DNA from: Verrucomicrobiota bacterium
Lineage (GTDB): Bacteria; Verrucomicrobiota; Verrucomicrobiia; Opitutales; Opitutaceae
Assembly: GCA_947471035.1 (NCBI GenBank)
Contig: CANIWJ010000017.1
Span: forward strand, 1-45,329
Length of the DNA stretch: 45,329 nucleotides
Direction: 5' to 3'
This document shows positions 1 to 45,329 of this stretch, piece after piece. Position 1 is the first letter of the stretch, and each line of letters starts with the position of its first letter. The translations under genes were made by a program, and so were the position numbers. Below the pieces are notes generated by a model. The model saw only the letters and a list, made by a program, of their open reading frames with translations, ran no database searches and was not told where the DNA came from.

Positions 1-28
1 ATCCTCATTCATCGTAGGCCTCACCAAC

Positions 29-817
29 TCACTCGTTCGCTAACTTCACCCGAAAAAAGATTCTCGGACGCGAAGATTCAGCACTCCGGTTCCAAATCAG
101 GGTGTTCACGTTGTTCCCCGCCAGTTTCGTGCTTCCAGGGACCACCGACCATGTTGCGAGGTCGGTTGATTCCTCCAGCACATACAAATTATTCCGGCGT
201 TCCGTGGTGTAGCTGATTCCAAAAGTTCCCCCTGAAAGCGATAGAGTCGGTGCCTTGGCTCCGATTCCGTCGTCGTCCTCGCGAATCATGAGGTTCCACA
301 GATCAAGGGCGGCGCTTCCCGCTTGGGAGCTGGCACGAAGTTCGAATTCTTGGCCTTTTTCTATTACGACGTCGATTCGTCCGGTGTCGTTTTCGTTCGA
401 TGAGAGTGCGGCCAGTGGCACCCAAGTTTCGCCAAGTCGATAGGCGGCGTCGCGTGTCCCGCTGGGCTCAAAGTAATGTCCCAAACTCCAATTGGCGATG
501 AAGCGGGTGCGGCTTTGCGCTTTAATCGAAATCCGAGTTGAGGCCGATGACGTGGAGTTCGAAATCAAGCGAATGGAGCTGCCGGTGAATGAAATGTAGC
601 CGGCATCACCAATCTGCTCCGGGCTGATGGCCACGGTCCATCGGTCAAGGGGGCCGTTCGTCAGGGAAACAGAGCCCGTGCGGTTGTTGGAGAAATAGCT
701 CGGAAAGCCCGAGCTATAATCTGCTCGGTCTGAGGGAAAACCTGCCGCTGTCGCCAACGAGGAAGAGCACACCAAACCCAAACAAAGACTGATAACATTC
801 CTCATAGTGATCTTCAC
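29..817 (-). CDS. Exported hypothetical protein, 262 aa
   Basis: I recognise no named family. The N-terminus is a clear Sec signal peptide (hydrophobic residues 8-24, likely cut after SLATA-A). The mature part is rich in Ser, Thr and aromatic residues and looks all-beta. The last 60 residues have the form 'LYVLEESTDLATW...FFRVKL', a C-terminal pattern I associate with exported Verrucomicrobiota proteins; that association is from memory. It is the last of four leftward genes (2677-3903, 1352-2557, 833-1207, this one) and lies only 15 bp after its upstream neighbour, so it is probably the distal gene of the operon starting at the XRE operator near 3903. Function unknown. Confidence 0.7.
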   Translation of the reverse strand: MKITMRNVISLCLGLVCSSSLATAAGFPSDRADYSSGFPSYFSNNRTGSVSLTNGPLDRWTVAISPEQIGDAGYISFTGSSIRLISNSTSSASTRISIKAQSRTRFIANWSLGHYFEPSGTRDAAYRLGETWVPLAALSSNENDTGRIDVVIEKGQEFELRASSQAGSAALDLWNLMIREDDDGIGAKAPTLSLSGGTFGISYTTERRNNLYVLEESTDLATWSVVPGSTKLAGNNVNTLIWNRSAESSRPRIFFRVKLANE

Positions 818-832
818 CGGCTCGGTTCGGTT

Positions 833-1207
833 TTACCCTTGGGATTCCACCATCGCCTGTTCGATCTGCTCTTTGAGATGATTCAGTTCGGCCGGCTTAC
901 CCATATAGGCCTGGACCGAGCCGGACGACGTGTCGAAATTCAGGTGGTGGAGATAGAGGCCGAGCTTGATTGAGACCAAGATCATGCCGATACCAGCCAG
1001 CACCACATACCACGTGTCCGGCAAAAAACACGATCCGAGCATGGACGCGGTTAATCCACCCAGGACCAGCATCAATGATAAGCCGTTAGGGGACTTGGTG
1101 ACGCGAACACTGGCGATGTTGCGCAAAAAATAAGTGGTCCCACCGAACCCGACCTTGGATGTCGTGATGGAGATGTTGGCGCTCTGATAGATGATTTTTT
1201 CAGCCAT
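833..1207 (-). CDS. Small two-TM membrane protein, DUF6232-like
   Basis: A 124-residue protein. The N-terminal 40 residues are a polar beta-rich stretch containing 'YFLRNIASVRV'. Two adjacent hydrophobic helices follow (about residues 43-62 and 66-86), then a soluble C-terminus ending in an amphipathic helix (LKEQIEQAM). This order matches what I recall of the DUF6232 family of small bacterial membrane proteins of unknown role; the assignment is by memory of pattern only. The gene sits between the SHD1 gene 1352-2557 (144 bp gap) and the exported protein 29-817 (15 bp gap), all leftward. Confidence 0.6.
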   Translation of the reverse strand: MAEKIIYQSANISITTSKVGFGGTTYFLRNIASVRVTKSPNGLSLMLVLGGLTASMLGSCFLPDTWYVVLAGIGMILVSIKLGLYLHHLNFDTSSGSVQAYMGKPAELNHLKEQIEQAMVESQG

Positions 1208-1351
1208 GGTTTCGGAATTTTAAAATGGGTTGAGGAGGAAAACCGGAGACACCGAGATCACTGTGCGTTTTCGCTCGCGGGTGCTTGAAGTGATCGGAGG
1301 TTAAAAGGTAACCGGACTCGTGAAGGGCGGAGGGCTTGCGTCGTGGCCGAC

Positions 1352-2557
1352 TCACTCGGTGTAGGTCTTCGTGGAGCCGTCCCATTTCAGTTTGCTCAGG
1401 CGGGCAAGAATCCAGGCGGCGGTCTCGGCGGGATCACCGGGAGGAGCATCGGTGACGGATTTCATCCGCTTCGCATAATGCTTGGCCAACCGGGTGTCAT
1501 CGGTCGCTCCCTTCAGTGCGGCATCGTCGAAGGTGCGGAGATATTTTGCGACGATCTCAAGCGCCGTGATTTCACCGGCCTCCATCGCGGCCGCCGCCAA
1601 CTCAAGCGAAGGCCTGGCTCCCCGCTGCTTGGCCCAGAGTTGTCGGATAAAGTCGGTATCGGGGTTGGCGCCCGACTGAGAACGGACGGCAAACCCCAGA
1701 AGGTATTCGGTCTTCGGTTTGGAAAGCAGGGCCAGCAGCGCTTCACGCACCTTGGGATTCCGAGAGCTGGCCGCGAGCATGATCATGTCCACATCTTGTC
1801 GCCCATAACCGCCGTAGGGCCGGTAGTTCCTGAGATGCGTGGCCAGTGATTCCGCCGCGTCTTCGTCCCACCGCTTCTGCTTAATCAGGCCTGCCAGACT
1901 TACGTTTTTGGCGAACGCGGCGATGACCAGCGCCTTGTTCTCATCGGTCGCCAAGGAAACCAACGCCGGTTCAATCGCGCCAGAAACACCATGCGGAACC
2001 AACGGCGATACGTCATCTTCACGCGCGGCAATCACGCGATTTATCTCATCAAGGAGGATATCAAGATTGGATGAACCAAAGTTGGAAACGACCAGAGTCA
2101 GTTCCCGACGTCCGATTTGATCGTTGAAATCCAGCTCAGTCGCGAAAACCAACACCCGTCGGATGTATTTCCGGATTTCGGCCTCAGAGGCCACGGTCGG
2201 AGCCGGCAGTTTTTTAAGCGCTGGCGTGTCGAGATCCGCTGGGACCTGCGGCAACTCCCGGACGCCACGAGCCCTAGCAGGAGGAGAGGCCGAAGACGCC
2301 ACCGACTTGGGCGTTTCCGCAGAAATTGGTTCAATGGTGCGGACAAACTTTTGATCCTCTTCGGACAGTAACCTCAGCGGCACTTCCAATACGCTATCGT
2401 CGTCCTTCTGGAGTTTCACCACTCCACCGGAAGCGGAGATAAACTTTGCACGAATCGAGGTTCCAGCCGAGCTGGTCCACGTCCGCAGCTCCGTGGTTTC
2501 AGACGCAGCCAATGCGGTGGCCAATAAAAGTCCCGCTCCGATCAGTCTCATTTTCAT
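1352..2557 (-). CDS. Exported SHD1-domain protein with helical repeat body
   Basis: A 401-residue protein with a signal peptide (MKMRLIGAGLLLATALAAS). An SHD1 (SLA1 homology domain 1)-like beta domain follows directly at about residues 22-72 ('LRTWTSSAGTSIRAKF ... VPLRLLSEEDQKFV'). SHD1 is common in exported Planctomycetes and Verrucomicrobiota proteins; its bacterial role is not established. The rest is almost entirely predicted helix, with leucine/alanine-rich segments that could form HEAT-like repeats. No catalytic motif is visible. The neighbour 2677-3903 has the same SHD1 domain at the same place, so the two genes are partly paralogous. The gap to that gene is 119 bp, with no obvious terminator. 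Confidence 0.75.
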   Translation of the reverse strand: MKMRLIGAGLLLATALAASETTELRTWTSSAGTSIRAKFISASGGVVKLQKDDDSVLEVPLRLLSEEDQKFVRTIEPISAETPKSVASSASPPARARGVRELPQVPADLDTPALKKLPAPTVASEAEIRKYIRRVLVFATELDFNDQIGRRELTLVVSNFGSSNLDILLDEINRVIAAREDDVSPLVPHGVSGAIEPALVSLATDENKALVIAAFAKNVSLAGLIKQKRWDEDAAESLATHLRNYRPYGGYGRQDVDMIMLAASSRNPKVREALLALLSKPKTEYLLGFAVRSQSGANPDTDFIRQLWAKQRGARPSLELAAAAMEAGEITALEIVAKYLRTFDDAALKGATDDTRLAKHYAKRMKSVTDAPPGDPAETAAWILARLSKLKWDGSTKTYTE

Positions 2558-2676
2558 GATGGATTTTGGTTTGGTTGGAGGTTGGACGAAGAAGCGGGAG
2601 GGGGAGCTGGGTGGTGACGGCTAGGTTTCGCCGGGGCTCCTTTGGCCGCGGCAGAACCCGATCCCGGCCGCTCGTC

Positions 2677-3903
2677 TCAGCGTGGTTCGGAGGTGAGGCG
2701 AATGCTGGGCAGTGAAAATTTATCATTACGTTTGATCACCCAATTTTCGGTCGCTCTTCCCATGGTAAGATCGCTTTTCGTCCAAGTCCCGTTGGCCAGT
2801 TTGAGACTTTGAATGATGTTGGTGGAGGGCTCGCGGTAGAAAGCCACCGCAAGGCAGTCCTTGCTTTGGGGGATAATGACGAGTGCGGCGCTGTGCAGCG
2901 CCGTGCGAATTAGCCTTGGTCCATTTTGCGCGGTTTTTCGCGTCGCCTTCGCGTTCGTCGTATTCTCGTGGCTATTGCACTCGGTAGACGTGAATTTGAA
3001 CGCCTCTGATTTTTTCAGGGCTCGCTCAAGCTCATCATACGACGTGGCAATCTCGGACCGCTCCAGCAGGGTTCGGACGGTAAGCTTTGTGACCTCGTCT
3101 GAGATTTCATCCTTGGCCAGCGACACGGCATACACCGTTTGGGTTTTCTGGGAGATGTTCTCGTATTTTACCTGGTAGGTTTTTCCCAGGAGGAGGACTT
3201 CGATGGATTTTTTGAAATCGTCATAACCGATGACCATGGTCTGACGCTTCGTCATACCTTTGAATTCGTCCCGCTCTTTGAACCTCAAAAGAAACGGACC
3301 GTTTGTGACCAAGTGGGTTTTGATGTAGTCGAGGGCTTCCTCGTCCGAACTCCAATTGAAGGCGAACACCTTAATGTTCAGGCCAAAGTTCACGAGCATC
3401 TGGGCGGCACTCTCCGTGCTCGATTTTTCTCCGAAGAGTTCCTTGAGATCCTCCTCGTCGAACTCGATGCCGTGGTAGAGCGCGATTTTCAGGGCCGGAC
3501 GTTGGGGTTCCCAATCGCCTCCGAGGTTTTCAGGTTTTTTGATTCGAAAGCTCCGTGGTAGCGATTTTTCCGCGGCGGGCTTTTCCGTGGTCGTGGTTCC
3601 CAGGGCGGACACGGTTTTGGCGCCGAACTCAGTTTGAATCGTGAACTGGTCCGCATTGCTGAACCGGGTGAGCGGCAGCGTGAACGTTTGCCCGTCCTCG
3701 CGGCGAAGCGTCACACTCGATCCCTCAAGTTTTAAGATTTCTGCACGCAGGGAGACGCCTTCATTGCTGGTATAGGTGCGAAACTCGGCTCGGGCGGTGC
3801 CGACGGTAATGAGGCCAAGAAGCGGGAGAAGGGTTCTGAGTTTCACCAGTTGAGGAGTTCGGGTTGAGATCGGATTTTGGGCCGACGCAAAGATACGCGA
3901 CAT
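2677..3903 (-). CDS. Exported SHD1 protein with C39-like domain
   Basis: The longest frame starts at an ATG (3903-3901) embedded in the palindromic operator 3893-3912. A GTG at 3846-3844 is an alternative that would give a textbook signal peptide (V-KLRTLLPLLGLITVGTARA). Residues 40-90 are an SHD1-like domain (FRTYTSNEGVSLRAEI ... LTRFSNADQFTI). The central region ('LVNFGLNIKVFAFNW ... GPFLLRFKERDEF ... QTMVIGYDD') resembles the layout of C39-like papain-fold peptidases, but the usual catalytic His before the GYD motif is Thr-Met and I find no catalytic Cys, so an inactive or binding fold is more likely. It heads the leftward SHD1 gene group and is divergent from the XRE regulator, 44 bp away. 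Confidence 0.7.
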   Translation of the reverse strand: MSRIFASAQNPISTRTPQLVKLRTLLPLLGLITVGTARAEFRTYTSNEGVSLRAEILKLEGSSVTLRREDGQTFTLPLTRFSNADQFTIQTEFGAKTVSALGTTTTEKPAAEKSLPRSFRIKKPENLGGDWEPQRPALKIALYHGIEFDEEDLKELFGEKSSTESAAQMLVNFGLNIKVFAFNWSSDEEALDYIKTHLVTNGPFLLRFKERDEFKGMTKRQTMVIGYDDFKKSIEVLLLGKTYQVKYENISQKTQTVYAVSLAKDEISDEVTKLTVRTLLERSEIATSYDELERALKKSEAFKFTSTECNSHENTTNAKATRKTAQNGPRLIRTALHSAALVIIPQSKDCLAVAFYREPSTNIIQSLKLANGTWTKSDLTMGRATENWVIKRNDKFSLPSIRLTSEPR

Positions 3904-3912
3904 GTCGCGTAT
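3893..3912. promoter_or_regulatory. Operator palindrome O1
   Basis: ATACGCGACATGTCGCGTAT is a perfect 20-bp palindrome covering the ATG at 3903-3901 of the leftward SHD1 gene. On the minus strand TAAATA (3915-3910) lies 6 nt before that A, a -10 position suited to a leaderless transcript. It shares the GCGACATGTCGC core with three other sites in this region and probably binds the XRE protein encoded at 3948-4202. Confidence 0.75.
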
Positions 3913-3942
3913 TTAGGGGGCTTGTTTCGGTTATTGCTTAGC

Positions 3943-3954
3943 GCGACATGTCGC
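3943..3954. promoter_or_regulatory. Operator palindrome O2
   Basis: GCGACATGTCGC is a perfect 12-bp palindrome centred on the ATG (3948) of the XRE gene itself. Its centre is 46 bp from that of O1, across the divergent promoter region. Binding here would block start of the regulator's own gene, so autoregulation is expected. Confidence 0.7.
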
Positions 3955-4202
3955 TTGCTCGAAAAAAGTATGTTCCCCTACGCCGAAATGATCGGAATTT
4001 GATCGGTAAAGCGGTGATGACGATTCGGACCAATCAAAAGCTAACCCAAGAAGATCTGGCCGGCCGGCTCGCCGCCGTGGGCTGGAATGTGTCCCGTGAC
4101 ACCGTGCAGCGGATCGAAAGCGGCCAGCGAGAGGTCACGGACATCGATCTTCGGTTTTTGGCGAAAGGGTTGCGTGTTCCCGTTGGCGAGTTTTTCCAGT
4201 AA
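3948..4202 (+). CDS. XRE-family transcriptional regulator, 84 aa
   Basis: A single-domain helix-turn-helix protein. The HTH_3 (Cro/C1-type) domain spans about residues 22-82 ('QKLTQEDLAGRLAAVGWNVSRDTVQRIESGQREVTDIDLRFLAKGL'), with the typical RIESG turn before helix 4 and no effector domain. Size and layout resemble controller proteins of restriction systems and phage-type repressors. The start codon is inside operator O2 and no Shine-Dalgarno sequence is visible upstream, which fits a leaderless mRNA. Divergent from the SHD1 operon and convergent with the lipoprotein gene. The repeated palindromes around it make it the likely regulator of both leftward groups and of itself. Confidence 0.85.
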   Translation: MSLARKKYVPLRRNDRNLIGKAVMTIRTNQKLTQEDLAGRLAAVGWNVSRDTVQRIESGQREVTDIDLRFLAKGLRVPVGEFFQ

Positions 4203-4224
4203 GGGCGGCGCCTAAGTAGCGCGT

Positions 4225-4518
4225 CTAGTAGGCGGCCTCCTGTATCAGGGCGTTCAACTTGGAACTCATTTCCTTGGCAACGACCGGGGAGAGTCGGTCA
4301 AACTCCGCTTGCGCCCGTTTCCCGTGTTGGGTGTCGGCGTAGTCTTGGGCTACCATCTGATAAACGCCCAGAGCTTCGGATCGACCCTCGGGGGTCTGAA
4401 GCGCCTCCTTTTGCTTGGCGCTAACGAACAGGGTCTCGGCTTCGCGGGACCTTGGGTCTTCCGCGCAGCCCTGAAGGAGCAAGGCGCACAGCGTGATAAC
4501 AACGGTTAGAGTCTTCAT
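4225..4518 (-). CDS. Small lipoprotein, 97 aa
   Basis: The signal peptide ends in a lipobox (LLLQGC, Cys18), so it should be a lipid-anchored exported protein. The remainder (about residues 25-95) is charged and helical with a TPR-like look (SREAETLFVSAKQKEAL ... YQMVAQDYADTQHGKRAQAEF). It is 9 bp downstream of the small membrane-protein gene 4528-4788 and must be cotranscribed with it. Function unknown. Confidence 0.7.
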   Translation of the reverse strand: MKTLTVVITLCALLLQGCAEDPRSREAETLFVSAKQKEALQTPEGRSEALGVYQMVAQDYADTQHGKRAQAEFDRLSPVVAKEMSSKLNALIQEAAY

Positions 4519-4527
4519 GGGTGAAAT

Positions 4528-4788
4528 TTAGCCGACGCGAACGCCCTTGTTGGCTGCGTCTCTCGGGCCCTTGCGAGCGAAACGGTAGATCAAGGCGCCC
4601 AGGAAATTCAGGAACAGGATGACCAAAATCCAAACGATCTTGTTGGTGGAGTCCGTCTCCTTGGTGGCTGCATCAATCAGCATCTGAATCCAGAAAATCA
4701 GTCCGAGCAGGCCGAGTAGGAGAAAAGCGATATTGAGGAAAAGTAGGGTCACGGAAGTAGCTGGTGGCATTAGCTCGATGCGCGACAT
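4528..4788 (-). CDS. Two-TM membrane protein, PLDc_N-like
   Basis: An 86-residue protein with two hydrophobic helices (about residues 14-36 and 50-68) separated by a short polar loop (DAATKETDSTNKI), ending in a basic tail. The 'FWIQMLIDAATKE...KIVWILVILFLNFLGALIYRFARK' pattern matches the PLDc_N / phospholipase D nuclease N-terminal domain, a small membrane domain that often stands alone and has no known enzymatic activity. The first ATG (4788-4786) lies inside palindrome O3; a second ATG at 4770-4768 (residue 7) is an alternative start preceded by GAGC. First gene of a two-gene leftward unit. Confidence 0.7.
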   Translation of the reverse strand: MSRIELMPPATSVTLLFLNIAFLLLGLLGLIFWIQMLIDAATKETDSTNKIVWILVILFLNFLGALIYRFARKGPRDAANKGVRVG

Positions 4789-4793
4789 GTCAC
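4782..4793. promoter_or_regulatory. Operator palindrome O3 (imperfect)
   Basis: GCGACATGTCAC keeps the GACATGTC core of the other operators but has one arm mutated. It covers the first ATG of the 86-residue membrane protein and pairs with O4, 47 bp away. Confidence 0.6.
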
Positions 4794-4820
4794 ATATTTT
4801 ACAGCTCAGGCACGTGTCAA
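4793..4820 (-). promoter_or_regulatory. Promoter between operators O3 and O4
   Basis: On the minus strand a consensus -35 TTGACA (4820-4815) is followed after 16 bp by AATATG (4798-4793) as -10; the alternative AAAATA (4800-4795) would leave only 14 bp. It reads leftward into the membrane-protein and lipoprotein genes and is framed by O4 upstream of the -35 and O3 at the transcription start. Confidence 0.5.
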
Positions 4821-4825
4821 GGAAT

Positions 4826-4843
4826 TGCGCGACATGTCGCGCA
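4826..4843. promoter_or_regulatory. Operator palindrome O4
   Basis: TGCGCGACATGTCGCGCA is a perfect 18-bp palindrome directly upstream of the TTGACA box of the leftward promoter. It has the same core as O1 and O2. Confidence 0.7.
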
Positions 4844-4980
4844 CTCAGGCTTTTGCACCGTCGGTCGTCACCCAGCTGGGTCGATGATTATTCAGGTGAT
4901 CTGTGTTCCGGCGTTTCAGCACCGTGCCAGTCAACCAGACGGGATTCATTCCATGCGACTGATGCCCATTGAATAGCATT

Positions 4981-5009
4981 TTGATGTCGCTTAAACTGAA
5001 TAAAGTAAT
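4981..5009 (+). promoter_or_regulatory. Possible hipB promoter
   Basis: TTGATG (4981-4986), a 17-bp spacer, then AGTAAT (5004-5009), followed by an AAAGG ribosome site at 5013-5017 before the ATG at 5022. The AT-rich stretch stands out from its surroundings. No E. coli-type hipB operator is seen. Confidence 0.35.
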
Positions 5010-5021
5010 TTTAAAGGCATA

Positions 5022-5345
5022 ATGGTGACTCTTACGAATGAAACCGATGTCCTTTCAGCTTTGGCTGCTGGCATTCGGGGTGAGCGCATTCGGCTGGGTT
5101 GGAGACAGGCAGACTTAGCGGAACGGTCGGGGGTGCCCTTGCGCACGCTTCGCAAGTTCGAGACCACCGGACAGATTGGCACCGCCGCTCTAGCCCGTCT
5201 GCTCGTTAGCCTTGGTATGGCGGACAGATTCCTGGAGGGGTGCAAACCGCCGCCGCCAGCCCCTAAGAGCATGGAAGAGTTTCTGGCCTCCAGTATACCG
5301 CCAAGCGTGCGGAAAAGGGTGAGGCTTAAGGCCAGGCAGGAATAA
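5022..5345 (+). CDS. hipB: HipB-type antitoxin, XRE family
   Basis: A 107-residue DNA-binding protein. The HTH domain spans about residues 12-68 ('LAAGIRGERIRLGWRQADLAERSGVPLRTLRKFETTGQIGTAALARLLVSLG'), followed by a Pro-rich linker and a basic tail. Its position six bases upstream of a HipA-like kinase gene (stop at 5345, next ATG at 5352) identifies it as the antitoxin and autorepressor of a HipBA-type toxin-antitoxin pair. AAAGG at 5013-5017 supports the start. It is longer than E. coli HipB (88 residues), mainly at the C-terminus. Confidence 0.85.
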   Translation: MVTLTNETDVLSALAAGIRGERIRLGWRQADLAERSGVPLRTLRKFETTGQIGTAALARLLVSLGMADRFLEGCKPPPPAPKSMEEFLASSIPPSVRKRVRLKARQE

Positions 5346-5351
5346 ACCGCC

Positions 5352-6692
5352 ATGTCTCTCAACGAACCAACTACGCTGAATCTCAGCTACCTGGGACGCC
5401 CCATGGCGACCTTGGCTCACAACGCCCGGGAGCAATCCTATGCACTACAGTTCACCGAGGAGTTTCTTAAAACCGGACACGATCTCTCTCCGGTGCATCT
5501 CCCTGTCGCCCGGGTGGGGGCAGGGCTGCAAGTTTTTCGTCCGGGTTCGACACCATTGCACGCGGGATTGCCGGGACTGATTGCCGATGCGCTACCGGAT
5601 GCGTGGGGTGAACGAATGCTCAAGCATGAGCTGCCGGAACTGCGAACCACGATGGGCAAACTCGCCGCATTGGGGCAGCGTGCGTCAGGTGCGATCTCCT
5701 TTGAGCCTGTGATTGGCCAAGGAGCAGACGAGGCGGTTGGTCGAGTCAGCCTCGCTGCCATTGCCCGGGAAGCGGACGCATTTAGGGCCGAGCCGGTGTC
5801 GCTCGACCGCAATGCCGTCAACCTCGCCCTGGCCCACGCCGGCGGGACCTTGGGCGGTGCCTTTCCCAAGCTCTCCGCCTTCCTGCCCAATACCACCGAG
5901 GGCACGACGCTTTCGCTGCATGAGCTGTTGGTCGGTGGTGCCACGCCGCCTGATCATCAGCCAGTGATCCTGAAGCTGGAGCGGCTCGGCGACGAGACGG
6001 AGGGTGCAGTCGAGTTCGCGTTTTGGCGCATGGCCAAGCGAGCCGGGCTGCGGGTACCGCCGGCTTGGTTGGTGGAGGACGAGGGGCGACGTCACTTTGC
6101 GACGGCACGTTTCGACCGAGTGAAAACCGATACTGGCGTGTGGCGCAGGCTCCATGTTCACAGCCTGAGCGGGATGCTCCACAAGCAAGCCGCCAACGGC
6201 GAAATCGGCTACGAGGAACTCATCCGCTTGGCGCGAGCCCTAGGTGGCGCGCCCGAGGCCAAGGAGGCGTTTCGCCGCATCCTTTTCAATCTGCTCGCCA
6301 CCAACCGCGACGACCACGGACGCAACCATGCCTTCCTCTACTTTGACCAACTTAAGACCTGGCAACTCAGTCCGGCCTACGACCTGAACCCGAATGTCTG
6401 CAACACGTTCATCGCGCTGAATTGGCTCGGTGATATGCGCCTGCCCCGGCGTTTTGACGATGTGCTCCGGCTGGCAGCCGTCGCCGCCTTGGACAAGCGC
6501 GAGGTGCGAGCGATGTTCGCCGAGATCGAAGCGGCGACGGTTGGCGCCTGGGAGCGGGAAGCGGTTGAAGCAGGCGTATCGGGTTATTCGATACGGGCGT
6601 GGGGTCATGAGATCCAGCAGCAAACCGCCGAGTTGCGGGCCGACTTTGAAGCTACTGGCCGCAGCCGGCGCGGGGCCAAGCCAGCCCTTTAA
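5352..6692 (+). CDS. hipA: HipA-type serine/threonine kinase toxin
   Basis: 446 residues, about the length of E. coli HipA. The N-terminal domain (about 1-110) contains 'GLPGLIADALPDAWGERML', and the kinase domain follows. Visible kinase features are GGTLGGAFPK (164-173) at the P-loop region, Lys208 in VILKLE, the catalytic motif N-R-D-D-H-G-R-N-H (318-326, Asp320 expected as base) and SPAYDLNP (340-347) in place of a DFG motif. Known HipA enzymes phosphorylate glutamyl-tRNA synthetase or related targets and stop growth; the target here is unknown. The P-loop differs from the usual SxPGGAQPK form. Part of its 3' end is repeated, diverged, at 8979-9059. Confidence 0.88.
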   Translation: MSLNEPTTLNLSYLGRPMATLAHNAREQSYALQFTEEFLKTGHDLSPVHLPVARVGAGLQVFRPGSTPLHAGLPGLIADALPDAWGERMLKHELPELRTTMGKLAALGQRASGAISFEPVIGQGADEAVGRVSLAAIAREADAFRAEPVSLDRNAVNLALAHAGGTLGGAFPKLSAFLPNTTEGTTLSLHELLVGGATPPDHQPVILKLERLGDETEGAVEFAFWRMAKRAGLRVPPAWLVEDEGRRHFATARFDRVKTDTGVWRRLHVHSLSGMLHKQAANGEIGYEELIRLARALGGAPEAKEAFRRILFNLLATNRDDHGRNHAFLYFDQLKTWQLSPAYDLNPNVCNTFIALNWLGDMRLPRRFDDVLRLAAVAALDKREVRAMFAEIEAATVGAWEREAVEAGVSGYSIRAWGHEIQQQTAELRADFEATGRSRRGAKPAL

Positions 6693-6795
6693 AAAGGGCG
6701 GCCCGTTTCCCTGCAGTCGGTGACCATATCTACAGCCGCGCTCTTTCTCGCCGCTAGACTCTGCGTTAATCATATCCAGGCGACGGAAACCTAAA

Positions 6796-6818
6796 TTTAA
6801 GCGGTTTTTCCGCTTAAA
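6796..6818. repeat. Perfect 9-bp inverted repeat before rloA
   Basis: TTTAAGCGG - TTTTT - CCGCTTAAA lies between hipA and the AAA ATPase gene, 37 bp before its ATG at 6856. No T-run follows, so it is a weak candidate for a rho-independent terminator of hipA and more plausibly an operator or 5' leader hairpin of the defence pair. A second hairpin (GCCCTTT/AAAGGGC, 6684-6699) overlaps the hipA stop. Confidence 0.55.
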
Positions 6819-6855
6819 ACTGGCCAAGTGTGCCTTGTTATGCTTAATTCCCCAA

Positions 6856-8214
6856 ATGCTCCTTCAATTTTCTGTCTCTAATTATCGGGCATTTCGTGAC
6901 CTCCAGACCCTCAATCTGGCGGCCAGTAATTATGACAAGGCGCTCCCCGAAAGCTGTATCACCCCAAACCTTCCCGGCCTGAAAAACCGGCGCTGGGTTA
7001 AGGGAGCGGCCATTTACGGTGCCAACGCCAGTGGCAAGAGCACTCTGATCGAGGCCTTGGAATCCTTTGTCGGTTTCGTGCGTGAATCCGCCAAAACGAC
7101 CGACCCGCAAACGCCGATCCCCCAAATTGAGCCATTCGCCCTCGATCCTGCCGCTGCCGATGAGCCCACTGCCTTCGCCGTCACCTTCGTCAACGAGGGC
7201 GTGCGCTACGAATACCGCGTCGCAGCCACCAAGACGCTCGTCCGGCACGAATCCCTGCGCGCTTTTCCACTTGGCAAAGAGCAGGTCTGGTTCGTTCGCG
7301 AATGGTCGCAGGAAGCTGCGGCACACATCTTTTCCCCTGACAGTCCCAAGGGACTACCGCGCGACCGGGCGGTCGAAAAGCGAACGCTGCCCAACATGCT
7401 CTACCTCTCAAAGGCCATCGCGGAAAACCGCAAGGAGCTAGAGCCGGTGTTCCGTTGGCTGGTGAATCGGTTGGTTTTTCTCGATCTGCGTATCCCGTTT
7501 CCGTCAGTCGCCCTTTATCAGGACACACTACGCTCCCTCGCGCAGGACGGCTCTCCAAATCGCGACAAGATCCTGCGCCTGCTCCGCAACGCCGACCTAG
7601 GTATCCGCGGCGCTCGGCAAGTGGACAACGTAATGCCGGCCGAAGCGGATGCTTTTTTTAAGTCGATGAACGATCACCTGCCAGAAGAGGCTAAGGGCGT
7701 GTTCGGCACTCACCTTTGGGGCGTCGAGCCCGAGCTGCTCCACGCTGCGCCCGGAGGCCAGAACCTTCCCTTGCCTTGGGTCCGCGAATCTGCCGGCACG
7801 CACCGACTCTTTGCACTGATTGGCCCGCTGCTGGAGCATCTACAAGCTGGACGCACGCTCTGCGTGGACGAGTTGGAGGCCAGCATGCATCCCCTGATGG
7901 TGCGTGAGTTGTTACGCTTGTTTTTTAGCGACCAGGAGAACCCGTCACGGGCTCAGATCATTTTCACCACCCACAACCCGCTTCTGCTCGATCCGACGCT
8001 CATCCGTCGCGATCAGGTCTGGTTCACCGATAAAGACGACGAGGGTCGCGCCCACTTGTATCCACTTACTGATTACGAGCCGCGTGTAGGCGAATCTCTG
8101 GTGCGGGGCTACCTCGCTGGTCGTTACGGTGCCGTGCCCTTCGTGCCTGAGGGACTTCTCGGCACTTTCCCCGCCGTCCAGATTCTGCCCGCCAAGCCAG
8201 AGGTGAATGCATGA
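6856..8214 (+). CDS. AAA ATPase, RloA/AbiLi-like defence component
   Basis: An OLD/SMC-like ATPase of 452 residues. I use the ATG at 6856 (MLLQFSVSNYRAF, the typical family N-terminus) rather than the upstream TTG at 6835. Walker A is GANASGKST (about 55-63); Walker B with following acidic residue is CVDELEASMHP (about 336-346); the FTTHNP motif near 371 is the H-loop/switch seen in ATPases of abortive-infection and retron systems. It overlaps the next gene by ATGA, so the two are translationally coupled. ATPase plus RloB pairs are the composition of AbiL-type phage defence: the ATPase is thought to sense infection and release the partner effector. Confidence 0.85.
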   Translation: MLLQFSVSNYRAFRDLQTLNLAASNYDKALPESCITPNLPGLKNRRWVKGAAIYGANASGKSTLIEALESFVGFVRESAKTTDPQTPIPQIEPFALDPAAADEPTAFAVTFVNEGVRYEYRVAATKTLVRHESLRAFPLGKEQVWFVREWSQEAAAHIFSPDSPKGLPRDRAVEKRTLPNMLYLSKAIAENRKELEPVFRWLVNRLVFLDLRIPFPSVALYQDTLRSLAQDGSPNRDKILRLLRNADLGIRGARQVDNVMPAEADAFFKSMNDHLPEEAKGVFGTHLWGVEPELLHAAPGGQNLPLPWVRESAGTHRLFALIGPLLEHLQAGRTLCVDELEASMHPLMVRELLRLFFSDQENPSRAQIIFTTHNPLLLDPTLIRRDQVWFTDKDDEGRAHLYPLTDYEPRVGESLVRGYLAGRYGAVPFVPEGLLGTFPAVQILPAKPEVNA

Positions 8215-8954
8215 GCAGCGGCGCGGCCAAACCGTGGTGGCAGGAGGCGAAGGAGCTGAGCCTGGCTCGCAAAGTGGCCATGCCCTCACGCGCGGCCCAC
8301 GCCAAGCCCGGCGACGCCTTTCTCATCGTGACCGAGGGTGAAGTCACCGAACCCGTTTACTTCGAACTTCTGCGTGAATCGCTCCAACTCGCCACCGTCA
8401 CCGTGAAAATCCAGCCGGGCCGCGCCAGCGATCCACGGCATGTCATCAATTCCGCCGCCGACGAGGTCACCGCCTTGGCTAGGCGCGTGAAGAAAAAGCA
8501 AACCGCGATCAACGAGGTCGAGAAATACGACCACGTCTGGGCCGTAATCGACACAGATGTCGCGGTGCGTAATGGCATCTGGCCCGACGTGCAGCAGCTC
8601 GCAAAGGCACGAGGCGTGCGGCTCGCGCATTCCACGCCATGCTTCGAGTTCTGGCTTTTGCTCCACATCCAAGGCTACACAACACGGGCCGATTTGCTCA
8701 CTGGCACGCTCGCCAAAGATGCAGTCGAAAAGGCCCTCGGCAAAGAATACTCCACCAACGCTGAGATCGCTAAAAAAGTTATCCCGACGTTCCTAGCCAA
8801 GTGGCCCGAGGCGTTTCATCACGCGCGGCGTGTGCGCGAGCATCACCTAGCGGCCAACACTAAGCCTCCCGGGAATCCCTCGACGGAGGTCGATCACTTG
8901 GTCTGCGCCCTCAACGATGCGGCGACGGAGCACTATCGTAAGGTCAAACTCTGA
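8211..8954 (+). CDS. RloB-family protein, AbiLii-like effector
   Basis: 247 residues. Typical RloB pattern: IVTEGEVTEPVYFELL at about 39-54, with glutamates 42, 44 and 47; VWAVIDTDV at 109-117, with Asp114 and Asp116; and STPCFEFWLLLH at 141-152. The E...DxD arrangement resembles the metal site of Toprim nucleases, so a nuclease role is inferred, not shown. The start codon overlaps the stop of the ATPase gene (ATGA). Together they resemble the lactococcal AbiLi/AbiLii pair. Confidence 0.85.
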   Translation: MSSGAAKPWWQEAKELSLARKVAMPSRAAHAKPGDAFLIVTEGEVTEPVYFELLRESLQLATVTVKIQPGRASDPRHVINSAADEVTALARRVKKKQTAINEVEKYDHVWAVIDTDVAVRNGIWPDVQQLAKARGVRLAHSTPCFEFWLLLHIQGYTTRADLLTGTLAKDAVEKALGKEYSTNAEIAKKVIPTFLAKWPEAFHHARRVREHHLAANTKPPGNPSTEVDHLVCALNDAATEHYRKVKL

Positions 8955-8966
8955 TTCGTCTCACCG

Positions 8967-9059
8967 ATGCCTAAAAGGAACACCGCCGAGTTGCGGGCCG
9001 ACTTTCAGGCCAATGGCCGCAGTCGCCAGAAACCGAACCTGTCTTTGGCGCCGAGCTGA
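8967..9059 (+). pseudogene. Remnant of a second hipA 3' end
   Basis: An ATG-to-TGA mini-frame of 30 codons containing TAELRADFQANGRSRQKP, which matches the C-terminus of the HipA at 5352-6692 (TAELRADFEATGRSRRGAKP). 24 bases are identical (6624-6647 and 8982-9005); beyond that the two copies diverge at DNA level, so it is a relic of a different hipA homologue, not a recent duplication. It starts 12 bp after the rloB stop, so the rlo pair is bracketed by two hipA 3' ends. Confidence 0.7.
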
Positions 9060-9158
9060 AGCCCGTGTCCATCGGAGATGGGGTGCGTTCCACGGGATTG
9101 ACCGCAAATCAGAACTAAATTCACTCGCATAAACCGGGAGTTCAACGACGTGCTCTTG

Positions 9159-9181
9159 CCGTAGTGAAAACATCACTACGG
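9159..9181. repeat. Perfect 9-bp hairpin next to tandem GTGCATAA
   Basis: CCGTAGTGA - AAACA - TCACTACGG, directly followed by two direct copies of GTGCATAA (9181-9188 and 9192-9199). No gene is present. It is 118 bp from the tRNA-like fragment and could be part of an att region (excisionase or integrase arm sites), or a terminator of the rlo operon lacking a T-tract. Confidence 0.45.
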
Positions 9182-9299
9182 TGCATAAACAGTGCATAAT
9201 TCGACCCTCTAAAAGCCCCCGTGGATGTAAAAATTTACAAACGTAAAATTGTTAGTTACTCAACTATAACAACATGAAGAAGAGACGTAAACGCATGCT

Positions 9300-9327
9300 C
9301 AGGGTTCGAATCCCCGTGGGGACGCCA
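9300..9327 (+). other. tRNA-Glu-like 3' fragment, probable att scar
   Basis: The 28 nt read as the T-arm (GGGTTCGAATCCC), 3' acceptor strand (TGGGGAC), discriminator G and CCA of a tRNA; bacterial tRNA-Glu genes end very similarly. No 5' acceptor half (GTCCCCA) occurs upstream in the space a tRNA would need, and the T-stem has an A-C mismatch at its outer part, so this is only a 3' piece. This is the usual product of integration into the 3' end of a tRNA gene. Given its + orientation, the element lies to its left and the intact tRNA should be beyond the left edge of the window. Confidence 0.65.
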
Positions 9328-9656
9328 ATTTTAAAGTGCCAAGAAGGAGACGCACTCGGATTGAGTAAACCCGGCCAAAACGACTGAGCGGCGGCATTCC
9401 AAGGCATCCCGGCACCCGGGCGAAAATCGAATCGAGTGCTTACTCAGCGATACGAAACACGAAGCCTCAATGGCTCATATGCGATTGGGAATGATATCAC
9501 TACGCGAACTAAAGTGTATTTTCCTAAATTTACGGAAGTTAATATGAAAAATTACGCAAAATAGGAAATATATTGAAAATACACGCAAATCAAGGTGTCT
9601 TGCGCAAGTCCGGATAATCGCTCCCTCCCCGCCACCCCTGCGGACTATTTCCCCCT
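9328..9656. other. AT-rich non-coding stretch after att scar
   Basis: No gene is recognisable. The sequence is AT-rich (especially 9490-9600) and changes abruptly to very GC-rich DNA at about 9600. It probably carries the promoter of the lyase gene at 9657, but no convincing -35/-10 pair can be chosen. Confidence 0.4.
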
Positions 9657-12245
9657 ATGCTACCCCGTTTGCTGCTTCACTCCACCCGACAGACTTGGCT
9701 CTCCTGCGCCCTGTTCGCAGTTTCCTCTTACTCCTACGCCCAATCAGCCATCCCGGCCCGCGACCCGCGCATCGGCGACGTCGATCCCGTCTATCCCGCA
9801 GAGAAACTAGAACGCGCCCTCAACGGCACCTTCGCCTTCCCGCCCTCGCCCCCGGTTCCCTGGCAACCCGACGCCCGCGGCTTTGCCGCCGAGCGCCTCT
9901 TTAGCGTGCCCCCCGCCGGCCAGCACCCCCGCATCCTTTTCGGACCCGCCGACCTTCCCCGCCTCCGCCGCGAACTGCTCGGCCCCGAGGCCAACGCCGC
10001 CGCCGTCGGCATGATCGGCGGCATGCGCGAGCTCCTGCGCAAAGGCATCGGCACGCCCGGCACCTGGGAGGCCGGCTGCTACTCCGCCCTCGCCTCCGGC
10101 GACCTCGACGCCTTCCGCGCCGCCTACAAGGAAAGCCCCGAGGACGACAACCCTCCCGGCTCCGGCTTCCGCACCAACCTGCCCGGCCGCGCCTTCTCCA
10201 CCCGCTGGGGCGTGCGCAACCCGCTCCTCGTCGCCCTCGAGGCCAAGGCCCTCCTCGCCCTGCTCGACGACGATGCCTCCTCCGGTCGCGAGGTCGCCAC
10301 CGCCCTCGCCACCTACGCCCGCTACGTCAGCCCGCGCGTGGACGAGGCCAACCGCAAACCCCGTCACGAATTCCACTGGTATTCCACCCGCTACCTCGTG
10401 CCCAACGAACTCGCCTATGGCTACGACTGGGCCTGGACTTGGATGAGCCCCGCCCAGCGCGACGAGCTTCGCTCCCTCCTCGTACGCGCCACCGCCGGCA
10501 AATACACCCTCGGCATGGATCTGCCCGCCCACTGGCGCAACTGGAACCACATCGGCATGACCCAGTCCTACGCCGCCTGCCTGCTCGCCATCGAGGGCGA
10601 GCCCGGCTTCGACCCGCGCGGCCTCGAACGCATCTACGAGGTTTACCGCGATTACCTCACCTACGCCATCAACCCGCTCGGCTTCGGCACCGAGGGCATC
10701 GGCTACCAGACCGCCGGCATCGGTCACATCGCCGCCCCCATGCTCGCCTTCGCCAACCGCGGCAAAAACCTCCTGCTCCACCCCCACTGGCGCCGCCACA
10801 CCGAATCCTGGCTCGTCCAGTCCATGCAGCCCTTCGGCCGCGCCTGGCAATCCTCCGGAGATCTCGCGAATTTCCCGCCCAACCTCACCCTGCTTACGCT
10901 CCAGAAATATTTCTTCCCCGCGTCTCCAGGCATCGACTACGTACTGCGCAACCAGCCTTCCGTGGTTGACCGTGACTGGGCCAAAATAGCTTCCGAGGCC
11001 GAGGAGGCCCAGTGGATCACCCCGGTCGTGCCCGACGCCGCCGACTCCCGGATCGCCGCCCAGCGCGAGGCCGCCGCCATCGTTGGCGGAGGGCTCACCT
11101 TCCACGACCGCGAACGCGGCGTCCTCTACACCCGCACCGGCTGGGGGGAAAACGACCTCAACCTCCACGTCGATTGCCGCATCGACACCACCTTCCCCAG
11201 CCACGACCACGCCGATCGCGGCCAGTTCACCCTCACCGCCCTCGGCCGCATCTGGGCCGCCGACGGCTACCGCGACACCGAATCCAAGTTCCACAACATC
11301 GTCACCATCGACGGGCGCGGCCAGGGCTACTTCGCCACCCCCGCCCGCTGGATCTCCGCCGAAGACACCCCCTCGGCCACCACCGCTATCATCGACGCCA
11401 AATACTGCTGGGACTGGCAATGGACCAAATCCATGTTCACCGAATCGCGCGCCTCTCTCGAACGCCGCTCCCAGCACTGGGGCGTCGAGCCCGCCGCCCG
11501 CCAACAGGAACGTATACCCCTCTCCGCATGGGAGGTCGATCCCACCCCCTCGGTCCTCGCCTACTACACCGGCTTCGCCACCCGCGAAAACGGCGACCCC
11601 CGCATGTGGGACGACGAGGACGGCTGGCAACTCCGCGCCCCATGGTATCCCGTGGGCAAAGCCTTCCGCACCGTCACCCTCGCTCGCGGCACTCACCCCT
11701 ACGTGTTGGTCATCGACGACATCCGCAAGGACGACGCCGAACACCTCTACGAATGGCGCATGAACATGCCCCCCGAGGTCTCCGCCGTCTCCATCAACGG
11801 CCCCGACATCCTCCTCGGCGACCGCGACACCGCCCGCCAGCCCGCCGACAACAACTACGGTTTCCAAGGCCGCACCGACCTCGTCCCCGCCAAGGGCGAC
11901 CGCCTCCTGCTCGTGCGCACCCTCGACATCGGCGCGCCCGAGCTGCCCACCTACCAGCCCACCCCGATCGTAGGGACCGTCGAATACAAGAAGACCGCCG
12001 ACGAACACCAGTTCACCGGCCGCAGCATGGGGCTGGGTACGCAGGTCGTGATCGGCTCGCGCAGCGTGGAGCCGAATTTCGTCATCCTGCTCTTCCCCCA
12101 CCGCCAAGGCGAAAAACTACCCGCCACCCGCTGGAACGACGAAAAAACCCTACTTACCGTCTCCTGGCCCGACCAGACCGATACCTACACCGTCTCCACC
12201 ACCCCCGATGGCCGCCGCGTGTTCACCCGAGCCCCCGCCCGCTGA
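9657..12245 (+). CDS. Heparinase II/III-like polysaccharide lyase
   Basis: 862 residues with a signal peptide (about 1-29, ending SYSYAQ-SA). The layout is an alpha-toroid domain (about 95-450, with HWRNWNHIGMTQSYAA near 292 and GIGYQTAGIGH) followed by a beta-sandwich heparinase II/III C-terminal domain. The latter holds the hallmark SHDHADRGQFTLTALGRIWAADGYR near 515, whose His/Asp residues bind metal or act in catalysis in related lyases. Heparinase II/III members cleave uronic-acid polysaccharides (heparin, alginate, ulvan-type) by beta-elimination; the substrate here cannot be read from sequence. First gene of a run of exported polysaccharide-degrading proteins. Codon use is extremely C/G-rich, unlike the island to the left. 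Confidence 0.8.
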   Translation: MLPRLLLHSTRQTWLSCALFAVSSYSYAQSAIPARDPRIGDVDPVYPAEKLERALNGTFAFPPSPPVPWQPDARGFAAERLFSVPPAGQHPRILFGPADLPRLRRELLGPEANAAAVGMIGGMRELLRKGIGTPGTWEAGCYSALASGDLDAFRAAYKESPEDDNPPGSGFRTNLPGRAFSTRWGVRNPLLVALEAKALLALLDDDASSGREVATALATYARYVSPRVDEANRKPRHEFHWYSTRYLVPNELAYGYDWAWTWMSPAQRDELRSLLVRATAGKYTLGMDLPAHWRNWNHIGMTQSYAACLLAIEGEPGFDPRGLERIYEVYRDYLTYAINPLGFGTEGIGYQTAGIGHIAAPMLAFANRGKNLLLHPHWRRHTESWLVQSMQPFGRAWQSSGDLANFPPNLTLLTLQKYFFPASPGIDYVLRNQPSVVDRDWAKIASEAEEAQWITPVVPDAADSRIAAQREAAAIVGGGLTFHDRERGVLYTRTGWGENDLNLHVDCRIDTTFPSHDHADRGQFTLTALGRIWAADGYRDTESKFHNIVTIDGRGQGYFATPARWISAEDTPSATTAIIDAKYCWDWQWTKSMFTESRASLERRSQHWGVEPAARQQERIPLSAWEVDPTPSVLAYYTGFATRENGDPRMWDDEDGWQLRAPWYPVGKAFRTVTLARGTHPYVLVIDDIRKDDAEHLYEWRMNMPPEVSAVSINGPDILLGDRDTARQPADNNYGFQGRTDLVPAKGDRLLLVRTLDIGAPELPTYQPTPIVGTVEYKKTADEHQFTGRSMGLGTQVVIGSRSVEPNFVILLFPHRQGEKLPATRWNDEKTLLTVSWPDQTDTYTVSTTPDGRRVFTRAPAR

Positions 12246-12289
12246 CCCCGCAGGCCCCCTTTCTACCCCACCCCAAAACCCCTTTGGCC

Positions 12290-13687
12290 ATGCGCCGATT
12301 CTTGCCCCGTTTCTTCATGCCCGTGCTGGGCTTGATCACTCTATGCGGGCTTCACGCCCAGGATGCATCAGACCCATTGCGCCCGTTTCTCGATGATCGG
12401 GCGCCGGAAATCCTCCGCGAGATTCCTTACTCCGCTCCGGTGCCGGAAAACATCACCGTGCGCCAGGTGGCCTTCCGTTCGCGGGACGATTCGGAGATCT
12501 TCGCCGTGATCGCGACCCCGAAGTCGCCGGGAAAACATCCCGGCCTGCTGGTCCTGCACGGCGGAGGCGGCTCGGCCGAAATCGACAAGGCCATGGCCTG
12601 GGCCCAGCGCGGCTACGTCGCGGTGGCGCCCGATCTGCCCGGCATCGCCGAACCGAAAACACTCACCGTCACCAAAGGCAATTGGAGCGCGCTCAAATAC
12701 GGCGAAGGCCGCTGGGTGGCCCAGCCCGACGCCAGCGAAAGCGTCATCTTCGACGGCGTGCTCAGCGCTATGAAGTCGCTCTACCTGCTCCGCTCCCAAC
12801 CGGACGTGGACACCACGCGCATCGGCGTGGTCGGCATTTCCTGGGGTGGCTACATGACCACCATGGTCTGCGGCCTGGCCGGCGACCGGGTAAAGGCGGG
12901 CTTCGCGCTCTATGGCTGCGGCTTCTTCGACCTCGGCTCCCAGTCCTCGCCGACCAACGCGCCCTACAACCCCAAGCTTCCCCGCACCGGCTTGGCGCGG
13001 CTGTCGCCGGAAGAACGCGAACGCTGGCTCGCCTGCCTCGACGCTGGCCGTCGTGCGCCCGAGATGAAGGCCGCCTATTATCTGGCCGCCGCCACCAACG
13101 ACTTCTTCGGCTGGCCCCAGGCCGCCCAGGGCACGCTCGACGCCATTCCCGGCGAAAAAAACCACCTCTACGCGCCCAACGCCAACCACAAGGTGCCGGT
13201 GCCCGGCGGCGACATCGCCAGCACCGAAAAACCCGACCCGAATTTCGTCCCCACCGCCTTCCAGCCCTACCCCACCCCCAAGGGTCAAAAAGCCAACTGG
13301 CTCTCGATGGAAGTTCCGTATTTCGAATACTACCTGAAGGACATCGGTAAACCGTTTCCCAAGGTCCGGGTGGTGCCGGGCAAGGACCCGCAAATCGCGA
13401 GCTTCTACGTCACCGCGCCCCATCCACTGATCTCGGTTGAGGTCTATTGGGCCAAAGCCGCTCCTGCGGTGCAGACGGCTAACGACATCAAGAATCGCGT
13501 CTGGCAGGCGCTGCCCGCCACCAAAGCGGATGAAACCTACCAAGCCCAGCTCCCGCCGGAAGCCGGAGACTGGTTCGCCTTGGTGTCCGACGATCGCCCG
13601 GTGACTGTTTCCAGCGCGCTCATCCACCTGCGATCAGACGAATCCGGGCCGGCCAATCCGACATCCGCTACACCCGACAGGCTTTAA
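12290..13687 (+). CDS. Exported alpha/beta hydrolase, acyl-esterase-like
   Basis: 465 residues from the ATG at 12290; an in-frame upstream extension only reads through the lyase gene in another frame and is not real. Signal peptide 1-23 (cut at LHA-QD). Dienelactone-hydrolase/acetyl-xylan-esterase fold: LLVLHGGGG (87-94) oxyanion region, nucleophile elbow GISWGGY (Ser184), and a likely catalytic His in NANHKVP. The C-terminal 100 residues look like an added beta domain. It follows the lyase by 44 bp, same strand, so probably cotranscribed. Likely removes acyl groups (acetyl or similar) from the polysaccharide handled by the lyases. Confidence 0.75.
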   Translation: MRRFLPRFFMPVLGLITLCGLHAQDASDPLRPFLDDRAPEILREIPYSAPVPENITVRQVAFRSRDDSEIFAVIATPKSPGKHPGLLVLHGGGGSAEIDKAMAWAQRGYVAVAPDLPGIAEPKTLTVTKGNWSALKYGEGRWVAQPDASESVIFDGVLSAMKSLYLLRSQPDVDTTRIGVVGISWGGYMTTMVCGLAGDRVKAGFALYGCGFFDLGSQSSPTNAPYNPKLPRTGLARLSPEERERWLACLDAGRRAPEMKAAYYLAAATNDFFGWPQAAQGTLDAIPGEKNHLYAPNANHKVPVPGGDIASTEKPDPNFVPTAFQPYPTPKGQKANWLSMEVPYFEYYLKDIGKPFPKVRVVPGKDPQIASFYVTAPHPLISVEVYWAKAAPAVQTANDIKNRVWQALPATKADETYQAQLPPEAGDWFALVSDDRPVTVSSALIHLRSDESGPANPTSATPDRL

Positions 13688-13738
13688 AAAACATTCCTGA
13701 CCGCGAACAACGTCGCTCCCCGCCCCACGCTCTACCCC

Positions 13739-15970
13739 ATGCTCCGCTACCTCATCCCCGCTATCCTCGCCCTCGCCACTGCGCTCAACGCCGCCGAGCG
13801 CCCGGCCCCCTCAAATCCCGCCCGCACCGCCGCCGCCGCGTGGTGCGAGGAGGACGCCGCCGCCGCCCTCGCCGCCGGTCAGCCCGAGATCGCTGCAACC
13901 GGCCAGGCCGATGCGAAAACCCTGCGCTCAACTCATGGCTCCCCGCTCCTCGCTCCCGGCTCCTCGCTGCTCCCGCCCATCCCCGGCGACGTCAAAGCCA
14001 ACCCCCTCGTAGGCGATTTCATCAAGCGGGTCGAAACCCTCCTGCGAGAAAACAAAACCTTCGCCAAAGGCCCCGAGGGCGGGGCCGTCCGCGATGCCAC
14101 CGGCTGGGCCTTCCCCACCCGAGCGGATCAACTTCTCATCCTCACCCAGGCATTTTGCCATCCCCAGAGCCCGCTCGCCGGCGACCCCCGCCTCGTCGCC
14201 CCCATCCTGCGCCGCGTCGCCTCCATCAGCGAATACCTCGTGCCCGACTCCAAGAGCCTCGGGGATTTCGGTTTCTGCGACACCTTCGCCGACGCCTGGC
14301 TGATCCTGCGCACCACCCGCCCCGACATCCTCCCGCCCGGCCTCTCCGCGCGCACCGAGGCCAGCCTTAAAACCAACGCCGACTACATCGTTAAAAAATG
14401 GGGCCCCACCTTCGCCGATCCCTCCGTCCACTACGGCGTGGTCAACATGGACGTGCGCCGCCTGCTCGCCCTCGCCGCCACCGAACGCCTCTTCCCCGAC
14501 CCTGAGCGCCGCGCCTTGGTGGCAAGCGGCGTGCGCTTCCTCAGCCACAGCGTCCTGCCCGATGGTGCCACCCACTACGCCGAGCGCCAAAACGAAGCCT
14601 TCAGCTACCACATCGCCGCCGTGCGCGGACTGCTCCGCATCGCCCAGCTCACCGACTCCGCCGAAGCCCTCGCCCTGGTTCGCGCCATGCGCTGGTATTA
14701 CCCACTCTCGGTCGAGCCGGGCGGGGTCGCCGAGTGGAGCACCGCCGCCAGCTGGCACCATTATTGGAACACGATCAGTGGCAGCGACGGTGCCCTGATC
14801 CTCGCCGCCCTCACCGATTGCACGCACAACCAGCGTATCGCCCTCGCCAACCCGCCCCGGGGCGACCTCTGGCTCGCATCCTTCTTCCGCCCCGACCTCG
14901 CCCTCGCGCCCGCGCCCGACCGCTACTTCGTTTATGACCGCAACATTCAGGGTCCGCGCGGCCGCTTCGGCAACTGGTCCTTCGTCGGCACCGCCCGCAA
15001 CTTCGGCTACACCCCCGGGGACATCGCACGCGGTAAATCCAGCTACGTCGGCGCCATGCTCACCACCGGCTCCAGCGGCAACTGGCCCCTCGACGCCGCC
15101 CTGCAAGACGTCGGCACGGCCGTGAAACTCTCCGCCGGCCCTCTGCCGGAGGGAGAAATGCCCTGGCTGAAAGAACTCGCCTGCCTGACCAGCGTCGAGT
15201 CCACCACCACCACCGTCGGAGACCGCTGCGCCGCCCTTGGCGCCGACGCCCTGCTCGCCCCCTACGCCAAAAAAGCGACGCCGTGGCGTCAGCGTCAGGC
15301 CTGGATTTTCACCCCCGAGCGACTGCTGGGCTTGGTCACCATCACCGCCGACGCCGACACCGCCGCGCGCGAAGTGCTCGGCACCCTGATGCTGGTCGGA
15401 GGCCGCGGGCACTGGGGCAAGAAACACGAGCTCAAAACTCTCGCCCCCGGTCGCTACAGCTACGGCGGCCTGGCGGTCACCTTCCGCGCCCGCGATTTCG
15501 CGACCATCACCGGCCAGCCTACCGACGTCATGTCTGGCAGCATCACCCACGGCACCGATACGCCAGGAAAGTCCATGCGCCTGCTGCTGCAAAACCCGAC
15601 CACGACTCCCAACCAACCCACCTCCTACACCAAAGGCGACAGCCGTTTCTATGTGGTCGAGATCCACCCCCTCGCGACCGCCCCCGCCCAGCGCGTTGCG
15701 CACAGTCGCGACGGCGGTTTGCTTACCCTCGCGCTGCAAGACGGCACCGGCACCTACCAACTCGCCTACAACCCCTCCGCCCAAGCCGCCCCGTGGACTC
15801 GCATCGCCCGAAGCGAAACGTCCGTGATCCATCGCAGCGGCGAAGCCTTCCGCCCGGCCTGGATTGAGCCCGAGGCCATAGCCGCTCCTTCCCTCCCGGT
15901 GCCTAAATCCGAACTTAGCGTGCCCGCCGGCGAATTACTGCTCATCGAACAACCCGCGCTCGCTCGGTAG
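13739..15970 (+). CDS. Exported lyase-like protein, 743 aa
   Basis: Signal peptide 1-18 (ALNA-AE). The N-terminal two thirds are an all-alpha, toroid-like domain (FCDTFADAWLIL, VNMDVRRLLALAATERLF, ERQNEAFSYHIAAVRGLLRIA, SWHHYWNTISGSDGALILAAL near 335-355). The C-terminal third is beta-rich, including DSRFYVVEIHP. This two-part plan is that of alginate/heparinase/hyaluronate-type lyases, but I cannot place it in a CAZy family. Residues about 66-82 (HGSPLLAPGSSLLPPIP) are encoded by a GGAGC-type repeat and appear to be an insertion. Third gene in the rightward cluster, 51 bp after the esterase. Confidence 0.6.
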   Translation: MLRYLIPAILALATALNAAERPAPSNPARTAAAAWCEEDAAAALAAGQPEIAATGQADAKTLRSTHGSPLLAPGSSLLPPIPGDVKANPLVGDFIKRVETLLRENKTFAKGPEGGAVRDATGWAFPTRADQLLILTQAFCHPQSPLAGDPRLVAPILRRVASISEYLVPDSKSLGDFGFCDTFADAWLILRTTRPDILPPGLSARTEASLKTNADYIVKKWGPTFADPSVHYGVVNMDVRRLLALAATERLFPDPERRALVASGVRFLSHSVLPDGATHYAERQNEAFSYHIAAVRGLLRIAQLTDSAEALALVRAMRWYYPLSVEPGGVAEWSTAASWHHYWNTISGSDGALILAALTDCTHNQRIALANPPRGDLWLASFFRPDLALAPAPDRYFVYDRNIQGPRGRFGNWSFVGTARNFGYTPGDIARGKSSYVGAMLTTGSSGNWPLDAALQDVGTAVKLSAGPLPEGEMPWLKELACLTSVESTTTTVGDRCAALGADALLAPYAKKATPWRQRQAWIFTPERLLGLVTITADADTAAREVLGTLMLVGGRGHWGKKHELKTLAPGRYSYGGLAVTFRARDFATITGQPTDVMSGSITHGTDTPGKSMRLLLQNPTTTPNQPTSYTKGDSRFYVVEIHPLATAPAQRVAHSRDGGLLTLALQDGTGTYQLAYNPSAQAAPWTRIARSETSVIHRSGEAFRPAWIEPEAIAAPSLPVPKSELSVPAGELLLIEQPALAR
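13933..13976 (-). repeat. GGAGC-rich repeat, copy A (inside a gene)
   Basis: On the minus strand it reads as runs of GGGAGC/GAGGAGC units. It lies in frame within the 743-residue protein. It is related to copies at 16989-17020, 20641-20680 and 21841-21890. Confidence 0.6.
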
Positions 15971-16020
15971 ACGAAGGCCTGAGCCTGTTTCACTTATTCC
16001 CCCACGTCCACGGAGCTGGC

Positions 16021-16980
16021 TCAAGGCCAGGCGGGGGGATTGGAGCTGGTCAGCGTGGGTTCGCCTTCCAGCCAGCCGAGGCTGGCAAGGAAGCGGTCGG
16101 CGGCGCGCACGGCCTCGACTACGACGGGTTCGGGCCACTTGTAGGCGGCGATCACAAAGGCATGGCCGATGTCTTCACCCAACAGAATAAGGTCGCAGCG
16201 GTTGCCGGCGGCGCGGGCGGCGGCGGCGAAGCGTTCGGCCTGCGCGTAGGGCACGACGCGGTCGCCGCGTCCGTGTTGAATCAGGGCGGGGGGCTGGCCG
16301 GGCGCGACGTGAAATAGCGGCGACAGTGCGCGCGCCACCGCAAGGGCGGCCGGGTCGGAGGGGCGGGCGGTTTTTTTCTTATCCGCCAGGGCCGCGCCGC
16401 CCACGGCGTAGCGGATCCAGTCGTCCTCGGTGAGGTCCACGATGGGATTGTAGAGCAGGAGTGCGTCGGGGCGGCCGGAAACGGCGAAATCGTCGTCGGG
16501 GTGGTCGAAACCCGGAAGGGTGCCGAGCGCGGCCGCGAGGTGTCCACCGGCGGAATCGCCAGCCACGGCGATACGGTTTGGATCGACCCCGAGTTCGGCG
16601 GCGTGGGCTCGGACGTAGCGGAGGGCGGAGCGGCAATCCGCCACACAGTCGGCCAGGGTGACGGAGCCGGGTTTGGCGAGCCGGTAGGTGATGTTAAACG
16701 AGACCAAACCACGGCTGGCGGTGTAGCGGGCGAGCGGCATAAAGCCGTCGGTGGTGCCGCCCACCCAGGCCCCGCCGTGAATCCAGAGAATGGCGGGGCG
16801 GGGAGCGGAGGAAGGCGCCGGACGGAAGGTATGAAGGATCAGCTTTTCGTCACCACGTGTCGCATACACGATGTTCTCCGGGGCAGGCTCGCTCATGAAG
16901 GTGGATAGGGGAACTTGGTCACCGGCGAGGCGATGACCGACGAGACCCAAGAACATCAGCGAGGCCAGGAGCGTGCGCAT
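16021..16980 (-). CDS. Exported alpha/beta hydrolase, carboxylesterase-like
   Basis: 319 residues. Signal peptide 1-20 (HRLAG-D). Esterase/lipase (BD-FAE / HSL-like) features: oxyanion motif IHGGAWVGG (67-75), nucleophile elbow GDSAGGH (Ser143), GRGDRVVP carrying the catalytic Asp and DIGHAF carrying the His. Family members hydrolyse acetyl, feruloyl or other short acyl esters on sugars. Leftward, 75 bp downstream of the beta-helix gene and probably cotranscribed with it; convergent with the lyase gene 13739-15970. Confidence 0.8.
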   Translation of the reverse strand: MRTLLASLMFLGLVGHRLAGDQVPLSTFMSEPAPENIVYATRGDEKLILHTFRPAPSSAPRPAILWIHGGAWVGGTTDGFMPLARYTASRGLVSFNITYRLAKPGSVTLADCVADCRSALRYVRAHAAELGVDPNRIAVAGDSAGGHLAAALGTLPGFDHPDDDFAVSGRPDALLLYNPIVDLTEDDWIRYAVGGAALADKKKTARPSDPAALAVARALSPLFHVAPGQPPALIQHGRGDRVVPYAQAERFAAAARAAGNRCDLILLGEDIGHAFVIAAYKWPEPVVVEAVRAADRFLASLGWLEGEPTLTSSNPPAWP

Positions 16981-16988
16981 GGGCGAAA

Positions 16989-17020
16989 GAGCCGGGAGCG
17001 GGGAGCTTGGAGTGAGGAGG
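16989..17020 (+). repeat. GGAGC-rich repeat, copy B
   Basis: Lies in the 75-bp gap between the beta-helix and esterase genes, on the plus strand. It contains GCGGGGAGCTTGGAG (16998-17012), identical to 21843-21857. Confidence 0.6.
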
Positions 17021-17055
17021 AAAACGGAGCGGCGGGATGCGGCGCGACCCCGCCG

Positions 17056-19245
17056 TCAAGGGGTCGCCGGGCGGGCGTAGGCGTTGACGTCCTGCTGGGA
17101 GTCGAAGGCTTTGCGCTTGGTGTTACCGCTGCGGAGCAATTCGATATCGCGGGCGGGTATGGTAGTGCGGAACTCGTCGGGCTGGATGCCGTAGCGGGCG
17201 AGATCGAGGGCGGCAAAGGGCTTGAGCTCGGGATTGGCCGCGAGGTCGCGCGGAGTAAAATTCAGGCCGGCGGGATCCACGAGCGCAGAGAGGTCGGCGA
17301 CTTCGGTATTGGCCTCGAAGCGGAAACCGGCGGCGAGCACGGCAGCGTCGCCGCTGCGGCGGGCGAAGGCTCCGCAGCCGACGACGATATTGCCCGTCAA
17401 CAGGCTGCCGTGCGGGATCGAAGGGTCGGTATCGAGGATGCCGAGGAGCGCGGGATATTTCTCGCGCCAAGGGGAGGATTTGTAGGGCACGGAATCGAGG
17501 TCCTTGCGCAGGCGGGGATCGGTGGCGATGTAGAGGCGGGCGATGCCGCGATCATCGACGTGGATGGCATTGTGCGCCTGAACGATGAGGTTGCGACGGG
17601 CGATATGGTCGTGCCCGCCGCCGATGAAGATGCCCGACTCGGTGCGGTAGATGAGGTTGTCCTCGGCGAGCAGGCCGGAGTTGCCGTCGTCCATGTAGAT
17701 GGCGTTGGCGTTCTCGGAGTGGTGAATGAAGTTGGAGCGCACGACGTTGCCGCGAGAGGTCCAGCCGCCGGTGGTGTAAAAGCCGCCGAGGTCGCCGCCG
17801 TCGAGGCCGAGGCGGTAGAGTTCGTTGAATTCGAAGATGTTGTCGTTTCCGCCGAAGTGCACGCCGGAGTAGGAAACGTCGTGGATGCGGTTGTAGGCGA
17901 AGCGGGCGCCGACCAGTTGCTGGGTGGGCGCGTCTAGGCCGGCGATGATGGTGGGAGTGGGCGCGTTGAGGGCGGCCCGGTAGATGTGATTGTTAAGAAT
18001 CTGGTGGCCGCTGGGGGTGAGGGTGGCGCGGTCGCCGCCGAGCAGGTCGATGGCGGCGAGTCCGATCTCGGTGAGGTCGGAACTTTGGATAACGTGGTCG
18101 CGACCGCCACGGATGAAAACGGCGCGGCGCACGACGCCGTTGATTTCGCAGCCGGCGATGCGGATGGAGGCGCCGTCGGTGATGGTGACCGCATCGCCCA
18201 TTTGCTGGCCGAGGGTCAGGTCGCGCACGGTAATGTAGCTGGCGTTCTCAAAGGCGAGGAGCGGCTTGCCGTTGTCGGCGATGGCAATGCTGGCGCCGGG
18301 GGACGCGGGCCAGAGGTAGAGTTTGCGGCGTTTGAAATCAACGGACCATTCGCCGGGTTGGTCGATCTCTTCGAGGAGGTTGAGGGCGAACCAGTTTTCC
18401 TTGCCGTCGCCGATGCGGGTGCCGTCCACCAGCGGAGAGTATTTGGAGCCAATGCCCTGGCTGGTAGAGATCGCGAAGCCAAGGGTGCGGGCGGCGGGGT
18501 CGATGGCTTTGACGCGCAGGGTTTCGGCGACCCAGGGCACGCGCCAGAAGCCGCGCAGCCAGACGCCGCCCTCGGTAAGAGCGGTTTGCCAGCGGGCGGG
18601 GCGGTCTTCGTTGTATTCAAAAACCCCGCCTTCGGGCTGGTTGGCGCGGAAGCTGCCGCTGGAGAGCACGCGCTTCATGGTGGAGTAACCGTATTCGCCA
18701 TTGGGCCAGCGGGAGAGGGGCAGGCGGCGGCCATCGGAGAAGACGGCGCAGAAATCGACGATGTCGCGCAGGTAGTCGGGGAAGGGGCGGGCGTTGAGCA
18801 CGCCGAGGGCGTCGAGGTCGAGCTCGACGATTTGGCCGCGGGCGGCGGGATCCATGCGCTCGAGCAAGGCGGGCGCGGTGACGGTTTGCAGGCTGGCGGG
18901 GGCGACGGCGCGGGCCCCGGTCAGGCGCACGCGGGCGCGTTCCATGCCCCGCCAGGTGACAGGGGCCTGGGCGGTGCCGGAGTCGGCGGGACCGAGGGTG
19001 AAGGTTTCGAGGACGGGGTAAGTGCCGGGGGCGATCCAGACAGTAATGGGTTCGGCAGGCTGGGCAGCGCGGGCGGCGCGCACGAGGGCGGCGGCGCGCG
19101 GCAGGGTGGCGACCGGGGCGGCGGCGGTGCCGTCGGCGCTGTCGTTGCCTTCGGGCATGACCCAGAAGGCGGTCTCGGCAAAGGCGGCGGGCAGGAGGAG
19201 CCCGAGGAACAACGCTAGTTGGGCGGAGCGAGGTAAGGGTAACAT
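17056..19245 (-). CDS. Exported right-handed parallel beta-helix protein
   Basis: 729 residues, signal peptide 1-23 (AFA-ET). Opens with 'WVMPEGNDSADGTAAAPVATLPRAAALV...VWIAPGTYPV', the standard N-terminus of pectate-lyase-like and Pbl-type beta-helix enzymes. A jelly-roll-like middle follows, then many helix turns (about 330-620) with repeated 'NxIHDV...GVHFGG', 'NFIHHSENANAIYMDD' and 'NLIYRTESGIFIGGG' coils. This fold serves lyases (chondroitinase B type), glycosidases (such as alpha-1,3-galactosidases) and epimerases; the class cannot be fixed from sequence. Leftward first gene with the esterase 16021-16980 behind it. Confidence 0.75.
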   Translation of the reverse strand: MLPLPRSAQLALFLGLLLPAAFAETAFWVMPEGNDSADGTAAAPVATLPRAAALVRAARAAQPAEPITVWIAPGTYPVLETFTLGPADSGTAQAPVTWRGMERARVRLTGARAVAPASLQTVTAPALLERMDPAARGQIVELDLDALGVLNARPFPDYLRDIVDFCAVFSDGRRLPLSRWPNGEYGYSTMKRVLSSGSFRANQPEGGVFEYNEDRPARWQTALTEGGVWLRGFWRVPWVAETLRVKAIDPAARTLGFAISTSQGIGSKYSPLVDGTRIGDGKENWFALNLLEEIDQPGEWSVDFKRRKLYLWPASPGASIAIADNGKPLLAFENASYITVRDLTLGQQMGDAVTITDGASIRIAGCEINGVVRRAVFIRGGRDHVIQSSDLTEIGLAAIDLLGGDRATLTPSGHQILNNHIYRAALNAPTPTIIAGLDAPTQQLVGARFAYNRIHDVSYSGVHFGGNDNIFEFNELYRLGLDGGDLGGFYTTGGWTSRGNVVRSNFIHHSENANAIYMDDGNSGLLAEDNLIYRTESGIFIGGGHDHIARRNLIVQAHNAIHVDDRGIARLYIATDPRLRKDLDSVPYKSSPWREKYPALLGILDTDPSIPHGSLLTGNIVVGCGAFARRSGDAAVLAAGFRFEANTEVADLSALVDPAGLNFTPRDLAANPELKPFAALDLARYGIQPDEFRTTIPARDIELLRSGNTKRKAFDSQQDVNAYARPATP

Positions 19246-19496
19246 GGGAGCGGGAGGAGTTTAGGGGCTCGGATGGCGATCGCGGAGATGGAGGTAAGGG
19301 AATTACCGGCGTGGACACCGACAAAGGGACCAAACGGGATAGCGGGAGAAACCAGAGGGATTGCGGACGAAACCCCAATCGCATTTTGCAATATATTCCA
19401 GCTTTTTTCTATTTTTGCAAAAATTAGCGAAATCAGGGTTAGCTCCGCCGATGTCACCAGGAAGACCAACGGGGCGCGCAGCGGCGAACGGGGATT
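19246..19496. other. Intergenic region upstream of beta-helix gene
   Basis: 251 bp between two leftward genes, more AT-rich at 19370-19430, where the promoter of the beta-helix gene should lie. No RNA gene or terminator is seen. Confidence 0.3.
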
Positions 19497-19949
19497 TTAG
19501 GCCCCGAGCGCGGCGCGCAATTGGGCGATTAGCGCGGTGTAATCGGCCTCTGCGAGCAGCTGCTTGGGCTCGGGCATCATGGTGAAGGTGGTTCCCCAGG
19601 ACGGACCGTCGATGTATTTGGGAACGAGGTGGACGTGAAGGTGGGGCAGTTTGTCGGAGTAAGCGCCGTAGTTGATCTTGGCCGGGCCGAATGCGGTCTT
19701 CATGGCCCGCGCCGCACGAGTCACATCCTGCATAAAGAGCGCAAGCTCGGCCTCCGGCAGTTCGAAGAGTTCGTTCACGTGAGCGCGATAGGCGACGACA
19801 CAGCGGCCGCGATAGGTCTGCTCCTTGAACAAATACAGGGTCGATACGGCCAAGGGCGTGACCTCGATCATGAGATCGTGCAGGCGTTGGTCGCGACGGC
19901 AATACAGGCAATCGGGCAGCTGGACGGGCGTGGGGTTCATGGACGGCAA
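19497..19949 (-). CDS. HIT-family nucleotide hydrolase/transferase
   Basis: 150 residues. N-terminal CLYCRRD resembles the zinc-type CxxC of HIT proteins. The catalytic histidine triad is LPHLHVHLVPK (HxHxH, about residues 102-112). HIT proteins hydrolyse or transfer nucleoside phosphates such as AMP-lysine or Ap4A; the substrate here is unknown. A second Met at residue 4 is an alternative start. Last gene of the nadC-birA-coaX direction, 76 bp after coaX. Confidence 0.85.
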   Translation of the reverse strand: MPSMNPTPVQLPDCLYCRRDQRLHDLMIEVTPLAVSTLYLFKEQTYRGRCVVAYRAHVNELFELPEAELALFMQDVTRAARAMKTAFGPAKINYGAYSDKLPHLHVHLVPKYIDGPSWGTTFTMMPEPKQLLAEADYTALIAQLRAALGA

Positions 19950-20025
19950 AGCTGAATGCCAGTCCGGGAGCGAGCGAGCGGGCCAGCGCTGGAATCAGTT
20001 TCAGCCCAATAGTGCCGCGAGTAAA

Positions 20026-20835
20026 TCAATGCGATCGGGGATGGTTTAACGCATATGCGGCGGCGAGACCGGTAAGGGCGAGGTCGGGCACGATACGGGC
20101 ACTTTGGCGGAGTCGGTTTTTAACGACTTCGGCCGCTCCGCCGGAAAGAAAAATCCCGGCCGGAGGCAGGCCGCGGGCGGCAAACTCGGCCAACACGGCG
20201 TCGAGCAAGGCTTGGATGAGACCGGCGTAGCCCACCACCGCCCCGATGCGAATGGCCTCGGCGGTGGATTTGCCGATCACGCTGGTAACGGGCGTGGTCA
20301 GATCGGTGACGAGCGGGAGCTGAGCGGTGCGTTCGTGCAGGTAACGGGTAACAAGGGCGGGGCCGGGGGTGATGATACCGCCCTCGTAGCCGCCGTCTGG
20401 GGTGACTAGGTCGAAAGTTACGGCGGTGCCGAGGTCGATTACGATGGCGGGGCAACCGGGGGCGAGGGCGTGGGCGCCGGCGGCGTTGGCCAAACGATCC
20501 TGGCCGATCTCGGCGGGACGCGGGTAAGTGATGGGCACACCGAGCTGAACCTCATGGGTGAGTTGCCAGGCGGGCAGGCCGGCGGCGGCGGCGCAGGCGT
20601 GGAGTTTGGGCGTGGCGGCGGGGACTACGGAACAGAAGGCGATGGAGCGTGGAGAGGGGAGCGGGGGGCGAGGAGCCAGAAGGTAGGCGGGGAGGCCGGT
20701 GACGGGGTCGTCGAGTTGCGGGGTGGAGATGTCGCGCTGACCGGTGAGTTGTCCGTCTTGGTGCCAGGCCAGGTGGGTATGGGTGTTGCCAATATCAACG
20801 CAGAGCAGAATGGAGGCGGAGGATTCGGAATGCAT
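20026..20835 (-). CDS. coaX: Type III pantothenate kinase
   Basis: 269 residues from the ATG at 20835; the longer frame to 20940 only overlaps birA. Phosphorylates pantothenate with ATP in the first step of coenzyme A synthesis, in the cytoplasm. ASKHA-fold motifs seen: DIGNTHTHLAW (14-24, phosphate 1), IGQDRLANAAGA (pantothenate binding), IVIDLGTAVTFDLV (phosphate 2) and SGGAAE near the C-terminus. Residues 52-64 (LLAPRPPLPSPRS) are encoded by a GGAGC-type repeat and fall between the first two conserved blocks. 10 bp after birA, clearly one operon. Confidence 0.9.
   Translation of the reverse strand: MHSESSASILLCVDIGNTHTHLAWHQDGQLTGQRDISTPQLDDPVTGLPAYLLAPRPPLPSPRSIAFCSVVPAATPKLHACAAAAGLPAWQLTHEVQLGVPITYPRPAEIGQDRLANAAGAHALAPGCPAIVIDLGTAVTFDLVTPDGGYEGGIITPGPALVTRYLHERTAQLPLVTDLTTPVTSVIGKSTAEAIRIGAVVGYAGLIQALLDAVLAEFAARGLPPAGIFLSGGAAEVVKNRLRQSARIVPDLALTGLAAAYALNHPRSH
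20641..20680 (+). repeat. GGAGC-rich repeat, copy C (inside coaX)
   Basis: Plus-strand GGAGCG/GGGAGC/GAGGAGC units lying in frame within coaX, encoding a Pro/Leu/Arg stretch where the protein would normally have a loop. Confidence 0.55.
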
Positions 20836-20845
20836 GGCGGGCGGC

Positions 20846-21838
20846 TTACTTCTTGGACAGGGTGACTTCTCCCGCGCGGTAGCGTTCGGTACGGCCGTCG
20901 GCGAGGCGGAGCAGGAGGCTGCCTTCGGGGTCGATGCCAAGGGTAGTGCCGGTAATTTCGCGGTCGCCTTGGTGCAGGGTCACGGCGCGGCCTTTGAGGG
21001 TGTCGAAGCGTTGCCAGAGGCCGGGAAAAAGCGCGGCGTAGCTGCCGTCGATAAACGCGGCGTAGGAATCGAGCACGCGACCGATGAGGGCGGCGGCGAA
21101 TTTGTTGGGATCGAGGGGCGCGTTGCTGTGTTCGGAAAGCGAAGTGGCGCGGGCGGCGAGCTCGGGCGACCAACCGTCGGCGGGGGCGCGGAGGTTGAGG
21201 CCGAGGCCGAAAACGAGATCATGAATACGGTCTGCGTCCATGCGGGCCTCGGTAAGCATGCCGCCGGCTTTGCGACCGTCGAAGAGGAGATCGTTGGGCC
21301 ATTTCAGGCCGGGAGTCACACGACAAAAAGAGGCGACGAGGGCGCAGACGTTGACCCCCATCCAGAGGGTAAAGGTCTGCATGCGGGCGGGTTCGACCTC
21401 GGGGCGGAAGGCGAAACTGGCGTAGAGGTTGCCATCGGTGGCGCTGTGCCAGGCGCGCCCGAGGCGGCCTCGGCCTTTTTCCTGGCGGCGCGCGAGGACT
21501 ACGAGCGGGGCAGGAGCACCGGTGGCAAGGAGGCGAACGGCTTCGTCATTGGTACTGCCGATGGTATCCGAGTAATGGAGGCTGGGGGTAATGGCGGTGG
21601 GGCGGCGATAGGCGTCGATCAGGGCCGGATGGAGAAAATCGGGCCGGACCGACAGGCGGTAACCCCGGGCATGGAGGCTCTCGATCGCGAAACCAGCTTC
21701 GCGCAGACGTTCGAGATGTTGCCAGACGGAGACGCGGCTCACGCCGAGTCGGCGGGCGAGATCGGCACCGGAGACGACGCCCTCATCGCCGGCTTCGAGC
21801 AGGGCCTGAAGGATGAGCTGATCGGCGTGGGCGGACAT
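20846..21838 (-). CDS. birA: Bifunctional biotin ligase / repressor
   Basis: 330 residues in the full E. coli BirA-type layout: N-terminal winged HTH (about 5-62, GADLARRLGVSRVSVWQHLERLREAGF), central ligase with STNDEA and the biotinyl-AMP loop KGRGRLGRAWHS, LKWPNDLL and KAGGMLTE, then a C-terminal SH3-like cap (GTTLGIDPEGSLLLRLADG). It joins biotin to carboxylases and, having a DNA-binding domain, may also repress biotin genes. Between nadC (60 bp upstream) and coaX (10 bp downstream). Confidence 0.93.
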   Translation of the reverse strand: MSAHADQLILQALLEAGDEGVVSGADLARRLGVSRVSVWQHLERLREAGFAIESLHARGYRLSVRPDFLHPALIDAYRRPTAITPSLHYSDTIGSTNDEAVRLLATGAPAPLVVLARRQEKGRGRLGRAWHSATDGNLYASFAFRPEVEPARMQTFTLWMGVNVCALVASFCRVTPGLKWPNDLLFDGRKAGGMLTEARMDADRIHDLVFGLGLNLRAPADGWSPELAARATSLSEHSNAPLDPNKFAAALIGRVLDSYAAFIDGSYAALFPGLWQRFDTLKGRAVTLHQGDREITGTTLGIDPEGSLLLRLADGRTERYRAGEVTLSKK

Positions 21839-21840
21839 GA

Positions 21841-21890
21841 TAGCGGGGAGCTTGGAGCAGGGAGCGGAGAGGGGGCGGAGTTTCGGAGAC
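21841..21890 (+). repeat. GGAGC-rich repeat, copy D
   Basis: Fills the 60-bp gap between nadC and birA. It shares GCGGGGAGCTTGGAG with copy B and further GGGAGCGG units with the others. Confidence 0.6.
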
Positions 21891-21898
21891 CGGGAAGT

Positions 21899-22861
21899 TC
21901 AGCTTTGCCAGTCGAGACCGATGTCGGCCCAGGCGGATTTGTGCACAAGTGCGCCGGTGGAAACGAAATCGAGGCCGAGGCCAGCGTAGCGCGGAAGGGT
22001 TTTCAGGGTGATGCCGCCGCTAGCTTCGGTGAAAGCGCGGCCGGCGATGAGGGCGAGGGCTTTTTTGATTTTGGCCGGGGGGAAATTGTCGAGCAGCACG
22101 ACGTCGGCTCCGGCGGCAAGCACGGCGGGAAGTTGGTCGAGACGGTCGATCTCGACCTCGACGGCGAGGTCAGGCGCGGCCTTTTTCGCGCGGGTGACGG
22201 CGGAGGCGAGGTCGTCGGGCGATCCGAGCAGGGCGAGGTGGTTGTCCTTGAGCATGACACGGTCGAAGAGGCCAAGGCGGTGGTTCCAGGCTCCGCCGCA
22301 GGCGACTGCGTATTTTTCCAACATACGGTAACCCGGGGTGGTCTTGCGGGTGTCAAGTAAACGGGTGCGGCCGGGGCCGAGCGCGGCGACGTGGGCGGCG
22401 GTGGTGGTGGCGACACCGGAGAGACGTTGCAGGAAATTCAAGGCGACGCGTTCGGCGGCGAGCAGGATTCGAGGGTCGCCCTCAAGGGTGGCGAGTACGT
22501 CACCGGCGGCGGCGGCGTGGCCATCGCGGGCCTGGGGTTGGACGGAAGCGCGCGTGCCGTAGGCGGCGAGAATAAGCGGGAGAAGCGGCAGACCGCAGAC
22601 GACCAAAGCGGTGCGCGCTACGAGATGGGCGCGACCCAGACGCGGCGGAGTGGCGAGGGCGGCAGTGGAGCGGTCGCCGGTTCGGGAAGGTTTCTGGCGG
22701 AGACCGAGTCCGGCCAAGTCTTCTTCGCGGGCAAACTCGATCAGACGGCGCAGGTAGGCGAGATCGAGGTCCGCCCAGGTAAGGCGCAGGAGCAAGCGGT
22801 CGAGGTCAGCGGCGGCGGGCGGCATTCGCGGAGTGGAGGAGAAGCGGGTAGAAATGTCCAA
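21899..22861 (-). CDS. nadC: Nicotinate-nucleotide pyrophosphorylase (carboxylating)
   Basis: 320 residues (or 308 if the ATG at 22825 is used). Converts quinolinate plus PRPP to nicotinate mononucleotide and CO2 in NAD synthesis. Motifs: EEDLAGLGL near the N-terminus, LNFLQRLSGVATTTA, LLDTRKTTPGYRMLEKYAVACGGAWNHRLGLFDRVMLKDNH, VEVEIDRLDQL, ADVVLLDNFPP, and LDFVSTGALVHKS at the end. Divergent from rodA (81 bp between starts); first gene of the nadC-birA-coaX-HIT group. Confidence 0.93.
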   Translation of the reverse strand: MDISTRFSSTPRMPPAAADLDRLLLRLTWADLDLAYLRRLIEFAREEDLAGLGLRQKPSRTGDRSTAALATPPRLGRAHLVARTALVVCGLPLLPLILAAYGTRASVQPQARDGHAAAAGDVLATLEGDPRILLAAERVALNFLQRLSGVATTTAAHVAALGPGRTRLLDTRKTTPGYRMLEKYAVACGGAWNHRLGLFDRVMLKDNHLALLGSPDDLASAVTRAKKAAPDLAVEVEIDRLDQLPAVLAAGADVVLLDNFPPAKIKKALALIAGRAFTEASGGITLKTLPRYAGLGLDFVSTGALVHKSAWADIGLDWQS

Positions 22862-22942
22862 CGACCAATAAAGTTTAGCGGGACCCGCCTCCGGCGCGCT
22901 TGCACCGGCGAACCCCGCCCGCGACGCTGTTTGCTTAACCGC

Positions 22943-24169
22943 ATGCTAAGCCGCGCCACCGACTACCTGAGCGTTTTCAAAACCGCCACCCGGGCGCGTT
23001 GGGATTTACTCAGCCCGTTCGCCTTGCTCGCGCTAAGCAGCATCGGCGTCGCGTTTATCTACTCGGCCCAGTTCTCCACCCCGCTGGCCAACTGGATCAA
23101 TCAACTCGTCTGGCTGACTGCCGGGGCCGGCATCTATGTTGCCGTTTCCCTGGTCGATTACCGCATCTGGTTGAGCATCTGGCACTGGTTTTATCTCGCT
23201 TGCCTACTTTTACTTATACTCGTGCTTCTACCCGGAATCGGCGAGGAACGCTACGGCGCGCAGCGCTGGCTGGATTTTGGCATTTTCGCCCTTCAGCCCA
23301 GCGAACCAGCCAAAGCCGCCGTGCTTTTCGCCACCGCCTCCATGCTCATGCGGGCACGCCTCGGCTCTATTCGGCAGTCCCTTGATACCTTGGGCAAGTT
23401 GGCCCTTGCGGCGGGCGGCCCCATGTTGCTGATTCTACTGCAGCCGGACCTCAAGTCGGCCATTGTTCTACCCCCCATGGTGTTTTCCATGCTCTATGTT
23501 TCCCGCCTCTCGTCCCGCTTTTTCGCGGGCGCGCTTGGCGCGTTTCTGGTGGTGGTAAGCTTGGTCGCCTGGGATATGCGGGGCTACATGAAGTTCATTG
23601 AGGACAACAACTTGTCCTACCAGCGCGACCGCGGCCGCTACGAGGCCACCTCCTGGATTCCACTCAAGGATTACCAGCGCAACCGCATCGTCAGTTTCGT
23701 CGCTCCGGACAAGATCGACCCCATGGGCATCGGCTGGAATCAACGCCAGTCACTCATCTCGGTCGGCAGCGGCGGCCTCACCGGCAAGGGCTGGACCGAG
23801 GGCACGCAAGCCCAGCTGGGCTACCTGCCACGCGCCGTCGCGCACAACGATTTTATCTTCTCCGTCATCGCCGAGGAGAGGGGATTTTTGGGAAGTCTCA
23901 CCGTACTAGGCCTTTTTGGCATCGTTTTGATCAACGGCATCCGCATCGCCGGACTTGCCCGCGACCGTTTCGGCACTCTGCTTGCCGTCGGGGTCACGGT
24001 CCTGTTCGCGGTGCATGTGTTTGTTAACATCGCGATGACAATAGGTCTCGTGCCCATCACGGGCATACCGCTTCCCTTTATTAGCTACGGTGGCTCCTTC
24101 GTGCTCAGTTGTTGTTTGCTGCAAGGACTCGTCCAGAGCGTCTATCGCTTCCGAAAGGACTTCACGTGA
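22943..24169 (+). CDS. rodA: Peptidoglycan polymerase RodA (SEDS family)
   Basis: 408 residues from the ATG at 22943; the frame extends further upstream but only through nadC antisense. About ten hydrophobic segments. SEDS signatures: YGAQRWLDFGIFALQPSEPAK (near 105-125), LILLQPDLKSAIV with the catalytic-type Asp, and NIAMTIGLVPITGIPLPFISYGGSF close to the end. RodA is the glycosyltransferase of the elongasome and works with a class B PBP (not in the window). Followed by rng. Confidence 0.93.
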   Translation: MLSRATDYLSVFKTATRARWDLLSPFALLALSSIGVAFIYSAQFSTPLANWINQLVWLTAGAGIYVAVSLVDYRIWLSIWHWFYLACLLLLILVLLPGIGEERYGAQRWLDFGIFALQPSEPAKAAVLFATASMLMRARLGSIRQSLDTLGKLALAAGGPMLLILLQPDLKSAIVLPPMVFSMLYVSRLSSRFFAGALGAFLVVVSLVAWDMRGYMKFIEDNNLSYQRDRGRYEATSWIPLKDYQRNRIVSFVAPDKIDPMGIGWNQRQSLISVGSGGLTGKGWTEGTQAQLGYLPRAVAHNDFIFSVIAEERGFLGSLTVLGLFGIVLINGIRIAGLARDRFGTLLAVGVTVLFAVHVFVNIAMTIGLVPITGIPLPFISYGGSFVLSCCLLQGLVQSVYRFRKDFT

Positions 24170-24274
24170 AACTGAACCTTTCCCGCGCCTCCGACCTCCC
24201 GACCGGAATTTCCTGCGCCAACATCCGCGCACCAGGGTGCCCCGTCCAACCACAAAAACAGGACAACACCCACC

Positions 24275-26077
24275 ATGAACGACCGCACCCCGCAACACTC
24301 GCCCGACCGCGAGCCTGACTACGACCCCGAGCAGGACTCCGACGCGCCGCATTCAGATTCCCCAGATAGCGCTCAAAATACCCTAGACGAACAACTTACC
24401 CAGCCGCCCGAGGAGCACGACCACGAACCGGTGGACCGCTCCGAACTCAAGGCCGGAGCCCAGGAACGGGCCAAACAGCGCCCCCTCCTGCAAAAAATCC
24501 TCGCGGTATTTAAGAAGGAAAAAACTTCCTTCCGCGAACTCATAATCAACAGCGAACCGCTCGAAAAACGCGTCGCCCTGCTGATCGACGGCGTCCTGGA
24601 GAAGTTCGAAATCGAACGCCACGACGCGGACCGCATGGTCGGCGGCATCTTCAAGGGCAAGGTCAAGAACCTCGACCCCGGCCTCAAGGCCGCCTTCGTG
24701 GACATCGGCTACTCCAAAAACGCCTTCCTCCACTACTGGGATATGCTGCCCGCCGCCGCCGACTCCTCAGTCGAGGTCGTGCGCGTGAACAAAAAGAAAA
24801 ACTCCCTCCCCGCCGGCCAGGAGCCGACCGTAAAGGATATTCCCCAGCTCTACCCGCCCGGCTCCGAGATCGTCATCCAGGTCACCAAAGGCCCCATCGG
24901 CACCAAGGGACCGCGCACCACGACGAACCTTTCCCTGCCCGGCCGCTACCTCGTGCTCACCCCGTTCTCCGATTCCTGCGGCATCTCCCGCAAGATCGAG
25001 GACCCCAAAGAGCGCGCCCGCCTCCGCCAACTCGTCAACGAACTCACCATCCCCGAAGGTATGGGCGTAATCGTGCGCACCGCCGGCGAGGGCAAAAAAT
25101 CCCGCTACTTCGTCCGCGACCTCCACCTCCTGCTCAAGACCTGGGCCGACATCCAGGCCAAGCTCAACACCCAGCGCGCCCCCCTCGCCCTCTACCAGGA
25201 GCCCGACATCGTCGAGCGCACCGTGCGCGACTTCCTCACCGAGGAGGTGGACCGCGTGCTCATCGACAACCCCGAGGACCACGTCCGCTGCCAGGCCTCC
25301 GTCGCCCAGATCAGCCAGCGCTCCAAGGGCAAGATCGCCCTCTACCAGAACAGCATACCGATTTTCGAACGCTTCAACATCGAGCGTCAGATCGAGCAGA
25401 CCTACCAGCGCAAGGTCGCCCTGCCCTCCGGCGGCGAAATCATCATCGACGAGACCGAGGCCCTCATCGCCATCGACGTTAACACCGGCTCTCACAAAAA
25501 CCGCGGCGGCGACGAGAAAAACGTCATCTACGCCGTCAACTTGGAGGCCGCCGTCGAGGCCGCCCGCCAGATCCGCCTGCGTAACCTCGGCGGCCTGATC
25601 ATCATCGACTTCATCGACATGAAGGAACGCCGCCACCGCAACGGTGTTTACGAAAAGCTCTGCGAAGCCATGGCCGAGGACAAAGCCAAGAACCACATCC
25701 TCCCCATCAGCCAGCTCGGCATTCTCCAGATGACGCGCCAGCGCCAGCAAGAGTCGCTCTCGTCGAATCTCTACACCGACTGCCCCTACTGCCGGGGCCG
25801 CGGCATCGTAAAGAGCGCCACCACCATGAGCGTGGAGCTGCAACGCAAACTCAGCGCCGTCATCCGCCGACTGGTGGCGCGCAAGGACGGCAAGGAGTAT
25901 CAACTCCGCGTCATGGTACACCCCGGCATCCTGGAACGCCTGCGCAGCGAAGACGCCAACCTGCTCGTCCGCATGGAACGCGACTACGGCGTGAAGCTGG
26001 CCTTCCGCGCCGACCCCGCCTACCATCTGGAAAACTTCAAGATTATCAACGCCCTCACCGGCGAAGAATATCGCTGA
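24275..26077 (+). CDS. rng: Ribonuclease E/G family
   Basis: 600 residues. N-terminal 80 residues are very acidic and probably disordered. Then an S1 RNA-binding domain (about 125-215, [35 protein letters not shown]), with a GTKGPR-type loop following. The catalytic core has [11 protein letters not shown] and [11 protein letters not shown], whose aspartates bind the catalytic metal, and the zinc link CPYCRGRG near residue 505. It lacks the long C-terminal scaffold of E. coli RNase E, so it is closer to RNase G in size. Role: endonucleolytic mRNA decay and rRNA processing. 105 bp after rodA, with a strong terminator 52 bp downstream. Confidence 0.92.
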
Positions 26078-26128
26078 GCTCCCTCTTCGTCCGTTGATCA
26101 GCAGGAAGTGCCTAAACGCTTCCACCTC

Positions 26129-26162
26129 AGCCCCGTAGCCCTGAAAGCACGGGGCTTTTTTA
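26129..26162 (+). terminator. Rho-independent terminator after rng
   Basis: AGCCCCGT / ACGGGGCT perfect 8-bp stem with a 12-nt loop, followed by seven T. Confidence 0.88.
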
Positions 26163-26402
26163 TGCCCGCTTAATACGCTAGATTAGTATGCAACCCCGCT
26201 CTAATATGCGGTCCCTACGACTATTATAGAGCGCACCGCATCACTGAACCGCGACGATAATACTCAATGCCGATACCTCCCCATTTTGGGAAACTATACC
26301 CACCCGAGTCGGCCGACGATGGGAGTTTAAAACGCATAGCCGCCGAAATCCAAAACAGAAACTCAGACCGGACATCCGATCACATCCAAGATTGCGCCCA
26401 AT
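26163..26402. other. Non-coding region, nothing recognised
   Basis: Between the rng terminator and the terminator of the leftward gene at 26480. Mixed composition, less GC-rich than the genes. One imperfect inverted repeat (GCTCTA...TAGAGC at about 26198-26232). No ORF or RNA gene is convincing. Confidence 0.3.
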
Positions 26403-26437
26403 AAAAAAACGCCACCGGAAATCCGGCGGCGTTTTGT
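26403..26437 (-). terminator. Terminator of the nucleoid-type protein gene
   Basis: On the minus strand an AACGCC-x-CCGG hairpin with a 4-nt loop and one mismatch is followed by seven T, suited to end the leftward gene 26480-26935. The plus strand also ends in TTTT, so it may act both ways. Confidence 0.8.
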
Positions 26438-26479
26438 ATTAAAAAGATGCGTAACCCCTTAATTATTAGCTAATAACAA

Positions 26480-26935
26480 TTAGACCGCAGACTCGGCTAC
26501 AACCACGGGGGTGGCGACCTCGGCAACGGAGCGGGCTTTGACCATTCCGAAAGCCTTCTTGATGTTTTGTACGCTGGGCTGGGAAATACCCAGCTCTTTG
26601 GCGATCTCCTGACCGGTCTTGCCGGCCTCGGCGAGAGCCTTTACTTGAGCCTTCACCTCATCGGTGATTTTGGCACGCTTGCCTTTGGCGGCCTTGGGCG
26701 CCTTAGGCGCTTTAGGAGCCTTGGCTCCTTTGGCGGCTTTCGGGCCCTTGACCTTCTTAGCTCCCTTACCGTCAGCATCCTTCAACGCTTTAATAAAGTC
26801 ATTAAGGTTGGCGTAGCCATAATCACTGGGCAGCTTCGAGAGCGCGGCAACGCGGTCGGCGGAGAGTTTAGCCTCGGCTTGAGCGAGTTTGGCTTTGGCT
26901 TTTTCGAGTTCGGCGATTTGATCGATGAATGACAT
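26480..26935 (-). CDS. Lys/Ala/Pro-rich DNA-binding protein with HTH tail
   Basis: 151 residues in three parts. Residues 3-34 are a charged coiled coil (IDQIAELEKAKAKLAQAEAKL); 35-55 a short conserved-looking segment (LPSDYGYANLNDFIKAL); 56-88 a basic histone-H1-like linker of KAPKAPKAAKG units; 89-125 a helix-turn-helix of resolvase type (KITDEVKAQVKALAEAGKTGQEIAKELGISQPSVQNIKK). Coiled coil plus basic tail plus HTH suggests an oligomeric nucleoid-associated or bridging protein, analogous to but not homologous by eye with H-NS. AAGG lies 11 bp before the ATG. The upstream DNA is strongly AT-rich. Monocistronic. Confidence 0.7.
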   Translation of the reverse strand: MSFIDQIAELEKAKAKLAQAEAKLSADRVAALSKLPSDYGYANLNDFIKALKDADGKGAKKVKGPKAAKGAKAPKAPKAPKAAKGKRAKITDEVKAQVKALAEAGKTGQEIAKELGISQPSVQNIKKAFGMVKARSVAEVATPVVVAESAV

Positions 26936-26962
26936 ATCGCGCCTTATAAGGTGAGAATATTT

Positions 26963-26977
26963 TTACTTATCAAGTAA
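26963..26977. promoter_or_regulatory. Inverted repeat upstream of nucleoid-type gene
   Basis: TTACTT - ATC - AAGTAA, inside an AT-rich promoter region 28 bp before the start, plus CCTTATAAGG at 26943-26952. Could be an autoregulatory site of the HTH protein; this is inference. Confidence 0.4.
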
Positions 26978-27012
26978 TATATTAAAAAAACGAATGCGAA
27001 CAAACACCTCAC

Positions 27013-27801
27013 TCAAATAGTCATCGCATGATAACCGCCATCGACCACGATCTCAGACCCGGTGATAAAGGTGCCGGCCGGCCCGGCCAATAATAAAGTC
27101 GCCCCCACCAACTCGCGCGCCTCACCAAAACGCTTCATTGGCGTGTGCCCCATAATCGAGCTAACCCGCTCAGGAGTAAGCACTTTTTTATTTTGCTCAG
27201 CCGGGAAAAATCCAGGCACTACCACATTCACCCTTACGTTCTTGGGAGCCCATTCCCGCGCCAGATTCTTGGAAAGATTATGCACGGCCGCCTTGCTCGC
27301 AGAATAGGTAAAAACCCGTGACAAAGGCACTAAGCCCGACATGGAGCCCAAATTAATAATGGATCCGCCTTCGCCACGATCCACCAAATACTGGCCAAAT
27401 ACCTGGCACCCCAAAAACACGCTCTTGTAATTAACTCGCAATATGCGATCAACCTCGTCTTCGGTAATTTCCAAGAACGGCGTGGCGGAATTGATACCGG
27501 CACCGTTAATGACAATATCAACCCGCCCCGAACGCTCTAACACCGCTGAAAGTAGAGACTGTAATTCGGCCTTCGAACTGGCCTCGGTCGTATGAAACCA
27601 ACCGCGGCCACCCGCTTCGTGAATTCTCTCCAAGCGCACCCGGGCCTTTTCGGCATCCCGTCCGACCAATACGGTCTCCGCCCCCGCAGCAGCCAAACCT
27701 TCAGCCATAGCGCCGCATAGTTCGCCGGTCCCTCCAATCACTACCGCCACTTTACCGGCGAGGGAAAACATCGAATTCAAATATTCAGTGGATTTGCTCA
27801 T
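27013..27801 (-). CDS. SDR-family oxidoreductase
   Basis: 262 residues, classical short-chain dehydrogenase. Cofactor loop [16 protein letters not shown] (near 21-36; the usual TGxxxGxG is changed to GGTGELCG), VINGAGIN (NAG motif), NLGSMSG with the catalytic Ser, and TYSASKAAV (YxxxK). The C-terminus [12 protein letters not shown] is standard. Closest in feel to gluconate 5-dehydrogenase or fructuronate/mannonate-type SDRs of sugar-acid metabolism, but the substrate cannot be read. GGAG 11 bp before the ATG. Alone on its strand. Confidence 0.88.
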
Positions 27802-28269
27802 AATTTAGTTCTCCAGTGTTAAAACCAAGAACTGCGGGCGTCAGTGTTTATATCTCTGAACTAAGTTTCAGCGGGTAAAACGTTCTGTACGAAACCAAAA
27901 GAAATAGCTGATGCAATGCGCCTGACTAAAACATCGCTGTATAGATTTAGTAAAAAAACTGCTTACCCACAATCAGTCCGTTTTATTCTAGGTTTTTAAA
28001 AAGCCATGAGAGCTTGGGGTACCTTCAGGAGGAACCGCGCCCAAGGCGCTATGAGGTAACGGATGCTATAAACCCATTACTTAGCGCCTCCCTTTAAGAT
28101 ATGAGGGGTAGCGTGTAAACACCCCCCCGTTAGGCCCTCGTCCTACAATACCAACGCATTTTACGCTAAATGCAAAAAGCCCAACCGAAAAAAGTCGCAG
28201 TTTTTATTCAACTTACGATTCGCGGTTGCCTGCCTGCCTCACACTCCTTCACGTTCATCCTTTTCCAAC
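27802..28269. other. 468-bp non-coding region with a long hairpin
   Basis: Less GC-rich than surrounding genes and without an ORF. It contains a 46-nt hairpin (28044-28089, AGGCGCTA / TAGCGCCT outer stem with an imperfect inner GGTAA-CGG / CC-ATTACT stem). It separates divergent genes, so promoters must be here; none can be chosen with confidence. Confidence 0.4.
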
Positions 28270-29964
28270 ATGATTTCCTGGATCCAGCGCACCTTCCAAC
28301 AGCACTTTAAATGGCTGTTTCTCATTCTTTTGGGCGTCGTCATCGTCTCCTTCGTATTCATAACCAACGCCTCCTCCGGCCTCGGGCGCGCCGCCCAGCA
28401 CAAACTCCCGCCCCGGCCCTTTCTCGACCTGGACCTGAGCAAAGCGGAAGATCAACGCCGACTCGCCTCCGACGGACAACTTAGTGTTTACCTCCGCTAT
28501 AACCCCGGGCGCGACGTTCCCGAGGCCCAGCTCAGCCAATACTCGCTTCGTCGCTACGCCACCCTACATCTCGCCGACCGGATTGGTCTGCCCCAGCCCT
28601 CCGATACCCAACGTGTCGAACACATCCGCACCCTGCGCGCCTTCGCCGGACCAGACGGTAAATTCGAAGCCAAACGCTACGCCGACTTTACCGACTCCCT
28701 CCGCACCAACCCCCGCCTCTCAGAGGCCGATGCCTTCCGCGTGATCAGCGAGGACGCTCGCATCGCCGCTTATGAAAAACTCCTCGCCGGCCCCGGCTAC
28801 GTCCTCCCCGCCGACGTAAACGAAATCCTCGCCCGCCGTGACACCCTCTGGAGCCTCGCCATTGCGACCGTTGACGGCTCCGGCTTCGCCCCCCGCATCG
28901 ACACCGCTGACCTCGTCCTAAAGCCCTGGTTTGAAGCCAACCCCCGTCGCTACGAAATCCCCCCCCGCGTCTCCGTCGCCACCCTACGCGTCTCCGCCGC
29001 CGCACTGGCTGACACCGTAACCTTTACCGAGGTCGAGCTCCGCGCGGCCTATACTGCGAACCCCTCCCGTTATCCTGCCACCCCAGCGGCACCGGTTAAA
29101 ACCGACCCGACTACCGGTGAAGACTCAAACGCGGCGGCCGCTTATGCCGCCGCCCGCCCCCTGGTCGAAGCCGACCTGCGCAAACAACGCGCCGAAAAAG
29201 CCGCGCTCGATTCCGCAGCCGACCTCGCCGTGCAAATCCTCGAACGCAGCATTAAACCGGCCGCGCTCCCGGGATTTATCACCAACCTCAAGAACGTTAC
29301 CTTAGTGGAAACCGGCCCCATTGGCACCGACTCCATTCCTGCCGAACTCGGCGGCAACACCGCCAGCAAACTCGCCGCTGAAGCCTTGCGCCTCTCCGCC
29401 GACCGCCCCTACTCAAACCCCGTTGCCATCCCCGGCGGTGCCGCCATCCTCGTCTGGCGCGAAAGCCTTCCCGGCCGCACCCCCTCTTTTGAGGAAGTCC
29501 GCGCCCGCGTTACAACCGATTATATAAACTCGGAAAAACGCCGCCTTTTCAATGAAGCCGGTCAAAAACTGCGCGCCTCCACCGCCGCCTCCACCGCCAC
29601 CGGCCAACCCTTCACTGCTGCAGTCACCGCCGCTGCCACCGCCGCCGGCCTCAAGGTCACGGTTAAAAACCCCGCGCCCTTCGCCATCAGTGGCGAATTC
29701 CCCGTCGATGTGGACTACAACGCGCTGCAAATCCTCAATACCCTGACCAAAGGCAAACTGAGCGAATTCCTCCCCACCGGCGAAACGGCCGGAGAACTCG
29801 TTTACGTCCTAGACCAAAAACTACCGGCGATCGACGCCTCCTCCCCCGCCTACGCCTCCCTGCGCGACGATCTTGCTGAGAACCTCAGCCAATCCAGCGC
29901 GATGGCTCTGGTATCCGAGTTCGTAGAGGCCGAACTCGCCAAAACCGCCCCGGTGGTTGAATAA
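28270..29964 (+). CDS. PpiD/SurA-like membrane-anchored periplasmic chaperone
   Basis: 564 residues. A single N-terminal membrane anchor (residues 13-33, HFKWLFLILLGVVIVSFVFI) precedes a SurA N-terminal-like helical domain (about 75-190, GRDVPEAQLSQYSLRRYATLHLADRIG...). This is the plan of PpiD, the inner-membrane foldase that receives exported proteins. I do not see a clear parvulin PPIase motif; the middle (230-330) is Ala/Pro-rich, so it may be a chaperone without isomerase activity. The start MISWIQRTFQQHFKW is typical for this family. Confidence 0.75.
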   Translation: MISWIQRTFQQHFKWLFLILLGVVIVSFVFITNASSGLGRAAQHKLPPRPFLDLDLSKAEDQRRLASDGQLSVYLRYNPGRDVPEAQLSQYSLRRYATLHLADRIGLPQPSDTQRVEHIRTLRAFAGPDGKFEAKRYADFTDSLRTNPRLSEADAFRVISEDARIAAYEKLLAGPGYVLPADVNEILARRDTLWSLAIATVDGSGFAPRIDTADLVLKPWFEANPRRYEIPPRVSVATLRVSAAALADTVTFTEVELRAAYTANPSRYPATPAAPVKTDPTTGEDSNAAAAYAAARPLVEADLRKQRAEKAALDSAADLAVQILERSIKPAALPGFITNLKNVTLVETGPIGTDSIPAELGGNTASKLAAEALRLSADRPYSNPVAIPGGAAILVWRESLPGRTPSFEEVRARVTTDYINSEKRRLFNEAGQKLRASTAASTATGQPFTAAVTAAATAAGLKVTVKNPAPFAISGEFPVDVDYNALQILNTLTKGKLSEFLPTGETAGELVYVLDQKLPAIDASSPAYASLRDDLAENLSQSSAMALVSEFVEAELAKTAPVVE

Positions 29965-30127
29965 CGCTCCCCGATTCGACCCTGCATAACCTCCCCGGCG
30001 CGTCCTCTACTAATACCGGGGGGGGGGAAGCATGTCAACCTGCAGACCGCGGCCGCCTACCCCGCTTCTTGACCCCGCCGCCCCCGCCTGCAACCGTGCT
30101 GCACGTATTAACTGACGCAGCCACGCC

Positions 30128-30376
30128 GTGCCCATTTACCACTACGCTCCCGCCCCGCTACCCTGCAAACTCTGCGGCGACGGCTTCGATCACCACCAAG
30201 CCACAGCGGATCCCCCGCTGAATACCTGCCCGACCTGCGGGCAAACCGTCACTCGCATCGGCATACAAACTGCACACACCCCGAAACTTTTGCGCCCGCT
30301 CTCCGTCTCCGAGGCCAAGAACCTGGGTTTTACCGTATTTAAAAAAACTTCCGCCGGCGAATTCGAACGTCAATGA
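30128..30376 (+). CDS. FmdB-like zinc-ribbon protein
   Basis: 82 residues from a GTG start (MPIYHY is the standard opening of FmdB-type proteins). Two Cys pairs (CKLC at 15-18, CPTC at 35-38) should form one zinc ribbon. Overlaps the following TolC gene by ATGA, so the two are cotranscribed. Role unknown; the FmdB name comes from a putative regulatory protein. Confidence 0.75.
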   Translation: MPIYHYAPAPLPCKLCGDGFDHHQATADPPLNTCPTCGQTVTRIGIQTAHTPKLLRPLSVSEAKNLGFTVFKKTSAGEFERQ

Positions 30377-31962
30377 ACCACCCTGTCCGCACCACTCTGC
30401 TCGTAGCCAGTGCACTCGCTTCCTTCGTTGCCCTCGCGCAACCCGAGCCCACCGAGACTGGTCTCAGCACCCTGCCCGCACCAACTCCCGCAGCACCAGT
30501 CGCCCCCGCCCCCGCCGTCCCCACCTCACCCGTGGCGGCAATTCTCGCCGCCAAGCCGCCCGTCATACCTTACGCCGATCCCCTCCCTCTAGAGTTGGCC
30601 ATGAATCAGGCCCTCGCCGCCAATTACGACGTAAAGCTCCAGCGCCTCACCTCAAGCAGCGCCGCCGACAACGAGCAAATCGCCCTCTCTAATTTCGATA
30701 CCACCCTCGCCGTCTCCGCCTCCACCGGTGCCTACGTGGACGCCTCCGGCACCACCATCAACCCCCGCACCGACTCCCGCGACTCCCGCCTCTCCGCCTC
30801 CCAGCGCCTCTCCGCCACCGGTGCCACCGTCACCGCCTCTGGAAGCCTCGCCCGCAGTGAACGCACCCCCAGCTCCTCCCTCCTCAACCCCGCCTACAAC
30901 TCCGACGTCGGCCTGGCCATACGCCAACCCCTGCTCAAAGGCGCCGGCGCCACCATCAACCAATCCGCGATCGAACGCGCCCGCCTTGGCACCGAACGCG
31001 CCCGCGCCGACTTCGCCGCCCAATTATTCACCCTCGTGCGCGACGTCGAGGTCGCCTACGCCAACCTCGCCCTCGCCCGCGAACAAGTAGGTATCCGCTC
31101 CTTTTCCCTCGAAGTCCGGAAAAAACTCCTCGAGGAAAACACCGCCCGACGCGACACCGGCGTGGCCACCGACCTCGAAGTACTCCAAGCCGAAGTAGGC
31201 GTCGCCACCGCCGCCCGCGACCTTGTACTCGCCCGCCAAACCGCCCAGGACCGCGAAGACGAACTCCAGCGCCTCCTTGGTCGCGATTCCTTCGAAAACC
31301 CCATCGGCCCCGTCGCCCTCGTCCAGTCCACCCCACCCCCGGTGGACGTCGCCGCCAGCCTCCAGCGCGCCCGCGCCAACACCCCCGAATTTGCCTCCGC
31401 CCTCGCCGCCATCCGTCAACAGGAAATAGACGTGCGCACCGCTAAAAACGCCGGCCTGCCCCAACTCGATTTCGGCGTCCAAGGCGGTCTCAACGACACC
31501 TCCGCCCGCGCCAACGAAAGCACCAGCAACCTCTGGAACGGCGATGGCTACAGCTGGCAGATGGACCTCTCCCTAAGCATGCCCTGGGGCTTCCGCGCCG
31601 AACGCGCCCGCTTGCGCCAAGCCCGCTCCAGCCTGGATCGTGAAGAACTCCGTCGCGCCCAGATCGAGCAACAAATCCTCGTCTCCGTGCGCGTCTCCGT
31701 ACGAGCCGTCGAAACCGGCATCGAAAACCTCCGCCTCTCCGCCCTCACCGCCACTCTCGCCGCCCGCGAATACGAAGTGGAAAAAGCCCGCTACGACTCC
31801 GGCCTCTCCACATTCCGACGCGTCCAGGAAACTCAGGACGCCCTCGACCAGGCCCGTCTCGCCGAGCTCCAAGCCAAGGTTAATCTCCGCACCGCCCAGG
31901 CCAACCTCGACCGCCTCGAAGGCACCGCCCCTATTCGTTACCGCCTAAGCCTGCTTCCCTGA
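30373..31962 (+). CDS. TolC-family outer membrane protein
   Basis: 529 residues. Signal peptide 1-23, a Pro/Ala-rich linker, then two outer-membrane-efflux (OEP) repeats of alternating coiled coils (PLPLELAMNQALAANYDVKLQ ... and ANTPEFASALAAIRQQEIDVRTAKNAGLPQLDFGVQ ...). Ends in the usual NLRTAQANLDRLEG helix. It is the outer-membrane tunnel of a tripartite efflux or type I secretion system; no inner-membrane pump gene is adjacent. Confidence 0.9.
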   Translation: MNHPVRTTLLVASALASFVALAQPEPTETGLSTLPAPTPAAPVAPAPAVPTSPVAAILAAKPPVIPYADPLPLELAMNQALAANYDVKLQRLTSSSAADNEQIALSNFDTTLAVSASTGAYVDASGTTINPRTDSRDSRLSASQRLSATGATVTASGSLARSERTPSSSLLNPAYNSDVGLAIRQPLLKGAGATINQSAIERARLGTERARADFAAQLFTLVRDVEVAYANLALAREQVGIRSFSLEVRKKLLEENTARRDTGVATDLEVLQAEVGVATAARDLVLARQTAQDREDELQRLLGRDSFENPIGPVALVQSTPPPVDVAASLQRARANTPEFASALAAIRQQEIDVRTAKNAGLPQLDFGVQGGLNDTSARANESTSNLWNGDGYSWQMDLSLSMPWGFRAERARLRQARSSLDREELRRAQIEQQILVSVRVSVRAVETGIENLRLSALTATLAAREYEVEKARYDSGLSTFRRVQETQDALDQARLAELQAKVNLRTAQANLDRLEGTAPIRYRLSLLP

Positions 31963-31971
31963 TCGCAGGCC

Positions 31972-32253
31972 ATGCCTAGCATCCGCGACGACGACCTCCA
32001 CCCACCGTCCAAGTGCCCGGTTTGCGGCGCGGACCTCACACCCCGTGCCCGCTCCTGCCCTTCCTGCGGGGCAGATGAAAACACCGGCTGGAACGAGGAC
32101 ACCACCCGCTACGACGGCCTCGATCTGCCTGACTCCTCCTTCGCCGACGACCACGCCGAAGCCCCGCTCCGCCGCGCTCCCCACCCCGCCTGGCTGCTGA
32201 TCGCTCTAGGCCTCGCCGCTTTATTTACGGTTTTCGCCTTATTCGGCCAATAA
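31972..32253 (+). CDS. Zinc-ribbon protein with C-terminal TM
   Basis: 93 residues. Zinc ribbon CPVC-x12-CPSCG at the N-terminus (about 15-33), an acidic linker, and one membrane helix at the end (WLLIALGLAALFTVFALFG). Zinc-ribbon plus TM proteins of this size are common in Verrucomicrobiota and have no known function. 9 bp after the TolC gene, same strand. Confidence 0.75.
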   Translation: MPSIRDDDLHPPSKCPVCGADLTPRARSCPSCGADENTGWNEDTTRYDGLDLPDSSFADDHAEAPLRRAPHPAWLLIALGLAALFTVFALFGQ

Positions 32254-32616
32254 ACCCGCCAAATTAGTTCTACTTTGTTAAGGTGCGCTAAAATCCCTCA
32301 AAATTGGCCGGGGACGGCCAACTCTACACTTTCGAACGAGTAAATTGGCCTTGGTCTTTTGCAGGGTTGGCCGTCCCCGGCCAAAAAACGGTGAAACGTC
32401 ACATGCGGCGGGGACTCATTCATAGGCTTAGAGCCTATCCGGCTAACCAATGGAGTGGCGTTGAGCAGGAAAGCGGGTTCGGCCAAGGCGGCCGAGGCGG
32501 AGGTGGGCCAGAGGCCCATGCCGCCGAGGGCAACGCTGGCCCAGTGCCCTATCTCCCTCGCTCGTAGAGCTTCAGCGATGGGTTGGTTTATTTCAGAGAC
32601 ACGCCCTAGGGCATAT
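32254..32616. other. Non-coding, repeat-rich region
   Basis: 363 bp without a credible gene. It carries a 19-bp perfect inverted repeat (32304-32322 and 32366-32384), a 7-bp hairpin (ATAGGCT-TAG-AGCCTAT, 32422-32438), and GC-rich TGGGCC/GGCCCA and GCCCTAGGGC palindromes. The density of inverted repeats suggests a mobile or REP-like element. Confidence 0.5.
32304..32384. repeat. 19-bp perfect inverted repeat
   Basis: TTGGCCGGGGACGGCCAAC at 32304-32322 and its exact reverse complement at 32366-32384, separated by 43 bp. Each arm also folds on itself (TTGGCC...GGCCAA). Confidence 0.8.
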
Positions 32617-33759
32617 TCAACCAGCGCTCCCCGCCGCCGCCTTCAAACGCTCAACCTCGGCCCTCAGCGCGGCTATTTCCGCCTGCGCTGAATAAAGTTC
32701 CTGATCGAAGGCTTTACGTAGGGAAATGTTCCGCGCGATGCCGATCAAACCGATGATTTTCCCCTCGGGATTTCGATACGGCAACTTGCTCGTCAATACC
32801 CACAGCTCCTTGCCCTCCGCCGTCCGCACCATCTCCTCCCGGTTGATAACCGGCATGCCGGTGGCCATCACCGCACGTTCGTCCTGTTCGTAAAGCTTAA
32901 CCAAATCCGGAAGACCGAAATCCGCATCCTTCCGCCCCCGTAAACCAGCCGGCGTCGTCCCCATCCAGTTGGCAATCACATGATTAGCCAATAAAAATCG
33001 GCCCTGCATATCCTTAATGAAAATCGCGTCCGGCAACCCTGTCAGCAAAGCCTCCAACAGGTGCCGCTCTGTCGCCAGTGCTGACTCCGTGTTTTTCAGC
33101 TCGGTGACATCCCGCGAATACCCGTAAATTCCGATCACCCTCCCGGCCTGATCCAAAAGCGGTGCCTTCCACGTCAGACACCAAGTCTCAGTGCCGTCAT
33201 CATAGGTTTCTTTCTCCAACTTAGCCTCCATGCTGCGACCCGTGAGCATGATCTCCTGCTCATCGTCGAATGCCTGCTGCGCATGCTCCGACGAGAAAAA
33301 ATCGAAGTCGCTCCGCCCGATCAAAAACGACGGATCCGAAACCCCGAAATGCCGGGCAATCGCCTGATTCGCCGCCAGAAATCTTCCGCACCGATCCTTA
33401 TAGAAAACCGGATCCGGCAACAGCGCCAGTAACCGGTTAAAAAATACCGACTGCGCCCGACCCGCCCGCTCCGCCAAAGCCTGCGCAATCGACGCATCCA
33501 CCACCTCGGGAGCATCATCATTAGGCACCGCGCACGAAGCCGCGTACGTGTAAACCAAGTCGATCGCCGCCGCCCGGTCCTTTTTCGGCCAGTCCGGCCC
33601 GATAACCGCCACCGTGACCGGATACGCCTTTAGCGCCGCCTCCAAACTCGTCAAATCTTCCACCGTCGGTAAAACTCTGGCCTCTTGGGCGAAGGCAAGC
33701 GCCTTGATATCCTGCGATGCACAACCAACCGGTAGCAAATTACGAAGTAAGGGATCCAT
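32617..33759 (-). CDS. Tandem PAS-domain protein
   Basis: 380 residues using the ATG at 33759; a GTG at 33813 would add 18 unlikely residues. An N-terminal region of about 90 residues resembles a degenerate receiver-like fold (ALAFAQEARVLPTVEDLTSLEAALKAYPVTVAVIGPDW). Two PAS domains follow (LLALLPDPVFYKDRCGRFLAANQAIARHFG... and LLTGLPDAIFIKDMQGRFLLANHVIANWMG...), each ending in a PAC-type strand (IGIYGYSRDVTE; IGLIGIARNIS). It ends in a short coiled coil with no kinase, GGDEF or HTH output domain, so it must act through a partner. Confidence 0.8.
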   Translation of the reverse strand: MDPLLRNLLPVGCASQDIKALAFAQEARVLPTVEDLTSLEAALKAYPVTVAVIGPDWPKKDRAAAIDLVYTYAASCAVPNDDAPEVVDASIAQALAERAGRAQSVFFNRLLALLPDPVFYKDRCGRFLAANQAIARHFGVSDPSFLIGRSDFDFFSSEHAQQAFDDEQEIMLTGRSMEAKLEKETYDDGTETWCLTWKAPLLDQAGRVIGIYGYSRDVTELKNTESALATERHLLEALLTGLPDAIFIKDMQGRFLLANHVIANWMGTTPAGLRGRKDADFGLPDLVKLYEQDERAVMATGMPVINREEMVRTAEGKELWVLTSKLPYRNPEGKIIGLIGIARNISLRKAFDQELYSAQAEIAALRAEVERLKAAAGSAG

Positions 33760-33875
33760 GAAAACAGTGGGTGTGGAGTTCCTGCATAAGATGAAGGTAA
33801 CGTGACAATTCACGCCTAAAGGTAACGTCTAAAGTATCGGTTCCGTTCACTTTATCTGAAGCAAAACCGAGGAAA

Positions 33876-34628
33876 TCATCCCAACGCCACCTCGAATTTC
33901 ACCGCGTCCTCCGGCGTATCAACCCCCAATCCCGGATCCGCTGTCACATCGCAGGCAATCTCAAACCCATTTTCCAACACTCGCAGCTGCTCCAATTTCT
34001 CAATTCGCTCGTAACGCCCCGGCGGCAACGTCGCGATTTTCTCCAACAATTCCGCCTTATACGCGTAGAGCCCGAGATGCTTGAAACACGGATTCGCCCG
34101 CACCCACGCATCGTCCACCTTCCCCCCCAAATCCCGCGCATACGGCATCGGCGAACGTGAAAAATACAAGGAGCGCCACCCACCACCCGGCGCGAAAACC
34201 ACTTTCACTTGATTCGGATTAACAAAATCCTCCGCGCGCAAAAACGGTGTAGCCAGCGTGGCCATCGCCGCCGGCCCCGCAATCAACTCCGCCAGCCGCC
34301 GAATCTGCGCACCCGTCACCAAAGGCTCGTCCGCTTGCACGTTGATCACCCGCGCCGCCCCTATGCTCCGATTCGCCTCCGCCAACCGGTCCGTACCGCT
34401 CTGATGCCGCACATCCGTCATCACGGTTCGGAATCCCGCCTCCTCCAGCGGTGCCGCCAGCAAGGGATCATCCACCGCGAACCAAAGCGGAAACTCCGGT
34501 GCCTCCGCCCGGATACGCTCCGCCACCCACAAAACCAAGGGCTTGCCCTTCACCCGATGCAGCAACTTGCGCGGAAAACGCGTCGATTCCAGACGGCAGG
34601 GCACGATGATGGCGACCGGGACATTCAT
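33876..34628 (-). CDS. kdsB: 3-deoxy-manno-octulosonate cytidylyltransferase
   Basis: 250 residues. Activates Kdo with CTP to CMP-Kdo for lipid A/LPS core synthesis. Motifs: [17 protein letters not shown] (nucleotide-binding loop), [25 protein letters not shown] with the metal-binding Asp, [19 protein letters not shown] and [12 protein letters not shown]. Full length. Divergent from the HPr gene. Confidence 0.93.
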
Positions 34629-34699
34629 AATGAAGACACCCTGCCTCGCTGGTTTTTGGGTTGCAAGCCGACGTCCCCCTGCGGACTTTGCCTCACTTC

Positions 34700-34993
34700 A
34701 TGGACAAGACCGACACCGCCGCCGCCCAGCTCACCCGCGAGCTTGTTGTGCAGAATAAGATGGGTATTCACGCCCGCCCCGCCGCCATGATCGTGCGCAT
34801 CACCAACAAGTTCAAAGCCGACGTCATGGTCGAGAAGGATGAAGAACAGGTGAACGGCAAATCCATCATGGGCCTCATGATGCTCGCCGCCGGCAAGGGC
34901 TCCAAAGTCAAATTCCTCGCCACCGGGGCCGACGCCGCCGCCATGCTCGACGAGCTCGACGCGCTCTTCGCCCGCAAGTTCGACGAGTCCTGA
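34700..34993 (+). CDS. HPr-family phosphocarrier protein
   Basis: 97 residues from the ATG at 34700; the upstream TTG at 34661 would add an unlikely extension. Active-site histidine in MGIHARPAAM and the regulatory serine in NGKSIMGLMML are both present, so it could be phosphorylated by enzyme I and by an HPr kinase. An N-terminal extension of about 12 residues precedes the HPr fold. No other PTS gene is in the window, which suggests a regulatory HPr/Npr-type role. Confidence 0.9.
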   Translation: MDKTDTAAAQLTRELVVQNKMGIHARPAAMIVRITNKFKADVMVEKDEEQVNGKSIMGLMMLAAGKGSKVKFLATGADAAAMLDELDALFARKFDES

Positions 34994-35022
34994 TAGCGCC
35001 GCCTGTCAAGACGGGCTTGGTT

Positions 35023-35823
35023 TCAGATCCCGAAAAACGCCCGCGCATTCGCCGTCGTTCGCGCCGCCAGCTCCGCCAAGGGCAAGCCCAGCGCCGCCGC
35101 CGCCGCTTCCGCCGTCAGACGCATATAGGCCGGCTCGTTTTCCTTCCCGCGATGCGGCACCGGCGTCAAATACGGCGCGTCCGTCTCCAGCATCAGCCTA
35201 TCGATCCTCTGCGCCACCAGCGCCGACCGCACCGGCTCGGCGTTTTTATACGTCACCACCCCGGTGAACGACCCGCGCCCGCCGCGCCGCGCCAGCTCGC
35301 CCATCTCCGCCGGTCCTTCCGTGAAACAGTGAAACACCACCCGCGACCACGGCACCCCGCTCGCCTCGATCATCTCCACGCTCTCCGCAAACGCGCCGCG
35401 CGAGTGCACCACCAGCGGACACCCCAAACGCGCCGCCAACTCCAACTGCGCCGCGAACGCCGCCCGCTGCCAGGTGAAAATCCGCTCCGCCCGCGCCGGG
35501 TCGTCCTTGGGCAGATGAAACCGGTCCAGCCCGCACTCCCCCAGCGCGACCGGCAACACGCCCTCACCCCGCCAAAACGCCTCCAACTGCGCCACTTCCT
35601 CACTCCAGCGCTCATCCACCGAACACGGATGCAGCCCCGCCGTGTAATACACCACCCCGGGATGCCGCTCCGCCAGCCCCCGATAGAGCGACCAGTCGTC
35701 GCTGGCCGTGCCGATCGTCACCATGCGCGTCACCCCCGCCGCCGCCGCCCGCGCCAGCACGGCGGCCGTCTCGCCGCGTTTCTCAAAACCTTCCAAATGG
35801 GTATGCGTATCGATGAGTTCCAT
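35023..35823 (-). CDS. tatD: TatD-family metal-dependent hydrolase
   Basis: 266 residues. Opens with the metal-binding HxH (MELIDTHTHL), then GLHPCS, ALGECGLDRFH, PLVVHSRGA, VVFHCFTEG and LMLETDAPYLTP, all in the expected order of the TatD DNase/deacylase TIM barrel. TatD proteins are 3'-5' DNases or D-aminoacyl hydrolases. Convergent with the HPr gene; 26 bp downstream of the carboxypeptidase gene on the same strand. Confidence 0.9.
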   Translation of the reverse strand: MELIDTHTHLEGFEKRGETAAVLARAAAAGVTRMVTIGTASDDWSLYRGLAERHPGVVYYTAGLHPCSVDERWSEEVAQLEAFWRGEGVLPVALGECGLDRFHLPKDDPARAERIFTWQRAAFAAQLELAARLGCPLVVHSRGAFAESVEMIEASGVPWSRVVFHCFTEGPAEMGELARRGGRGSFTGVVTYKNAEPVRSALVAQRIDRLMLETDAPYLTPVPHRGKENEPAYMRLTAEAAAAALGLPLAELAARTTANARAFFGI

Positions 35824-35849
35824 GGTTAAAATCCCCCGCAGCTCGACGC

Positions 35850-37367
35850 TCAGCCGCCGTAACGCTCTTCCAAATACGCCAGCAAGGCCTCCGGCCCCAG
35901 CTCCGTGCCCGTCGCCCGCCTGGTGAGCGCAAACGCATCCTCGCGCCGTCCGTGCGCGTGCACCTCACTCCGCAACCAGCCCAGCAAACGCCCGAACTCT
36001 CCGCGCGCGAAATCCTCCTCCAGCCCGGGCAGCCGGGCCTGCGCCGCCTTCCAGAGCTGGGCCGCGATCATATTGCCCAAGGTGTAGCTCGGGAAATATC
36101 CGAAGGCCCCGCCGCTCCAATGCACGTCCTGTAACACGCCTTCGCCCGCGTGCGCCGGCCGCCGCCCGAGCAGTTCCTCGCTCAAATCATCCCAAGCCGC
36201 TGGCAAATCCGCCACCGCCAGCTCGCCCGCGAACAGACGCTTCTCCAGCTCGAAACGCAGCAGGATGTGCAGGTTGTAGTGCACCTCGTCGGCATCCACC
36301 CGGATCAAGCCGCCCGGCTCCACCGCGTTGGCCGCCGCATGCAAGGCATCGCCCGAAATCCCCGCCAGCGGCCCGGGGAAAGCCGCCCCAAACTCCGCCT
36401 CCAGCCCGCGCCAAAACGCGCGCGAACGCGCCACCTGGTTTTCCCACAAACGACTCTGCGATTCATGCACCGCCATGCCCGCCGCCACCCCCAGCACCGT
36501 GCCCGCCTGCGCCGCCGGCAAGCCTTGCTCATACATTCCATGCCCCGCCTCGTGAATCGAGCTGTAGAGCGCATCCAAAGGTTGGTCCGCGTCAAACCGC
36601 GTGGTCAGCCGCACATCGTCGCCCGAACCTTCACAAAAGGGATGCAGCGACACATCCAGCCGTCCGCGCTCGTAATCAAAACCCAGCCGTGCCGTCACCA
36701 CGCGCACCAGTCTGCGCTGCGCCTCCACGTCGAAGCCGCGCAAAGTCACCGGACCTTCACCGCGCGCCAGCGCCTCACTCGCCGCCGCATCGATCCGCCG
36801 CGCCAGCGGCACCAAGCCAGCCCGCAAACGCGTGAACAACGCATCCACCTGCGCCGCCGTCAGCCCCGGATCGTGCCGGTCGATCGCCAGATCGTAGGGC
36901 CGATCACCATAGCCGAGCAGCTCCGCCTCCCGCCGCGCCAGCGCCAGATGTTTCTCCAAAAACGGGGCAAAGGCCCCGAAATCGCGCGCCGCCCGCGCCG
37001 CCGCCCAGGCATGATAGGCTTCGCTGGAAAGCCGCGCCTTCTCCGCCACCAGCTCGGTCGGCAACCGGGTCGCCCGCTCATAGTCGCGCCGCGCTCCCGC
37101 CACCACCAAGCGCTCCTCAGCGTCGAGCTCGGCCCCACCCGCTTCGCACGCGTCCAGCGCCTTGCCCAGCCCCGCCGCCGTGCTCTCGGCGTGCGCCAGC
37201 TCGGCCAACAGGGCCAGCTGCTCGCCCCGCCGCGCCGCCGCACCCGGCGGCAGATTCACCTGCTCGTCCCAGCCGAGCAGACCCGCGACCGAGCCCAACA
37301 CATGGATGCGCCGCAGACGCGCCAGCAACTCCCCATACGCACCGCATTTCACGTGGTCAGTTTCCAT
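35850..37367 (-). CDS. M32 carboxypeptidase (carboxypeptidase Taq family)
   Basis: 505 residues from the ATG at 37367; the GTG at 37424 only extends through low-quality sequence. Zinc site SIHEAGHGMYEQGLP (HExxH), then ESQSRLWENQVARSRAFW and the conserved RVDADEVHYNLHILLRFELE and GAFGYFPSYTLGNMIAAQLW of the family. N-terminal VAGLLGWDEQVNLPPGAAARRGEQLALLAEL is also typical. Removes C-terminal amino acids from peptides, cytoplasmic. Confidence 0.92.
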   Translation of the reverse strand: METDHVKCGAYGELLARLRRIHVLGSVAGLLGWDEQVNLPPGAAARRGEQLALLAELAHAESTAAGLGKALDACEAGGAELDAEERLVVAGARRDYERATRLPTELVAEKARLSSEAYHAWAAARAARDFGAFAPFLEKHLALARREAELLGYGDRPYDLAIDRHDPGLTAAQVDALFTRLRAGLVPLARRIDAAASEALARGEGPVTLRGFDVEAQRRLVRVVTARLGFDYERGRLDVSLHPFCEGSGDDVRLTTRFDADQPLDALYSSIHEAGHGMYEQGLPAAQAGTVLGVAAGMAVHESQSRLWENQVARSRAFWRGLEAEFGAAFPGPLAGISGDALHAAANAVEPGGLIRVDADEVHYNLHILLRFELEKRLFAGELAVADLPAAWDDLSEELLGRRPAHAGEGVLQDVHWSGGAFGYFPSYTLGNMIAAQLWKAAQARLPGLEEDFARGEFGRLLGWLRSEVHAHGRREDAFALTRRATGTELGPEALLAYLEERYGG

Positions 37368-37427
37368 GCGCGCACCCTGTCGAGCCACGCCACCGCCGCA
37401 AGCCTCCGCGCCGCCCGCGCGCACGGC

Positions 37428-37706
37428 TCACACCTTGGCGCCGTTGTCGCACTTGTAGTGCACCCGCCGCCGCAGCTCGGCCAGCGTGCGCTGCGCCGCG
37501 CGTTGCGCCGCTTCGGTATCGGGCGAACCGGGGATGATGCTGAGCGTGCCATTGTCCGAACGAGCCGGGAGGTTTTCGTCCTGAATCATCCCGCCGATCA
37601 AAAGCAGTTGCTCCGCCCAAGGGCTGAGTCGCGTGTTGGGAAAACCCGTTTGCTGGGCCAGCCAAAGAAAAAACTTGGCCGGAGGAATATTTGCGTCGCC
37701 TGACAT
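37428..37706 (-). CDS. Hypothetical protein, 92 aa
   Basis: I do not recognise a family. No signal peptide or membrane segment. The sequence has a helical start (PPAKFFLWLAQQTGF), a central 'SPWAEQLLLIGGMI', and ends in RTLAELRRRVHYKCDNGAKV. 60 bp upstream of the carboxypeptidase start on the same strand, and divergent from msrB with 64 bp between. The regular codon use and operon position support a real gene. Confidence 0.55.
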   Translation of the reverse strand: MSGDANIPPAKFFLWLAQQTGFPNTRLSPWAEQLLLIGGMIQDENLPARSDNGTLSIIPGSPDTEAAQRAAQRTLAELRRRVHYKCDNGAKV

Positions 37707-37770
37707 GTCTCACAAGGTGCGCGGCGTCCGCCTCGCTCGTCAACCGTCACCTCATTTCCGTTTCACCGCC

Positions 37771-38340
37771 ATGCTCCGCTCCTTCCTCGCCACCTTCTCG
37801 TTCGCGCTCGTGCTGACCTTCGCCGGCTGCGATTCCGCCGCTTCACGCGCCACCGCCGCCACCGACTCCACACCGGCCCCGGTCTTGCCTGCGCTCACCC
37901 CCGGCCCCGACGGCAAGGTCCGCCTCACCGACGCCGAGTGGCGGCAACGCCTCACTCCCGAACAATACCGCATCCTTCGCGACGCCGGCACCGAGCGCGC
38001 ATGCAGCGGCGCCTACTGGAAAGCCGAGGGCACCCCCGGCGTTTACCACTGCGCAGCCTGCGGCTTGGCCTTGTTCAACGCCCAGACGAAATTCGACTCC
38101 GGCACCGGCTGGCCCAGCTTTTACCAACCCATCGAAAAAGGGCGCATCCTGGAGCGCACCGACACCACCCTCGGCATGGTCCGCACCGAAACCCTCTGCT
38201 TCCGCTGCGAGAGCCACCTCGGCCACTCCTTCGACGACGGCCCCGCCCCCACCGGCCTGCGCTACTGCATGAACTCCGGTGCGATCATCTTCGTGCCCGC
38301 CACGCCGAAGAACGGGGAAACCGCCAAAGCCAAGCCTTGA
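37771..38340 (+). CDS. msrB: Lipoprotein peptide-methionine (R)-S-oxide reductase
   Basis: 189 residues from the ATG at 37771. The lipobox LTFAGC (Cys19) makes it an exported lipid-anchored MsrB. Zinc-binding CAAC and CFRC pairs, the core FDSGTGWPSFYQP, HLGHSFDDGPAPTGLRYCMNSGAIIF with the catalytic Cys (RYCMNS), and TERACSGAYW, whose Cys may be the resolving residue. Repairs oxidised methionine in envelope proteins. No msrA is seen here. Confidence 0.92.
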   Translation: MLRSFLATFSFALVLTFAGCDSAASRATAATDSTPAPVLPALTPGPDGKVRLTDAEWRQRLTPEQYRILRDAGTERACSGAYWKAEGTPGVYHCAACGLALFNAQTKFDSGTGWPSFYQPIEKGRILERTDTTLGMVRTETLCFRCESHLGHSFDDGPAPTGLRYCMNSGAIIFVPATPKNGETAKAKP

Positions 38341-38390
38341 GCTCGCGTTGAAGTCGGCGTAGTGTAAGGCCTTAACTCTTCCCGCCGCGC

Positions 38391-38843
38391 ATGTCCAAAG
38401 TCATCCAGTCCGCCACCGATCCAGTTAAACAGTTCTCCGTCTTCACCGAGAACCGGGTCGGCCGCCTCTCCGACCTCACCTCGCTCTTCCGCGCCAACAA
38501 CGTGCACGTGATGGCCCTCACCGTGCTCGACTTTACCGACACCACCATCCTGCGCCTCGTGGTGGATGACACCGACAAGGCCCGCGAGCTCATGGTGAAC
38601 AACGATTTCCCCTACACCGAGTGCGACGTCCTCGCGGTCGAAATCAGCGACGAATCCGACCTGCGCGAGGTCCTCGCCGCCCTGCTCGAAGCCGAGATCA
38701 ACATCCACTACGTTTACAGCTTCATCAAACGGCCCGAGGGCAAATCCGCCTTGGTACTCAACATCGAAGACCCCGACGTCGCCGCGCAGTCCCTCAACAC
38801 CCACGGCTTCCGCGTGCTCACCCAGTCGGACATCACCCGCTGA
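38391..38843 (+). CDS. Tandem ACT-domain protein
   Basis: 150 residues made of two ACT domains (about 12-80, KQFSVFTENRVGRLSDLTSLFRANNVHVMALTVLDF...; and 82-148, AVEISDESDLREVLAALLEAEINIHYVYSFI...). No enzymatic domain, so a stand-alone amino-acid-sensing or regulatory protein of unknown ligand. Ends at a strong bidirectional terminator. Confidence 0.85.
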   Translation: MSKVIQSATDPVKQFSVFTENRVGRLSDLTSLFRANNVHVMALTVLDFTDTTILRLVVDDTDKARELMVNNDFPYTECDVLAVEISDESDLREVLAALLEAEINIHYVYSFIKRPEGKSALVLNIEDPDVAAQSLNTHGFRVLTQSDITR

Positions 38844-38869
38844 ACCGGAATCCCGTCTACTTCATTCAC

Positions 38870-38906
38870 AAAAAAGGGCGGCCCACTCGGGCCGCCCTTT
38901 TTATTT
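38870..38906. terminator. Bidirectional terminator between convergent genes
   Basis: AAAGGGCGGCCC - ACTC - GGGCCGCCCTTT, a 12-bp perfect stem with A-tract before and T-tract after, ending both the ACT gene and the leftward gene 38917-40971. Confidence 0.92.
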
Positions 38907-38916
38907 TCCGAAACAC

Positions 38917-40971
38917 TCACTCCTCCGACGCCGCATCAGCCTCGATCGCCGAAGCCGAGCGACGCTTGGTGCGAGGCCGCGCGCCCTTGGAATCTCCGGC
39001 CGCAGCCTTGGCCGGGACCGGCTTCGCTTCGCCACCCGCCTTGGCTGGCTTGCGTGCCGCCGACTTCGCCGCCTTCGCGTTCAACCACAAGGAGCCGTCC
39101 TTGGCGAAACGGTTGATCCAATAGATCTCGCCCGCGTGCTCGACAAAGACCGGCTTGGCCTCCGTCTCGCCCTCCGCCACCGCCGCAGGCACCACGATCC
39201 CATGCCCGGCCAGAATCGCGACCAACGCAGCTTCGTCGCGACCAAGCGCATTGGCGAGAAACGCCAGCGAACCCGACCAGCCGCTCTTGCTGCGATTCGC
39301 TTTTAACAACAAGCGCAACGCCGACAACTGACCCTCCTCCGGAACCGTCGCGCTCCCTTGAGCCGCCGGCACCGGAGCCGAGACGGAAACCATCTCGGCT
39401 CCGACCACCGGTTCAGCCGCCACCGCCAAGGGCGGCATCGCACGGGGCACTGCGCGAAAAATCGGCGGCTCGTTCGCCGGACCCGCTTCCGCTGCCGCCG
39501 CCACTGAGCCCGTCACCGGAGCCGCCGCCTCCGCTGCGGACGAAGCCGGAGCACCGGGTGCCGTCGATGCCACTCCTTCGCTACGTTCGCGCGGAGTCGC
39601 CTCACGTCCGTTAATCCAGAGCACGCCGTTTCCATCTTTATTCACCCAGTAAACATAGGCGCCGATGATGTGGTTCTCCGCCTTGCCGTTGGCGACCTCG
39701 GAAGGCACCAACCCAAGCTCGGCCACCGCCGCCTTGAGCACCGATTCCTCGACCTTAAAGTACTTTGCCAGATACGAACTGGAGCCGGAATAGCCCGGCC
39801 CGCGCCGATTGCGCCGCATCTGCGGACGGATCAAATCCAGCAACGCCTCACCGGTCGGCAAACTATTCGCATTCGCCACTTGGGCCACCGGAACCGACGA
39901 CGACGGTTCCACTCCCGTCGCGACGGCGGAAACCGCCACCCCTTCGGCCGGGGGAGCCACCACTGCAACGGCTGCCGCTTGAGCCGCCTCGCGGGCCGCC
40001 GCTTGGGCGATCACCTGTGCCTTCGCCGCCTCGCGCGCAGCGTCACGCGCGGCCTGCGCCGCCGCCTGCTGGTCGCGACGCGCCTGCTCGGCCGCTATAC
40101 GCTGCGCCTCGCGCTCCGCGCGACGCGCCTGCTCGGCCGCTTCCCTTGCCGCCTGCTCGGCGACCCGCTTGGCGCGCTCTGCCTCCGCCGCCGCATGCTC
40201 CTCGGCCAGCGCCACGAAAACCGGATCAGACGGATCCAAGGGCTTGGCCGGAATGATACGATACTTCGGCCGTGGCTTTTCGCGGGTATTCAGGAAATAC
40301 TGCCCTCGATTATTCTTCTCCACCCAGTAAAGGTCACCCTCGTATTCCACGTAAACCGGCGCATCCGTATCGTGTTCGGGAATGACGAAACCGCACTCCA
40401 CCATCGCCCCGTGCAGGTCCGGCTCGGGCTGGTCCCAGCGCTTGGCCAGATAATTGAGCGCCACAGACTGGCCAGGCGTGGTCGGGTTTTTGCGCAGGTG
40501 CGGTTTGATCGCATCAAAGAACACCGGCAGATCATCCTCAAACGCGTCGTCGTTCCAGTCGTCGGAACCGTGCGAGGCCTCATCGGCCAGCGCCTCGGGA
40601 TCGTGGTCACGATCGGTATCGCGCAAACGACGCAGGCTGTCTGGCCCGGCCGCCTTGTCGCCCGGGCTTGCGCCCTCCGGCGCATCGGCCGAAGCGGCGG
40701 CGTCGCCAGCGTGCTGTTTGTGCATCAACTCGGCGCGCAGCTTGTCCGCCTCCGCCTTGGCGGCGGCGGCGACCGCCGCCTCCAAAGTCCATTCGCGCTG
40801 GGTCGGACGCCGCACCAGACCGTTGAAAACGAGCGAGTTGTTCGCGTCGGCACGAAAATCGATGATCTCCCACTCGTCCTTGCCGAGCTGGTTCAGGTAG
40901 CTCTCCAGCATGGTGGCGGAGGCGAATCCGCCTTTGCCGCTGGTAATCACTTTATATTCCCAAAGGGCCAT
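38917..40971 (-). CDS. DUF4177-like protein with three internal repeats
   Basis: 684 residues, cytoplasmic (no signal peptide). Residues 1-55 (MALWEYKVITS ... LNQLGKDEWEIIDF) resemble a DUF4177 domain. Three copies of an 80-residue module follow at about 151-228, 377-453 and 551-631. Each has a helical half with a 'LAK/LAN' helix and '(A/V)ECGFVIP', '(A)ELGLVPS' or 'GHGIVVP', and a beta half ending '(L/V)YWV...G..(F/W)(L/I)N'. Copies 1 and 2 are joined by an Ala/Arg/Glu coiled coil (about 255-335); copies 2 and 3 by a Pro/Ala/Val linker. The C-terminus is basic (KSAARKPAKAGGEAKPVPAK...RTKRRS), possibly nucleic-acid-binding. Function unknown. Confidence 0.75.
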   Translation of the reverse strand: MALWEYKVITSGKGGFASATMLESYLNQLGKDEWEIIDFRADANNSLVFNGLVRRPTQREWTLEAAVAAAAKAEADKLRAELMHKQHAGDAAASADAPEGASPGDKAAGPDSLRRLRDTDRDHDPEALADEASHGSDDWNDDAFEDDLPVFFDAIKPHLRKNPTTPGQSVALNYLAKRWDQPEPDLHGAMVECGFVIPEHDTDAPVYVEYEGDLYWVEKNNRGQYFLNTREKPRPKYRIIPAKPLDPSDPVFVALAEEHAAAEAERAKRVAEQAAREAAEQARRAEREAQRIAAEQARRDQQAAAQAARDAAREAAKAQVIAQAAAREAAQAAAVAVVAPPAEGVAVSAVATGVEPSSSVPVAQVANANSLPTGEALLDLIRPQMRRNRRGPGYSGSSSYLAKYFKVEESVLKAAVAELGLVPSEVANGKAENHIIGAYVYWVNKDGNGVLWINGREATPRERSEGVASTAPGAPASSAAEAAAPVTGSVAAAAEAGPANEPPIFRAVPRAMPPLAVAAEPVVGAEMVSVSAPVPAAQGSATVPEEGQLSALRLLLKANRSKSGWSGSLAFLANALGRDEAALVAILAGHGIVVPAAVAEGETEAKPVFVEHAGEIYWINRFAKDGSLWLNAKAAKSAARKPAKAGGEAKPVPAKAAAGDSKGARPRTKRRSASAIEADAASEE

Positions 40972-41145
40972 AATTTATAGGGTTTGCGTAAAAGCAGACT
41001 CACGCATCCCACAGCCGTCCGGCATTGCCCAGCCCATTTTCATATTCTTACGCCCCAATTGGAAAAAACCAATATACCCCGCCCACCGCGCAATTCTTGC
41101 GCTTGCCAAGCGCCGCTGCCGCCCCCTTTCCTGCGCCCCATTCCG

Positions 41146-41547
41146 ATGCGACGCGTCTCCGCACTTTTTGTTCTCTGCGCCTGGCTACTGGCCAGCGGCG
41201 CGCATTGGGACTTCGTGCAGGGCTTCGCCTGGGGGCGCATGATCGCCGCCTACAGCCGCACCATGCCGCTGGAACAGGCCATCAAACTGACCTTTACCGC
41301 CGATAATCTCTGCGGCGTCTGCGAATTCGTCGCCGAGGGCAAAACCCGCGCCGACGCCCTGCCCGTCGGCCAAACTCCAACAGCGCCGGGCGAAACCGTG
41401 GCCAAAGCCAAGCCGCCCATCGCCCCCGCCCCCGAGCACCTTTTTGTCTTTTGCCCCGTGTCCGAGCCCCAGTGGCCGACGGAGCATTTCCTGCCTGACG
41501 CCAACGCGCGTCCCGCCCCGCCCGTAGAGCCGCCACGCGCGGCCTGA
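41146..41547 (+). CDS. Small exported protein with CxxC motif
   Basis: 133 residues from the ATG at 41146; the longer frame from 40984 lies over the upstream promoter region. Signal peptide or anchor 1-18, then 'WDFVQGFAWGRMIAAYSRTMPLEQAIKLTFTADNLCGVCEFVAEGK', and a Pro/Ala-rich tail. The CGVC pair could bind a metal. I do not recognise a family with confidence (a DUF2946-like resemblance is possible). It is followed after 219 bp by a TonB-dependent receptor and may belong to the same metal locus. Confidence 0.6.
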   Translation: MRRVSALFVLCAWLLASGAHWDFVQGFAWGRMIAAYSRTMPLEQAIKLTFTADNLCGVCEFVAEGKTRADALPVGQTPTAPGETVAKAKPPIAPAPEHLFVFCPVSEPQWPTEHFLPDANARPAPPVEPPRAA

Positions 41548-41766
41548 GTCACCCTGCTCCGGCGGGTTCCCGTAAGAACCGCCTCTCATTCTGGTTTTGC
41601 CTCAAACGCGAACCGGTTTGATCGCCCGCCCCAGCCCTTCGCTTGGCCGGGCAGTTTACAGCGTCCCGCCTGCACGACAAGCGGGCCAGCATCCAAGACT
41701 CCCGCAAAAACATGGCCTCTTCCTGCCGCCGCCGCGCGTGCGCGAACGCCTCCGATCCGCTCATCC

Positions 41767-44046
41767 ATGAACATTCTTCCATATTCACGTCCCCTCATGC
41801 TCGCGCTGGCCACGGCCATCGCGCTTCACGCCCAAAGCGCGCCGCCTCCCTCCACCGAAAAACCCATCGTCCTCGATCCCCTCGAAGTCGTGGGCACCGC
41901 GAACACCGGGGCCCTTTCTCCCTTCGTCGCCCCCCAAACCGTGCGTTCTATCAACGCGACCACCGTGGCCGAAACCGTCAACGCCATCGACGCCGAGGAC
42001 GCCGTCAAATACCTCCCCAGCCTCTTCCTGCGTAAACGCAACAACGGCGACACCCAAGCCGTACTCGCCACCCGTGTATGGGGCGTGAGCTCCAGCGCCC
42101 GCAGCCTGATCTACGCCGACGGCGTGCTGCTCTCCGCCCTCATCGCCAACAACAACAACATCGGCGGACCCCGCTGGGGCCTGGTCGCCCCCGCCGAGAT
42201 CGAACGCATCGACGTTCTCTACGGACCCTTCTCCGCCGCCTACGCCGGCAATTCCATCGGAGCCGTGATGGAAATCACCACCCGCCAGCCGACCCAATTC
42301 GAAGCCTCGCTCCAACAATCCGAGGCCTGGCAGCAGTTTTCCCTCTACGGCACCAAGGACAACTACCTCACCCACCAGACCGCCGCCTTGGTCGGCGATC
42401 GCGCCGGCAAATTTTCCTACTGGGTAAGCGCCAACCACCAAAACAGCCACAGCCAGCCCCTTAGCTTTGTCACCAGCGCCACCTTCCCCGCCGGCACCAC
42501 TGGAGGTTATGCCGCCAAAAACAAACTAAACGCCCCCGCCAACATCGTCGGCGCCTCCGGCCTGCTCGAGACCGACATGACTAACGCCAAGGTGAAGCTC
42601 GCCTACGATCTCACCCCCACCCTCAGCGCCGCCTATACCCTCGGAGTGTGGAGCAACCGCGCCGACGCCGACGTGGAAACCTACCTCCGCGACTCCCTGG
42701 GCCGGCCCACCTTCAAGGGCCTCTCCGGCTTCGCCTCCGGCTACTACCACCTGGAGCAAGACCACTCCTCGCACAGCTTCTCGCTCAAGAGCGACACCAA
42801 GGGTCCGTGGGATTTCTCCGCCGCCGCCTCGCTGTATCAGTATGATCGCGACGCCCAGCGCTCCCCCACCACCGCCTCCGCCTCTGGCACCACTTTTGGC
42901 AACGCCGGGCAACTCGCCAGCCTGGAAGGCACCCAGTGGTCCACCCTCGACGTAAAAGCGGTTTGGCAGCCCGACGGCAAAGAAAGCCCCCACGTCGTCA
43001 GCTTCGGCGCGCACGACGACCACTACACTCTCGTCAACCCTACCTACAACACCGCCTCGTGGATCTCCGGCCCGACCACCACCGTCTCCACCCGTGGCGA
43101 CGGCAAAACCCGCACCCAGGCCCTCTGGGCGCAGGATGCCATCCGCCTCGCACCCAGCTTGAATCTCACCCTCGGCGCGCGCTACGAAGACTGGCGCGGC
43201 TACGACGGTTACAACGTCAACGGCGCCACCGCCGTTCGCCAGCCCGACGTTTCAGAAAACAACCTCTCGCCCAAGGGCGTGCTCACCTGGACGCCCGCCC
43301 CCGCCTGGTCCGTCACCGCCTCGCTGGCCCAGGCCTACCGCTACGCCACCGCCGCCGAGCTCTACCAGCTCGTCTCCACCGCCACCACCTTCACCGCCCC
43401 CAACCCCGACCTGAAACCGGACGATGTGGTCGCCGCCGAACTGCGCGTCGAGCGCGCCTTTAAAAAAGGCCGCCTCCAGGTCGCGCTCTTCCAGGACGAC
43501 ATCAACGACGCCATCATCTCCCAGTTCCTGCCTCTCGGCCCCTCGGCCATCCCTGTCTCCTACCTGGCCAACGTAGACCACGTCCGCGCGCGCGGCGTCG
43601 AACTCGTCGTCGAACGCCGGGACGTTTTCGCCGAGGGTTTCGATTTCTCCGGCAGCGTCACCTACGTCGATGCCGAGACTCTCGCCATCCGCGGCGGCGC
43701 CAGCGCCACCGGCACGCCCGCCACCATCATCGGCAAAAACCTGCCCAACATCCCCGACTGGCGCGCCACCGCGCAGATCGCCTACCGGCCCGACAAGCAC
43801 TGGACCTACTCGCTCGCCGGTCGCTACAGCGCACGCCTCTACACCACGCTCGATAACTCCGACGTGAACTTTAACACCTACCAAAGCTTCTCCGCCTGGT
43901 TCGTGGCCGATGTGCGCGCCCACTACCGCGTCAACGACCGCTGGTCCGCCAGCCTCGGCGTCGATAATCTGCTCAACCGCGAATACTTCCTATTCCACCC
44001 CTTCCCGCAGCGCACCGTGGTGGCCGACGTGAAGTTCTCGTTCTGA
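41767..44046 (+). CDS. TonB-dependent outer membrane receptor
   Basis: 759 residues. Signal peptide 1-24, plug domain about 35-175 (PLEVVGTANTGALSPF ... NAIDAEDAVKYLPSLFLRKR ... RSLIYADGV ... ERIDVLYGPFSAAYAGNSIGAVMEITT), then a beta-barrel with alternating aromatic strands, ending in the terminal strand VVADVKFSF. No STN signalling domain. Ligand unknown; its downstream neighbour is CusF-like, which suggests copper. GGAGC-type repeats are absent here. Confidence 0.9.
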   Translation: MNILPYSRPLMLALATAIALHAQSAPPPSTEKPIVLDPLEVVGTANTGALSPFVAPQTVRSINATTVAETVNAIDAEDAVKYLPSLFLRKRNNGDTQAVLATRVWGVSSSARSLIYADGVLLSALIANNNNIGGPRWGLVAPAEIERIDVLYGPFSAAYAGNSIGAVMEITTRQPTQFEASLQQSEAWQQFSLYGTKDNYLTHQTAALVGDRAGKFSYWVSANHQNSHSQPLSFVTSATFPAGTTGGYAAKNKLNAPANIVGASGLLETDMTNAKVKLAYDLTPTLSAAYTLGVWSNRADADVETYLRDSLGRPTFKGLSGFASGYYHLEQDHSSHSFSLKSDTKGPWDFSAAASLYQYDRDAQRSPTTASASGTTFGNAGQLASLEGTQWSTLDVKAVWQPDGKESPHVVSFGAHDDHYTLVNPTYNTASWISGPTTTVSTRGDGKTRTQALWAQDAIRLAPSLNLTLGARYEDWRGYDGYNVNGATAVRQPDVSENNLSPKGVLTWTPAPAWSVTASLAQAYRYATAAELYQLVSTATTFTAPNPDLKPDDVVAAELRVERAFKKGRLQVALFQDDINDAIISQFLPLGPSAIPVSYLANVDHVRARGVELVVERRDVFAEGFDFSGSVTYVDAETLAIRGGASATGTPATIIGKNLPNIPDWRATAQIAYRPDKHWTYSLAGRYSARLYTTLDNSDVNFNTYQSFSAWFVADVRAHYRVNDRWSASLGVDNLLNREYFLFHPFPQRTVVADVKFSF

Positions 44047-44089
44047 GCCGCAACGTCATCCCTGGCCGCGCCGGTCGCACGCAGTCGCA

Positions 44090-44109
44090 AGCCGCCGGCG
44101 CGGCTTTTT
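44090..44109 (+). terminator. Terminator after the TonB receptor gene
   Basis: AGCCGC - CGGC - GCGGCT stem followed by T5. It would separate the receptor from the downstream genes, at least partly. Confidence 0.65.
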
Positions 44110-44140
44110 CCAACCAACCGTATTTCTCATTTTTGTTTCC

Positions 44141-44932
44141 ATGAAACCACGCACGTTTCTCGCCGCAGTGGCGCTTCTCGCCGCCACCCTACCCGCTTCC
44201 GCACACATCAGTTTCAAGACCCGGGATCTCGGCTCCTTCGACGGCACATCCGCCGTTTCCGTCACCATCGACAACCAGACTGTGCCCAACAACTCCGGCT
44301 GGGCCGACGGCACCTTCCCCGCCCTGGCCGATTCCCACAAAGTCCGCGCCTTCCGCTTCACCCTGGCCGCACCCGCCACCATCACTCTGGCCGTCACCGC
44401 CCATCCCGCCGCCACCGAAACCTCCCTCGGAGGCCTGCTACCCGCCTTCACCCTTTACGCCGGACTGCCGCACCTCCCGCCCGAAGCCCTCGACTTCGAT
44501 CGCTCCCCCATTACCTCGGCCTGGCTCGCCACCCTCGCCGCCCCCCAGCCGAAAACCGGCGCGTTCGACGCGCTCCACACCTTCCGCATCGGCAGCGACG
44601 CCGCCAAACCCACCGAGACCGGCGGCTACGACTTTAGCTCTCTCTCCACGCTCACCTTCATCGGCTACGCCGCCGACGGCGGCCCCGCCAACCTCGGCGA
44701 AGGCTCCGGAGCCAACGGCGACGGCCCGGCCGACGGACGCGCCACCGGCACCTGGCAACTCCCCGCCGGCTCCTATACGGTTTTTGTCGGCGGTGCCGAC
44801 CACGCCCACCGAGAAGAATCTGGCAGTGGCTACGGCGTCGCCGTCACACTGAAGATCATCCTGCCACCCACGACCATTCCCACCACTCCGGCGCACCCGC
44901 CCAAAGCCTCCATCGCCCTGCTCACTCCCTGA
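44141..44932 (+). CDS. Exported hypothetical protein, 263 aa
   Basis: Signal peptide 1-21 (LPASA-HI), so the mature protein starts with His. The rest is Gly/Ala/Thr-rich and beta-type, with 'VRAFRFTLAAPATITLAVTAH' and 'GTWQLPAGSYTVFVGGADHAHREESGSGYGVAVTLKI', which recall PPC-like beta-sandwich modules. An N-terminal His and the HAHREE motif could bind copper; this is inference. 15 bp upstream of the CusF-like gene, so cotranscribed. Family not recognised. Confidence 0.65.
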   Translation: MKPRTFLAAVALLAATLPASAHISFKTRDLGSFDGTSAVSVTIDNQTVPNNSGWADGTFPALADSHKVRAFRFTLAAPATITLAVTAHPAATETSLGGLLPAFTLYAGLPHLPPEALDFDRSPITSAWLATLAAPQPKTGAFDALHTFRIGSDAAKPTETGGYDFSSLSTLTFIGYAADGGPANLGEGSGANGDGPADGRATGTWQLPAGSYTVFVGGADHAHREESGSGYGVAVTLKIILPPTTIPTTPAHPPKASIALLTP

Positions 44933-44946
44933 TTTTCCCTCCAACC

Positions 44947-45291
44947 ATGAAAACCGTCCACCTAGTCAGTGTCCTCGTTAATGCCCTTAGCCTCACTATC
45001 GCGTCCACCGCTCTAGCCCAGCCCGTCCCCGTTACCACCCCCGTGCCGGTTGCCGCCCCGACCGGCCACCCGCTTAAAGGCGTCATCGTCGACATCGTGG
45101 CGGAAAAGAAAGCCCTGCTGGTCAAACACGAGGAAATCCCTGGCGTGATGCGCGCCATGACCATGTTGCTCAAAGTGGACGCCCCCACCCTGGCCTCCGC
45201 CCAAAAAGGCCAGGTCATCACCGCCACCCTCCTTAAAAAATCCGACGGCTGGTGGCTGGAAAACATCACCCCCCTCGCCCCCACCCCCTGA
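44947..45291 (+). CDS. CusF-like periplasmic copper-binding protein
   Basis: 114 residues with a signal peptide (1-25). The CusF_Ec-type beta-barrel follows: HPLKGVIVDIVAEKKALLVKHEEIPGVMRAMTMLLKV...QVITATLLKKSDGWWLENI. The His and the two Met of HEEIPGVMRAMTM match the Cu(I) ligands of CusF; the neighbouring Trp of E. coli CusF is not in the same place. Likely a copper chaperone or sink in the periplasm. Often such genes are followed by an SCO1-like gene, which would lie past the window edge. Confidence 0.8.
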   Translation: MKTVHLVSVLVNALSLTIASTALAQPVPVTTPVPVAAPTGHPLKGVIVDIVAEKKALLVKHEEIPGVMRAMTMLLKVDAPTLASAQKGQVITATLLKKSDGWWLENITPLAPTP

Positions 45292-45329
45292 CCGCAAAAC
45301 CCACCCTGCCGCTCCCGCCCCCTCCCCCA

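Follow-up and report, generated by a model that had tools for sequence, protein, structure and literature searches.

A predicted autoregulatory XRE regulator–operator system with a mirrored two-promoter layout in the Opitutaceae

The window analysed here is a stretch of 45,329 nucleotides (contig CANIWJ010000017.1 of assembly GCA_947471035.1) from a bacterium of the family Opitutaceae, phylum Verrucomicrobiota. Towards one end it encodes an 84-residue XRE regulator, flanked by a divergent gene and by a convergent two-gene unit, and it carries four palindromic sites arranged in two pairs. The features of this region are the following:

2677–3846, minus strand: divergent exported protein, with a signal peptide and an SHD1-like N-terminus recognised by eye
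3893–3912, no strand: putative distal operator of the regulator gene, a 20-bp perfect palindrome, ATACGCGACATGTCGCGTAT
3932–3937, plus strand: presumed -10 element of the regulator gene, TATTGC, placed by eye, 30–35 bp past the distal centre
3943–3954, no strand: putative proximal operator of the regulator gene, a 12-bp perfect palindrome spanning the regulator's ATG
3948–4202, plus strand: XRE regulator of 84 amino acids (Pfam HTH_3)
4225–4518, minus strand: lipoprotein-like ORF of 97 amino acids, second gene of the convergent unit, with an LLLQGC lipobox recognised by eye
4528–4788, minus strand: PLDc_N membrane protein of 86 amino acids, first gene of the convergent unit (Pfam PLDc_N, E 1.6e-9)
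4782–4793, no strand: putative proximal operator of the convergent unit, GCGACATGTCAC, palindromic over its 8-bp core only
4826–4843, no strand: putative distal operator of the convergent unit, an 18-bp perfect palindrome, TGCGCGACATGTCGCGCA

The start of the regulator gene at 3948 is backed by the aligned starts of its homologues. For the divergent ORF, the GTG at 3846 is a more likely start than 3903, a position inside the palindrome, because the signal-peptide-like stretch begins, by eye, at the former. The first ATG of the PLDc_N gene falls within the 4782–4793 site, and an alternative in-frame ATG is found at about 4770. The divergent exported protein has no Pfam match, and the 97-residue lipoprotein-like ORF has none in Pfam, padloc or NCBIfam; the remainder of the window was judged from ORF translations by reading only. 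Downstream, two pairs of genes, one HipBA-like and one AbiLi/AbiLii-like, are encoded, at which no exact GACATGTC occurs; another small XRE protein, which is HipB-like, is encoded at 5022–5345.

A sequence-only reading of this DNA had proposed four sites with the coordinates listed above, three of them perfect palindromes of 12–20 bp, forming two pairs with centre spacings of 46 and 47 bp, and had considered a chance origin very unlikely. All four sites were found at these positions, their GACATGTC cores starting at 3899, 3945, 4784 and 4831 in a scan of the window; the three perfect palindromes measure 20, 12 and 18 bp, and remeasured centre-to-centre distances are 46 bp for the regulator pair and 47 bp for the convergent-unit pair. 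Chance also proved a poor explanation: a 12-bp palindrome present three times was seen in 0 of 300 Markov-1 random windows matched for dinucleotide composition, where the maximum was two, and apart from the two distal sites the 45-kb window has no perfect palindrome of 16 bp or longer. The exact 12-mer GCGACATGTCGC has three copies in the window and no other in the 3.64-Mb, 232-contig assembly of the same genome, which is 92% complete with 6.6% contamination. Taken by itself, the 8-bp core carries little weight, since 54 of the 300 random windows contain at least four copies of some 8-bp palindrome inside 951 bp, and a claim of significance from the core alone was dropped for this reason. A fifth GACATGTC, solitary, lies at 37702, the chance expectation being 0.42 copies of this core per window.

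The centre of the 3893–3912 palindrome is placed about 45 bp 5' of the regulator's start codon. Both promoters combine a more symmetrical outer site with a weaker inner site that has an ATG at its centre. The regulator gene and the target unit converge, and because ATG-centred inner sites and a spacing of 46 or 47 bp recur at both promoters, the cassette 3893–4843 is nearly mirror-symmetrical.

The regulator scores 36.3 bits against HTH_3, for which the curated Pfam cut-off is 23 (E 6e-9), and its AlphaFold2 model has a mean pLDDT of 89. The likeness to restriction-system controller (C) proteins that had been pointed out earlier is borne out by both profile and fold: among solved chains, profile comparison places C.BclI (E 4e-5) and C.Esp1396I closest, and the nearest folds by Foldseek are those of C.BclI, C.AhdI and C.Esp1396I, with TMq of 0.65–0.70 and E values of 1.7e-3 and weaker, none of them at 0.001. 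In padloc, the protein matches HTH_VI (4.5e-7), RmrA (4.6e-5) and then Control_protein (8.7e-5). No paralogues are encoded in its own genome, and viral contigs yielded no close relative, only remote ones of at most 52% over short stretches.

Profile searches of 252 family genomes returned at least five members with E below 1e-30, namely the protein of the window and those of four other genomes (G066, G199, G135 and G203), the next match having an E of 5e-22; this number is a lower bound because the first-look candidates of many genomes were scored in part. In a public genome set, the matches listed include close relatives in CAIMFY010000066.1, PLXR01000023.1 and JAUWBD010000223.1 (Opitutae, Opitutaceae, Verrucomicrobiota), which add nothing to the five members. 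The sequence-only reading had suggested looking for the palindrome in the neighbourhoods of homologues, and it is indeed found 5' of the regulator gene in all five members, with its centre 45–54 bp ahead of the start codon, the start positions having been corrected manually. The 3893–3912 site is kept in all four other loci, as GGGCGACATGTCGCCC in G066 and G135, as CGGGGACATGTCCCCG in G199 and, with one mismatch in the core, as GGGCGATATGTCGCCC in G203.

The genes around these regulators are mostly different: a serine recombinase in G066, a pro-kumamolisin-type peptidase in G199 and, in G135 and G203, a look-alike exported protein that adjoins the regulator; the divergent neighbour of the window likewise differs in the other loci. 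Since the other neighbours mostly differ, the palindrome that these loci have in common is best attributed to the regulator gene itself. The homologous loci thus support, on sequence grounds, the earlier proposal that the protein encoded at 3948–4202 would be the ligand of the sites. In G066, a gene for an Mrr-type endonuclease is also located about 1.3 kb from the regulator.

The paired arrangement of the original proposal is present in the window and is not conserved. In G066, a counterpart of the inner site at offset 46 agrees at 13 of 16 positions, a value matched by 0 of 2000 random sequences, and no inner site is recognisable in G199, G135 and G203 (p 0.52–0.76). Conservation of the second site in all homologues was rejected accordingly, as it recurs in one of the four other loci, G066, and it is the distal site, not the inner one, that constitutes the conserved part of the layout.

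Across the family, 49 of 200 sampled genomes contain the exact 12-mer, mostly in one or two copies, against 26 for the reversed control. A close regulator is encoded in four of these 49 genomes (that of the window, G066, G135 and G199), and 45 have none. The exact copy in G199 sits away from the regulator, and copies off the regulator are also found in G066:C63, within an ORF, and in G135:C115, past the 3' end of an ORF. Sites with up to one mismatch number 14 in the genome of the window (exact sites included) against 8 for the reversed pattern, 37 against 6 in G135, 26 against 9 in G066, 18 against 7 in G199 and 9 against 2 in G203, the reversed pattern being an imperfect control; the genome of the window may therefore hold additional weak sites beyond the exact ones. 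Pairs of the form GACATGTC-N26-56-GACATGTC were detected in four of the 252 family genomes, and none of those in G128, G012 and G135:C125 lies at a close member of the 84-residue regulator.

A scan for sigma-70-type consensus promoters gave no match. Hexamers resembling a -10 element, placed by eye and of uneven quality, some of them poor, lie 30–35 bp past the distal centre in the window (TATTGC), G066 (TATAGT) and G203 (TAGGCT), 28–33 bp past it in G199 (GATAGT) and G135 (GGCAGT), and 34–39 bp past it in the convergent unit (TAAAAT). From these by-eye hexamers, the distal site would be near -42 and the leaders would be 0–13 nt long. By eye as well, no TTGACA-like box occupies the -35 position of the regulator promoters in the window and in the four other genomes, and a TTGACA is present between the two sites of the convergent unit. 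A site near -42 corresponds to the position of activation in regulation of the lambda CI/PRM type.

The reading favoured here, to which we assign a probability of about 0.75, is that the 84-residue XRE protein, presumably as a dimer, binds the palindromes centred on GACATGTC and would control both its own promoter and the mirrored two-site promoter of the convergent PLDc_N/lipoprotein unit. The sequences support the predicted pairing of protein and site, the nearly fixed distance between the distal site and the regulator's start codon, and the confinement of the exact 12-mer to two promoters in the genome of the window; the whole is very probably an autoregulatory regulator–operator system of a familiar type, whose layout is unusual in being mirrored and whose footprint is conserved. 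Given a distal site at about -42 of a promoter with no recognisable -35 box, the bound regulator could help RNA polymerase, as controller proteins and lambda CI at PRM do, while the proximal site at the start codon would shut the promoter off or block elongation when the regulator is plentiful. The messages would have a very short leader or none. The divergent exported protein may also be under the control of the distal operator. For the Opitutaceae, this represents a concrete predicted pair of regulator and operator; a limited literature search on Opitutaceae regulators, binding sites and helix-turn-helix proteins found no paper.

C proteins such as C.AhdI, C.BclI, C.Esp1396I and C.Csp231I resemble the regulator in that they are small stand-alone XRE proteins, and they provide its nearest solved fold; like C.AhdI and C.Esp1396I, it is a small single-domain protein. 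They also resemble the cassette in carrying palindromic operators ahead of their own gene, with two sites per promoter, and in terms of sequence a palindromic operator 5' of the regulator's own gene is present in all five close members. According to PMC4824078, C proteins act through two operators, activating when scarce and repressing when abundant, the C transcripts of restriction-modification systems are leaderless, and Esp1396I has a second C-box ahead of the methyltransferase gene. A very short leader in the cassette would match those transcripts, and its further sites before a second gene recall Esp1396I; by contrast, its operator, GACATGTC, differs from the GACT-tat-AGTC or CTAAG-N5-CTTAG quoted for C-boxes in that paper. 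The cassette also departs from C proteins in its centre spacing of 46–47 bp and, as the model and the alignment suggest, in the greater length of the turn that connects helices 2 and 3 of the regulator. Contrary to C-protein systems, no restriction enzyme or methyltransferase was matched among its ten neighbours (eight scanned with Pfam and an overlapping eight with padloc and NCBIfam), and the regulator is not counted as a restriction controller because this link to restriction or modification genes is missing among the neighbours scanned.

In PMC6237814, a C protein bound where its reading frame begins is described as a roadblock. C.Kpn2I, as presented there, has such a site right at the beginning of its reading frame, as is predicted for the regulator of the cassette, and its relatives, like the regulator studied here, are not tied to restriction systems; however, the conserved site of the cassette is the upstream distal one, the start-codon site being found in two of the five loci. 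Helix-turn-helix operator palindromes are likewise common to lambda-type and small XRE autoregulators (CI/PRM), from which the cassette differs in that no phage genes were noticed near it and in that the 84-residue regulator lacks a C-terminal dimerisation domain. A more far-reaching proposal, which is tentative and rather doubtful, would make the region a restriction-free controller cassette that boosts and then blocks its own synthesis and that of the membrane-protein pair, each of its two promoters having a strong operator around -42 and a weak one that includes the start codon of a message with almost no leader, and with a recognition helix that can be read against the palindrome family-wide. 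If true, controller-type switching would here serve membrane proteins and not restriction enzymes.

The second target unit proposed for the regulator exists, with its sites, in the window, and its conservation does not hold. Relatives of the PLDc_N protein are encoded in 55 of the 252 family genomes (E 1e-6), none of which is one of the four other genomes that carry the regulator, and no genome but that of the window was found to have the PLDc_N/lipoprotein unit and its pair of operators. The idea of conserved target genes was rejected on this account, and the absence of PLDc_N from the other four carriers implies that either the target unit was acquired locally or the regulator was recruited to it. 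The same absence, together with the different neighbours in those carriers, would be expected if autoregulation were real and the unit no true target, its pair of sites being a leftover or a by-product. This is improbable in view of the 18-bp perfect palindrome, the nearly equal spacing of 47 bp, an ATG in the equivalent position of the proximal site and the lack of the exact 12-mer anywhere else in that genome.

A different objection concerns the mode of action and not binding. The regulator may bind all four sites and only repress, dimers flanking the promoter jointly blocking the polymerase with no activation involved, and this has a substantial chance of being correct, somewhat short of even. 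Small XRE autorepressors are common, and the TTGACA between the sites of the convergent unit suggests a promoter that needs no activator, whereas the regulator promoters of the window, G066, G199, G135 and G203 have a palindrome just upstream and no TTGACA-like -35 box, and the site conserved is the distal and not the proximal one. It is quite improbable that the palindromes are operators of another transcription factor acting at both promoters: the distance between site and regulator is near-constant in five genomes in which the other neighbours are mostly different (G135 and G203 seem to share one), even though binding by the regulator is a prediction from sequence, the HipB-like XRE protein at 5022–5345 is encoded nearby and the 12-mer is also present in genomes with no close regulator. 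Still lower is the probability that they are recombination or other mobile-element sites, an idea suggested by the large serine recombinase that adjoins the regulator in G066 and by one GCGACATGTCGC just 5' of an integrase gene elsewhere in the G199 genome; on reading the ORFs, no recombinase or integrase was seen next to the palindromes of the window, G199:C9, G135 and G203, and the position of the site relative to the regulator's start codon is near-constant.

Recognition of the palindromes by the regulator itself, the preferred reading, can also be considered from the side of the recognition helix. This helix has SED in G199 and SRD in the other four close members, and the G199 operator is GGGACATGTCCC in place of GCGACATGTCGC, with its perfect symmetry kept, which is a single event. 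The palindrome of the close members (class A) is missing between -110 and +40 of the estimated start in the 32 more distant relatives, which have a different recognition helix and, in many cases, another palindrome. After removal of duplicates (15 of 52 loci), 37 non-redundant relatives were sorted by helix class into 5 of class A, 9 of class B, 9 of class C, 9 of class D and 5 others. In class A, GAYATGTC is found in 5/5 (-110 to +40 of the estimated start); class B (SRGTLAKIE) has CTCC-N5-7-GGAG in 6/9, class C (QSQIAKIE) has ATYC-N7-GRAT in 8/9, and class D (DRSAIARIE) has a pattern of the GTGA..CCAC type in 5/9. None of these patterns matched in another class or in the five others among the 37 loci, and this lack of cross-matches is the sole control, as the patterns were derived from the same loci that they score. 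According to these data, a helix-to-palindrome code is suggested for this small XRE family, with four recognition-helix classes and a palindrome for each.

An individually unusual palindrome (shuffle p ≤ 0.05) is present in 10 of the 37 loci, and in the class B locus L031 the site lies 20 bp past the estimated start and not ahead of it. A first class C pattern, with a gap of 3–6, had matched 0/9 loci, and the gap of 7 was fitted later; TTCC-N5-7-GGAA was rejected as a class marker, since it occurs in 2/9 loci of class B, 1/9 of class C and 1/9 of class D.

A held-out set of 19 unused loci, obtained after 3 of 22 had been removed as duplicates, comprises four loci of class D, 15 unclassed ones and none of classes A, B or C, so that of the four class patterns it independently tests that of class D. 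The class D pattern matched in 2/4; among the 15 unclassed loci, L160 (helix DRSAISRIE) matches D and L155 matches B in its TTCC form. As the palindromes of many relatives follow their recognition helix, self-recognition looks general among these proteins, judging from their sequences. In the held-out set, a perfect inverted repeat with 8-bp arms around the gene start was found in 5 of the 19 loci, against a shuffle expectation of 0.26 and against 12 of 327 other stretches taken from these loci (p 0.0012).

The regulator cassette is flanked by a small defence cluster, which consists of a HipB/HipA-like pair and, adjoining it, an AbiLi/AbiLii-like pair:

5022-6692, HipB/HipA-like pair, recognised by Pfam
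6835-8954, AAA ATPase and RloB-type pair, with padloc matches to AbiLi (9e-85) and AbiLii (1e-21)

The PLDc_N membrane protein of the unit convergent with the regulator has another relative in the same genome, apart from the copy in the window (G000:C92:5086-5280, 44% identity).

Among the other family genomes that encode a close regulator, the surroundings of the copy in G066 look mobile (L063, G066:C66, 2749-8606), and this region encodes a large serine recombinase, a RepB-like partition protein, and an Mrr-type endonuclease, together with a second small XRE-like ORF. The exported proteins encoded divergently from the regulator in G203 (L124, 3939-5129) and G135 (L065, 6574-7011), neither of which has a Pfam match, look like members of one family when compared by eye.

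Additional helix classes of regulator relatives are paired with palindromes of their own (L158, L165, L104, L149, and L164). The recognition helix SRAGLSKIE goes with GGGGGAATCCCCC-like sites, and the helices SRDIVARIE, GRDIVARIE, and SRDIIARIE go with GTGTG..CACAC-like sites.

The exact 12-mer GCGACATGTCGC is present in 49 of 200 sampled family genomes (for example, loci L034-L062), the majority of which hold no close regulator. In G199, which also encodes the regulator, TGCGACATGTCGCA directly precedes a tyrosine integrase gene (L067, G199:C101, 6999-8052) whose product carries an N-terminal Phage_int_SAM_4 domain. Finally, a 24-bp palindrome, TATGTCGCGACATGTCGCGACATA, lies in an intergenic position among small genes in another genome (L070, G053:C207, 5109-5132).
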